Assembly (NCBI RefSeq): GCF_944324995.1
Contig: NZ_CALUYL010000031.1
Location: 1-36,700 of the forward strand
Reading direction: 5' to 3'
DNA: 36,700 nt
Origin: an uncultured Mailhella sp.
GTDB lineage: Bacteria > Desulfobacterota > Desulfovibrionia > Desulfovibrionales > Desulfovibrionaceae
Part shown: in pieces, positions 1 to 36,700 of the stretch
Position numbering within the stretch: position 1 is the stretch's first letter
Layout of the letters: every line of letters begins with the position of its first letter
Program-made: the position numbers and the translations under genes
The notes under the pieces: model-generated
What the model was told of the DNA's origin: nothing
The model's input: only the letters and a program-made list of their open reading frames with translations
The model's database searches: none

Positions 1-765
1 GTAAGCGCAAGGCGTCTCGTGCTGGCCGGAGGCTCTCCGGCCTTTCCCGCCGCGGGATCCAGCGATTCCCTGACAAGGCTTGCGGCCTCGTGGGGACACG
101 ACGTCGAACCGTTCCGGCCCGTGCTCGTACCGCTCGTCATGCCCGGCGACTGGCCGCTCTCCGGTCTGGAAGGCATCAGCCTCAACGTGCGCGCGGGGCT
201 GCGCAAAAACGGTCAGGACATCCGGCCCGATCCCGCGGGCATACGCTCCTTGCTGTTCACGCATCGCGGCGTGAGCGGCCCGGCCGTGCTGGTGGCTTCC
301 TGCTGGTGGCAGAGCGGCGACGAACTGGTGCTCGACTTTCTGCCGGAACTGCCCGTGCTCGAACTTCTCAACGAAAAGGAGCACGGCAGACTTCTTGTGC
401 GCAATCTGCTCTCGCGCTACATGCCCGCCCGCCTTGCCGACGCGCTCTGCCCGGAAGATCTGGCCCGCAGAAAATGCGCGGAGCTCGGCAAAAAGGACAG
501 ACAGCGCCTTGCCGACGCCGTGCATCGCTTCCGCTGCCGCCCCTCGGGCACGGAAGGCCTGAAAAAGGCCGAAGCCGCGGCGGGAGGCGTGCAGCTCTCC
601 GGACTCACTCGACGCCTTGAAAGCCGAAAGGTGCCGGGGCTCTACTTCTGCGGCGAAATGCTGAACGTCACGGGACTGCTCGGCGGCTACAACATTCACT
701 GGGCGCTTGCAAGCGGCGCACTCGTCTCCTCCGCGCTTGCGGGAGAACGCGGCCCGCGCCGCTAG
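1..765 (+). CDS. BaiN/YhiN (HI0933-like) family FAD-binding oxidoreductase, 3' part only
   Basis: The reading frame is open from the first base, so this is the C-terminal ~254 residues of a longer protein (family members are about 390-420 aa). The fragment begins in the segment ARRLVLAGGSPAFP, followed by SDSLTRLAASWGHDVEPFRPVLVPL, the expected layout just after the N-terminal FAD-binding fold in HI0933-like flavoproteins. The end, CGEMLNVTGLLGGYNIHWALASG, is the family's C-terminal FAD-contact signature. Members are annotated as aminoacetone oxidase-type or BaiN-type flavoproteins; the in vivo substrate is generally uncertain, and nothing here decides it. A GTG at 19 is an internal codon, not the start. 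No partner gene is visible; the next gene is almost 500 bp away and has its own promoter region. Confidence 0.85.
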   Translation, partial: VSARRLVLAGGSPAFPAAGSSDSLTRLAASWGHDVEPFRPVLVPLVMPGDWPLSGLEGISLNVRAGLRKNGQDIRPDPAGIRSLLFTHRGVSGPAVLVASCWWQSGDELVLDFLPELPVLELLNEKEHGRLLVRNLLSRYMPARLADALCPEDLARRKCAELGKKDRQRLADAVHRFRCRPSGTEGLKKAEAAAGGVQLSGLTRRLESRKVPGLYFCGEMLNVTGLLGGYNIHWALASGALVSSALAGERGPRR

Positions 766-956
766 CGGCCTGCGCTGCGAAAAGACGCCGCTTTTCCCGG
801 TCGAAGACGGGAACGACGACGCTTCCCGCGCGTGTTCTTCCCCGTTTGGGCGCGCTTGTCCGACGCCCTGCCCCCGGAGCTCGTTTCCGCGCTTTTTCCG
901 CACGTCCGGCAATTCCCTCTTTTCCGCCGAAGCCTTGCCTTTCAACGATTCCGCTC
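766..956. other. Gene-free spacer upstream of the ugd-like operon
   Basis: No open frame here has a ribosome binding site or a recognisable protein. The plus strand is rich in C and T, like other gene-free stretches in this window. I see no convincing T-tract terminator for the upstream flavoprotein gene. The regulatory repeats of the next operon start at 957. Confidence 0.5.
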
Positions 957-973
957 TGTAACGGACTGTAACG
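957..973 (+). promoter_or_regulatory. TGTAACG direct repeat, probable OmpR-family regulator site
   Basis: Two TGTAACG heptamers at 957-963 and 967-973 repeat with a 10-bp period, one helical turn, as expected for tandem binding of an OmpR-family dimer. They end 4 bp before a TTGACA hexamer. The reverse complement, CGTTACA, matches the three GTTACR-N4-GTTACA repeats at 10527-10542, 10604-10619 and 10715-10730 that flank the response-regulator gene in this same window. Binding by that regulator is inference. Confidence 0.6.
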
Positions 974-977
974 AACA

Positions 978-1006
978 TTGACAATTCCGTACCCTTAGAC
1001 TAAGCA
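978..1006 (+). promoter_or_regulatory. Probable activator-dependent promoter of the ugd-like operon
   Basis: A perfect -35 hexamer TTGACA lies at 978-983, but 17 bp downstream there is only TAAGCA at 1001-1006, a poor -10. A strong -35 next to upstream direct repeats together with a weak -10 suggests regulated transcription. The -10 and transcription start are uncertain. Confidence 0.4.
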
Positions 1007-1256
1007 AGAGTGTAAAACATGCAGTCAGTCCGCGCTTTTCCCGGCAAAAGACATGGCCGCATGCCCGGCGGCAACCGACGCCCGACACGCCCTTTTGCCC
1101 TCCGTCCGCAGACGGAGAAGGACTCTTTTTGGCGGGGCTTTTCTTCCCCGCACATCGCGCCCGGCACGGTTGCGCCCGCACCTGCTTTCCTTCCGACGGG
1201 GCTCCCCGTCCGGTCTGTTTCCTTCCGGGAAACACAACTTTGACAAAGGACCACGG
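1007..1256 (+). other. Long structured leader of the ugd-like operon
   Basis: About 250 nt separate the likely promoter from the first start codon. Three hairpins can be drawn: CTCCGTC/GACGGAG at 1100-1117, followed 8 nt later by five T's (1126-1130); GCGGGG/CCCCGC around 1132-1150; and GACGGGG/CCCCGTC at 1195-1210. The first resembles a weak intrinsic terminator, so attenuation is possible. No known riboswitch was recognised. Longer in-frame extensions of the ugd frame run into this region but lack a ribosome binding site and conserved sequence. Confidence 0.35.
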
Positions 1257-2567
1257 ATGAAAATCATTGTGATAGGTTCGGGCTACGTGGGGCTGGTGAC
1301 GGCCGCATGCTTTTCCGAAGTCGGGCTCGACGTCTGGTGCATGGACACCGACGCCGCCAAGGTCGCCAAGCTCAACGCCGGCGGCTGCCCCATCTATGAA
1401 CCCGCGCTGCCGGAACTGCTCGCCCGCAACGCCGCCGCGGGCCGACTCCATTTCACCACCTCGCTGGAAGCATGCCTCGACGGCGCGGACGCGGCCTTCA
1501 TCGCCGTGGGCACACCCGAAGGCGAAGACGGCAGCGCCGATCTCACCTACGTGTGCAACGCCGCCCGTTCCGTGGGTCAGCTCATGAAGGGCGACCTTGT
1601 GGTGGTGGTCAAGTCCACGGTTCCCGTGGGCACCTGCGCCAGGGTGGAGGCCATTCTCCGCGAGGAACTCGACGCCCGGGGCGTTTCCTTCAACTTCGAC
1701 GTGGTCTCCAATCCCGAATTTCTCAAGGAAGGTCACGCCGTCAACGACTTCATGATGCCCGACCGCGTCATCATCGGCGTGGAAAGCGACCGCGCCCGCG
1801 CCATCATGAGCGAGCTGTACCGCCCCTTCATGATGACCGGCGACCGCATGCTGTTCATGGATCGCGCCTCGTCCGAGCTCACCAAATACACGGCCAACGC
1901 CATGCTCGCCACGCGCATATCATTCATGAACGACATAGCCAATCTGTGCGAGCGCGTAGGCGCCAGCGTGGACATGGTGCGCAAGGGCATAGGCATGGAT
2001 CACCGCATCGGCCCCAAGTTTCTGTACGCGGGCTGCGGCTACGGCGGTTCCTGCTTCCCCAAGGACGTGAAGGCTCTCATTGCCACCGCCGCCCGCTACG
2101 GCTACGACATGGACGTGCTTCAGGCCGTGGAACGCGTGAACGCCCGGCAGAAAACCGTGCTGTTTGAAAAAATTTCCCGACACTTCGGCGATTCGCTCAG
2201 GGGCCGCACCATTGCCGTGTGGGGGCTCGCCTTCAAGCCCGGCACCGACGACATGCGCGAGGCTCCCTCGCTCGTGCTCATCGACGCGCTTCTCAAGGCC
2301 GGCTGCGCCGTGCGCGTGTTCGACCCCGTGGCCATGGAAAAATGCCGCTCCCTGCTCGGCGACGCCGTGTTCTTCGCGCCCGGCATGTACGAAGCCGCGA
2401 GCGGCGCGGACGCCCTCGCCGTGGTCACCGAATGGAAGGAATTCCGCCTGCCCGACTGGAAGAAGCTGCGCGCGGCCATGAAGAGCCCGGTCATTTTCGA
2501 CGGACGCAACATCTACAGGGAAGAGAGCCTCAAGAACGCCGGATTCACCGGCTACAGAATAGGCTGA
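1257..2567 (+). CDS. ugd: UDP-glucose 6-dehydrogenase
   Basis: Oxidises UDP-glucose to UDP-glucuronate with two NAD+ in the cytosol. The 436-residue protein has the normal family length. The N-terminal NAD-binding Rossmann motif is GSGYVG at residues 7-12; the catalytic cysteine is Cys266 in GYGGSCFPKD (261-270); the substrate-region motif NPEFLKEG is at 152-159. The start at 1257 is chosen because the conserved sequence MKIIVIGSGYVG begins there and AAAGGA (1245-1250) sits 6 nt upstream; the frame is open further upstream but that extension has no family similarity. It is the first gene of a five-gene plus-strand operon, followed by an epimerase that can use its product. Its promoter carries TGTAACG direct repeats suggesting control by the two-component system encoded at 8624-10389. 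Confidence 0.95.
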   Translation: MKIIVIGSGYVGLVTAACFSEVGLDVWCMDTDAAKVAKLNAGGCPIYEPALPELLARNAAAGRLHFTTSLEACLDGADAAFIAVGTPEGEDGSADLTYVCNAARSVGQLMKGDLVVVVKSTVPVGTCARVEAILREELDARGVSFNFDVVSNPEFLKEGHAVNDFMMPDRVIIGVESDRARAIMSELYRPFMMTGDRMLFMDRASSELTKYTANAMLATRISFMNDIANLCERVGASVDMVRKGIGMDHRIGPKFLYAGCGYGGSCFPKDVKALIATAARYGYDMDVLQAVERVNARQKTVLFEKISRHFGDSLRGRTIAVWGLAFKPGTDDMREAPSLVLIDALLKAGCAVRVFDPVAMEKCRSLLGDAVFFAPGMYEAASGADALAVVTEWKEFRLPDWKKLRAAMKSPVIFDGRNIYREESLKNAGFTGYRIG

Positions 2568-2655
2568 TCTTACGCCTGGCTTTTGCGGCGCTCCGCGCCT
2601 CCCGGCTCCTTCTTCCGCGTGAACGAGGAGCCGTTTGCATGAAAAAGGACTGCTT

Positions 2656-3675
2656 ATGAACATTCTCGTTACCGGCGCGGCCGGCTTCATCGGCTACTTT
2701 CTCTCCCGAAGGCTGCTCGACATGGGCCACAGCGTGACGGGCATAGACGAAATCAACGACTACTATTCCCCCCGCCTCAAGACGGCCCGTCTGGCCAGGC
2801 TCGGCGTGACCGGAGAGACGGACTACGCCGTCTGCGCGAAGAGCGCCTCGCATCCGGGCTTTCGCTTCGTGCGCCTGCGCCTCGAAGACCGCGAAGGCCT
2901 CGAAAAGCTCTTTGCCGAAGGCGCGTTCGACGTCGCCGTCAACCTGGCCGGTCAGGCAGGCGTGCGCTACTCCCTGGAAAATCCCTTTTCCTACGTGGAA
3001 AGCAACGTGTACGGCTTCGTCAATCTGCTGGAGTGCTGCCGCCGCCATCCGGTGAAGCATCTGCTTTTCGCCTCCTCAAGCTCCGTGTACGGCGGCAACG
3101 AAAAAACGCCCTTCAGCGAAGAAGATCCGGTGAACACCCCGGTGTCCCTCTACGCCGCCACCAAGCGCTGCGACGAGCTCATGGCCCACGTGTACGCGCA
3201 TCTCTACCGCATTCCCTCCACGGGCCTGCGCTTCTTCACCGTGTACGGCCCCTGGGGCAGACCCGACATGGCTCCCGTGCTCTTTGCCAAAGCCATTCTC
3301 GCCGGAAAGCCCATCAAGGTGTTCAACAACGGCAACCTCTCGCGCGACTTCACCTACATCGACGACATCATCGAATCCGTGGTGCGGCTCATCGATCACG
3401 CGCCCGAGGGCCCCGTGCCCACCGACATCTACAACGTCGGCTGCGGTCATCCCATGGCCCTCATGGACTTCATCAGCATTCTGGAAGAGTCGCTGGGCAG
3501 AAAGGCCGAAAAAATCATGATGCCCATGCAGAAGGGCGACGTGTATCAGACCTGGGCCGACACCTCGAAGCTGCAGAAGCTCACCGGCTTTGCGCCCGCC
3601 ACGCCCCTTGCCGAAGGCATACGCCGCTTTGCCGAGTGGTACCTCTCCGACGACAATCCCATCCGGGAAGATTAG
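2656..3675 (+). CDS. NAD-dependent epimerase, probable UDP-glucuronate 4-epimerase
   Basis: Extended short-chain dehydrogenase of 339 aa. The nucleotide-binding motif GAAGFIG is at 7-13, the catalytic Tyr-Lys pair is YAATK (166-170) preceded by the serine-rich ASSSSVYGG (139-147). GVRYSLENP (102-110) and FFTVYGPWGRPDMA are typical of the UDP-glucuronate 4-epimerase branch, which converts UDP-GlcA to UDP-GalA; this would use the product of the ugd gene just upstream. The start at 2656 has AAAAGGA about 7 nt before it and begins at the conserved MNILVTG; an in-frame ATG at 2635 is less likely. A UDP-glucose 4-epimerase role is less likely given the motif set and the neighbour, but activity cannot be proven from sequence. 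Confidence 0.88.
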   Translation: MNILVTGAAGFIGYFLSRRLLDMGHSVTGIDEINDYYSPRLKTARLARLGVTGETDYAVCAKSASHPGFRFVRLRLEDREGLEKLFAEGAFDVAVNLAGQAGVRYSLENPFSYVESNVYGFVNLLECCRRHPVKHLLFASSSSVYGGNEKTPFSEEDPVNTPVSLYAATKRCDELMAHVYAHLYRIPSTGLRFFTVYGPWGRPDMAPVLFAKAILAGKPIKVFNNGNLSRDFTYIDDIIESVVRLIDHAPEGPVPTDIYNVGCGHPMALMDFISILEESLGRKAEKIMMPMQKGDVYQTWADTSKLQKLTGFAPATPLAEGIRRFAEWYLSDDNPIRED

Positions 3676-3781
3676 CCGACCGGACGCCTTCCGCGCGTCC
3701 GGCCCCCCGCGGCGCGGCCGTTACGGCCGAAGCCCCCGCTCCCACCCCCTCACGCGGCGCAAGGCGCCGGGGAGAACGATC

Positions 3782-4531
3782 ATGACCAGCCAGCAGAACC
3801 AGACCGCCTCCTACGATCTGACCATACTCGTTCCCGTTTACAACGAAGAAGACAACATGCAGGCCCTGTCCTCGCGCCTCGCCGCCTACCTGCCCCGCGC
3901 AAAAATGTCCTCCTGCGTGCTCTTCATCAACGACGGCTCATCCGACAGCAGCGGCGAAAAAATCCGCGCCGCCTGCGCCGAACACGAACACTTCTTCTTC
4001 ATCGAGCTTGCCTGCAACACGGGCCTCAGCAGCGCGCTCAAGGCGGGCATGGATCAGGTGCTCTCCCCCTACCTCGCCTACATCGACGCCGATCTTCAGA
4101 CCGCGCCCGAGGAACTCGATCTGCTCACGCCCTTCCTCGGCGACTACGAGCTCGTCACCGGCGTGCGCGCCAACCGCAAAGACACCGGCTTCAAGAAGAT
4201 TCAGTCGCGCATCGCCAACGGCTTCCGCCGCATGATGATCAAGGACGGCGCACGCGACACCGGCTGCCCCCTCAAGGTCATGCGCACCGACATGGCCCGT
4301 TCCCTGCCCTTCTTCAAGGGCATGCACCGCTTCTTTCCCGCGCTCATTCAGCTTGAAGGCGGCCGGGTGAAGCAGGTGAACGTGTCGCACTTTCCCCGCG
4401 TGGCGGGCGTTTCCAAGTTCAATCTGTGGAACAGGCTGCTCTCGCCCTTCGTGGACTGCCTCGTCGTGCGCTGGATGCAGAAAAGACACATCGCCTACAA
4501 GATCGCTTCCAACAACCTCAGGCACGAATAG
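3782..4531 (+). CDS. GT2 family polyprenyl-phosphate glycosyltransferase (DPM1/ArnC/RgtE-like)
   Basis: A 249-residue GT-A fold transferase. TILVPVYNEEDNM (14-26) is the nucleotide-sugar entry motif, FINDGSSD (48-55) and IDADLQTAPEEL (101-112) hold the metal and diphosphate aspartates, and DTGCPLKVMR (159-168) plus GVSKFNLWNRL (209-219) are typical of the dolichyl/undecaprenyl-phosphate sugar synthase subgroup. Unlike ArnC it lacks two C-terminal membrane helices, so it is probably peripheral at the inner membrane. With UDP-GalA as the likely end product of the two upstream genes, the simplest proposal is synthesis of a polyprenyl-phosphate-uronic acid, as RgtE does in Rhizobium. The start at 3782 follows GGGGAGAA. 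Sugar specificity is inference. Confidence 0.85.
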   Translation: MTSQQNQTASYDLTILVPVYNEEDNMQALSSRLAAYLPRAKMSSCVLFINDGSSDSSGEKIRAACAEHEHFFFIELACNTGLSSALKAGMDQVLSPYLAYIDADLQTAPEELDLLTPFLGDYELVTGVRANRKDTGFKKIQSRIANGFRRMMIKDGARDTGCPLKVMRTDMARSLPFFKGMHRFFPALIQLEGGRVKQVNVSHFPRVAGVSKFNLWNRLLSPFVDCLVVRWMQKRHIAYKIASNNLRHE

Positions 4532-4600
4532 ACCGCCGAAACGCGCCGCGTTCCGGAACGCCCCGCCGCAACGCCTGCCGGGGCCGCGCAAGGAATCATC

Positions 4601-5245
4601 ATGAAGGAATATCTGCTCGTCACCGGCGTGGGCCTGCTCGCTCAGGGCTTCTTTTCCCTGCGCATGCTCCACCAGTGGATAAAAACCGAACGGGCGAAAA
4701 AAATCATCTCCCCCTCGCTGTTCTGGGTGTTCAGCATCTGCGGGGCCTACCTGCTCATGCTCTACGGGTGGCTCAGAAACGATTTCGCCATCATTCTCGG
4801 GCAGTTCATCTCCTACTACATCTATCTCTGGAACCTCAAGGCCAACGGTATATGGCAAAAGTGCGTTCTGCCGCTGCGCCTCGTGCTGCTCCTCACTCCG
4901 CCCGCCGCCGCGGTCAGTCTGGCCCTCGGCGGCGCCGACATCGCGCAGACGCTGTTCAAGAACCCCGACATCCCCCTGCCGCTGCTCGTCTTCGGCTGCA
5001 TAAGTCAGGCCCTCTTCACGCTGCGCTTCGTGTACCAGTGGTGGTATTCCTCGAGGCATCACGTGTCCGTGCTGCCCTTGGGCTTCTGGGGCATCAGCCT
5101 CACCGGTTCCGTGCTCATCTGCCTCTACGGCGTGCTCAGGCTCGACATCGTGCTCATTCTCGGTCAGGCCCTCGGACTCGCGGCCTACGCGCGAAACATC
5201 ATGATCGGTCTGAAAAGCGCGCGCTCTTCTTCCAAACGTTCCTGA
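4601..5245 (+). CDS. Membrane protein with two LAB_N (lipid A biosynthesis N-terminal) units
   Basis: A 214-residue hydrophobic protein with two similar halves. Residues about 12-85 (SLRMLHQWIKTERAKK ... SPSLFWVFSICG ... YGWLRND ... ILGQFISYYIYLWNL) and about 140-212 (TLRFVYQWWYSSRHHV ... LPLGFWGISLTG ... YGVLRLD ... ILGQALGLAAYARNI) each match the LAB_N pattern R-x-x-x-Q-W, S/P-x-x-F/G-W, YG-x-L/R-x-D and ILGQ. LAB_N proteins are usually single-unit and are found beside ArnC-like and ArnT-like transferases in lipid-carrier glycosylation operons. The position here, between GT2 and GT39, suggests a role in moving or presenting the polyprenyl-phosphate sugar. AAGGAA lies about 6 nt before the start. 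Biochemical function is unknown. Confidence 0.85.
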   Translation: MKEYLLVTGVGLLAQGFFSLRMLHQWIKTERAKKIISPSLFWVFSICGAYLLMLYGWLRNDFAIILGQFISYYIYLWNLKANGIWQKCVLPLRLVLLLTPPAAAVSLALGGADIAQTLFKNPDIPLPLLVFGCISQALFTLRFVYQWWYSSRHHVSVLPLGFWGISLTGSVLICLYGVLRLDIVLILGQALGLAAYARNIMIGLKSARSSSKRS

Positions 5246-5267
5246 CGCCCCCGACAAAGGCCTCCCC

Positions 5268-6797
5268 ATGAAACAACGCATCGTTCTCTACGTCTTTTCC
5301 CTGCTCGTTCTGCTGCCGCTCGTGTACGTGTTCGGCACCGGCATCATGGAGGCGCGCAATCTCATTTCCGCGCAGTCCATGGCGCTCGACGGCGACTGGC
5401 TCATTCCCCACCTGTTCACCGAAATCCGCCTCAACAAGCCGCCGCTGCCCGTGTGGCTCACCGCGCCCGTCTTCCTGTTCGACGCGCATCCCTCCATGTT
5501 CGCCCTGCATCTGCCCGTCATTCTCGTGACCGCGCTGCTCGGCGTGTTCTGCTTCGATCTGCACCGCACCCTCTTCAAGGACGACAAAACCGCCTTCTAC
5601 GCGGGGCTCGTCGTTTCCACCATGCTGCTCACGCTCAAGCTCGGCACCACCAATTCCTGGGACATCTACTCCGTGGTGTTCATGACCGGCGCGCTTGTGG
5701 GACTGGTGCGGCAGGAGCGCGGCTGGCTCATCGCCGGCGTGCTGCTCATGGCCGCCTCGGTGCTCAGCAAGGGGCCCGTGCAGCTCTACACCATGCTGCT
5801 GCCCTTCCTCGTCACGCTTTTCGCCTTCCAGCGCTCGCTGCCCTGGAAGCGCCTGGCCGTCATTCTTCTCGGCGGCTGCCTGATCGGTTCGCTCTGGTAT
5901 CTCTACGTGTACCTCGCCGTGCCCCGCGTGGCCGCCACCGTGGCGCAGGGCGAAGTGAGCGCCTGGAGCACCATGCACACGGCCTCGTTCTTCTTCTATC
6001 TGTCCTTCCCCGGATTCGCGGGAGCCTGGGCCCTGCCCTGCCTCGCCGGACTCGGCAGCCGCTGGCTGAACAAGGAAGACGGCAGAAGCTACGAAATCAA
6101 ATTCCTGCTCTGCTGGTTCCTGCTCTCCCTGCTGCTGCTCTCCCTCGTGCCCGAAAAGAAGGAACGCTATCTCATGCCCGCCATGGTGCCGCTGGCGCTG
6201 CTCACGGCGCAGGTGCTCCGGAACTGGGTGAAGGGCCTCGAAGAAAACACCCTCTCCCTTCTGGAAAAGCGCATCATCACCGTTCACCTCGGCCTCGGCA
6301 CGCTCGCGGCTGCGGGCATCTGCCTGTTCATCGCCTGGAGTCACCGCGACTTTGCGCTCTACGCCTCCCTGTTTGCCCTGCTCTGCCTTCTCCTCGGCGC
6401 GGCCGGACTCAAGTTCCCGCGCTTCATCGTGCCCGTGACCTGCGTCATGGTGCTGCTCGTGGCGCTGGCCGGATTCCGCATGGGCTCGACGCGCCCCGTG
6501 GTGCAGAAGGTCGCCCCCGCCTGCTCGCTGGAAGAGCTGCGCACGCTGCCGCGCCTGAACGGCCTGCCCTGCTACTCCTTCGACAATTTCAGTCCTACGG
6601 AAGAGTGGGAAATCGGCCGGGACACCACCAGAATCGCCTCGCTCGGCGACGTGCCGGAATCGCGTTTTCTGCTGCTCGACACCGACACGACGCCCCCTGC
6701 CGTCATCGAACAGGGAGAGCTCAACGTGGAGGAACGCCTGCTCGTGCAGACCAGCCGCAACCGCTACATCCAGCTCTTCATCGTGGACAAGAAGTAG
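5268..6797 (+). CDS. ArnT/PMT-like GT39 family glycosyltransferase
   Basis: A 509-residue integral membrane protein with a multi-pass N-terminal two-thirds. The first external loop carries LDGDWLIPHLFTEIRLNKPP (residues ~39-58), the signature of ArnT and related PMT_2/GT-C transferases (acidic catalytic residue, then the KPPL motif). SKGPVQLYTMLLP and PEKKERYLMPAMVPLALL match conserved later segments. ArnT-type enzymes take a sugar from a polyprenyl phosphate at the periplasmic face and transfer it to lipid A or core. As the last gene after ugd, epimerase, GT2 and LAB_N genes, it is the likely transferase for a uronic acid modification, analogous to Rgt enzymes of Rhizobium. The gene starts 22 nt after the LAB_N gene; a strong terminator lies ~225 bp beyond its end. 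Confidence 0.87.
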   Translation: MKQRIVLYVFSLLVLLPLVYVFGTGIMEARNLISAQSMALDGDWLIPHLFTEIRLNKPPLPVWLTAPVFLFDAHPSMFALHLPVILVTALLGVFCFDLHRTLFKDDKTAFYAGLVVSTMLLTLKLGTTNSWDIYSVVFMTGALVGLVRQERGWLIAGVLLMAASVLSKGPVQLYTMLLPFLVTLFAFQRSLPWKRLAVILLGGCLIGSLWYLYVYLAVPRVAATVAQGEVSAWSTMHTASFFFYLSFPGFAGAWALPCLAGLGSRWLNKEDGRSYEIKFLLCWFLLSLLLLSLVPEKKERYLMPAMVPLALLTAQVLRNWVKGLEENTLSLLEKRIITVHLGLGTLAAAGICLFIAWSHRDFALYASLFALLCLLLGAAGLKFPRFIVPVTCVMVLLVALAGFRMGSTRPVVQKVAPACSLEELRTLPRLNGLPCYSFDNFSPTEEWEIGRDTTRIASLGDVPESRFLLLDTDTTPPAVIEQGELNVEERLLVQTSRNRYIQLFIVDKK

Positions 6798-7021
6798 CCT
6801 GCGCCGAAACGGCTCCGGCCCCGGGTCACTGACGACCGGCGCGGCTGTGAGGCGGTTTCCCCCTGCTCGACGCCCCGAGCAAAACACGCCCCGCGCAACA
6901 TGCCGGGCCCCTCGACGGCCCCTCGCTTCGCTCCTCCCCGCACAGCGCAAAGAGGGGCGTGCAACTCACGGCGCGCGAAACACGGCGTCCGGCAACGCCC
7001 GCCCTTATCATCAGTCAAAAG
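6798..7021. other. Gene-free spacer between convergent operons
   Basis: Nothing coding is supported here. The stretch is GC-rich and C/T-biased on the plus strand and separates the ArnT-like gene from the shared terminator at 7022-7048. Confidence 0.5.
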
Positions 7022-7048
7022 AAAAGCCCCCTTTTCGGGGGCTTTTTT
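7022..7048. terminator. Bidirectional rho-independent terminator
   Basis: AAAAGCCCCC (7022-7031), a 5-nt loop, then GGGGGCTTTT (7037-7046) continuing into T's. The stem is flanked by an A-run on the left and a T-run on the right, so it can end both the plus-strand glycosylation operon and the minus-strand EFR1 operon. Confidence 0.9.
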
Positions 7049-7084
7049 CATCGGCGTCGCGCCGAAGCGCTTCAAAAAGCGGCG

Positions 7085-7831
7085 TTAGCAGTAGTATTCG
7101 TTTTCCCGACGGTTCTTCAGCTTTTCCGTAAAGGCCGCGGCAAAGGAACGGTAGGCCTCGGTATCCATGTTCTTTGCGCCCTTCGGGCAGCGGCGGATGC
7201 AGCGGAAGCACGCAAGGCAGGTATCGGCAATGGTGACGCAGTCGTCGGCAATGGCGTGAACCGGGCATTCCTTCACGCACAACCCGCAGCGCACGCACGC
7301 GTCGGACGTGAGCGGACGGAACTTGCCGCCGCTGCCGCCTTCACGGTAGGGCCGGTTTCCGGGAATGGCCGGAGCCGGGGCGTTTTCGCCGCGCGAGAGA
7401 GCGCGCACGGCAAACGCCGCGTCTGCGGCAAGATCGGCCGCGTCGGGCCGATCCGTCTGAATCTCGCCGTAGGTGTGGCGTCCGACCAGCGCGGCAGCGC
7501 CGACTACGGCAAAGCCCTGCGCCGCGGCCAGATCCGCCAGCTCAAGCAGCGCGTCGTCGTAGTGCCTGTTGCCGTAGGTCACCACCACAAGGCAGGTTGC
7601 GCCGTCGGCGCTCAGCCCCGCCAGCCGCTCCCGCGCCACCGCGGGAATGCGCCCCGCGTACACGGGCGCGCCCATGATCACCACCTCGTCGCGGCCGAAG
7701 CGATGCGTCGGCGCAGGCTGCGTGGTCACGTCCACCACCTCCGCCGCGCCGCCGAGCGCCGCGGCCATGGCTTCAACACTCTTTCTGGTATTGCCGGTGG
7801 GAGAAAAATAAACAAGGGTCACCTTTTTCAT
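7085..7831 (-). CDS. EFR1-family flavodoxin/ferredoxin protein
   Basis: A 248-residue cytosolic redox protein. The N-terminal flavodoxin-like part has the FMN phosphate-binding loop YFSPTGNTRKS (residues 9-19) and the VIMGAPVYAGRIP segment. The C-terminal part has two 4Fe-4S motifs, CVRCGLCVKECP and CLACFRCIRRCP. This arrangement is that of EFR1-type 'ferrodoxins' common in anaerobes; partners are usually unknown. The gene begins 79 bp after the PAP2 gene and has its own AGGAG site about 6 nt before the ATG, so it may be co-transcribed with the regulator-kinase-phosphatase set or be independent. Its link with envelope modification is not obvious. Confidence 0.88.
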   Translation of the reverse strand: MKKVTLVYFSPTGNTRKSVEAMAAALGGAAEVVDVTTQPAPTHRFGRDEVVIMGAPVYAGRIPAVARERLAGLSADGATCLVVVTYGNRHYDDALLELADLAAAQGFAVVGAAALVGRHTYGEIQTDRPDAADLAADAAFAVRALSRGENAPAPAIPGNRPYREGGSGGKFRPLTSDACVRCGLCVKECPVHAIADDCVTIADTCLACFRCIRRCPKGAKNMDTEAYRSFAAAFTEKLKNRRENEYYC

Positions 7832-7910
7832 GACAGCTCCTGATGTTGCAAAAAACGCCGGGCAAAGAACGACGGCGCTTTTCTCAGGCTAGCCGACCGC
7901 GCCCGCTCTT

Positions 7911-8627
7911 TCAAGAGCTCCCGCGTCTTCGCCCTGCCGCCCGCCGCGCCAGCGCCGGCAAAAGCGCCCCGTCCACAAACAGCACCAGCAGAATGTTCAT
8001 CTGCCAGGCCAGCAGCATGCTCACGACGGTGTGGGAGAGAAAATGCTCCCCGCGCAGCATCTGATAAAGCCCCATGGTCCAGCCGATTCCCAATGTCAGC
8101 GCCAGCGCCGCCGCCCGAGCGCTGCGGCCGGAGCAGCAGAAAAACGCCATCGTGAGGGCAAAGCCCCCGGATGCGTGCCCGCCGGGAAAGCACCTGCCGC
8201 CGGAAGGGCCGGAAAACATCGACGACAGGCGACGATACACCGCATGCCCGCCGAATTCCTCAAGCTGCCGCGGGCAGTACATGCCTGTCACGGCCTTGAG
8301 CGCGGACACGAGCAGCGGCGTGGCCGCGCACGAGAGCGCCATCAGCAGGCCGACGCGCATCCACGCCCGGCGGCCGCAGACAAAGCCCGCGCAGAAAAGC
8401 GCCGTGGAACACACGCCGATCAGCGCCACCGTCCGCTTCATGCCGTCGTAAAACAGCCATCGCCACGCCCGGTGCGTTTCGGCGTCGATGAGCCACGAGC
8501 CGTGTGCCGCGTCGTACCAGAGGCGCTGAATCGTCATGTCGAGGTCAGTGCGGCTTTCCAGGAGCACCGTTGCCGCAAGCAGCGTGAGACACGCCGCGCT
8601 CTGCCACAGCGCCTGTCTGCGTGTCAT
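7911..8627 (-). CDS. PAP2 superfamily membrane lipid phosphatase
   Basis: A 238-residue integral membrane protein. It shows the three acid-phosphatase motifs in degenerate but recognisable form: KAVTGMYCPRQ (motif 1, K-x6-RP type), GGRCFPGGHASGG (motif 2, containing the catalytic His) and RGEHFLSHTVVS (motif 3, R-x5-H-x3-D/S type, with S/V where many members have Asp). Several hydrophobic helices surround the motifs. PAP2 enzymes of this size act on lipid A phosphates (LpxE/LpxF/LpxT) or undecaprenyl pyrophosphate at the periplasmic face. Its ATG overlaps the kinase stop as ATGA (8624-8627), implying translational coupling to the two-component system, so a lipid A or carrier-lipid role within an envelope regulon is likely. 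The exact substrate cannot be told. Confidence 0.85.
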   Translation of the reverse strand: MTRRQALWQSAACLTLLAATVLLESRTDLDMTIQRLWYDAAHGSWLIDAETHRAWRWLFYDGMKRTVALIGVCSTALFCAGFVCGRRAWMRVGLLMALSCAATPLLVSALKAVTGMYCPRQLEEFGGHAVYRRLSSMFSGPSGGRCFPGGHASGGFALTMAFFCCSGRSARAAALALTLGIGWTMGLYQMLRGEHFLSHTVVSMLLAWQMNILLVLFVDGALLPALARRAAGRRRGSS

Positions 8628-9700
8628 ACCGTTTCCTGCGGCCGCTCAAGCGGCAGTTCCATGGTGACGGTCAGGCCGCCCCCGCTTCTGTTTTCCGCCC
8701 ATATGCGGCCATGATGCGCGCGCACCGCGCTCTCGGAAATGGAAAGCCCCATGCCCGCGCCCCCGCTCGCCCGCTGACGCGAGGCGTCCACGCGGAAGAA
8801 CGGACGAAATATCTGATCCAGCGCGCTTTCCGGCACGCCCGGCCCCCTGTCCGCCACGCAAAGACGGCAGACGCCGTGCTCCGCGCTCAGGGAAACGACG
8901 ATCCGCCCGTCGTCCGGCGTGTAGCGCAGCGCGTTGCGCAGCACGTTTTCCACGGCGTGACGCAGCATCTCGCCGTTGCCGTACAAATACAGGCTCTCTG
9001 GCAGATGCTCCTCCACCTCGCAGCCGCGCACGCTGCCTTCAAAGCGCACGTCGTCCGCCACGTCGCGCACGAGCGCCGCCATGTCCAGCTTCCCGAAGCT
9101 CTGCACGCCCGCCTCCATGCGGGAGTATTCCAGAATGCTGCCGATGAGCGCCTCCATGCGTTCCGTCTCCAGACTGAGCCTGTCCAGAAACTCCGAAGGC
9201 ACGTTCTCGCGCCGCAGAAGCTCCACGGAAACCGAAAGGCGCGTCAGCGGCGAACGCAGCTCGTGCGACACCGCGGCGAGCAGTTCCTTTTCCCGGGCGC
9301 TTTCCTGCGCGCGCTGCTCGGCCATGGTGTTGAACGCCCGGGCGAGCAGGCCGAGCTCGTCGTTTCTCGACGCCATTTCCGGCCCGATGCGCGCCGACTG
9401 ATCGCCGGCCGCCAGCCGGTGAATCACCGACGTGAAATGCCCGATGACGCGCTTGAGAAAACTGATGAGCACATAGGCTTCGAGCGCCGCCACGATGAAC
9501 GTGAACACCACCCAGAGAATCACTTCCTGCGTGGAGGAAAAATCCTGCCCGTCGCTCTGAAGCATGTCGCCGGCCAGATACTCGCCGAACTCGCCGAGCA
9601 TGGCGAACGAACCTATGAACAGTATGCCGTACACATAAATTTTGCGGAACAGAGGCTGCGAGGTCCAGAAATCGGCAAGTCGGCCGCGACGAATGTTCAT
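8624..9700 (-). CDS. Sensor histidine kinase, PmrB/CpxA-like layout
   Basis: A 358-residue membrane kinase. Helix 1 is about residues 20-37 and helix 2 about 60-83, leaving a very small acidic periplasmic loop (~20 residues). A HAMP domain follows (~84-135), then HisKA with the phospho-acceptor His146 in AAVSHELRSPLTRL, and an HATPase domain with NVLRNALRY (N box), DRGPGVP (G1) and GGAGMGLSI (G2). The short loop starts with EFGE (37-40), an E-x-x-E pattern like the metal-sensing motif of PmrB; four residues at a membrane edge are weak evidence. The gene overlaps the regulator by ATGA at 9697-9700 and is followed by a coupled PAP2 gene. Partner: the OmpR-family regulator directly upstream. Confidence 0.93.
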   Translation of the reverse strand: MNIRRGRLADFWTSQPLFRKIYVYGILFIGSFAMLGEFGEYLAGDMLQSDGQDFSSTQEVILWVVFTFIVAALEAYVLISFLKRVIGHFTSVIHRLAAGDQSARIGPEMASRNDELGLLARAFNTMAEQRAQESAREKELLAAVSHELRSPLTRLSVSVELLRRENVPSEFLDRLSLETERMEALIGSILEYSRMEAGVQSFGKLDMAALVRDVADDVRFEGSVRGCEVEEHLPESLYLYGNGEMLRHAVENVLRNALRYTPDDGRIVVSLSAEHGVCRLCVADRGPGVPESALDQIFRPFFRVDASRQRASGGAGMGLSISESAVRAHHGRIWAENRSGGGLTVTMELPLERPQETV

Positions 9701-10389
9701 GTTCTGTCTTCCTTGTGAATAACGTACATGTAGCCTGCGCCGCGAATGCTGCGTATGCGCTCCGATCCGTCGGAATACGGCCCGAGCTTGCGGCGCACGC
9801 GGCTTATCTGCATGTCGAGGCCGCGCTCCATGGGCATGGCGTCGCGCCCGAACACCGAACGGCTCAGCTCGTCGCGCGAAACCACCTTGCCGGGCGAGGC
9901 GAGCAGCGCCCGCAGCACGCGGTATTCCTGACCGCTCAGCGACACCTCTTCGTCTCCCTTCCAGGCCTTCATGGCTCCGTCGTCGAGGCGCAGATCGCCG
10001 CCGCCTTCGCCGGGCTCAGGCCGGGAGCGGCGCAGCACCGCGCGGATGCGGGAAAGAAGCTCGCGCGGATTGAAGGGCTTGGGCAGATAATCGTCCGCGC
10101 CGAGATCCAGCCCCCGCACCATGTCGCCGGCGTCGCCGCGGGCCGTGAGCATGATGACCGGCAGCTTCACCAGCTTCGGATCCCTGCGCATGGCGCGCAG
10201 CACCTCGAAGCCGTTGCGCTCCGGAAGCATGACGTCGAGAATGACCAGATCGGGCCTGGACTCCCGCATGGAAGAGAGGCCAGCCCTGCCGTCGTAGGCG
10301 AAGCGGCAGGCAATGTCTTCCGGCTGAAAATAATCTTCGAGCAGATGACAGAGTTCCTTGTCGTCATCAATAATGAGCAGTTGAATCAT
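9697..10389 (-). CDS. OmpR/PhoB-family response regulator
   Basis: A 230-residue DNA-binding regulator. The receiver domain has acidic residues DDD (8-10), phospho-acceptor Asp52 in LVILDVMLPERNGF and a lysine in PKPFNPREL. The C-terminal winged helix is seen in LDMQISRVRRKLGP and IRSIRGAGYMY. ATG at 10389 with GGGGAA upstream is preferred over an in-frame TTG at 10401. Family members bind tandem direct repeats spaced about 10-11 bp; exactly such repeats (GTTACR-N4-GTTACA) occur three times upstream of this gene and once upstream of the ugd-like operon. It likely autoregulates and controls the divergent transferase gene and the glycosylation operon. It is co-translated with the kinase. Confidence 0.95.
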   Translation of the reverse strand: MIQLLIIDDDKELCHLLEDYFQPEDIACRFAYDGRAGLSSMRESRPDLVILDVMLPERNGFEVLRAMRRDPKLVKLPVIMLTARGDAGDMVRGLDLGADDYLPKPFNPRELLSRIRAVLRRSRPEPGEGGGDLRLDDGAMKAWKGDEEVSLSGQEYRVLRALLASPGKVVSRDELSRSVFGRDAMPMERGLDMQISRVRRKLGPYSDGSERIRSIRGAGYMYVIHKEDRT

Positions 10390-10526
10390 GATTTCCCCCA
10401 ACCTGCATGAAACGGCCCTCCGGACGCCGGTCCGGACCGACCGAAAAACGGACGGCCGCGCCTTCCGTTCCTCAGTCTTTTCTGTACCATCCCATGCGGC
10501 ACAACGGCAACGAGGGAATCCGTTCT

Positions 10527-10542
10527 GTTACGCTTCGTTACA
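10527..10542. promoter_or_regulatory. GTTACR direct repeat, site 1 (near regulator gene)
   Basis: GTTACG at 10527-10532 and GTTACA at 10537-10542, period 10 bp. It lies about 140 bp upstream of the response-regulator start codon and is the site nearest that gene. Confidence 0.6.
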
Positions 10543-10566
10543 CTGCCGGAAAAAATAAACGTAAAA

Positions 10567-10572
10567 ATTTTA
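10567..10572 (-). promoter_or_regulatory. Candidate -10 of the regulator-kinase-PAP2 operon
   Basis: On the minus strand this reads TAAAAT, 31 bp downstream of repeat site 2 (10604-10619). The matching -35 position reads GGATGG, which is poor, as expected if an activator bound to the repeats helps polymerase. No start-site data, so tentative. Confidence 0.35.
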
Positions 10573-10603
10573 TCACCGTCTGCGAAAAACCATCCTTCTT
10601 TCT

Positions 10604-10619
10604 GTTACACTCCGTTACA
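10604..10619. promoter_or_regulatory. GTTACA direct repeat, site 2 (perfect)
   Basis: Two identical GTTACA hexamers at 10604-10609 and 10614-10619 with 4 bp between them. In the direction of the regulator operon the repeat reads TGTAAC-N4-TGTAAC, the same orientation as at the ugd-like promoter (957-973). Confidence 0.65.
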
Positions 10620-10704
10620 TTTCCAGAAATTCACGACTAATTTACAATATATGCATGCCTCAAGCGCGCGCATTGCGTATAATTTATTGACGCCGCCGAA
10701 AATT

Positions 10705-10730
10705 TTTACGCAACGTTACGCTTTGTTACA
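10705..10730. promoter_or_regulatory. GTTACR repeat, site 3 (three half-sites, near the sulfatase gene)
   Basis: Half-sites TTTACG 10705-10710, GTTACG 10715-10720 and GTTACA 10725-10730 repeat every 10 bp. The last ends 32 bp before a good -10 hexamer (TATAGT at 10763-10768), nearly the same distance as between site 2 and the minus-strand -10. Confidence 0.6.
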
Positions 10731-10740
10731 CCGGATCGGC

Positions 10741-10768
10741 TGTACTCGACGCCGTTTGACTTTATAGT
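10741..10768 (+). promoter_or_regulatory. Candidate promoter of the sulfatase-fold transferase gene
   Basis: TATAGT at 10763-10768 is a good -10. Sixteen bp upstream TGTACT (10741-10746) is a weak -35, so transcription probably needs the activator bound at 10705-10730. The resulting leader would be short, about 25 nt. Confidence 0.45.
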
Positions 10769-10800
10769 CGGACCACTGCTTATCCGAAGGAGAGTCTTCC

Positions 10801-12696
10801 ATGATCCGTTCCAGAAACGCCCGAGGCTGCTTTCTCGGCCTGCTGCTTCTGCTCTGGCTCGCCGTCAACGCCGTGGTCAGAACCGTGCTGCTCGTCATGG
10901 CGCACCGCACGCTGCAAAGTTCCTTCGACTGGTCCACGGCGGCGGCCATCTATTTCCGGGGAGCCGTCAACGATCTGTTCCCCTATTTTCTGCTCGCCCT
11001 GCCGCTCATGATCGTCCTGCTGCTGAAGAAGCGCCTCTGGGGCGGTCGCGCCGGACGCCTCGTCGCCTCCGTCGTGTTCTGGCTGTACGCCTGCGCCTTC
11101 CTCTTCGGAGCCATGGCCGAAACCCTGTTCTGGGACGAATTTTCCAGCCGCTTCAACTTCATTGCCGTGGACTACCTCGTGTACACCACGGAAGTGGTGA
11201 AGAACATTGCGGAATCCTATCCGCTCATTCCGCTGCTCGCCGCCATTGCCGCCTCGGCCGCCATCGTTTCCGCGCTGCTTCTGCTGCCGTTCTGGCGCCG
11301 TGTCGCCACGCCCGCGCCGCGCTCGCCCAAACTTTTCGCCGTCTGCTTCGTCATGACCTGCGCCGCGTTCCTCTACTCGCCCCTCGCCTCGCAGGACAGG
11401 GTGGAAAAGGAACTCTCCGCGAACGGCGTGTGGTCGCTCTTTTCCGCCTACCGCAACAATTCCCTCGACTACCGCGCCTTCTACCCCGTCATCGACAAGG
11501 AGCGCGCCTTTGCCGCTCTTCGCAAGGAACTTGCGGAAGACGGCACGCGCCTTGTTTCCGACGGCAGCGACTGGCGGCGGGACGTTGCCGCGCAGCGCCC
11601 CGAATGGAAGCCCAACGTCGTTCAGATAGTCGTGGAGAGCCTGGGCAGCAACCTGCTCGGCGAAAACACCCCCCACCTCAACGCCATCGCCGAACAGAGT
11701 CTGCGGTTCACCCGGCTCATGGCCACGGGAACCCGCACCGTACGGGGCATCGAGGCGCTCACCCTGTCGCTTCCGCCCACGCCCGGCTCCTCCATCGTGC
11801 GCCGCCCGAACTGCGACGAACTCTTTTCCGTGGGCACCGTGTTCCGCGAAAAGGGCTACGACACCGCCTTCGTGTACGGCGGCTTCGGCTACTTCGACAA
11901 CATGAACGCCTTCTTCTCCGGCAACGGATTCCGCATCGTGGACCGTTCCGACATTCCCGGCGAAGAAATCACCTTCACCAACGCCTGGGGCGTGTGCGAC
12001 GAAGACCTCTTCCGCGCCGCCCTGCGCGACGCCGACGAAAGCTTCCGGCAGCATCGTCCGTTCTATCAGTTCGTGCTCACCACCTCCAATCATCGCCCCT
12101 TCACCTATCCCGACGGCAAGGTGAGCATTCCTTCCGGCTCCGGACGCAAGGGCGCGGTGGCCTACACCGACTACGCCATCGGCGAATTCTTCCGTCAGGC
12201 GTCGATGCGGCCGTGGTTCCGCAACACCGTGTTCATCATTTCCGGCGACCACACCTCCAGCGCCGCCGGGCACACCGATCTGCCCCCCGACCGCTATCAC
12301 ATTCCGGCGCTCTTCTACTGCCCCGGCCGCATCGCTCCCGCAGCTATTGACACGCTGTGCAGTCAGGCCGATATAGCACCTACGCTGTTCGACATTCTGG
12401 GCTGGTCGTACCGCTCGGGATTCTTCGGTCGCAGCGTGCTCCGCACGAAGCCGGAAAACGGCCGGGCCTGGATAAGCACCTATCAGGCGCTCGGCAGACT
12501 CACCCCGGATTCCCTGGTCGCCCTGGAACCTCTGCAAAAACCCGCCGCCGACGCCTGGACGTTTGCCGCCGAACCGGGGGCTCCCATCGAAGGCGACAGG
12601 GCCGACGACCTCGTGGCCGCAGCCGTGGCCGACTATCAGACCGCCCACGATCTGTTCACCAGCGGTAGGCTGAAGGAAGAGGCCGTGCTGCGCTGA
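10801..12696 (+). CDS. LTA synthase/EptA-type sulfatase-fold phospho-head-group transferase
   Basis: A 631-residue inner-membrane enzyme. The N-terminal ~190 residues hold about five membrane helices; the rest is a periplasmic alkaline-phosphatase/sulfatase-fold domain. Likely metal and catalytic residues, by analogy with LtaS, are Glu279 in IVVESLGSN, the nucleophile Thr313 in ATGTRTVRG, His431 in TSNHRPFTYP and Asp483-His484 in ISGDHTS. LtaS-type enzymes move phosphoglycerol and EptA-type enzymes phosphoethanolamine; in a Gram-negative with an adjacent PmrAB-like system, decoration of lipid A, core or periplasmic glucans is likely, but the donor and acceptor are not determined. It has AGGAGA about 7 nt before the ATG, diverges from the two-component genes across shared repeats, and ends at an intrinsic terminator. 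Confidence 0.88.
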   Translation: MIRSRNARGCFLGLLLLLWLAVNAVVRTVLLVMAHRTLQSSFDWSTAAAIYFRGAVNDLFPYFLLALPLMIVLLLKKRLWGGRAGRLVASVVFWLYACAFLFGAMAETLFWDEFSSRFNFIAVDYLVYTTEVVKNIAESYPLIPLLAAIAASAAIVSALLLLPFWRRVATPAPRSPKLFAVCFVMTCAAFLYSPLASQDRVEKELSANGVWSLFSAYRNNSLDYRAFYPVIDKERAFAALRKELAEDGTRLVSDGSDWRRDVAAQRPEWKPNVVQIVVESLGSNLLGENTPHLNAIAEQSLRFTRLMATGTRTVRGIEALTLSLPPTPGSSIVRRPNCDELFSVGTVFREKGYDTAFVYGGFGYFDNMNAFFSGNGFRIVDRSDIPGEEITFTNAWGVCDEDLFRAALRDADESFRQHRPFYQFVLTTSNHRPFTYPDGKVSIPSGSGRKGAVAYTDYAIGEFFRQASMRPWFRNTVFIISGDHTSSAAGHTDLPPDRYHIPALFYCPGRIAPAAIDTLCSQADIAPTLFDILGWSYRSGFFGRSVLRTKPENGRAWISTYQALGRLTPDSLVALEPLQKPAADAWTFAAEPGAPIEGDRADDLVAAAVADYQTAHDLFTSGRLKEEAVLR

Positions 12697-12723
12697 CGCG
12701 CCGCGGCATCAATACCCATCTGC

Positions 12724-12748
12724 GGGCCGGAACTCCGGCCCCTTTTTT
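12724..12748 (+). terminator. Rho-independent terminator after the sulfatase-fold gene
   Basis: GGGCCGG (12724-12730), loop AACT, CCGGCCC (12735-12741), then C and six T's (12743-12748). It separates this gene from the EamA gene, which would need readthrough or its own promoter. Confidence 0.88.
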
Positions 12749-12783
12749 ATGGTTTCATCATCATGCAAAGGACTTCTCGAAAC

Positions 12784-13197
12784 ATGTGGCTCATTCTTGC
12801 GCTTCTCTCCGCCGTGTTCGCGGCTCTCACGTCCATTCTGGCCAAGGTGGGCATCGAGGGCGTGGATTCCAATCTCGGCACCGCCATCCGCACGCTGGTG
12901 GTGTTCTTCATGGCCATGGGCATGGTCTATCTCACCGGGGCCAAAGTGAGCCTTGCCGAAATCAGCACGAAGACATGGGTGTTTCTCGTGCTCTCCGGCC
13001 TTGCCACCGGCGCTTCATGGCTCTGCTACTTCAAGGCCCTGCAGATAGGCGACGTCTCCAAGGTGGCTCCCATCGACAAGACCAGCATCATTTTCACGAT
13101 CATCATGGCCGTGATCTTTCTGCACGAACAGCTTACCCTGAAGGTTGCCGTGGGCGGCGCGCTCATTGCCGCAGGCACGCTCGTCATGGCCTTCTAG
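12784..13197 (+). CDS. Half-size EamA family membrane protein
   Basis: A 137-residue protein made of a single EamA unit with five hydrophobic helices, rather than the duplicated ten-helix form. It opens MWLILALLSAVFAALTSILAKVGI and contains SGLATGASWLCYFKALQIGDVSKVAPIDK, the typical EamA core, and FLHEQLTLKVAVGGALIAAGTLV near the end. Single-unit EamA proteins often act as dimers; ArnE/ArnF, which flip undecaprenyl-phosphate-aminoarabinose, belong to this wider superfamily. ATG 12784 is preferred because the conserved start lies there and AAAGGA is at 12767-12772; ATG 12763 lacks a site. Its place after the transferase gene makes a lipid-carrier flippase for the envelope system conceivable, but substrate is unknown. 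Confidence 0.82.
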   Translation: MWLILALLSAVFAALTSILAKVGIEGVDSNLGTAIRTLVVFFMAMGMVYLTGAKVSLAEISTKTWVFLVLSGLATGASWLCYFKALQIGDVSKVAPIDKTSIIFTIIMAVIFLHEQLTLKVAVGGALIAAGTLVMAF

Positions 13198-13273
13198 CCG
13201 GTGAAAACGCCGAAACACCGCCCTTGAAAAGGGGCGCGGCTGCGGCGCAGAAGCCCCGGTCGGCAAGGGAAGG

Positions 13274-13302
13274 TTGACTTTTTTCCGCTCGTCGTAAAGT
13301 AT
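13274..13302 (+). promoter_or_regulatory. Candidate sigma-70 promoter for the AGCS symporter
   Basis: TTGACT (13274-13279) followed by TAAAGTAT (13295-13302). The spacing is 15 bp to TAAAGT or 17 bp to AAGTAT, so the exact -10 is ambiguous. The spacer upstream shows no recognisable riboswitch. Confidence 0.4.
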
Positions 13303-13346
13303 CGGAGGGATTATCTTCATCACAAACCTTAAAAAGAGGCCTGCGC

Positions 13347-14753
13347 ATGGAGTTTCTTGAAAACATAGTCGCCTTTGCCAACGATATTCTGTGGTCCTAC
13401 GTTCTTGTCGTCATGCTCATAGCCCTGGGGCTCTGGTTCTCCCTGCGCACCGGCTTCGTGCAGCTGCGCCTGTTCCGGGAAATGATCCGCCTGCTCAAGG
13501 AAGGCACAAGTCATGACGGCGGCCACGCCCACATCAGCTCCTTTCAGGCCTTCTGCATCAGCACGGCCTCGCGCGTGGGCGTGGGCAACATCGCCGGCAT
13601 CGCCATCGCCATCATGACCGGCGGGCCGGGCGCCATCTTCTGGATGTGGGTCATCGCCGTCATCGGCGCGGCCTCCGGCTTTACCGAAAGCACCCTCGCC
13701 CAGATCTACAAGGTGCGCGATCCGAAAACCTTCGGCTTCCGCGGCGGCCCGGCCTACTATATCCGCAACTGCCTCGGCAGCCGCAAGGCCGCGGCCCTCT
13801 TCGCCGTGCTCATTTCCGTGACCTTCGGACTCTGCTTCAACTCCGTGCAGTCCAACACCATCGCCATTTCCCTGAACACCACCTTCGGCGTGGACAGAGC
13901 CTTGGTCGGTCTCTTTCTCACCGTGCTCGCGGCCGTCGTCATCTTCGGCGGACTCCAGCGCATCGCCCATCTCAGCAGCTGGCTCGTACCCATCATGGCC
14001 TCCCTCTATCTGCTGCTTGCGCTCGTCATCGTCGTCTTGAACATCACCCACATTCCGGCCATGTTCGCCTCCATCATTTCGCAGGCCTTCTCCCCGGACG
14101 CCGCCGTGGGCGGCATAGGCGCGGCCATTCTCACCGGCGCAAAGCGCGGCCTCTTCTCCAACGAAGCCGGCATGGGCTCCGTGCCCAACGCCGCGGCCAC
14201 GGCCTTTGTCTCCCATCCCGTCAAGCAGGGACTCGTGCAGGCCCTCGGCGTGTTCGTGGACACCCTGCTCGTGTGTACGGCCTCGGCCTGCATCGTGCTG
14301 CTCTTCGACGGCTACGCCGACTCGGGCAAAACCGGCATCGAACTCGTGCAGCTCGCCCTTGCCCAGCATCTGGGCGGATTTGCCGGCGTTCTGCTCTCCG
14401 TCATGGTGTTCATGTTCGCCTTCAGCTCCATTGCGGGCAACTACTACTACGGCGAAAGCAACATTCAGTTCTTCAGCACGAAGCCCGTCTATCTGCTGGC
14501 GTTCCGCATTCTCGTGGTGGCCATGGTGGCCTTCGGCTCCGTGGCCGAACTGCCCTTCGTGTGGAACCTCGCCGACCTCTTCATGGCCCTCATGGCCATC
14601 GTGAACCTTGTGGCCATCGCCCTGCTCGGCCGCAACGCCTTCCTCGCGCTCAAGGACTATCAGGATCAGAAGAAGGCCGGCGTGGCCGACCCCGTGTTCC
14701 ATCCCGAAAAGCTCATCGACCGCCGCGGCATCGAAGCCTGGAACAACGACTAG
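13347..14753 (+). CDS. AGCS family sodium:alanine/glycine symporter
   Basis: A 468-residue polytopic inner-membrane transporter, normal length for the family, with about 10-12 helices. Family signatures are visible: LRTGFVQLRLFREM near the N-terminus, ISTASRVGVGNIAGIAIAI and MTGGPGAIFWMWV (residues ~70-100), GFRGGPAYYI, and AKRGLFSNEAGMGSVPNAAATA (~264-285). AGCS proteins import alanine or glycine with Na+. AAAGAGG precedes the ATG. It is monocistronic between its promoter and a strong terminator; the next gene, a Crp/Fnr regulator, has its own promoter. Which amino acid is carried cannot be told from sequence. Confidence 0.93.
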   Translation: MEFLENIVAFANDILWSYVLVVMLIALGLWFSLRTGFVQLRLFREMIRLLKEGTSHDGGHAHISSFQAFCISTASRVGVGNIAGIAIAIMTGGPGAIFWMWVIAVIGAASGFTESTLAQIYKVRDPKTFGFRGGPAYYIRNCLGSRKAAALFAVLISVTFGLCFNSVQSNTIAISLNTTFGVDRALVGLFLTVLAAVVIFGGLQRIAHLSSWLVPIMASLYLLLALVIVVLNITHIPAMFASIISQAFSPDAAVGGIGAAILTGAKRGLFSNEAGMGSVPNAAATAFVSHPVKQGLVQALGVFVDTLLVCTASACIVLLFDGYADSGKTGIELVQLALAQHLGGFAGVLLSVMVFMFAFSSIAGNYYYGESNIQFFSTKPVYLLAFRILVVAMVAFGSVAELPFVWNLADLFMALMAIVNLVAIALLGRNAFLALKDYQDQKKAGVADPVFHPEKLIDRRGIEAWNND

Positions 14754-14779
14754 CCGACCCCTTCCTTTTTCCTTTTCGG

Positions 14780-14809
14780 CAGGCGACCCGCGGGTCGCCT
14801 GTTTTTTTT
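14780..14809 (+). terminator. Rho-independent terminator after the AGCS gene
   Basis: A perfect 22-bp palindrome (14780-14801, arms CAGGCGACCCG/CGGGTCGCCTG) followed by eight T's (14802-14809). Confidence 0.93.
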
Positions 14810-14835
14810 CCGCGCACCCCCTCCCCGGAAACGGA

Positions 14836-14864
14836 TTGACAACGGCCCCGGCCTTGAAATATTT
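14836..14864 (+). promoter_or_regulatory. Candidate sigma-70 promoter of the Crp/Fnr gene
   Basis: TTGACA (14836-14841), 17-bp spacer, AATATT (14859-14864), which matches four of six -10 positions. It lies directly after the AGCS terminator and about 60 bp before the regulator start codon. Confidence 0.55.
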
Positions 14865-14923
14865 TTTCCGCATCATTCATTGTCCAAAGACCCATGCGCC
14901 GCACGCGCAGAGGGCACGGTGCC

Positions 14924-15715
14924 ATGAAGAGCGACTCCCTGACGAATTTCACCCGCGCGGCGTCCAGCCCCTTCGGCTCATCCTTCGACGCCAACGACGC
15001 GACAGGCCTCCCCGATCTGGAAACCTGCCGGAGACATCTGCTCAGATTCAGTCGGGAAATCGCCGTTTCCCGCGGCGCCAAGCTCCCGGTGAACAAGGTG
15101 TACTTTCTGCTTGAGGGCACGGTCACGCTCACCGCGCTTTCGGCCACGGGCGGACATCATTCCCTCATCTACTTCCGCCCCGGCGATCTGCTCAGCTTCA
15201 TTCCCTCCGTCAATCACGCCTACGGCATTCCCCACGACGCCTTCGACTTCCTGCTCTACAACGAATCGCTCGCCATGTGCGCCAAGACGTCCTGCCGCCT
15301 CGTCTGCACCGAAAACCGCGAGTTCATGCAGCACATGCATGAAGAGCCCCTGCACACACTGCTCATCCGCGGTCTTGCCGGCAATCTCATGAAGATCATC
15401 GTGCAGTCGGTGAACAACTGCACCCTGCCCGCCATCGTGCGGGTCTGCCGCATGCTCTCCGTGTCCATGGAAAAGGATCCGCCCCACGCCCTGCCCCGCT
15501 ACCTCACCCACACGGAAATTGCCGGACACCTCTCCATGCACGTGATGACCGTGACGAAAATCTTCCACTCCCTGCGCAAGGCGGGCATTCTCGGCAAGGA
15601 ACACGGCACGACGTTCGTGAAGAATCCGCAGGAGCTCGTCAAGCTCTCCTCGCAGGTCAGTCAGCTTTCCTACCGCACCGAGGCCTTGCCGGGACAGGAC
15701 GTCGCGCGCCGCTGA
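14924..15715 (+). CDS. Crp/Fnr family transcriptional regulator
   Basis: A 263-residue regulator with an N-terminal cyclic-nucleotide-binding-type beta roll (VNKVYFLLEGTVTLTALS ... SLIYFRPGDLLSFIPS, residues ~50-95), a long dimer helix (~145-185) and a C-terminal winged helix (YLTHTEIAGHLSMHVMTVTKIFHSLRKAGIL). No FNR-like N-terminal cysteine cluster is present, so it is not an obvious oxygen sensor. The recognition helix (MTVTKIFHSL) lacks the E-x-x-S-R of canonical FNR, suggesting a different half-site. ATG 14924 is preferred (AGAGGG ~10 nt upstream); ATG 14894 is a possible alternative. It precedes, across a 1-kb gap, the DASS-TrxR-Trx-ASST operon, whose promoter has a Crp/Fnr-type palindrome. 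Confidence 0.88.
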   Translation: MKSDSLTNFTRAASSPFGSSFDANDATGLPDLETCRRHLLRFSREIAVSRGAKLPVNKVYFLLEGTVTLTALSATGGHHSLIYFRPGDLLSFIPSVNHAYGIPHDAFDFLLYNESLAMCAKTSCRLVCTENREFMQHMHEEPLHTLLIRGLAGNLMKIIVQSVNNCTLPAIVRVCRMLSVSMEKDPPHALPRYLTHTEIAGHLSMHVMTVTKIFHSLRKAGILGKEHGTTFVKNPQELVKLSSQVSQLSYRTEALPGQDVARR

Positions 15716-16480
15716 GCGCCCGGAGCGCTTCCTGCCTTTGCGCCGGGCCGCCGCGTGCATTCCGCGCCCGCTGAACTTTCCGCACGCCCGGGAACTTTTC
15801 CTTGAGGGCCGTCGTTGGTTCTGCCGTGGAACGTCCCGCACGCCGGGGCTCTTGTCACCCTTGCGGCCGGGCTGCCCGCGCATGTCGCCCGCGCTCTCGC
15901 GCCCGGGCCATGCCGGAATCGCCGCGCCTTACGGTTCCCCGTGCTTCCCGGGCGGCGTTCCCCCTGCGCTTCCTGCTCCCGCACCTCGTTCCCTCGCCCT
16001 TCGCCTTCCTGCGCTTCATCTCCCCGGCTTCGCGCTTCGGCGCGGCGTTTTACCCGCGCTTCGCCCCCCCCTTCTTCGCGCCCCTGTGTTCCGCGCTCCC
16101 GCGACTCCCCCAAGCGCCCCCGCACCTCGTTCCCCTCTCCTTTTCGCTCTTTCCTTCACGCTTCCGGCAGAGCTGGCCGCATCACGCCTCTCAGACTCCG
16201 CTCCCGGAGGCTCCCTGCGCCCGTTTCCCGGCGTCTCCACGCCCCGGAGCGCCCCAAAATCACTGACGTTTCGCACCTCTTCCCCCTTTTGCGGCCGCTA
16301 TTGCCTGTATTTTCACAAACCTGTTTCTTTCTCCCCGGCACACACTGTCTGCGCCCCCGTCGAACGCTTCCAAACTGCACATTTTCGCCGGATTTTCTCA
16401 AAAACACTGCCGGAATTTCGCCGTCTTTCCGACGAAAAAAGCGCGTTTCCGCGCCTTTTTCCTTTTTGCAGCAGTCAACT
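15716..16480. other. C/T-rich gene-free stretch upstream of the sulfotransferase operon
   Basis: Several overlapping frames stay open here on both strands, but none has a ribosome binding site, conserved motif or family resemblance; they follow from high GC and few stop-type triplets. The plus strand is strikingly pyrimidine-rich: I count 11 purines in 15961-16020 and 16 in 16021-16080. No tRNA-like, riboswitch-like or repeat structure was recognised. Confidence 0.5.
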
Positions 16481-16487
16481 CAACACT

Positions 16488-16517
16488 TTGAAATTACATA
16501 TTTAATCATGCAATATT
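16488..16517 (+). promoter_or_regulatory. Possible upstream sigma-70 promoter
   Basis: TTGAAA (16488-16493) and AATATT (16512-16517), spacing 18 bp, within an AT-rich patch that contrasts with its GC-rich surroundings. It could give a longer transcript of the transporter operon. Tentative. Confidence 0.3.
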
Positions 16518-16591
16518 CCGATTTTGAACGCCCCGTTTTCCCCACGGACGCGCGCCGACATTGAGAAGAAAAAGAAAAAATATTCAAAAAG

Positions 16592-16605
16592 CTAGTTTAG
16601 ACTAG
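16592..16605. promoter_or_regulatory. CTAGT-N4-ACTAG palindrome, probable Crp/Fnr-type operator
   Basis: Half-sites CTAGT (16592-16596) and ACTAG (16601-16605) are separated by 4 bp, the geometry of FNR-type sites (5-bp half-sites, N4). The centre (16598.5) is exactly 41.5 bp upstream of the start predicted from the -10 hexamer TATGTT at 16628-16633, the class II activation position. The Crp/Fnr regulator encoded just upstream is the natural candidate. Confidence 0.5.
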
Positions 16606-16627
16606 TTTATTTTATCCGCCATGCCCC

Positions 16628-16633
16628 TATGTT
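16628..16633 (+). promoter_or_regulatory. Candidate -10 of the transporter-sulfotransferase operon
   Basis: TATGTT matches four of six -10 positions. No good -35 precedes it; the palindrome at 16592-16605 takes that place, as at class II Crp/Fnr-activated promoters. The leader would be about 100 nt. Confidence 0.4.
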
Positions 16634-16741
16634 AAGCAACATCCGCAGAAGTAGCGGTGCGGGAATCTCCCTGTTTTCTCGAACACCGTGTTTTTCCTCA
16701 CGAAAGGGCCACTCTTTCCTTCTCCGTCTTTGGAGGTAAGC

Positions 16742-18274
16742 ATGTCGTCAAAGAAACTTCCTCTTTCCACCATCATCAACACCGTCATCGGCATCGGCAT
16801 CATGTTCCTCGGCTACGTGCTGCCCTGCCCTTCCATGACCGTTCCCGTCAACGACGCCCTCGTTGCCGCAGGTTTCCCCGTGGTGGACGGCAACGCCGTC
16901 ATCACCATCACCCGCATGGGCATGGTGAACGCCATGATCTTCCTCGGCGTCGTCTATCTCTGGACCTTCGTCGATACGCTCTGGCCCTGCTTCCTCGGTG
17001 TGCTCATGCTCGCCTTCAGCGGATTCACCCCCGCTCCCAAGGTGCTCAATTCCTTCCTCGGCAATCCCATGGTGGTCATGATCTTCTTCACCCTCTGCTT
17101 TGCCACCGCCCTCATCAAGAGCAACGTTTCCGCCTGGCTCGCCCAGTGGATTCTCCGCCGCGACTTCATCATAGGACGCCCCTGGACCTTCACCGGCGTC
17201 ATCCTGCTCGCCACCTACTTCCTGGCCTTCTTTGAACAGACTTCCATCTGCTTCCTCATCTGGCCCGTCATGTACACCATCTTCAATCAGGTGGGCTTCA
17301 AGCGCGGCGACAAGTACGTTGCCATCATGCTGGTGTACATCATCATCATGTCGCTGCTCTCCTTCGCCTCCGATCCCTTCAAGACCGGCGCCTTCCTGCT
17401 GCTCGGCAACATCTGGAGCATGGCCGCCAACAATCCCGGCCTGAACGTTCCGGATCTGCCCGCCGCCTCCTACTTCTGCTTCGCCCTCGTTGTTTCCCTC
17501 ATCTCCATCGCCGGCCTCATCTTCGCCATGCGCTTCATCTTCCGCGTGGACGTCTCCCCCCTGCTCAAGCTTGATCCCGAAGTGCTGCGCAAGGAACCCC
17601 TGCCGCCCATGACCGGCTATCAGATCGGCGTGCTCGTCGCCTTCGCCCTCTTCGCCTTCTGGATTCTCCTGCCCGGCATCATCGGCAAGGACAACGTCGT
17701 CGGCGCCTTCCTCGCCAAAAACTCCATGCTTGCCCCCCTCGTCGCCCTGTTCATCGTGGGCTTCGTCCACCTGCGCGGCAAGCCCATCGCCGACGTGAGC
17801 GACACCGCAACCGTCTATCCCTGGCGCATCTTCCTGCTCATCGCCGTGGCCATGCTCCTCGGCGACGCCATGACCGGCAAGGGCACCAACGTGACCATCT
17901 TCATGGAATACGTCCTGCGCGGCGCCCTCTCCGGCTTCGGCTACGTGGCCCTGTGCATCGCCGTCATTCTGCTCGGCATCACCTGCACCAACTTCTGCAA
18001 CTCCGTGGTGCTCGGCCTCGTGCTCACCCCCGTGCTGCTCGCCATGTGCAACGCCTTCGGCATGAACGCCGGTCCCCTCATGGCCTGCTTCATCTACGCC
18101 GTGCTCATCGCCGCCTGCACCCCCGCAGCCTCGCCGTTCGCCGCCATGCTCTTCGGCAACACGCAGTGGCTCTCCCCGAAGGAAATCGTCACCTACAGCG
18201 TGACCGCCTCCCTGCTCATCGCCGGCGTCATCATCGTGGTGGGCATCCCGCTCGCCATGCTCATCTTCGGATAA
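16742..18274 (+). CDS. DASS/SLC13-type anion permease
   Basis: A 510-residue polytopic inner-membrane protein with 11-13 hydrophobic helices, including two similar halves with re-entrant-type segments AFFEQTSICFLIWPVMY (~160-176) and GITCTNFCNSVVLGLVLTP (~416-434), where DASS proteins have their Ser-Asn-Thr-like substrate and sodium sites. DASS members carry dicarboxylates, citrate or sulfate/sulfonate-type anions. GGAGG (16732-16736) precedes ATG 16742; an in-frame ATG at 16688 has none. It is the first gene of an operon ending with an aryl-sulfate sulfotransferase, so import or exchange of an organic sulfate is the most economical proposal; substrate identity is inference. Confidence 0.85.
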   Translation: MSSKKLPLSTIINTVIGIGIMFLGYVLPCPSMTVPVNDALVAAGFPVVDGNAVITITRMGMVNAMIFLGVVYLWTFVDTLWPCFLGVLMLAFSGFTPAPKVLNSFLGNPMVVMIFFTLCFATALIKSNVSAWLAQWILRRDFIIGRPWTFTGVILLATYFLAFFEQTSICFLIWPVMYTIFNQVGFKRGDKYVAIMLVYIIIMSLLSFASDPFKTGAFLLLGNIWSMAANNPGLNVPDLPAASYFCFALVVSLISIAGLIFAMRFIFRVDVSPLLKLDPEVLRKEPLPPMTGYQIGVLVAFALFAFWILLPGIIGKDNVVGAFLAKNSMLAPLVALFIVGFVHLRGKPIADVSDTATVYPWRIFLLIAVAMLLGDAMTGKGTNVTIFMEYVLRGALSGFGYVALCIAVILLGITCTNFCNSVVLGLVLTPVLLAMCNAFGMNAGPLMACFIYAVLIAACTPAASPFAAMLFGNTQWLSPKEIVTYSVTASLLIAGVIIVVGIPLAMLIFG

Positions 18275-18362
18275 CCTGCCTTCCGCCGAACTCTTCCGGC
18301 TCAACCAGAACGCTTCCCGCAATCCCCCCAGGGATCGCGACCGCAACAAAGGAGTTCTTCGC

Positions 18363-19289
18363 ATGAACAAGTACGACGTCATCATCGTGGGCGGCGGCCC
18401 CGCCGGTCTTACGGCTTCCATCTACGCCGTGCGCGCCAACATGAAAACGCTGGTGCTCGACAAGCTCGCCCCCGGCGGACAGATCATCAACACCAACGAA
18501 ATCGCCAACTACACCGGCTTCGGCACCATCAACGGCGCGGAGCTCGCCATCAAGATGTTTGAACACTCCCAGGAAGTCGGCGCGGAATTCGACTACAAGA
18601 CCGTCACCGCCATCGTGGACGAGGGCGACGTGAAAAAGGTGGTCTGCCTCGAAGACGACGCCGTGTATGAAGCCTCCGCGGTCATCATCGCAACCGGCAC
18701 TCGTCCCCGCCGCCTGCACATTCCCGGCGAAGACAAGCACGCCGGCGCCGGCATCAGCTGGTGCGCCATCTGCGACGGCGCCCAGTACCGCGGCAAGGAC
18801 GTCGTGGTCATCGGCGGCGGCAACTCCGCCGTGGAAGAATCCATCTACCTCGCCGGCATCGTGAACAAGCTCACCATCGTGACCATGTTCGACCTCACCG
18901 CCGATCCCATGGCCTGCGACAAGCTGCGCGCCATGCCCAACGTGACCATCTATCCCTATCAGGACGTGCTCGAATTCCTGGGCGACAACAAGCTCGAAGG
19001 CGTGCGCTTCAAGTCCACGAAGGAAGACGCCACCGAACGCACCGTGTCCTGCGACGGCGTGTTTGAATACATCGGCCTCGAACCCACGGCCTCCTTCTGC
19101 GCCGACCTCGGCATTCTCGACAGAACCGGCTGCATCATAACCGACGCCTCCATGGCCACCTCCCGCCCCGGCATCTTCGCCGCCGGCGACATCATCGTGA
19201 AGGGCCTGCGCCAGGTGGCCACCGCCTGCGGCGACGGCGCCATAGCCGCCAACTCCGCCTCCAAATACGTTGAAAAACTGAGAGGCTAG
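18363..19289 (+). CDS. Thioredoxin reductase-like flavoprotein without the usual NADPH motif
   Basis: A 308-residue protein of low-molecular-weight thioredoxin reductase length. FAD-binding VGGGPAG (9-15), redox-active CAIC (134-137, followed by DGA), second dinucleotide fold GGGNSA (151-156) and C-terminal SRPGIFAAGDI are all present. Where E. coli TrxB has HRRDxFRA for NADPH 2'-phosphate binding, this protein reads TMFDLTAD (174-181), with no arginine. It may use NADH or another donor, as suggested for atypical reductases in anaerobes. AAAGGAG (18348-18354) precedes the ATG. It lies between the DASS gene (88 bp) and a thioredoxin gene (62 bp), which is its likely substrate. Confidence 0.9.
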   Translation: MNKYDVIIVGGGPAGLTASIYAVRANMKTLVLDKLAPGGQIINTNEIANYTGFGTINGAELAIKMFEHSQEVGAEFDYKTVTAIVDEGDVKKVVCLEDDAVYEASAVIIATGTRPRRLHIPGEDKHAGAGISWCAICDGAQYRGKDVVVIGGGNSAVEESIYLAGIVNKLTIVTMFDLTADPMACDKLRAMPNVTIYPYQDVLEFLGDNKLEGVRFKSTKEDATERTVSCDGVFEYIGLEPTASFCADLGILDRTGCIITDASMATSRPGIFAAGDIIVKGLRQVATACGDGAIAANSASKYVEKLRG

Positions 19290-19351
19290 TCCTCTTTTTA
19301 CGCCCGGAACACCGTTCCGCAACACTCAAATTTCCCCAAGGAGCCTTCCCC

Positions 19352-19663
19352 ATGATCAAAGAAATCGACACCGCCGCCTACGACAGCATGGACAAGTCCG
19401 GCGTCATGCTGGTGGAATTTTATTCCAAGACCTGCGGCCCCTGCAAAATGCTTTCCTTCGTGCTCAAGGACATCGACAAGAACGATCCCGACTTCCGCAT
19501 CTTCACCGTGGACTTCGACGCCAATCAGGATCTCAAGGAACGCTGCGGCGTGAAGGGCTTCCCCACCATGCTCTTCATGAAGGACGGCGCAGAAGTCTCC
19601 CGCCTCGAAGGCCTGAAGCAGAAGCCCGCCATCATTCAGGAAATAGCCAAGCTCAAAGCCTAA
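19352..19663 (+). CDS. Thioredoxin
   Basis: A 103-residue single-domain thioredoxin with no signal peptide. The active site is CGPC at residues 28-31, preceded by Thr rather than the usual Trp, and the cis-proline segment GFPTMLFM follows at about 69-76. AAGGAG (19338-19343) is 8 nt before the ATG. The gene follows the thioredoxin reductase-like gene and precedes the aryl-sulfate sulfotransferase gene by 48 bp, so the three are surely co-transcribed. A dedicated redox pair for the sulfotransferase or for its downstream sulfur chemistry is plausible; E. coli CFT073 instead pairs its periplasmic enzyme with the disulfide-forming DsbL/DsbI. Confidence 0.93.
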   Translation: MIKEIDTAAYDSMDKSGVMLVEFYSKTCGPCKMLSFVLKDIDKNDPDFRIFTVDFDANQDLKERCGVKGFPTMLFMKDGAEVSRLEGLKQKPAIIQEIAKLKA

Positions 19664-19711
19664 CCCCCACACCCATATATCCACACGTAGAACGCTGAAA
19701 GGAGTCCAGCC

Positions 19712-21592
19712 ATGAGCAGCAAAGTGACGCACACCTACAACGATCACCTCATCACTCGCCAGAATCGCGCCGAGAAGGAATTCCTTGCCGCTTTTGAAGC
19801 GGAAAAGCCCACGCTCGAAAACGCCCATGTTCTGGTCAACCCCTACTTCATCAATCCGCTCTGCGCGCTGATCCTCTTCAAGAGCGAAAAGCCCGCCTCC
19901 GCCACCATGACCATTCACGGCAAGCGCAACGACCGTGAAAACATCGTTCACACCTTCCCCGAGGGCACCGATCACTTCATTCCGGTCATCGGCCTCTACG
20001 AAGGCATCGCCACCCGCGTGACCGTGGAACTCTCCACCGGCGAAAAGAACACCTTCTCCATCCAGTCCCAGCCCCTGCCCGAAGACGTGTGCCGCTGCCG
20101 CAACATCAACACGTCCATGGACTACTTCGGCAACAACTTCATGTTCCTCACCCCGGCCGGCAAGAACCTCCCCACCGCCTACGACTACATGGGCGACATC
20201 CGCTGGCTGCTCACCGAAAACACCATGTTCGACATCAAGCGCGTGAAGAACGGCAACATCATGACCGGCTCCCACCGCTTCTGCCACATGCCCTACTGCT
20301 CCACCGGCCTCATCGAACTGAACCTGCTCGGCAAGATCTACAAGGAATTCCGCATGCCGGGCAACTATCACCACGATCACTTTGAAATGCCCGACGGCAA
20401 CATCCTCGCCCTCACCCAGGACTTCACCTCGAGCACCGTCGAAGACATGATCGCCCTGCTCGACCGCGAAACCGGCGAAGTGCTCCGCACCTGGGACTAC
20501 AAGACCTTCCTGCCCCAGAACGTGGCCGGTTCCGGCTCCCAGGACGCCCACGACTGGTTCCACAACAACGCCCTGTGGTACAACGACAAGAACAAGACCA
20601 TCACCATTTCCGGCCGCCATCAGGACGCCATCGTCAACTTCGACTACGAAACCAGCAAGCTCAACTGGATCATCGGCGACCCCGAAACCTGGCCCGAAGA
20701 CATGCAGAAGTACTTCTTCAAGCCCGTGGGCGACGTGGAAAACTTCGACTGGCAGTATGAACAGCACGCCTGCGTGGTCTGCCCCGACGGCGACATCATG
20801 TGCTTCGACAACGGTCAGTACCGCTCCAAGGTGAAGGAACGCTACATCCGCAACCGCGACAACTTCTCCCGCGGCGTGCGCTACCGCATCGACACCGACA
20901 AGATGGAAATCGAACAGGTGTGGCAGTACGGCAAGGAACTCGGCCAGAGCTTCTTCTCGCCCTACATCTGCAACGTGGAATACTACGACGAAGGCCACTA
21001 CCTCATCCATTCCGGCGGCATCGGCTGGAAGGACGGCTACGCCTCCGACAAGCTCGGCGCCTTCATCAATCCCAAGAAGGAACCCGGCACCGACATCTGC
21101 GCCAAGACCGTGGAACAGAAGGACGGCGTGGTCATGTACTCCATGGAAGTGGACGGCAACTTCTACCGCGCTGAAAAGCTCTTCCCCTACCACGACGGCG
21201 ACAACGCCGCCTTCGGCGAGGGCAAGCTCCTCGGCCACCTCGACGTGACCCCCACCTTCGACACCATCCCCGACGTGCCCGAATCTCAGGAAGTCATCGA
21301 CTCCTGGCATCAGGTCAACATCGAGGAAGATGAAGACCGCATCGTCTTCCACGGCCGCTTCGCCCGCGGCTCCCTGGTCATGGTGCTGCTCGAAGGCGAA
21401 AAGGAAACCCGCGGCTACTTCATCAACACCGCCGCTTCCTACCACCTCGCCATGTGCTCCGGCGCCTACCTCGAAGACGACGACCGCGTCATCAAGCAGA
21501 ACATCAGCAAGGAAGGCCTCTCCGGCAAGTACGACATCAAGATCCTCGTCGAAGACACCAAGTACCAGACCGGCGTCTCCCTCTTCTGCTAA
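19712..21592 (+). CDS. Aryl-sulfate sulfotransferase (ASST), no signal peptide
   Basis: A 626-residue protein of the PAPS-independent arylsulfotransferase family, which moves a sulfuryl group from an aryl sulfate to a phenol through a sulfo-histidine. Visible motifs: an N-terminal beta domain (~35-120); HHDHFEMPDGNILAL (220-234); DAHDWFHNNALWY with His284; ISGRHQDAIVNFDY with Arg302 (18 residues after His284, the same spacing as His356/Arg374 of the CFT073 enzyme); and EQHACVVCPDGDIMCFDNGQ with His352, the likely sulfo-histidine. The N-terminus MSSKVTHTYNDHLITRQNRA is hydrophilic, so export is not indicated, unlike the periplasmic E. coli enzyme. AAAGGAG precedes the ATG. Last gene of the DASS-TrxR-Trx-ASST operon, ended by a strong terminator. 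Physiological donor and acceptor unknown. Confidence 0.9.
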   Translation: MSSKVTHTYNDHLITRQNRAEKEFLAAFEAEKPTLENAHVLVNPYFINPLCALILFKSEKPASATMTIHGKRNDRENIVHTFPEGTDHFIPVIGLYEGIATRVTVELSTGEKNTFSIQSQPLPEDVCRCRNINTSMDYFGNNFMFLTPAGKNLPTAYDYMGDIRWLLTENTMFDIKRVKNGNIMTGSHRFCHMPYCSTGLIELNLLGKIYKEFRMPGNYHHDHFEMPDGNILALTQDFTSSTVEDMIALLDRETGEVLRTWDYKTFLPQNVAGSGSQDAHDWFHNNALWYNDKNKTITISGRHQDAIVNFDYETSKLNWIIGDPETWPEDMQKYFFKPVGDVENFDWQYEQHACVVCPDGDIMCFDNGQYRSKVKERYIRNRDNFSRGVRYRIDTDKMEIEQVWQYGKELGQSFFSPYICNVEYYDEGHYLIHSGGIGWKDGYASDKLGAFINPKKEPGTDICAKTVEQKDGVVMYSMEVDGNFYRAEKLFPYHDGDNAAFGEGKLLGHLDVTPTFDTIPDVPESQEVIDSWHQVNIEEDEDRIVFHGRFARGSLVMVLLEGEKETRGYFINTAASYHLAMCSGAYLEDDDRVIKQNISKEGLSGKYDIKILVEDTKYQTGVSLFC

Positions 21593-21608
21593 CCCCCTGT
21601 AAACAAAA

Positions 21609-21626
21609 CTGCCGCACACGCGGCAG
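21609..21626. other. Small hairpin after the ASST gene
   Basis: CTGCCGC, loop ACAC, GCGGCAG. It lacks a T-run and sits just before the true terminator; it may help 3'-end stability. Confidence 0.4.
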
Positions 21627-21630
21627 CCCC

Positions 21631-21674
21631 GCTGCGCCGAGCCCTCACTTTCCCCCTCGGCGCAGCTTTTTTTT
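21631..21674 (+). terminator. Rho-independent terminator of the ASST operon
   Basis: An 11-bp perfect stem GCTGCGCCGAG (21631-21641)/CTCGGCGCAGC (21656-21666) with a 14-nt loop, followed by eight T's (21667-21674). Confidence 0.93.
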
Positions 21675-21693
21675 AAGGAAGAGAGGAGGATGA

Positions 21694-21746
21694 GCGGGGG
21701 GAAGGAGAAAACCCTTTTGAAAAAGGGCTTTTCTCCTTCCCCCCGC
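21694..21746. repeat. 53-bp near-perfect inverted repeat
   Basis: The left arm starts GCGGGGGGAAGGAGAAAA and the right arm ends in its reverse complement; the inner parts CCCTTTT and AAAAAGGG also pair, with one bulged base. Outer sequences GAGGATG and CATCCTC extend the pairing imperfectly. It overlaps the start of the first 226-bp tandem repeat copy; in copies 2 and 3 the left arm is missing. Confidence 0.8.
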
Positions 21747-22293
21747 ACCCCCCATCCTCTTTCCGAAAACTTTTATCAGGGGGAGCAAAGAACTGATTGG
21801 AGCAATGGTTGCCGTCGGCAGCAGCCGCAGCGATGCGCCGGGCACGAAGGCTTGCCGGGCTTGCGAATGGTTCCGCCGCAGGTGAGATGCTGGAAAAGAT
21901 GAAGGAAGAGGGAGAGTTTGACCGAGGAATGAAGCCCCCCCTTTTGAAAAAGGGCTTTTCTCCTTCCCCCCGCGCCCCCCATCCTCTTTCCGAAAACTTT
22001 TATCAGGGGGGCGAAGAACTGATTGGAGCGATAGTTGCCGTCGGCAGCAGCCGCAGCGATGCGCCGGGCACGAAGGCTTGCCGGGCTTGCGAATGGTTCC
22101 GCCGCAGGTGAGATGCTGGAAAAGATGAAGGAAGAGGGAGAGTTTGACCGAGGAATGAAGCCCCCCCTTTTGAAAAAGGGCTTTTCTCCTTCCCCCCGCG
22201 CCCCCCATCCTCTTTCCGAAAACTTTTATCAGGGGGGCGAAGAACTGATTGGAGCGATAGTTGCCGTCGGCAGCAGCCGCAGCGATGCGCCGG
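21705..22293. repeat. 226-bp tandem repeat, three copies (third truncated)
   Basis: Copy 1 is about 21705-21930, copy 2 is 21931-22156 and copy 3 is 22157-22293 (137 bp). Copies 2 and 3 are identical over those 137 bp; copy 1 differs at a few places in its first half but matches copy 2 from about 21808 to 21930. Each contains CCCTTTTGAAAAAGGG, a C-rich stretch, TTTCCGAAAACTTTTATCAG and a GCCGTCGGCAGCAGCCGC segment. Frames translated across it repeat because the DNA repeats; no gene is supported. Function unknown. Confidence 0.9.
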
Positions 22294-22347
22294 ACGCAGC
22301 ATCGCGCAGGGCATCAGAATGGTTTCTTTTTTGGGGGGCACATTCAT
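22294..22347. other. Divergent tail of the tandem repeat
   Basis: After copy 3 breaks off, the sequence still loosely resembles the repeat (ending GAATGGTTTC where full copies have GAATGGTTCC). The segment GGCATCAGAATGGT (22310-22323) recurs exactly at 23818-23831. Confidence 0.4.
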
Positions 22348-22382
22348 AAAAAAAGAGGCTCCGGGAGAAAAACGAAACCTCT
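22348..22382 (-). terminator. Candidate terminator of the zinc-ribbon gene
   Basis: Read on the minus strand: AGAGG (22382-22378), a loop containing CTCCCGGAG, CCTCT (22358-22354), then six T's (22353-22348). The stem is short, so confidence is moderate. Confidence 0.5.
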
Positions 22383-22434
22383 CTGAACATCCTGAATCTC
22401 TGACGCCGGGCGGATCGCCCTCGCAAGGCAGCAG

Positions 22435-22761
22435 CTACACGGCAAAGAGCTTGCCGCATTTGCGGCAGCGGTACAGATGTCGATTGTATTTGTTGTCCAT
22501 GGCATGTCCGGCCCTGTTGCCGAGCGCCGCGCCCGAAACGCCGCCGGTCACGGCTCCCACAAGTCCCCCGGCAAGCGCGCCGATGGCCGATCCTATCACC
22601 GGAAACACGGAACCTATGGCGGCCCCGGCCGCCGCTCCGGCACTGATGCCCGACACTCCGGCCGCAGCGCCGCCTACGCCGCCCGCCGTGGTGCCGAGCA
22701 CCCGGTAGCGGTTATCCTTGCACACATCGGAACTCTTGCAGCGCGGACAGCGAACAGTCAT
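22435..22761 (-). CDS. Small zinc-ribbon protein with internal glycine-zipper membrane segment
   Basis: A 108-residue protein not assigned to a named family. It starts MTVRCPRCKSSDVC (Cys5, Cys8, Cys14) and ends YRCRKCGKLFAV (Cys99, Cys102), so the two halves of a CxxC...CxxC zinc ribbon are separated by about 90 residues. The insert (~22-86) is almost entirely Gly, Ala, Val and Ile with repeated GxxxG spacing (AGAAAGAAIGSVFPVIGSAIGALAGG is its core, given in part), like glycine-zipper segments that form membrane hairpins. Both termini would then lie on the same side. GAGGTG is about 8 nt before the ATG. It stands alone on the minus strand between the repeat array and the glnN control region. 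Function unknown. Confidence 0.75.
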   Translation of the reverse strand: MTVRCPRCKSSDVCKDNRYRVLGTTAGGVGGAAAGVSGISAGAAAGAAIGSVFPVIGSAIGALAGGLVGAVTGGVSGAALGNRAGHAMDNKYNRHLYRCRKCGKLFAV

Positions 22762-23640
22762 GGCGACACCTCGAATTCATGGTCTGGCTGCATGGTACGA
22801 GAAAAAAAAACGTTCAGCAAGGATTCCTTCTCTGCCCCCGCATATTATCAAAGAATGCGCCGCATTGCCGCCATCCATCGCGCGCCGTCGCCGTCCCGGA
22901 TGTGAAAAGACGCGCCCGCACAGACCGCACGGGCAGAAGCCGCAGAGGGAAAACAGGATCCCTCGCCCGGCATCCGCCCTGCCGGAGTTCCTTCCCAGTC
23001 CAGAAGGTGCGCCCCTTCGTCCGCCATCATGCCGACTCGACCGGCAACGACCTCGCCTCCCGCCTGCAACTTCGCCGAACGGCAATATTACGAACGGCAA
23101 TATTAAAAGATGAAGGAGCGAAGGTCTTTCCCGACGCGCCGGGAAAAGTTTCCCACAGCCGAACCTCAAAACGAGAAACGGCCTGTTCCTCGCCTTCTTC
23201 TCAGCTCCGGCTATGGGGCCATGCAGCTCCGACATGCCCTTCCTGCCATCAAGGTGTCGGCTTCACGTTATGCCCCCGCTCCCCTTCCGCCGATGTCTTC
23301 CCCTCCCTGCTCCGGCAGGCTCCCTGTTCCGAAAAGCTGCCCGATTCGCGCCCTCGCCTGTCCGGTATCTCTCCCCTGTCCCGTCCTGCCCGCTTCGCCC
23401 TGACGCACCGCTCCGGCCTCTCACGTTTCCGTCACGGGCGGTCCCGCCCTTCCTTCCGAACCTCCGCAAACCGTGCAGGTCGTGGCCTGCCCCTTTCTTG
23501 CCCCGTTCCGTCGCTCACGGCCCGGCATCGCCCATGCCCTTCCCTCAGCGGCGGTCGCCTCTCTTCCGTCTGCCCCCTCGGCTCGGCCGACACGTCGCGC
23601 CGTCCTTTTTCTGTTCCGGCCGCAGAGAAGGAAACATTTC
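22762..23640. other. Gene-free GC-rich stretch
   Basis: Long open frames exist on both strands but have no ribosome binding site, family motif or start context, and they overlap one another. Parts are C/T-rich on the plus strand. The only structure seen is the 15-bp tandem duplication at 23076-23105. Confidence 0.5.
23076..23105. repeat. 15-bp tandem duplication
   Basis: CGAACGGCAATATTA occurs twice without spacing (23076-23090 and 23091-23105) in an otherwise GC-rich stretch. Confidence 0.8.
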
Positions 23641-23764
23641 TGTCGTCTCCGACCGAAGGTGTGGTTATTCTCCTTTATCATCAATAAGTTAGTAGTAACC
23701 CCGACAAAAAGTTCCCTTTTTTTCCTCAAGAATTCCGAATCCCCGCAACGACAAAAGAGGAAAA

Positions 23765-23791
23765 CATTTTCTACTTTAATGTAGAAAAATG
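23765..23791. promoter_or_regulatory. Inverted repeat CATTTTCTAC-N6-GTAGAAAAATG upstream of glnN
   Basis: Arms TTTTCTAC (23767-23774) and GTAGAAAA (23781-23788) are perfectly complementary over 8 bp with a 6-bp centre. Related half-sites occur at 23851-23860 (ATGTAGATTT) and 23954-23961 (TTTTCTAC). They lie about 100-300 bp upstream of the sigma-54 promoter, where an enhancer-binding activator would sit. Confidence 0.5.
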
Positions 23792-23953
23792 TCCTTCTCT
23801 CCCCCGTGTTCCGCGACGGCATCAGAATGGTCTGCCTTAAATCCACTAAAATGTAGATTTTTTCATTTTTTGTGCTAACTTTCGGAAATCTCATGCTTTT
23901 AATGGAACATTCCTGAAAAGTGTTACATTTTTGTCCAATTTTAACCGGGGTAA

Positions 23954-23961
23954 TTTTCTAC
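23954..23961. promoter_or_regulatory. Further TTTTCTAC half-site
   Basis: TTTTCTAC at 23954-23961 followed by five T's repeats the left arm of the inverted repeat at 23765-23791. It is about 100 bp upstream of the sigma-54 promoter elements. Confidence 0.35.
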
Positions 23962-24058
23962 TTTTTGGTCGAAAATGATATTTTGCTCGCAGCTTCACAT
24001 AGGGATGAAAATTTTTAATCCTTTTATTTTCAGTATGTTAAATAAAAATAATCGAACT

Positions 24059-24074
24059 TGGCACGCTTCTTGCT
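24059..24074 (+). promoter_or_regulatory. Sigma-54 promoter of the glnN operon
   Basis: TGGCACGCTTCTTGCT is an essentially perfect -24/-12 element: GG at 24060-24061, GC at 24072-24073, 10 bp between. Transcription should start near 24085, leaving a leader of about 40 nt with AAGGAG at 24111-24116. Confidence 0.9.
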
Positions 24075-24125
24075 TTAACAGTGACAGAAAAAGCAATGAA
24101 GCCTTTCCACAAGGAGTTAACAAAC

Positions 24126-26240
24126 ATGTCAAGTTCCACCCCGCAAAGGCATGACGACGAATATTTCGGCTGTGACGTGTTCACTCTCGACACCATGTGC
24201 CGGCATCTGCCCCACGACGTGTATGTGAACCTCGAACAGACCATCCTCAACGGCACCCGCCTCGATCCCGCCATCGCCGGCACCGTGGCCAACGCCATGA
24301 AGGACTGGGCCGTTTCCCGCGGCGCCACTCATTACACTCACTGGTTCCATCCCCTCACCGGGCTCACCGCGGAAAAGCACGACGCCTTCCTCCAGCCCGT
24401 TGACGGCAAGATGATCAGCTCCTTCTCGGGCAAGACCCTGCTCTCCGGCGAGCCCGACGCTTCCAGCTTCCCTTCCGGCGGCCTGCGTTCCACCTTCGAG
24501 GCCCGCGGCTACACCGCCTGGGATCCCACCTCTCCGGTCTTCCTCATCGGTCACACGCTGCACATTCCCACCATGTTCTATTCCTACACGGGCGAAGCGC
24601 TTGACCGCAAGGTTCCGCTGCTGCGTTCCGCTTCCGCCGTGTCCCGTCAGGCGCTGCGCATTCTGCGTCTGTTCGGCAACACCCGCGCCACCCATGTCGA
24701 CGCTCAGGTCGGCCCGGAACAGGAATACTTCCTCGTGGACAAGGCTCTTGCCGCCAAGCGTCCCGACCTCATCATGACCGGCCGCACCCTCTACGGCGCC
24801 ACCACCCCCAAGGGTCAGGAAATGGAAGACCACTATTTCGGCGCCATTCCCTCCCGCGTCATGGCCTTCATGGAAGACCTTGAACACACGCTGTACCGTC
24901 TCGGCATTCCCGCCCAGACCCGTCACAACGAAGTGGCTCCCGCCCAGTTCGAGCTTGCGCCTCTCTATGAAAAGGTGAACATCGCCACCGACCACAACAT
25001 GCTGGTCATGAACCTCATGCGCCACATCGCGCCCCGCCACGGCTTCATGTGCCTGCTGCACGAAAAGCCCTTTGAAGGCGTGAACGGTTCCGGCAAGCAC
25101 AACAACTGGTCGCTTTCCGACTCCGAAGGCAACAACCTGCTCAAGCCCGGCGACACCCCGCAGGACAACGCGCAGTTCCTGGTCTTCCTCGCCGCCGTGC
25201 TGCGCGCCGTGCACAAGCACTCCGCCGTGCTGCGTCTCGGCACCATCGGCGCGGGCAACGATCACAGACTCGGCGCCAACGAAGCGCCGCCGGCCATCAT
25301 CTCCGTGTACCTCGGCGATCAGCTGGCCGAAGTGGTCCGTTCCTTCACCGGCGACGGCTCCTGCACCAAGAAGGCCAAGCCTACGCTGAACATCGGCGTG
25401 GACGTGCTGCCTCCCATGCCCTGCGACTACTCCGACCGTAACAGAACCAGCCCCTTCGCCTTTACGGGCAACAAGTTTGAATTCCGCGCCGTGGGTTCCT
25501 CGCAGTCCATCGCTCCGGCCAACATCGCCATCAACGCGGCCGTGGCCTGCGCCCTTGAAGACATCGCCGACCGCCTCGAAGCCGACGTCGCTTCCGGCAA
25601 GGATCTGAACAGCGCCGTGCAGAGCCTGCTCACCGACCTGTTCACCGAACACGCCCCCATCGTGTTCAACGGCAACGGCTACACCGAAGAATGGCCCGTG
25701 GAAGCCGCAAAGCGCGGTCTGCCCAACTACGCCAACACCGTGGAAGCCCTCGAACACTACAGCGATCCCGACGTGCTCTCCACCTTCTCCAGCCAGGGCA
25801 TTCTCACCGAACGCGAATGCCTCTCCCGCCAGGAGATTCTGTTCGAGAACTACGCCAAGACCATCGGCATCGAAGCCGCCACGGCCAGCCGCATGGGCCG
25901 CACGCTCATCGTTCCCGCGGCCATGAAGGCGCAGAGCGCCGCCGCCGAAATGCTGAACCGCACCCGCACCGCCATGGGCAAGGCTCCCGCCGCGGAAACC
26001 GAATACCTCGACATGCTCGCCTCCTCCACCGAGAGCCTCATGCTCGCCCTGCGCAAGCTTGACGAAAAACGCATGGTGCTCGCCGACACCGCCGAGGCGG
26101 AAAAGGCTGCGGTCATCGCCCGCGACGAGGTGCTCCCCGCCATGAACGAATGCCGCGCCTATGCCGACAAGCTGGAATCCATCATGGCCGGTTCCGACTG
26201 GCCCATGCCCAGCTACGCCGAACTTATGTGGACCCATTGA
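24126..26240 (+). CDS. glnN: Type III glutamine synthetase (GSIII)
   Basis: Joins ammonium to glutamate with ATP to make glutamine in the cytosol. The 704-residue length fits GSIII (about 700-730 aa), far larger than GSI. Family blocks include THWFHPLTGLTAEKHDAFL (~78-96), GPEQEYFLVD, RHNEVAPAQFELAPLYE, FEGVNGSGKHNNWSL and RLGANEAPPAIISVYLGDQL, which hold metal, glutamate and ammonium ligands. ATG 24126 is chosen because AAGGAG is 9 nt upstream; an in-frame GTG at 24081 is at about the transcription start and cannot be used. A consensus sigma-54 promoter precedes it. Glutamate synthase genes follow directly, and a NifA-like activator is encoded downstream. Confidence 0.95.
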   Translation: MSSSTPQRHDDEYFGCDVFTLDTMCRHLPHDVYVNLEQTILNGTRLDPAIAGTVANAMKDWAVSRGATHYTHWFHPLTGLTAEKHDAFLQPVDGKMISSFSGKTLLSGEPDASSFPSGGLRSTFEARGYTAWDPTSPVFLIGHTLHIPTMFYSYTGEALDRKVPLLRSASAVSRQALRILRLFGNTRATHVDAQVGPEQEYFLVDKALAAKRPDLIMTGRTLYGATTPKGQEMEDHYFGAIPSRVMAFMEDLEHTLYRLGIPAQTRHNEVAPAQFELAPLYEKVNIATDHNMLVMNLMRHIAPRHGFMCLLHEKPFEGVNGSGKHNNWSLSDSEGNNLLKPGDTPQDNAQFLVFLAAVLRAVHKHSAVLRLGTIGAGNDHRLGANEAPPAIISVYLGDQLAEVVRSFTGDGSCTKKAKPTLNIGVDVLPPMPCDYSDRNRTSPFAFTGNKFEFRAVGSSQSIAPANIAINAAVACALEDIADRLEADVASGKDLNSAVQSLLTDLFTEHAPIVFNGNGYTEEWPVEAAKRGLPNYANTVEALEHYSDPDVLSTFSSQGILTERECLSRQEILFENYAKTIGIEAATASRMGRTLIVPAAMKAQSAAAEMLNRTRTAMGKAPAAETEYLDMLASSTESLMLALRKLDEKRMVLADTAEAEKAAVIARDEVLPAMNECRAYADKLESIMAGSDWPMPSYAELMWTH

Positions 26241-26417
26241 TGGAAAGCCGCGGAAGCGGACAGGCTTCCGCGCCTTCTCCGTCTCTCTCAAAAAGAGCCA
26301 TTCCGCAGGGGCAGGCCACAGCATGGTCTGCCCCTCTCAAGCGGATGGCGCAGTACAAATACGCATCGCAGGCCGTTATCGTTCCGGCAGACGGCCAGGG
26401 ATATTGAGGACAACAAC
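26241..26417. other. Intergenic hairpins between glnN and the GOGAT amidotransferase gene
   Basis: Two stems: CGCGGAAGC (26249-26257)/GCTTCCGCG (26264-26272), loop 6, and AGGGGCAG (26307-26314)/CTGCCCCT (26328-26335), loop 13. Neither is followed by a T-run, so they look like processing or stabilising structures rather than terminators. Confidence 0.5.
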
Positions 26418-27524
26418 ATGTGCAGAATAGGGTCGATAAAGAGCTTAACGCCCATCGGGCCGCGCAAGGCGCTCGAACTCATGCTGCCCCAGCAGGAAGG
26501 GCATGACAACTCCGGCTTCGCCATGGTCATGCAGGACCTGGCCGGGCCCTTCGCCGAATGGAAAGACAGGCCTCTGCTCTCTGCGGCCTGCTCCCGTGAA
26601 GGCATGCGCGCCGTGGACGACTACATGGCCGAGCATCATTTCTCCCTGCTTTTCAGCTGGACTCCCAAGTACGACGCGCGTCCCGGGCTGGATATCCGCC
26701 CCATGGAACGCTACCTCTTCCGCGTGTACGACTATCCGCCGCACTACCGCTACAGCAGCGACGAGGAAAAGTCCGCTCTTCTGCTCGACACCCGCCTCGC
26801 CCTGCGCGCCATGCTGGAAAAGGACAATGAAGGCTTCGTCTATTCCTTCTGGCCCGACACCCTCACCCTCAAGGAAATAGGCGATCCGCGCGACATCGCC
26901 ACCTATTTCCGCCTCTGGGACGATTCCTGCCCGCTGCTCGCGAGGAACATCGTCACCCAGTGCCGCCAGAACACCAACTACGACATCGTGCGCTACGCGG
27001 CCCATCCGTTCTTCCTTCAGGGCTACACCCTCTGCGCCAACGGCGAAAACACCTTCTACACCAAGAACAGGGAATTTCAGAAGTCGCTGCACCGCGGCTA
27101 CACCGGCTTTGAATCCGACTCGCAGTGCCTGCTCTACAGCCTTCACTACGTGCTGCACGAGCTCAAGTGGCCCATCGAATACTACAAGCACGTCATCACG
27201 CCCCTGCCCTTCGCCGAAATCGACAAGCGCGAAGATGCGGAAGTGCTGCGCATCATCCGCGAGACGCTCGCCCATCTTGAAATCAACGGGCCGAACGCCA
27301 TCATCGCCATGCTTCCCGACGGCCGCATGATGACCTGCTGCGACTCCAAGAAACTGCGTCCCGTGGTGGTCGGCCGCACCAAGGACATGCTCGCCATCTC
27401 CTCCGAAGTGTGCGGTCTCAACGCCGTCATGCCCGACCGCGACGTTTCCACAGACATTTATCCCGGCGAGAGGGAAACCATCGTCGTCGACAACGACCTG
27501 AGGGTGCGCATATGCAAACAGTAA
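26418..27524 (+). CDS. Glutamate synthase amidotransferase subunit (class II GATase)
   Basis: A 368-residue stand-alone glutaminase part of glutamate synthase. It begins MCRIGSI, so Cys2 becomes the N-terminal nucleophile after Met removal, as in class II (Ntn) amidotransferases. HDNSGFAMVMQDL is the conserved loop after the nucleophile, and a later block ending EVCGLNAVM matches the C-terminal GATase strand. Ammonia released from glutamine would be passed to the FMN subunit encoded next, with which it overlaps by 13 bp (27512-27524). Split glutamate synthases of this kind occur in archaea and in Desulfovibrio-like bacteria, in contrast to the ~1500-residue GltB. GAGG precedes the ATG. Confidence 0.88.
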   Translation: MCRIGSIKSLTPIGPRKALELMLPQQEGHDNSGFAMVMQDLAGPFAEWKDRPLLSAACSREGMRAVDDYMAEHHFSLLFSWTPKYDARPGLDIRPMERYLFRVYDYPPHYRYSSDEEKSALLLDTRLALRAMLEKDNEGFVYSFWPDTLTLKEIGDPRDIATYFRLWDDSCPLLARNIVTQCRQNTNYDIVRYAAHPFFLQGYTLCANGENTFYTKNREFQKSLHRGYTGFESDSQCLLYSLHYVLHELKWPIEYYKHVITPLPFAEIDKREDAEVLRIIRETLAHLEINGPNAIIAMLPDGRMMTCCDSKKLRPVVVGRTKDMLAISSEVCGLNAVMPDRDVSTDIYPGERETIVVDNDLRVRICKQ

Positions 27525-29149
27525 AGGCTCTCGACAACTGCACGGACGATCTGCGCTGGATCATCCGCTACGATCCCACCCGCTGCACCATGTGCGGCAG
27601 CTGCGTGGCCCAGTGCATGCAGAACGCCATCGAAGTCCGCATGATGCGTCAGGACCTCACGGTTTCGGAAAAGCCCTGGCCCGATCCGGAAAAGAAGCAT
27701 CTTGCAAGGCCCGTCATCCGCCAGAAGACCGACCTCGCCCATCTGTGCGTGGGCTGCGGCTTCTGCGCCAAGGTCTGCCCCAACGACGCCATTCATCCCG
27801 AACGCAACCCCGATCAGCGCATTCCGGTGATCGCCCGCGTGAACGGTCCCATCCGCCGCGGCGGACGCACCAACCTGAACACGCAGCGCACCCTCGACGC
27901 CATCGTGGTGGGCCGCATCAGCCAGATGACCGACCCCGCCCTCGACTCCGAACGTCACACCTTCGACATGCGCGCTCCGCTGGGCCGCGTGCTGCCTTCC
28001 CGCGACCTCGCCACCGAACTGCAGGTGCGCGACGGCAAGCTCGTGAAGACCGGTCACACCCCGCCCGTGAACTGGATCTATCCGCTCATCTTCAGCGACA
28101 TGTCCATCGGCGCGCTCTCCACCCGCGCCTGGGAAGCCATCGCCATGGCCGCCGCCTACCTCAACGAGGAATGCGGACTGCCCGTGCGCATGAGCTCCGG
28201 CGAAGGCGGCATGCCCGTCAAGCTCATGGAGTCCGACAAGCTCAAGTATTTCATCATCCAGATCGCGTCCGGACACTTCGGCTGGGACCGCATCGTCAAG
28301 GCGCTGCCCCGCATGAAGGTGGATCCCGCAGGCGTGCTCATCAAGATCGGTCAGGGCGCCAAGCCCGGCGACGGCGGCCTGCTGCCCGCCTCCAAGGTGG
28401 CTCCGCACATTCAGGCCATCCGCGGCGTGCCCAAGTCCACCCTGCATTCGCCGCCGAACCATCAGGGCCTCTACTCCATCGAGGAATCGGTGCAGAAGAT
28501 GCACCTTTCCCTCAACGCGGCCTTCGGATTCCGCGTGCCCGTGGCCATCAAGTGCGCGGCCTCGGCCACCTCGGTTTCCGTGTACAACAACCTTCTGCGC
28601 GACCCCTACCGCATCTGCGGCGGCTTCTTCATCGACGGCATTCAGGGCGGCACCGGCGCGGCCAACGAGGTTTCCCTCGATCACACCGGCCATCCCGTGG
28701 TGTCCAAGCTGCGCGACTGCTACCTCGCCGCCGTGCGTCAGGGTCTGCAGGGTCAGATTCCGCTCTGGGCCGGCGGCGGCGTGGGCCTCACCGGCAACGC
28801 GGCTGCCGACGCCTTCAAGATGATCTGCCTCGGCGCCAACGGCGTGTTCATCGGCAAGCTCCTCATCCAGCTGCTCGGATGCGTGGGCAACGAGAACGGC
28901 CGCTGCAACAACTGTTCCACGGGTCTGTGCCCCAACGGCATCTGTTCGCAGGATCCGCGCCTCGTGGCGCGCCTCGATGTGGACAGAGGGGCACAGGCCA
29001 TTGTGGACTACGTGCTCGCCTTCGACAGCGAAATGCGCAAGCTCATGGCCCCCATCGGCAACAGTTCCCTGCCCGTGGGCCGCTCCGACGCCCTGGTCGC
29101 CACCGACCACGCCGTGGCGGAAAAGCTCGGCATAGCCTACGCATGCTGA
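27512..29149 (+). CDS. Glutamate synthase FMN/Fe-S central subunit with N-terminal ferredoxin domain
   Basis: A 545-residue protein. Residues 1-95 carry two 4Fe-4S motifs (Cys25/28/31/35 and Cys79/82/85/89); the rest is the glutamate synthase FMN TIM barrel, with SSGEGGMPVKL, KIGQGAKPGDGGLLP and GTGAANEVSLDHTGHPV matching the FMN and 2-oxoglutarate regions, and RCNNCSTGLCPNGICSQDP near the end as a cluster-binding segment. It forms glutamate from 2-oxoglutarate and ammonia. ATG 27512 lies inside the previous gene, implying coupling; the longer frame from 27410 is spurious. The ferredoxin domain suggests electrons come via Fe-S carriers. Confidence 0.92.
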   Translation: MQTVKALDNCTDDLRWIIRYDPTRCTMCGSCVAQCMQNAIEVRMMRQDLTVSEKPWPDPEKKHLARPVIRQKTDLAHLCVGCGFCAKVCPNDAIHPERNPDQRIPVIARVNGPIRRGGRTNLNTQRTLDAIVVGRISQMTDPALDSERHTFDMRAPLGRVLPSRDLATELQVRDGKLVKTGHTPPVNWIYPLIFSDMSIGALSTRAWEAIAMAAAYLNEECGLPVRMSSGEGGMPVKLMESDKLKYFIIQIASGHFGWDRIVKALPRMKVDPAGVLIKIGQGAKPGDGGLLPASKVAPHIQAIRGVPKSTLHSPPNHQGLYSIEESVQKMHLSLNAAFGFRVPVAIKCAASATSVSVYNNLLRDPYRICGGFFIDGIQGGTGAANEVSLDHTGHPVVSKLRDCYLAAVRQGLQGQIPLWAGGGVGLTGNAAADAFKMICLGANGVFIGKLLIQLLGCVGNENGRCNNCSTGLCPNGICSQDPRLVARLDVDRGAQAIVDYVLAFDSEMRKLMAPIGNSSLPVGRSDALVATDHAVAEKLGIAYAC

Positions 29150-29217
29150 CGCTCTCGGCCGCAGACGCCATTTCCCCGGCATTTCACCCCGGAACCTCAT
29201 CATAGAAAGGCAACGCA

Positions 29218-31542
29218 ATGTTTTCCATAGATACTCTTGTTCAGCACGAACGCATGTCCACGCAGGATCTGCTGCTGGCCATCGGCGAGGCCGTGGCCCG
29301 GGGCGAAACGGAATTCGACATCCATGCGTCCGGTCAGCACGACATCGGCGGTCCGCTCTGGAACGCCGAAGGCCGCACCCTGCGCTTCCATGTGACCAAT
29401 CCCGGTCAGCGCGTGGGCTGCATGGGCCTCGATCACACCGAAATCGTGGTGGAAGGCTCCGCCCCCGCCGACGTGGGCTGGCTCAACTCCGGCGCGCGCA
29501 TCACCGTGAAGGGCGACGCCGGCGACACCGCCGGTCACTGCGCGGCATCGGGCGTCATCTACATCGGCGGCCGCGCGGGCACCCGTTCCGGCTCGCTCAT
29601 GAAGCACGATCCGCTCTACTCCGAGCCCGAACTCTGGATTCTCGACGGCACCGGCTCCTTCCCGTGCGAATTCATGGGCGGCGGCAAAATGGTGGTCTGC
29701 GGCCTCGACACCCCCGAAGACGCTTCCGTGCTCGGCGAGCGCGCCTGCGTCGGCATGGTGGGCGGCGTGGTGTACTTCCGCGGCAATCCCGGCTCCTACG
29801 CCGAAAACGACGTGGCCGTGCATGATCTCGACGAGGCGGACATCGCCTTCCTCTCCGCCGGTCTGAAGAACTTCCTGGACGCGGTGGACAAGTCTTCCGC
29901 GCTCGAAACGCTCAGCTGCTGGAGCGAATGGCGCAAGCTTCTGCCCATCAAGAGCGGCGATCACAAAAAGACCCGCATGAGCGTTTCCGACTATCACGCC
30001 AAGGAATGGGTGAAGGGCGGCATTTTCAGCGACGTGGTGAAGGACGACTTCCGCGTGAACGGTCTGGTGGCGCGCGGCGACTTCCGCCTGCGCGTGCCCT
30101 CCTGGGACAACGCCGCCACCGCGGCTCCCTGCGAGTACGCCTGCCCGGCCAGCATTCCCACGCAGAAGCGCTACAACCTGCTGCGCGAAGGCCGTACCGA
30201 AGAGGCCCTGCGCCTCGTGCTCGACTACTCTCCCTTCCCCGGCTCGGTGTGCGGCGGCGTGTGCCCCAACCCCTGCATGGACGCCTGCACCCGCGGCTGC
30301 CGCATCGACTCGCCCATCCAGATAGGCCCCCTCGGCCGTGAATCGGCGCTCATCAAGGTGGAGAAGCCCTCCGTGCGCACCGGCAGGAAGGTGGCCGTCA
30401 TCGGCTCCGGCGTGGCCGGTCTCTCCGCGGCCTGGCAGCTCGCCCGCAAGGGTCACGACGTGACCGTGTACGAAGCCGACAAGGTCGTGGGCGGCAAGAT
30501 CGAGCAGGTCATTCCCCGCGAGCGTCTAGATCACTCCGTGCTTGAGGCGGAAATCCGCCGCATCGAGGACATGGGCGTGAGCTTCGTCACCTCCTGCCGC
30601 GTGGACCGCGAAAAGTTCGACGCCCTGCGCAGGGAAAACGACGCCGTCGTGGTGGCCGTGGGCGGCACCAAGGCCAGAATGTTCAACTGGCCGGGCAAGG
30701 AACGCATCGTTCCCGGCATCGACTACATGAAGGCCGTGAACAAGGGCGAACATCCCGTCACGGGCAAGAACGTCATCGTCATCGGCTGCGGCAACGCGGG
30801 CATGGACGCCGCGGCCGGCGCCTATGCCGAAGGCGCGGAGCACGTCACCTGCGTCGACGTGCAGAAGCCCGCGGCCTTTGCCAAGGAAATCGCCCACATC
30901 GAATCCCTCGGCGGCAAGCTCGTGTGGCCCTTCATGACCAGGGAAATCACGCCCGAAGGCATCATCGACGACAAGGGTCGTCTTGTTCCCGGCGACATGG
31001 TCATCATCACCATCGGCGACGAGCCGGAAATCGACTTCCTGCCCGAAGGCGTGCGCACCTTCCGCGGCAGCTGGGTGGTTCCCGGCGACGACATGAGCAT
31101 TCTGCCCGGCGTGTTCGCCGCGGGCGACGTGGTGAAGCCCGGTCTGCTCGTGACGGCCATCGGTTCCGGCGCGCAGGCGGCCAAGGCCGCCGACGCCTAC
31201 CTCATGGGCAAGCCCGCTCCCAAGGCAGATTCGCGCGACATGGCATCCTCCCGCCTCAGCCTGGAATATTTCTCCCGTGTTCACAAGGCGGATCTGCCCG
31301 CTCCCGCGGACGACTATTCCCGCTGCGTGAGCTGCGGCTCCTGCCGCGACTGCGGCATGTGCCTGCAATCCTGCCCCGAGAAGGCCATCTCCCGCGTGGA
31401 AATGGACGGCGTTTTCGCCTACGTTTCCGACCCCGAACGCTGCATAGGCTGCGGCGTGTGCGCGGGCGTGTGCCCCTGCGGCGTGTGGACCATGCACAAG
31501 AACACGGAAATGACCTTTCCTGTGGAAGGCACTTCGGCCTGA
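29218..31542 (+). CDS. Fused glutamate synthase GXGXG domain and GltD-like oxidoreductase with Fe-S clusters
   Basis: A 774-residue fusion. Residues ~1-250 are the GltB C-terminal beta-helix (GXGXG) domain (HDIGGPLWNAEGRTLRFHV, WLNSGARITVKGDAGDTAG). Residues ~290-690 are a GltD-like FAD reductase: a cysteine-rich helical part (CEYACPASIPTQKRYNLLREG from 305), FAD fold GSGVAGLSAAW (396-) and second dinucleotide fold GCGNAGMDAAAGAYAEGA (523-). The C-terminus adds CVSCGSCRDCGMCLQSCP (703-) and CIGCGVCAGVCPCGVW (742-). After the second fold it reads VTCVDVQKPAAF, where NADPH-type GltD has an arginine pair, so NADH or ferredoxin may be the donor. AAAGG precedes the ATG. It completes the glutamate synthase. 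Confidence 0.9.
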   Translation: MFSIDTLVQHERMSTQDLLLAIGEAVARGETEFDIHASGQHDIGGPLWNAEGRTLRFHVTNPGQRVGCMGLDHTEIVVEGSAPADVGWLNSGARITVKGDAGDTAGHCAASGVIYIGGRAGTRSGSLMKHDPLYSEPELWILDGTGSFPCEFMGGGKMVVCGLDTPEDASVLGERACVGMVGGVVYFRGNPGSYAENDVAVHDLDEADIAFLSAGLKNFLDAVDKSSALETLSCWSEWRKLLPIKSGDHKKTRMSVSDYHAKEWVKGGIFSDVVKDDFRVNGLVARGDFRLRVPSWDNAATAAPCEYACPASIPTQKRYNLLREGRTEEALRLVLDYSPFPGSVCGGVCPNPCMDACTRGCRIDSPIQIGPLGRESALIKVEKPSVRTGRKVAVIGSGVAGLSAAWQLARKGHDVTVYEADKVVGGKIEQVIPRERLDHSVLEAEIRRIEDMGVSFVTSCRVDREKFDALRRENDAVVVAVGGTKARMFNWPGKERIVPGIDYMKAVNKGEHPVTGKNVIVIGCGNAGMDAAAGAYAEGAEHVTCVDVQKPAAFAKEIAHIESLGGKLVWPFMTREITPEGIIDDKGRLVPGDMVIITIGDEPEIDFLPEGVRTFRGSWVVPGDDMSILPGVFAAGDVVKPGLLVTAIGSGAQAAKAADAYLMGKPAPKADSRDMASSRLSLEYFSRVHKADLPAPADDYSRCVSCGSCRDCGMCLQSCPEKAISRVEMDGVFAYVSDPERCIGCGVCAGVCPCGVWTMHKNTEMTFPVEGTSA

Positions 31543-31547
31543 CCCCT

Positions 31548-31614
31548 TCCGTTCCGGCGCATGTGCACCGGAACGGAGCCGAACCGCCCGACCGGGGGGA
31601 GCGTTTCGCTCCCC
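31548..31614. other. Two hairpins between the GOGAT reductase gene and dapL
   Basis: TCCGTTCCGG/CCGGAACGGA (31548-31577) and GGGGAGCG-TTT-CGCTCCCC (31596-31614). The second is followed by TTCTTCC, a weak T-tract, so partial termination is possible. Confidence 0.45.
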
Positions 31615-31699
31615 TTCTTCCGGCGGAGCCTTGTGAAAAACGGCTCCGTCTTTCAAACGCAGCAAACGCTCCGGCCGCGCCGGAGAACTGGAGAATATC

Positions 31700-32929
31700 A
31701 TGCGCAGCATCAACAGCGCCTATGCGGGCCTTTCCGGCAACTATCTGTTCAGCGAAGTCGCCCGCAGGGTTCGCGCGTACAAGGAAAAACATCCCGAGGC
31801 CGACGTCATCAGCCTCGGCATCGGCGACGTGTCCCAGCCGCTGGTTCCCGCGGTCATCGAGGCCCTGCACAAGGCCGTGGACGAAATGGGCCGCGCCGAA
31901 ACCTTCCGCGGCTACGGCCCGGAACAGGGCTACGCCTTCCTGCGCGAAGCCATTCTCAAGCACGACTATCTCTCCCGCGGCGTGAATCTCGACGCCGATG
32001 AAATCTTCATCAGCGACGGCGCGAAGAGCGACGTGGGCAACTTCCAGGAACTCTTCGGCGAAGACGCCGTCATTGCACTCACCGATCCCGTCTATCCCGT
32101 GTACGAGGATTCCAACGCCATGGCCGGCCGCGGCGGCGTGCATGAAAACGGCCGCTGGAGCCGCATCGTGTACCTGCCCTGCACGAAGGAAAACAACTTC
32201 TGCCCCGCCCTGCCCGAAGAGCGCGTGGACGTGGTGTATCTGTGCAGCCCCAACAATCCCACCGGCACCGTGCTCGACAGAGACGCCCTGACCAGATGGG
32301 TGGACTACGCGAAGAAGAACGACTCGCTCATCATGTTCGACGCGGCCTACGAATCCTTCATCCGCGACGAATCCATTCCGCGCAGCATCTTTGAAATTCC
32401 CGGCGCGGACGAAGTGGCCGTGGAATTCCGCAGCCTTTCCAAGACCGCGGGCTTCACGGGCCTGCGCTGCGGCTACGCCGTAGTGCCCAAGAAGCTCACG
32501 GCCCGCGCCGCCGACGGCACCGTGCTGCATCTGCACGACATGTGGCTGCGCCGCCAGTGCACCAAGTACAACGGCTGCCCCTACATCGTGCAGCGCGCGG
32601 CCGAAGCCGCCTTCATGGAACCGGCCAGAACCCAGATGAAGGCCGAACTCGGCATCTACCAGAGCAATGCCGACATGATGCTCAAAACCTGCGCCAAGCT
32701 CGGCCTTGAAGCCTTCGGCGGCGTGCATTCGCCCTACGTGTGGCTGAGAACGCCCGGCGGAACGGATTCCTGGGCCTTCTTCGACATGCTGCTGGAGAAT
32801 GCCGGCGTGGTCTGCACGCCCGGCGTCGGCTTCGGCGCGAGCGGCGAAGGCTACGTGCGCCTCACCGCCTTCAACACCCCCGAGCTTACCCGAGCCGCCC
32901 TTGAGCGGCTGGAAAAGGTCATCAAATAA
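31700..32929 (+). CDS. dapL: LL-diaminopimelate aminotransferase
   Basis: A 409-residue class I/II PLP aminotransferase that makes LL-diaminopimelate directly from tetrahydrodipicolinate using glutamate as amino donor, for lysine and peptidoglycan. Typical DapL sequence is seen at [81 protein letters not shown] and the PLP-lysine segment [22 protein letters not shown] precedes the ATG. DapL is characteristic of several lineages including Desulfovibrio-like bacteria. Its place between glutamate synthase genes and a sigma-54 activator suggests co-regulation with ammonium assimilation, since it consumes glutamate. Confidence 0.94.
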
Positions 32930-32944
32930 TCTCCGGCTCCGGCG

Positions 32945-32976
32945 GCGTCCCGCGCCACGTTGCCGGCGCGGGACGC
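32945..32976. other. Strong hairpin after dapL without T-run
   Basis: GCGTCCCGCGCC (32945-32956)/GGCGCGGGACGC (32965-32976), a 12-bp perfect stem with an 8-nt loop. The sequence after it is TCCCTCCC, so intrinsic termination is doubtful; it may lower expression of the downstream regulator gene. Confidence 0.6.
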
Positions 32977-33054
32977 TCCCTCCCGGCAACGCTTTCCCGC
33001 GGCGCGCCGCCGCTGAACATTTCTTGCGGGCCTTGCCCGCCACGGATCACTCCC

Positions 33055-34641
33055 ATGCCCGACCACGACATTTCTCCCAACTCGTTCGAACCCTATCTCG
33101 ACAGTCTGCGGCACATCGTACACTGCCTGGAACCGGGTCTTCCCTTCCGGGAAGTACTGCGCCGGGTGCTCTGCGCCCTTTCCGGCGACATGCCCTTCGA
33201 GCGCCCTCACATCGTGGTACAAAACCCGGAAAACGGAAGTCTGCACCTTTCCATGGCCGAGGGGCAGACTTCCGTTCCCCATCTCACCTACGCCCCGGGC
33301 AAGGGCATCACGGGGCAGGTGTTCGCTTCAGGCAAGCCCATCATCGTGGACTGCATGAAGAGCCACCCCGACTTTCTCAACAGACTCTTTGAACGCAGCG
33401 AAGAACAGCTCCGCACCCTGGCCTTCATCTGCGTGCCGGTCACCACGCAGAAGCGCTCCGGCGAGCCGGATTCCGGCCGCGTCACCGTGGGCACCCTCAG
33501 CGTGGACACCCCCATGGCCGATCACGAAATTCTGGAGCTGCGCTGCCGCCTGCTCGAAGTGGTGGCCGCGCTGGTGGGTCATCAGGTGGCCTGCCTGCAG
33601 GAAGACATGATGCGCCAGGCCACCCACTACACCCGTCAGGACGACAGGCCCCTGCCCTCCGTGCTGCAGGCCATGCCCTCCATCGTGGTGCTCTCCAAGT
33701 CCATGAACCACGTGCTGCACCATGTGGCGCAGGTGGCTCCGAGTCAGACCACCGTGCTGCTGCGCGGCGAATCCGGTTCGGGCAAGGAACTCATGGCTTC
33801 GGCCATCCATCAGTGCAGCACGCGCGCCTCGCGCCCGTTCATCCGCCTCAACTGCGCCGCCCTTCCCGCCGACCTCGTGGAAGGCGAGCTCTTCGGCTGG
33901 CAGAAGGGCGCATTCACCGGCGCGCAGCAGGCGCGGCGCGGCGTGTTTGAACAGGCCGACACCGGCACCCTCTTTCTCGACGAAATAGGCGATCTCTCCC
34001 TGCCCGCGCAGGCCAAGGTGCTGCGCGCCATTCAGGAGCGGGAAATCGTGCGTCTCGGCAGCGAGCGCCCGGTCAAGGTGGACGTGCGCCTCATCTGCGC
34101 CACGCATCAGCCTCTGGAAAAGCTGGTGGACAAGGGCCTCTTCCGCGAAGACCTCTACTACCGCATCAACGTGTTTCCGCTGTTTCTGCCGCCGCTGCGC
34201 GAACGCAAGGACGACATTCTGCCCCTCGCGGAACATTTTCTGCACATGTTCTCCCGCAGCTACGGCCGTCCGGCCAAGCGCCTGTCCCCGCAGGCCGCCG
34301 ACGCCCTGCTCGCCTGGCACTGGCCGGGCAACGTGCGCGAACTGCAGAACGCCATGGAACGCGCCGTGCTGCTCTGTGAAAACGAACTCGTCTGCCCCTG
34401 CCATCTTCCGCCGGCCCTGCGCGCCGCCGTGGCCGAAGACGCTCCCGCCGAAACGAACGGCCGCGCCCTGGGCTTCCACGAAGAAGTGGGGCAGCTCGAA
34501 AAGAAAAGACTGGAAGAAGCGCTGGTGCGCAGCCGCGGCAACATTCATCAGGCCGCGCGCGACATCGACATCACCTACCGCATCTTCTACTACAAGATGA
34601 AAAAATACGGCATCGACTACCGGCGCTATCTGGCCCGGTAA
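33055..34641 (+). CDS. NifA-like sigma-54-dependent activator (GAF-AAA+-Fis)
   Basis: A 528-residue enhancer-binding protein. Residues ~25-185 form a GAF-type sensory domain. The AAA+ domain (~210-440) has Walker A GESGSGKE (238-245), the sigma-54-contact loop GAFTGA (285-290) and Walker B TLFLDEIGDL (~305-314). A Fis-type helix-turn-helix closes the protein (LVRSRGNIHQAARDIDITYRIFYYKMKKYGI). The domain order is that of NifA, and the last helix (RIFYYKMKKYGI) is NifA-like too. No nif genes are in the window; the consensus sigma-54 promoter at glnN (24059-24074), at the head of the same cluster, is the obvious target. GAF ligand unknown; nitrogen metabolites are candidates. Only a weak GGA precedes the ATG, suggesting low expression. 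Confidence 0.9.
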   Translation: MPDHDISPNSFEPYLDSLRHIVHCLEPGLPFREVLRRVLCALSGDMPFERPHIVVQNPENGSLHLSMAEGQTSVPHLTYAPGKGITGQVFASGKPIIVDCMKSHPDFLNRLFERSEEQLRTLAFICVPVTTQKRSGEPDSGRVTVGTLSVDTPMADHEILELRCRLLEVVAALVGHQVACLQEDMMRQATHYTRQDDRPLPSVLQAMPSIVVLSKSMNHVLHHVAQVAPSQTTVLLRGESGSGKELMASAIHQCSTRASRPFIRLNCAALPADLVEGELFGWQKGAFTGAQQARRGVFEQADTGTLFLDEIGDLSLPAQAKVLRAIQEREIVRLGSERPVKVDVRLICATHQPLEKLVDKGLFREDLYYRINVFPLFLPPLRERKDDILPLAEHFLHMFSRSYGRPAKRLSPQAADALLAWHWPGNVRELQNAMERAVLLCENELVCPCHLPPALRAAVAEDAPAETNGRALGFHEEVGQLEKKRLEEALVRSRGNIHQAARDIDITYRIFYYKMKKYGIDYRRYLAR

Positions 34642-34949
34642 CACAATCCTTCCCGCACATGCCCTGCGGGATTCCCCTGCGCCGGATCCCCCCCACACAC
34701 AACCGGCGCAGGGCCCACGTTTCCCTCCTCTCCTTCCGCGGCGGAGCGGCCTTCGGTCGCTCCGCCGCCCCTTGATCCCACGTCCGCCCGGTGCGCGATC
34801 CCTCCGGGAAATGTTCCCGCACGCGCTCCCGGCTCCGGACGTTTTTTTTATTTTCCGGCTTCATCGAAGGAAGCCTGCGCCGGGCCTTTCCGGGCCTTTT
34901 TGCTCCTTCAAGCGCCCTGTTTTTCCGCAGGCGCGCCCTGTTCCGATCA
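34642..34949. other. Gene-free spacer with two hairpins
   Basis: CCCTGCGCCGG (34675-34685)/CCGGCGCAGGG (34703-34713), 11-bp stem, and GGCGGAGCG (34740-34748)/CGCTCCGCC (34758-34766), 9-bp stem. Neither has a T-run. A frame opening at 34791 extends the DUF1992 gene upstream but has no ribosome binding site or family similarity. Confidence 0.5.
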
Positions 34950-34978
34950 TTGAAAAACACGGCGCTCCGGCGTATAGA
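34950..34978 (+). promoter_or_regulatory. Sigma-70 promoter of the DUF1992 gene
   Basis: TTGAAA (34950-34955), exactly 17 bp, TATAGA (34973-34978). The start would be near 34985, just before the ribosome binding site at 34993-35002, giving a very short leader. Confidence 0.7.
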
Positions 34979-35003
34979 CAAAACGAATCCAAGGGAGGAA
35001 GGC

Positions 35004-35405
35004 ATGGCGGAAGATTTCCTGCATTTCATGGCCAGCCAGGCCGAACGCCGCATTCAGGCCGCGCAGAAGGAAGGCGCCTTCGACCATCTTCCCGGCGAAG
35101 GCAAGCCTCTGAACTTCGAGGACGACAGCGCCGTGCCCGGCGAGCTGCGCATGGCCTACAAGGTGCTCAGAAACGCCGGCTACCTGCCGCCCGAACTTGC
35201 CGACCGCAAGGAAATAAACACCATTCTCGACCTGCTCGAACACTGCGACGAAGGCGCGGAAAAGGTGCGGCAGATGCAGAAGCTCGACGTCATCCTCATG
35301 CGCATGAATCAGCGCCGCGAGCGCTCCGTTGCCATTACCGAACACGATCCTTATTATGAAAACGTGGTGCGCCGCGTCACCCTTCTGAAAAAGGGCCGGC
35401 GCTGA
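35004..35405 (+). CDS. DUF1992 (DnaJ-homologue subfamily C member 28-like) protein
   Basis: A 133-residue soluble protein. The family core is clear: FMASQAERRIQAAQKEGAFDHLPGEGKPL at residues ~6-34, with the AxxxGxFdnLpGxGkPL pattern, followed by a helical region rich in charged residues (RNAGYLPPELADRKEINTILDLLE) typical of DUF1992. Its function is unknown; members are small, often monocistronic proteins. ATG 35004 is supported by GGGAGGAAGG immediately upstream (34993-35002) and by the promoter at 34950-34978. It is followed 45 bp later by uvrA and may be co-transcribed with it. Confidence 0.88.
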   Translation: MAEDFLHFMASQAERRIQAAQKEGAFDHLPGEGKPLNFEDDSAVPGELRMAYKVLRNAGYLPPELADRKEINTILDLLEHCDEGAEKVRQMQKLDVILMRMNQRRERSVAITEHDPYYENVVRRVTLLKKGRR

Positions 35406-35450
35406 ACCGACGCCTTTTTCCGCTTTTTTTCTCGAACAACAAGGACCATC

Positions 35451-36700
35451 ATGACCCCCACGAAATCCGCGGGCCCCTGCATCCACATCGAGGGAGCCCG
35501 TCAGCATAATCTCAAGAACGTCAACGTCGATATTCCGCGCGATCAGCTCGTGGTCGTGTGCGGGCCTTCGGGCTCGGGCAAGTCCACGCTGGCCTTTGAC
35601 ATCGTGTACGCCGAAGGTCAGCGCCGCTACGTGGAATCGCTTTCCACCTACGCGCGCATGTTCCTGCCCAAGATGGACAAGCCCCTCGTGGACAAAATCG
35701 AGGGCCTCTCCCCCGCCATTTCCCTGGAACAGCAGACTACCGCGCACAATCCCCGTTCCACCGTGGGCACGGTGACGGAAGTCTATGACTTCCTGCGCGT
35801 GTTCTTCGCCAGACTCGGCAAGGTGTACTGTCCGCACTGCGGCACGCCCATCGAGGCCCGCGCCTCCGACGAAATCATTGCCGAAATCATGAACATGCCC
35901 GAAGGCGAGCGCATCATGCTCATGGCTCCGCTCGTGGAACTGCAGAAGGGCACCCACGCCGAACGCTTCAAGAAGCTGCGCGCCGAAGGCTTCGTGCGCG
36001 TGCGCGTGGCCACGCTCGGCGAAGAGCCGCAAATCTGCAATCTCGACGAAGCTCCCGTGCTCGACAAGAACAAAAAGCACAGCATCGATCTCGTGGTGGA
36101 CCGCCTCGTCATCAAGGACGACATGCGCACTCGCCTTGCCGATTCCGTGGAACTCGCCCTGCGCTACGGCAAGGGCCGCGTCATCGTGAGCGTGCCGGGC
36201 AAGCCCGACGTCGTGCATTCCACCGAATCCGTGTGCCCGCGCTGCCACGTGAGCGCCCCCGTGCCCTCGCCGCAGCTCTTTTCGTTCAACAGTCCGCAGG
36301 GCGCGTGCCCGCAGTGCCTCGGCATAGGCACCGTGGTGGCCTTCGACGAAGGCCTCATCGCTCCCGACGAATCGCTCTCCCTGCGCCAGGGCGCGCTTGC
36401 TCCCTTCTCCTCGCCCTACTTCATGGCCAAGATAGGCAAGGCCCTCGAAGCGCTCGGCAAGCGCCAGGGCTTCACCCTCGACACGCCCCTCAAGGACTTT
36501 TCCGACAAGGCCAGAAAAGCCCTCTTCAACGGCGAGGCCGGAGGCATCACCCGCACGGGCAGCCTGCGCCGCAACTTCATGGGCGGCACGAGCCTCAACC
36601 GCGACGAGGGCTCGGAACCGCTTTCCACCTCGCACTGGCCGGGCGTCATGTACCTGCTTGAGCAGCGCATGAAGCGCGGCGACGCCTGGAGCGACATTCT
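35451..36700 (+). CDS. uvrA: UvrA excinuclease ATPase subunit, 5' part only
   Basis: The first ~416 residues of UvrA, the damage-recognition ATPase of nucleotide excision repair; the frame is open at the window end (full family length ~940 aa). Landmarks: IEGARQHNLKNVNVDIPRD, Walker A GPSGSGKSTLAFD (~39-51), YAEGQRRYVESLSTYARMFL, DKIEGLSPAISLEQQT, NPRSTVGTVTEVYDFLRVFFARLG and the first zinc cysteines CPHCG (~127), with CPRC and CPQC further on (~263 and ~285). The ABC signature and second ATPase half are outside the window. AAGGA is about 7 nt before ATG 35451. The preceding gene is DUF1992; no SOS operator was recognised. Confidence 0.95.
   Translation, partial: MTPTKSAGPCIHIEGARQHNLKNVNVDIPRDQLVVVCGPSGSGKSTLAFDIVYAEGQRRYVESLSTYARMFLPKMDKPLVDKIEGLSPAISLEQQTTAHNPRSTVGTVTEVYDFLRVFFARLGKVYCPHCGTPIEARASDEIIAEIMNMPEGERIMLMAPLVELQKGTHAERFKKLRAEGFVRVRVATLGEEPQICNLDEAPVLDKNKKHSIDLVVDRLVIKDDMRTRLADSVELALRYGKGRVIVSVPGKPDVVHSTESVCPRCHVSAPVPSPQLFSFNSPQGACPQCLGIGTVVAFDEGLIAPDESLSLRQGALAPFSSPYFMAKIGKALEALGKRQGFTLDTPLKDFSDKARKALFNGEAGGITRTGSLRRNFMGGTSLNRDEGSEPLSTSHWPGVMYLLEQRMKRGDAWSDI

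Follow-up and report, generated by a model that had tools for sequence, protein, structure and literature searches.

Four genes lie head to tail on the forward strand of the window (the whole stretch of 36,700 nucleotides that was analyzed, from an uncultured Mailhella sp.). They encode, in order, a permease, a thioredoxin-reductase-like flavoprotein (TrxR), a thioredoxin (Trx), and an aryl-sulfate sulfotransferase (ASST), and they span positions 16742-21592 with intergenic gaps of 88, 62, and 48 bp (Table 1). These gene facts are firm, and the open reading frames were recovered where the earlier note on this DNA had placed its four-gene array. The single terminator that it had reported after ASST is borne out by a strong hairpin followed by T8, a hairpin missing from the output of the consensus terminator scan. 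The consensus promoter scan was uninformative (2 found vs. 1.3 expected). The Crp/Fnr-family protein encoded upstream is a possible regulator of the operon, and Crp homologues occur close to the permease or ASST gene in many related loci. The same set of genes is found again in other Desulfobacterota and in Firmicutes, which rules out a chance cluster.

Table 1. Coordinates of the operon, its flanking features, and key ASST codons in the window.
Feature	Position	Strand	Evidence
Crp/Fnr-family regulator gene, candidate operon regulator	14894..15715	+	HTH_Crp_2 31.7 bits; 1.0 kb upstream, same strand
Permease gene, candidate importer of organic sulfate anion	16742..18274	+	DASS/SLC13-like predicted fold; PF03600 28.7 bits (below cut-off)
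Thioredoxin-reductase-like flavoprotein gene	18363..19289	+	CAIC active site, no HRR; TIGR01292 318.7 bits (below cut-off)
Thioredoxin gene, candidate dedicated ASST partner	19352..19663	+	TCGPC active site; PF00085 73.9 bits
ASST gene, 626 aa, predicted cytosolic	19712..21592	+	PF05935 340 bits; fold; no signal peptide
Codon of His284 (E. coli His356)	20561..20563	+	Invariant 87/87
Codon of Arg302 (E. coli Arg374)	20615..20617	+	Invariant 87/87
Codon of His352 (E. coli His436)	20765..20767	+	Alignment; invariant 87/87
Codon of Cys582, candidate thiol relay	21455..21457	+	Only invariant cysteine, 87/87
Probable intrinsic terminator, hairpins then T8	21610..21675	+	Fold -39.2 kcal/mol for 21600-21690, z -4.1

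Family, location, and cysteines of the sulfotransferase

Pfam assigns the ASST to Arylsulfotrans (PF05935), preceded by the Ig-like N-terminal domain Arylsulfotran_N. Residues H356, N358, R374, and H436 of E. coli ASST (3elq), which we take to be catalytic and of which His436 is presumably the sulfuryl-accepting residue, align with H284, N286, R302, and H352 of the window protein. All four are invariant in 87 of 87 distinct sequences, so the family residues named in the earlier note (His284, His352, and Arg302) are confirmed. The AlphaFold2 model of the protein has a pLDDT of 91.3, and its nine best PDB matches in Foldseek are E. coli ASST chains, with TM-scores (query length) of 0.59-0.61. 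By sequence, the window protein is a member of the aryl-sulfate sulfotransferase family in which the catalytic residues are kept.

E. coli ASST is periplasmic and has an essential disulfide made by DsbL/DsbI, as described in a 2026 review (PMC13426309). The window ASST had been proposed to lack a signal peptide and to be cytosolic, and the check for upstream starts agrees with this: an in-frame TAG at 19688-19690, eight codons upstream of the ATG, blocks any longer start, and a missed signal peptide is thereby ruled out. No signal-type hydrophobic N-terminus was found in the window ASST or its relatives. The 12-residue hydropathy maximum over the first 50 residues is at most 1.56 in all 67 relatives (longest frames); in a 53-row alignment, five rows of which are trimmed to a later start, the top value, at residue 36 and within the fold, is 1.74. 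Seven other PF05935 genes are present in the same genome, of which five give 1.62-2.33 with signal-like N-termini, one (on contig C16) gives 1.04, and one (on contig C13) has no clear start. This measure splits the groups only roughly, and the firm evidence comes from the upstream stop. A cytosolic location of the window ASST is thus supported at the sequence level.

Cys418 and Cys424 of the E. coli enzyme (numbering counted on the 3elq alignment), presumably the disulfide pair near the active site, have no counterpart here; a cysteine within residues 330-352 occurs in 0 of 53 aligned sequences. The idea of a redox logic inverted relative to E. coli gains support from this, with Trx and TrxR in the place of DsbL/DsbI. 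Lacking both the signal peptide and the disulfide cysteines, the window ASST falls outside cluster I, the periplasmic DsbL/DsbI-dependent enzymes.

The window ASST has 274 residues after the catalytic histidine vs. 135 in E. coli ASST, and the C-terminal part holding Cys582 seems to be missing from the latter. Mean pLDDT in the Cys582 loop is 69 for residues 571-580 and 50 for residues 581-590. Since 76 of 626 alignment columns are invariant, the invariance of Cys582 alone is unremarkable. A mobile C-terminal loop might allow the Cys582 thiol to shuttle between His352 and Trx; this is the detail of the reaction that we favor, and only tentatively. Cys420 is found in 78 of 87 sequences. Two cysteines beside His352, Cys354 and Cys357, were considered as relays but lack conservation (62/87 and 20/87 sequences).

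Redox partners and transporter

The operon Trx has the thioredoxin fold and a CxxC motif, with TCGPC in place of WCGPC (50 of 51 operon copies, three loci being counted twice). A profile built from the Trx copies of the ASST-bearing Desulfovibrionaceae genomes (A2) matched 7 of 119 genomes of this family at E<=1e-15, and six of these are exactly the genomes with ASST (Fisher 2e-9 for co-occurrence). The seventh, G101, has a weak match of 58.8 bits. The six genomes hold eight profile copies (190-209 bits), each within the gene run of one of the eight ASSTs. This pairing is the best evidence that the operon Trx serves ASST, and it suggests that the protein is a dedicated partner.

The one-to-one pairing also suggests direct contact between the two proteins, which bears on a different use of Trx. 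ASST could sulfate a small thiol or sulfide, and the resulting S-sulfonate or thiosulfate would later be cleaved by Trx or a reductase, so that Trx would act one step away. ASST loci without an adjacent Trx exist, and Trx1 and Trx2 of E. coli are reported to reduce free S-sulfocysteine in vitro (PMC3528435), both of which fit such a route. A special Trx for each ASST fits it poorly, and we regard it as quite improbable.

The TrxR-like protein has a Pyr_redox_2 domain with CAIC and GGGNSA motifs, and its TIGR01292 score is short of the cut-off (343.45 bits). Among the features of NADPH thioredoxin reductases (CxxC, GxGxxA, and HRRxxxR), the HRR motif for the NADPH 2'-phosphate is absent; it was found in 0 of 51 operon TrxR sequences (three loci being counted twice). 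HRR is also reported absent from the non-NADPH reductases of a published comparison (PMC5627308). Its absence here implies that the electron donor may not be NADPH. Elsewhere in the genome, on contig C13, a canonical Trx and TrxR carry WCGPC and the HRR motif and differ from the operon pair. Around the seven further PF05935 genes, no Trx or TrxR was detected within 4 kb (tblastn, 1e-6). The TR3/Trx3 pair of Desulfovibrio vulgaris is likewise a non-canonical Trx system in which the NADPH phosphate motif is missing; TR3 is reported to have CxQ and a histidine before CxxC (PMC5627308), in contrast to LRQ and ISW-CAIC in the operon TrxR. Identity with TR3 was considered, but these motifs differ, and the operon TrxR probably belongs to another group.

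For the permease, neither Na_sulph_symp nor CitMHS exceeded the Pfam cut-off, the closest being the CitMHS-like PF03600 (cut-off 31.9 bits); relatives at two other loci (L087 and L025) pass. Its AlphaFold2 model (pLDDT 83.5) is best matched in Foldseek by NaDC3, INDY, NaDC1, and the sulfate transporter NaS1, with TM-scores of about 0.7 at best. The model thus has the DASS/SLC13 anion-carrier fold, and the suggestion of an importer-like gene in the operon finds support in this predicted fold. We consider the permease a candidate organic sulfate importer. A transporter of one of three kinds (window-type permease, DASS, or MFS) is present in 53 of the 67 related loci described below. The closest NCBIfam models to the one MFS transporter that was scanned (L048) are aromatic-acid symporters, below cut-off, which is a hint of an aromatic substrate.

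Distribution of ASST loci and sulfite reductases

Within Desulfovibrionaceae, ASST of the window type is patchy, occurring in 6 of 119 genomes as eight copies (a split copy in G115 is counted once). The usual arrangement is permease-TrxR-Trx-ASST; G008 has permease-ASST-TrxR-Trx, the second copy of G036 has a DASS permease, Trx, and ASST with no TrxR, and one copy in G086 has TrxR-Trx-ASST with the DASS gene further out. On the conservation of the four-gene order, which the earlier note had named as a check, the set itself is conserved across Desulfobacterota and Firmicutes, its order varies, and few genomes of the family carry it.

Searching GTDB contigs with the ASST alignment yielded 67 loci in Desulfobacterota and Firmicutes; they were drawn using two short peptide patterns and are therefore an uneven sample. 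Within 3.5 kb on the same strand, 44 have Trx, 45 have TrxR, and 43 have both, in several gene orders. Forty-five loci have at least 2.5 kb on each side, and 30 of these have Trx or TrxR nearby. The other 15 have neither of the window type, which refutes a Trx neighbor for every cytosolic ASST. Five of the 15 are from Peptococcaceae, two (L043 and L055) belong to genomes in which another ASST locus has both partners (L056 and L057), and one (L072) has a CHVC-type relative with the first cysteine lost. At L075, asrABC is present and no Trx adjoins ASST.

The family of the Desulfosporosinus genome G139 has ASST in 18 of 45 genomes at E<=1e-100. Among 20 ASST regions from this family, five (L163-L167) have window-type TrxR and Trx. 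Ten others (L156-L160, L162, L168, L169, L173, and L175) have a small CHVC protein of thioredoxin fold beside ASST, and eight of these ten also encode a TrxR of 404-423 aa to which a Trx-like domain is fused; Pfam checks covered one CHVC protein and two of the fusions. The remaining five (L161, L170, L171, L172, and L174) have neither kind of partner near ASST. The occurrence of unlike Trx/TrxR pairs beside ASSTs speaks for a reaction that includes a redox step, beyond inheritance of the genes as a block.

Anaerobic sulfite reductase genes (asrA, asrB, and asrC) adjoin ASST in 10 of the 67 loci, and the Asr subunits that were scanned (three at L087, one at L075, and two at L081) all exceed their NCBIfam cut-offs. 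Further out are a gene with a siroheme-synthase N-domain, hemC (L087), and hemA (L070). Of 250 genomes drawn from the Hungatella family, eight have an ASST above 900 bits, a line of our own choice; asrC (E<=1e-60) is present in seven of these eight vs. 37 of the 242 others (Fisher p=2e-5), and in all seven it lies in the same gene run as ASST. When all 15 genomes matching ASST at E<=1e-60 are taken, the counts are 9/15 vs. 35/235. In G342 the same gene set is rearranged with asrABC in front (asrA-asrB-asrC-permease-TrxR-Trx-ASST-ASST). Three genomes have AsrABC of similar score and no ASST within the fetched 18 kb, so this AsrABC type is not exclusive to ASST loci.

These gene runs weigh on a reading in which Trx and TrxR merely keep ASST cysteines (e.g., Cys582, Cys420, and Cys354) reduced, while in the cytosol the enzyme moves sulfuryl groups between small phenols or alcohols, the useful product being the alcohol or phenol. 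Such transfer is documented in vitro for cluster II enzymes, including one from Hungatella effluvii (PMC11576661, PMC13426309). Cys582 and Cys420 are invariant and frequent, respectively, and an SDR gene directly follows ASST in four loci, so the alcohol may be oxidized. This reading leaves asrABC in the gene run unexplained, and it gives no reason for a dedicated reducing pair serving one enzyme in the cytosol of an anaerobe; we find it unlikely.

The host is probably a Mailhella species: L053 and L054, the nearest named matches, are Mailhella records (100% and 98% over their parts), and L033, likewise from Mailhella, shares sequence with contig C98 of G115, a genome of the same genus. In the host genome (2.92 Mb), dsrA exceeds the curated cut-off, sat has no match, and aprA has none above its cut-off; sat is absent from all six genomes of the genus that were searched. 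In such a host sulfite should be reducible and useful, and sulfate useless. Because dsrA exceeds the cut-off in 100 of 119 genomes of the family, its co-occurrence with ASST there tells little. Loss of sat was considered as a predictor of the operon within the family and is a weak one (ASST in 4/36 genomes without sat vs. 2/83 with it, p=0.07).

Fifty other ASST genomes were compared using one locus per genome from the 67, leaving out second loci, contig-end pieces, the G115 and G086 loci, and six further loci. The cut-off is exceeded by asrC in 11 and by dsrA in 33, with no overlap (44/50). The other six (G119, G123, G124, G142, G143, and G159) are all metagenome or draft assemblies. By our reading, G119 and G159 have a weak DsrB-sized match at a contig start. 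The sat gene is present in 27 of the 50 and absent from 23, and 20 of the 23 have dsrA or asrC. The weight of the genome-content evidence is carried by the Firmicutes and the hosts without sat. Desulfation might instead free sulfate for assimilation, or detoxify phenols or sulfates, with the neighboring genes coincidental. The patchy occurrence in the family would fit this reading, which we consider very unlikely given that the host has no sat match and no aprA above the cut-off with which to use sulfate, and that ASST is associated with Trx and with asr far more often than chance would allow.

A proposed route from organic sulfates to sulfite

We propose that the operon probably encodes a cytosolic, reductive desulfation of organic, likely aryl, sulfates to sulfite with Trx as electron donor. 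Sulfite is the likely product because the host has dsrA with no sat match and no aprA above the cut-off, and asrABC lies in the gene runs of Hungatella and its relatives. The DASS-like permease would bring the sulfate ester into the cell, and ASST would move its sulfuryl group onto His352, a loading step that we take to be the family mechanism. From there the group would pass to a thiol, either a Trx cysteine directly or Cys582, to give S-sulfocysteine. Trx would then cleave the S-sulfocysteine and free sulfite, a step for which the reported in vitro activity of E. coli Trx1 and Trx2 on free S-sulfocysteine is a precedent (PMC3528435), and the TrxR-like flavoprotein would return Trx to its reduced state. 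The net reaction would be R-O-SO3- + 2 e- + 2 H+ -> R-OH + HSO3-, with no ATP, and the sulfite would feed Dsr in the host and Asr in Hungatella and its relatives. The claim is built on gene association and chemistry, from which we infer the substrate, the thiol acceptor, the sulfite product, and the respiratory use. The earlier note had suggested scavenging of organic sulfates; the use of organic sulfates is kept here, but the genomic context suggests sulfite made reductively, and Trx, to which the note gave no defined role, would be the electron donor.

Several observations stand against a sulfite pathway: the 15 of 45 loci without window-type Trx or TrxR, the 5 of 20 Desulfosporosinus-family regions with neither kind of partner, sat in 27 of 50 ASST genomes, AsrABC with no ASST nearby in three genomes, the transfer to phenols and alcohols by cluster II enzymes, and the in vivo result for E. 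coli thioredoxins. In that report, S-sulfocysteine use was raised in vivo by overexpressed Grx1 and NrdH, not by Trx1 or Trx2, and the sulfite freed from S-sulfocysteine was reused (PMC3528435).

The broader claim is that an "aryl-sulfate reductase" passing SO3 to Cys582 or to a dedicated Trx supplies sulfite to DsrAB or AsrABC, and that this ATP-free organosulfate respiration, common to gut Desulfovibrionaceae, sediment sulfate reducers, and gut Firmicutes (Hungatella), is the native role of cluster II aryl sulfotransferases. We hold this to be an evenly balanced proposition. If true, a natural role would have been found for PAPS-independent aryl sulfotransferases, and bacteria would have a new means of cleaving host conjugates. 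Phenol sulfates from the host and its diet would then feed sulfite and H2S formation in the gut directly, without a detour through sulfate and the ATP that it costs. Candidate phenol sulfates include p-cresol sulfate, indoxyl sulfate, and drug or steroid sulfates.

Cluster II PAPS-independent enzymes, such as DhAST of Desulfitobacterium hafniense and the ASST of H. effluvii, have been studied as biocatalysts and serve as sulfation catalysts in the work reported (PMC11576661, PMC13426309, PMC11468790). The ASSTs of Hungatella hathewayi and H. effluvii fall within the alignment of the window ASST (A4); H. effluvii has several copies (five matches), and the published enzyme is presumably one of them. 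HhAST (H. hathewayi) and NmAST are described as not taken further in an earlier study because their lysate activity was negligible or their yield low, which supports no side (PMC11468790). The 2026 review states that the physiological role of PAPS-independent aryl sulfotransferases "remains poorly understood"; the word "thioredoxin" is absent from the main text of three papers on these biocatalysts, this review included, and "sulfite" from the main text of the review (PMC13426309). Among the top-ranked matches in open-licence PubMed Central, no prior proposal of an ASST/Trx pathway from aryl sulfate to sulfite was found.

Compared with AssT of E. coli CFT073, the window ASST has the same fold and catalytic residues, but it is predicted to be cytosolic, lacks the disulfide cysteines, has reducing partners, and is longer after the catalytic histidine. 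The closest likeness of the proposed chemistry is to PAPS reductase (CysH) with thioredoxin. In CysH, an S-sulfocysteine intermediate is resolved by Trx to sulfite. A donor enzyme, a dithiol protein, a reductase, and a sulfite end make this the simplest chemistry for the operon, where the donor would be a sulfate ester in contrast to the ATP-activated sulfate of CysH. Pfam found no PAPS/APS reductase (CysH) domain in the four operon proteins, so the likeness is one of chemistry only. The isethionate sulfite-lyase (IslA) route of Bilophila, as reported, also draws its sulfite from an organic compound, with no need to activate sulfate; IslA uses glycyl radical C-S cleavage, whereas the operon would use O-S transfer followed by reduction by Trx (PMC6386719, PMC8473560).

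Further ASST-like proteins

The host genome carries seven genes of the Arylsulfotrans family (PF05935) besides the operon ASST, on three contigs (Table). Several of the encoded proteins have Sec- or Tat-like N-termini, and judging from these, exported ASST-like proteins seem to be present alongside the cytosolic enzyme. In Desulfosporosinus-family and Peptococcaceae loci, a second, shorter ASST-like protein (about 480-520 aa) adjoins the long ASST, and those of its N-termini that were inspected lack an evident signal peptide.

Sequences 3' of ASST

A short-chain dehydrogenase gene lies immediately 3' of ASST in four loci, which suggests that the freed alcohol is oxidized further there. In the window, the operon is followed by an intergenic repeat array that contains a CCCTTTT..AAAAGGG palindrome and adjoins a glycine-rich CxxC protein gene.

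Table. Locations of the features (L, loci; C, host contigs).
Feature	Location	Remark
PF05935 cluster, five genes	C13 about 46700-57000 (= L026:6723-16592)	
Remaining PF05935 genes	C16 (L027), C5 (L028)	
Shorter ASST-like protein	L158 5907-7481; L160 6405-7892; L164 6966-8447; also L076, L080, L085, L093	
Short-chain dehydrogenase	L020 10174-10926; L021 6898-7656; L036 6087-6836; L046 8903-9652	
Repeat array	window 21712-22293	226-bp unit x 2.6, 98% matches; just past operon
Small glycine-rich protein	window 22435-22761 (-)	CxxC pairs at each end

Thioredoxins in other genomes

Among the 119 genomes of the host family set, a single genome without the operon-type ASST (G101) has a relative of the operon thioredoxin, and it is a weak one (G101:C5:51192-51500, 58.8 bits). 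Elsewhere, thioredoxin reductase carries a fused C-terminal thioredoxin-like domain and adjoins a separate CHVC thioredoxin (L156-L158, L160, L162, L168, L169, L173). The fused domain lacks CxxC in the two fusions read (L156, L168). The reductase fusion and the separate CHVC thioredoxin form an unusual redox pair.
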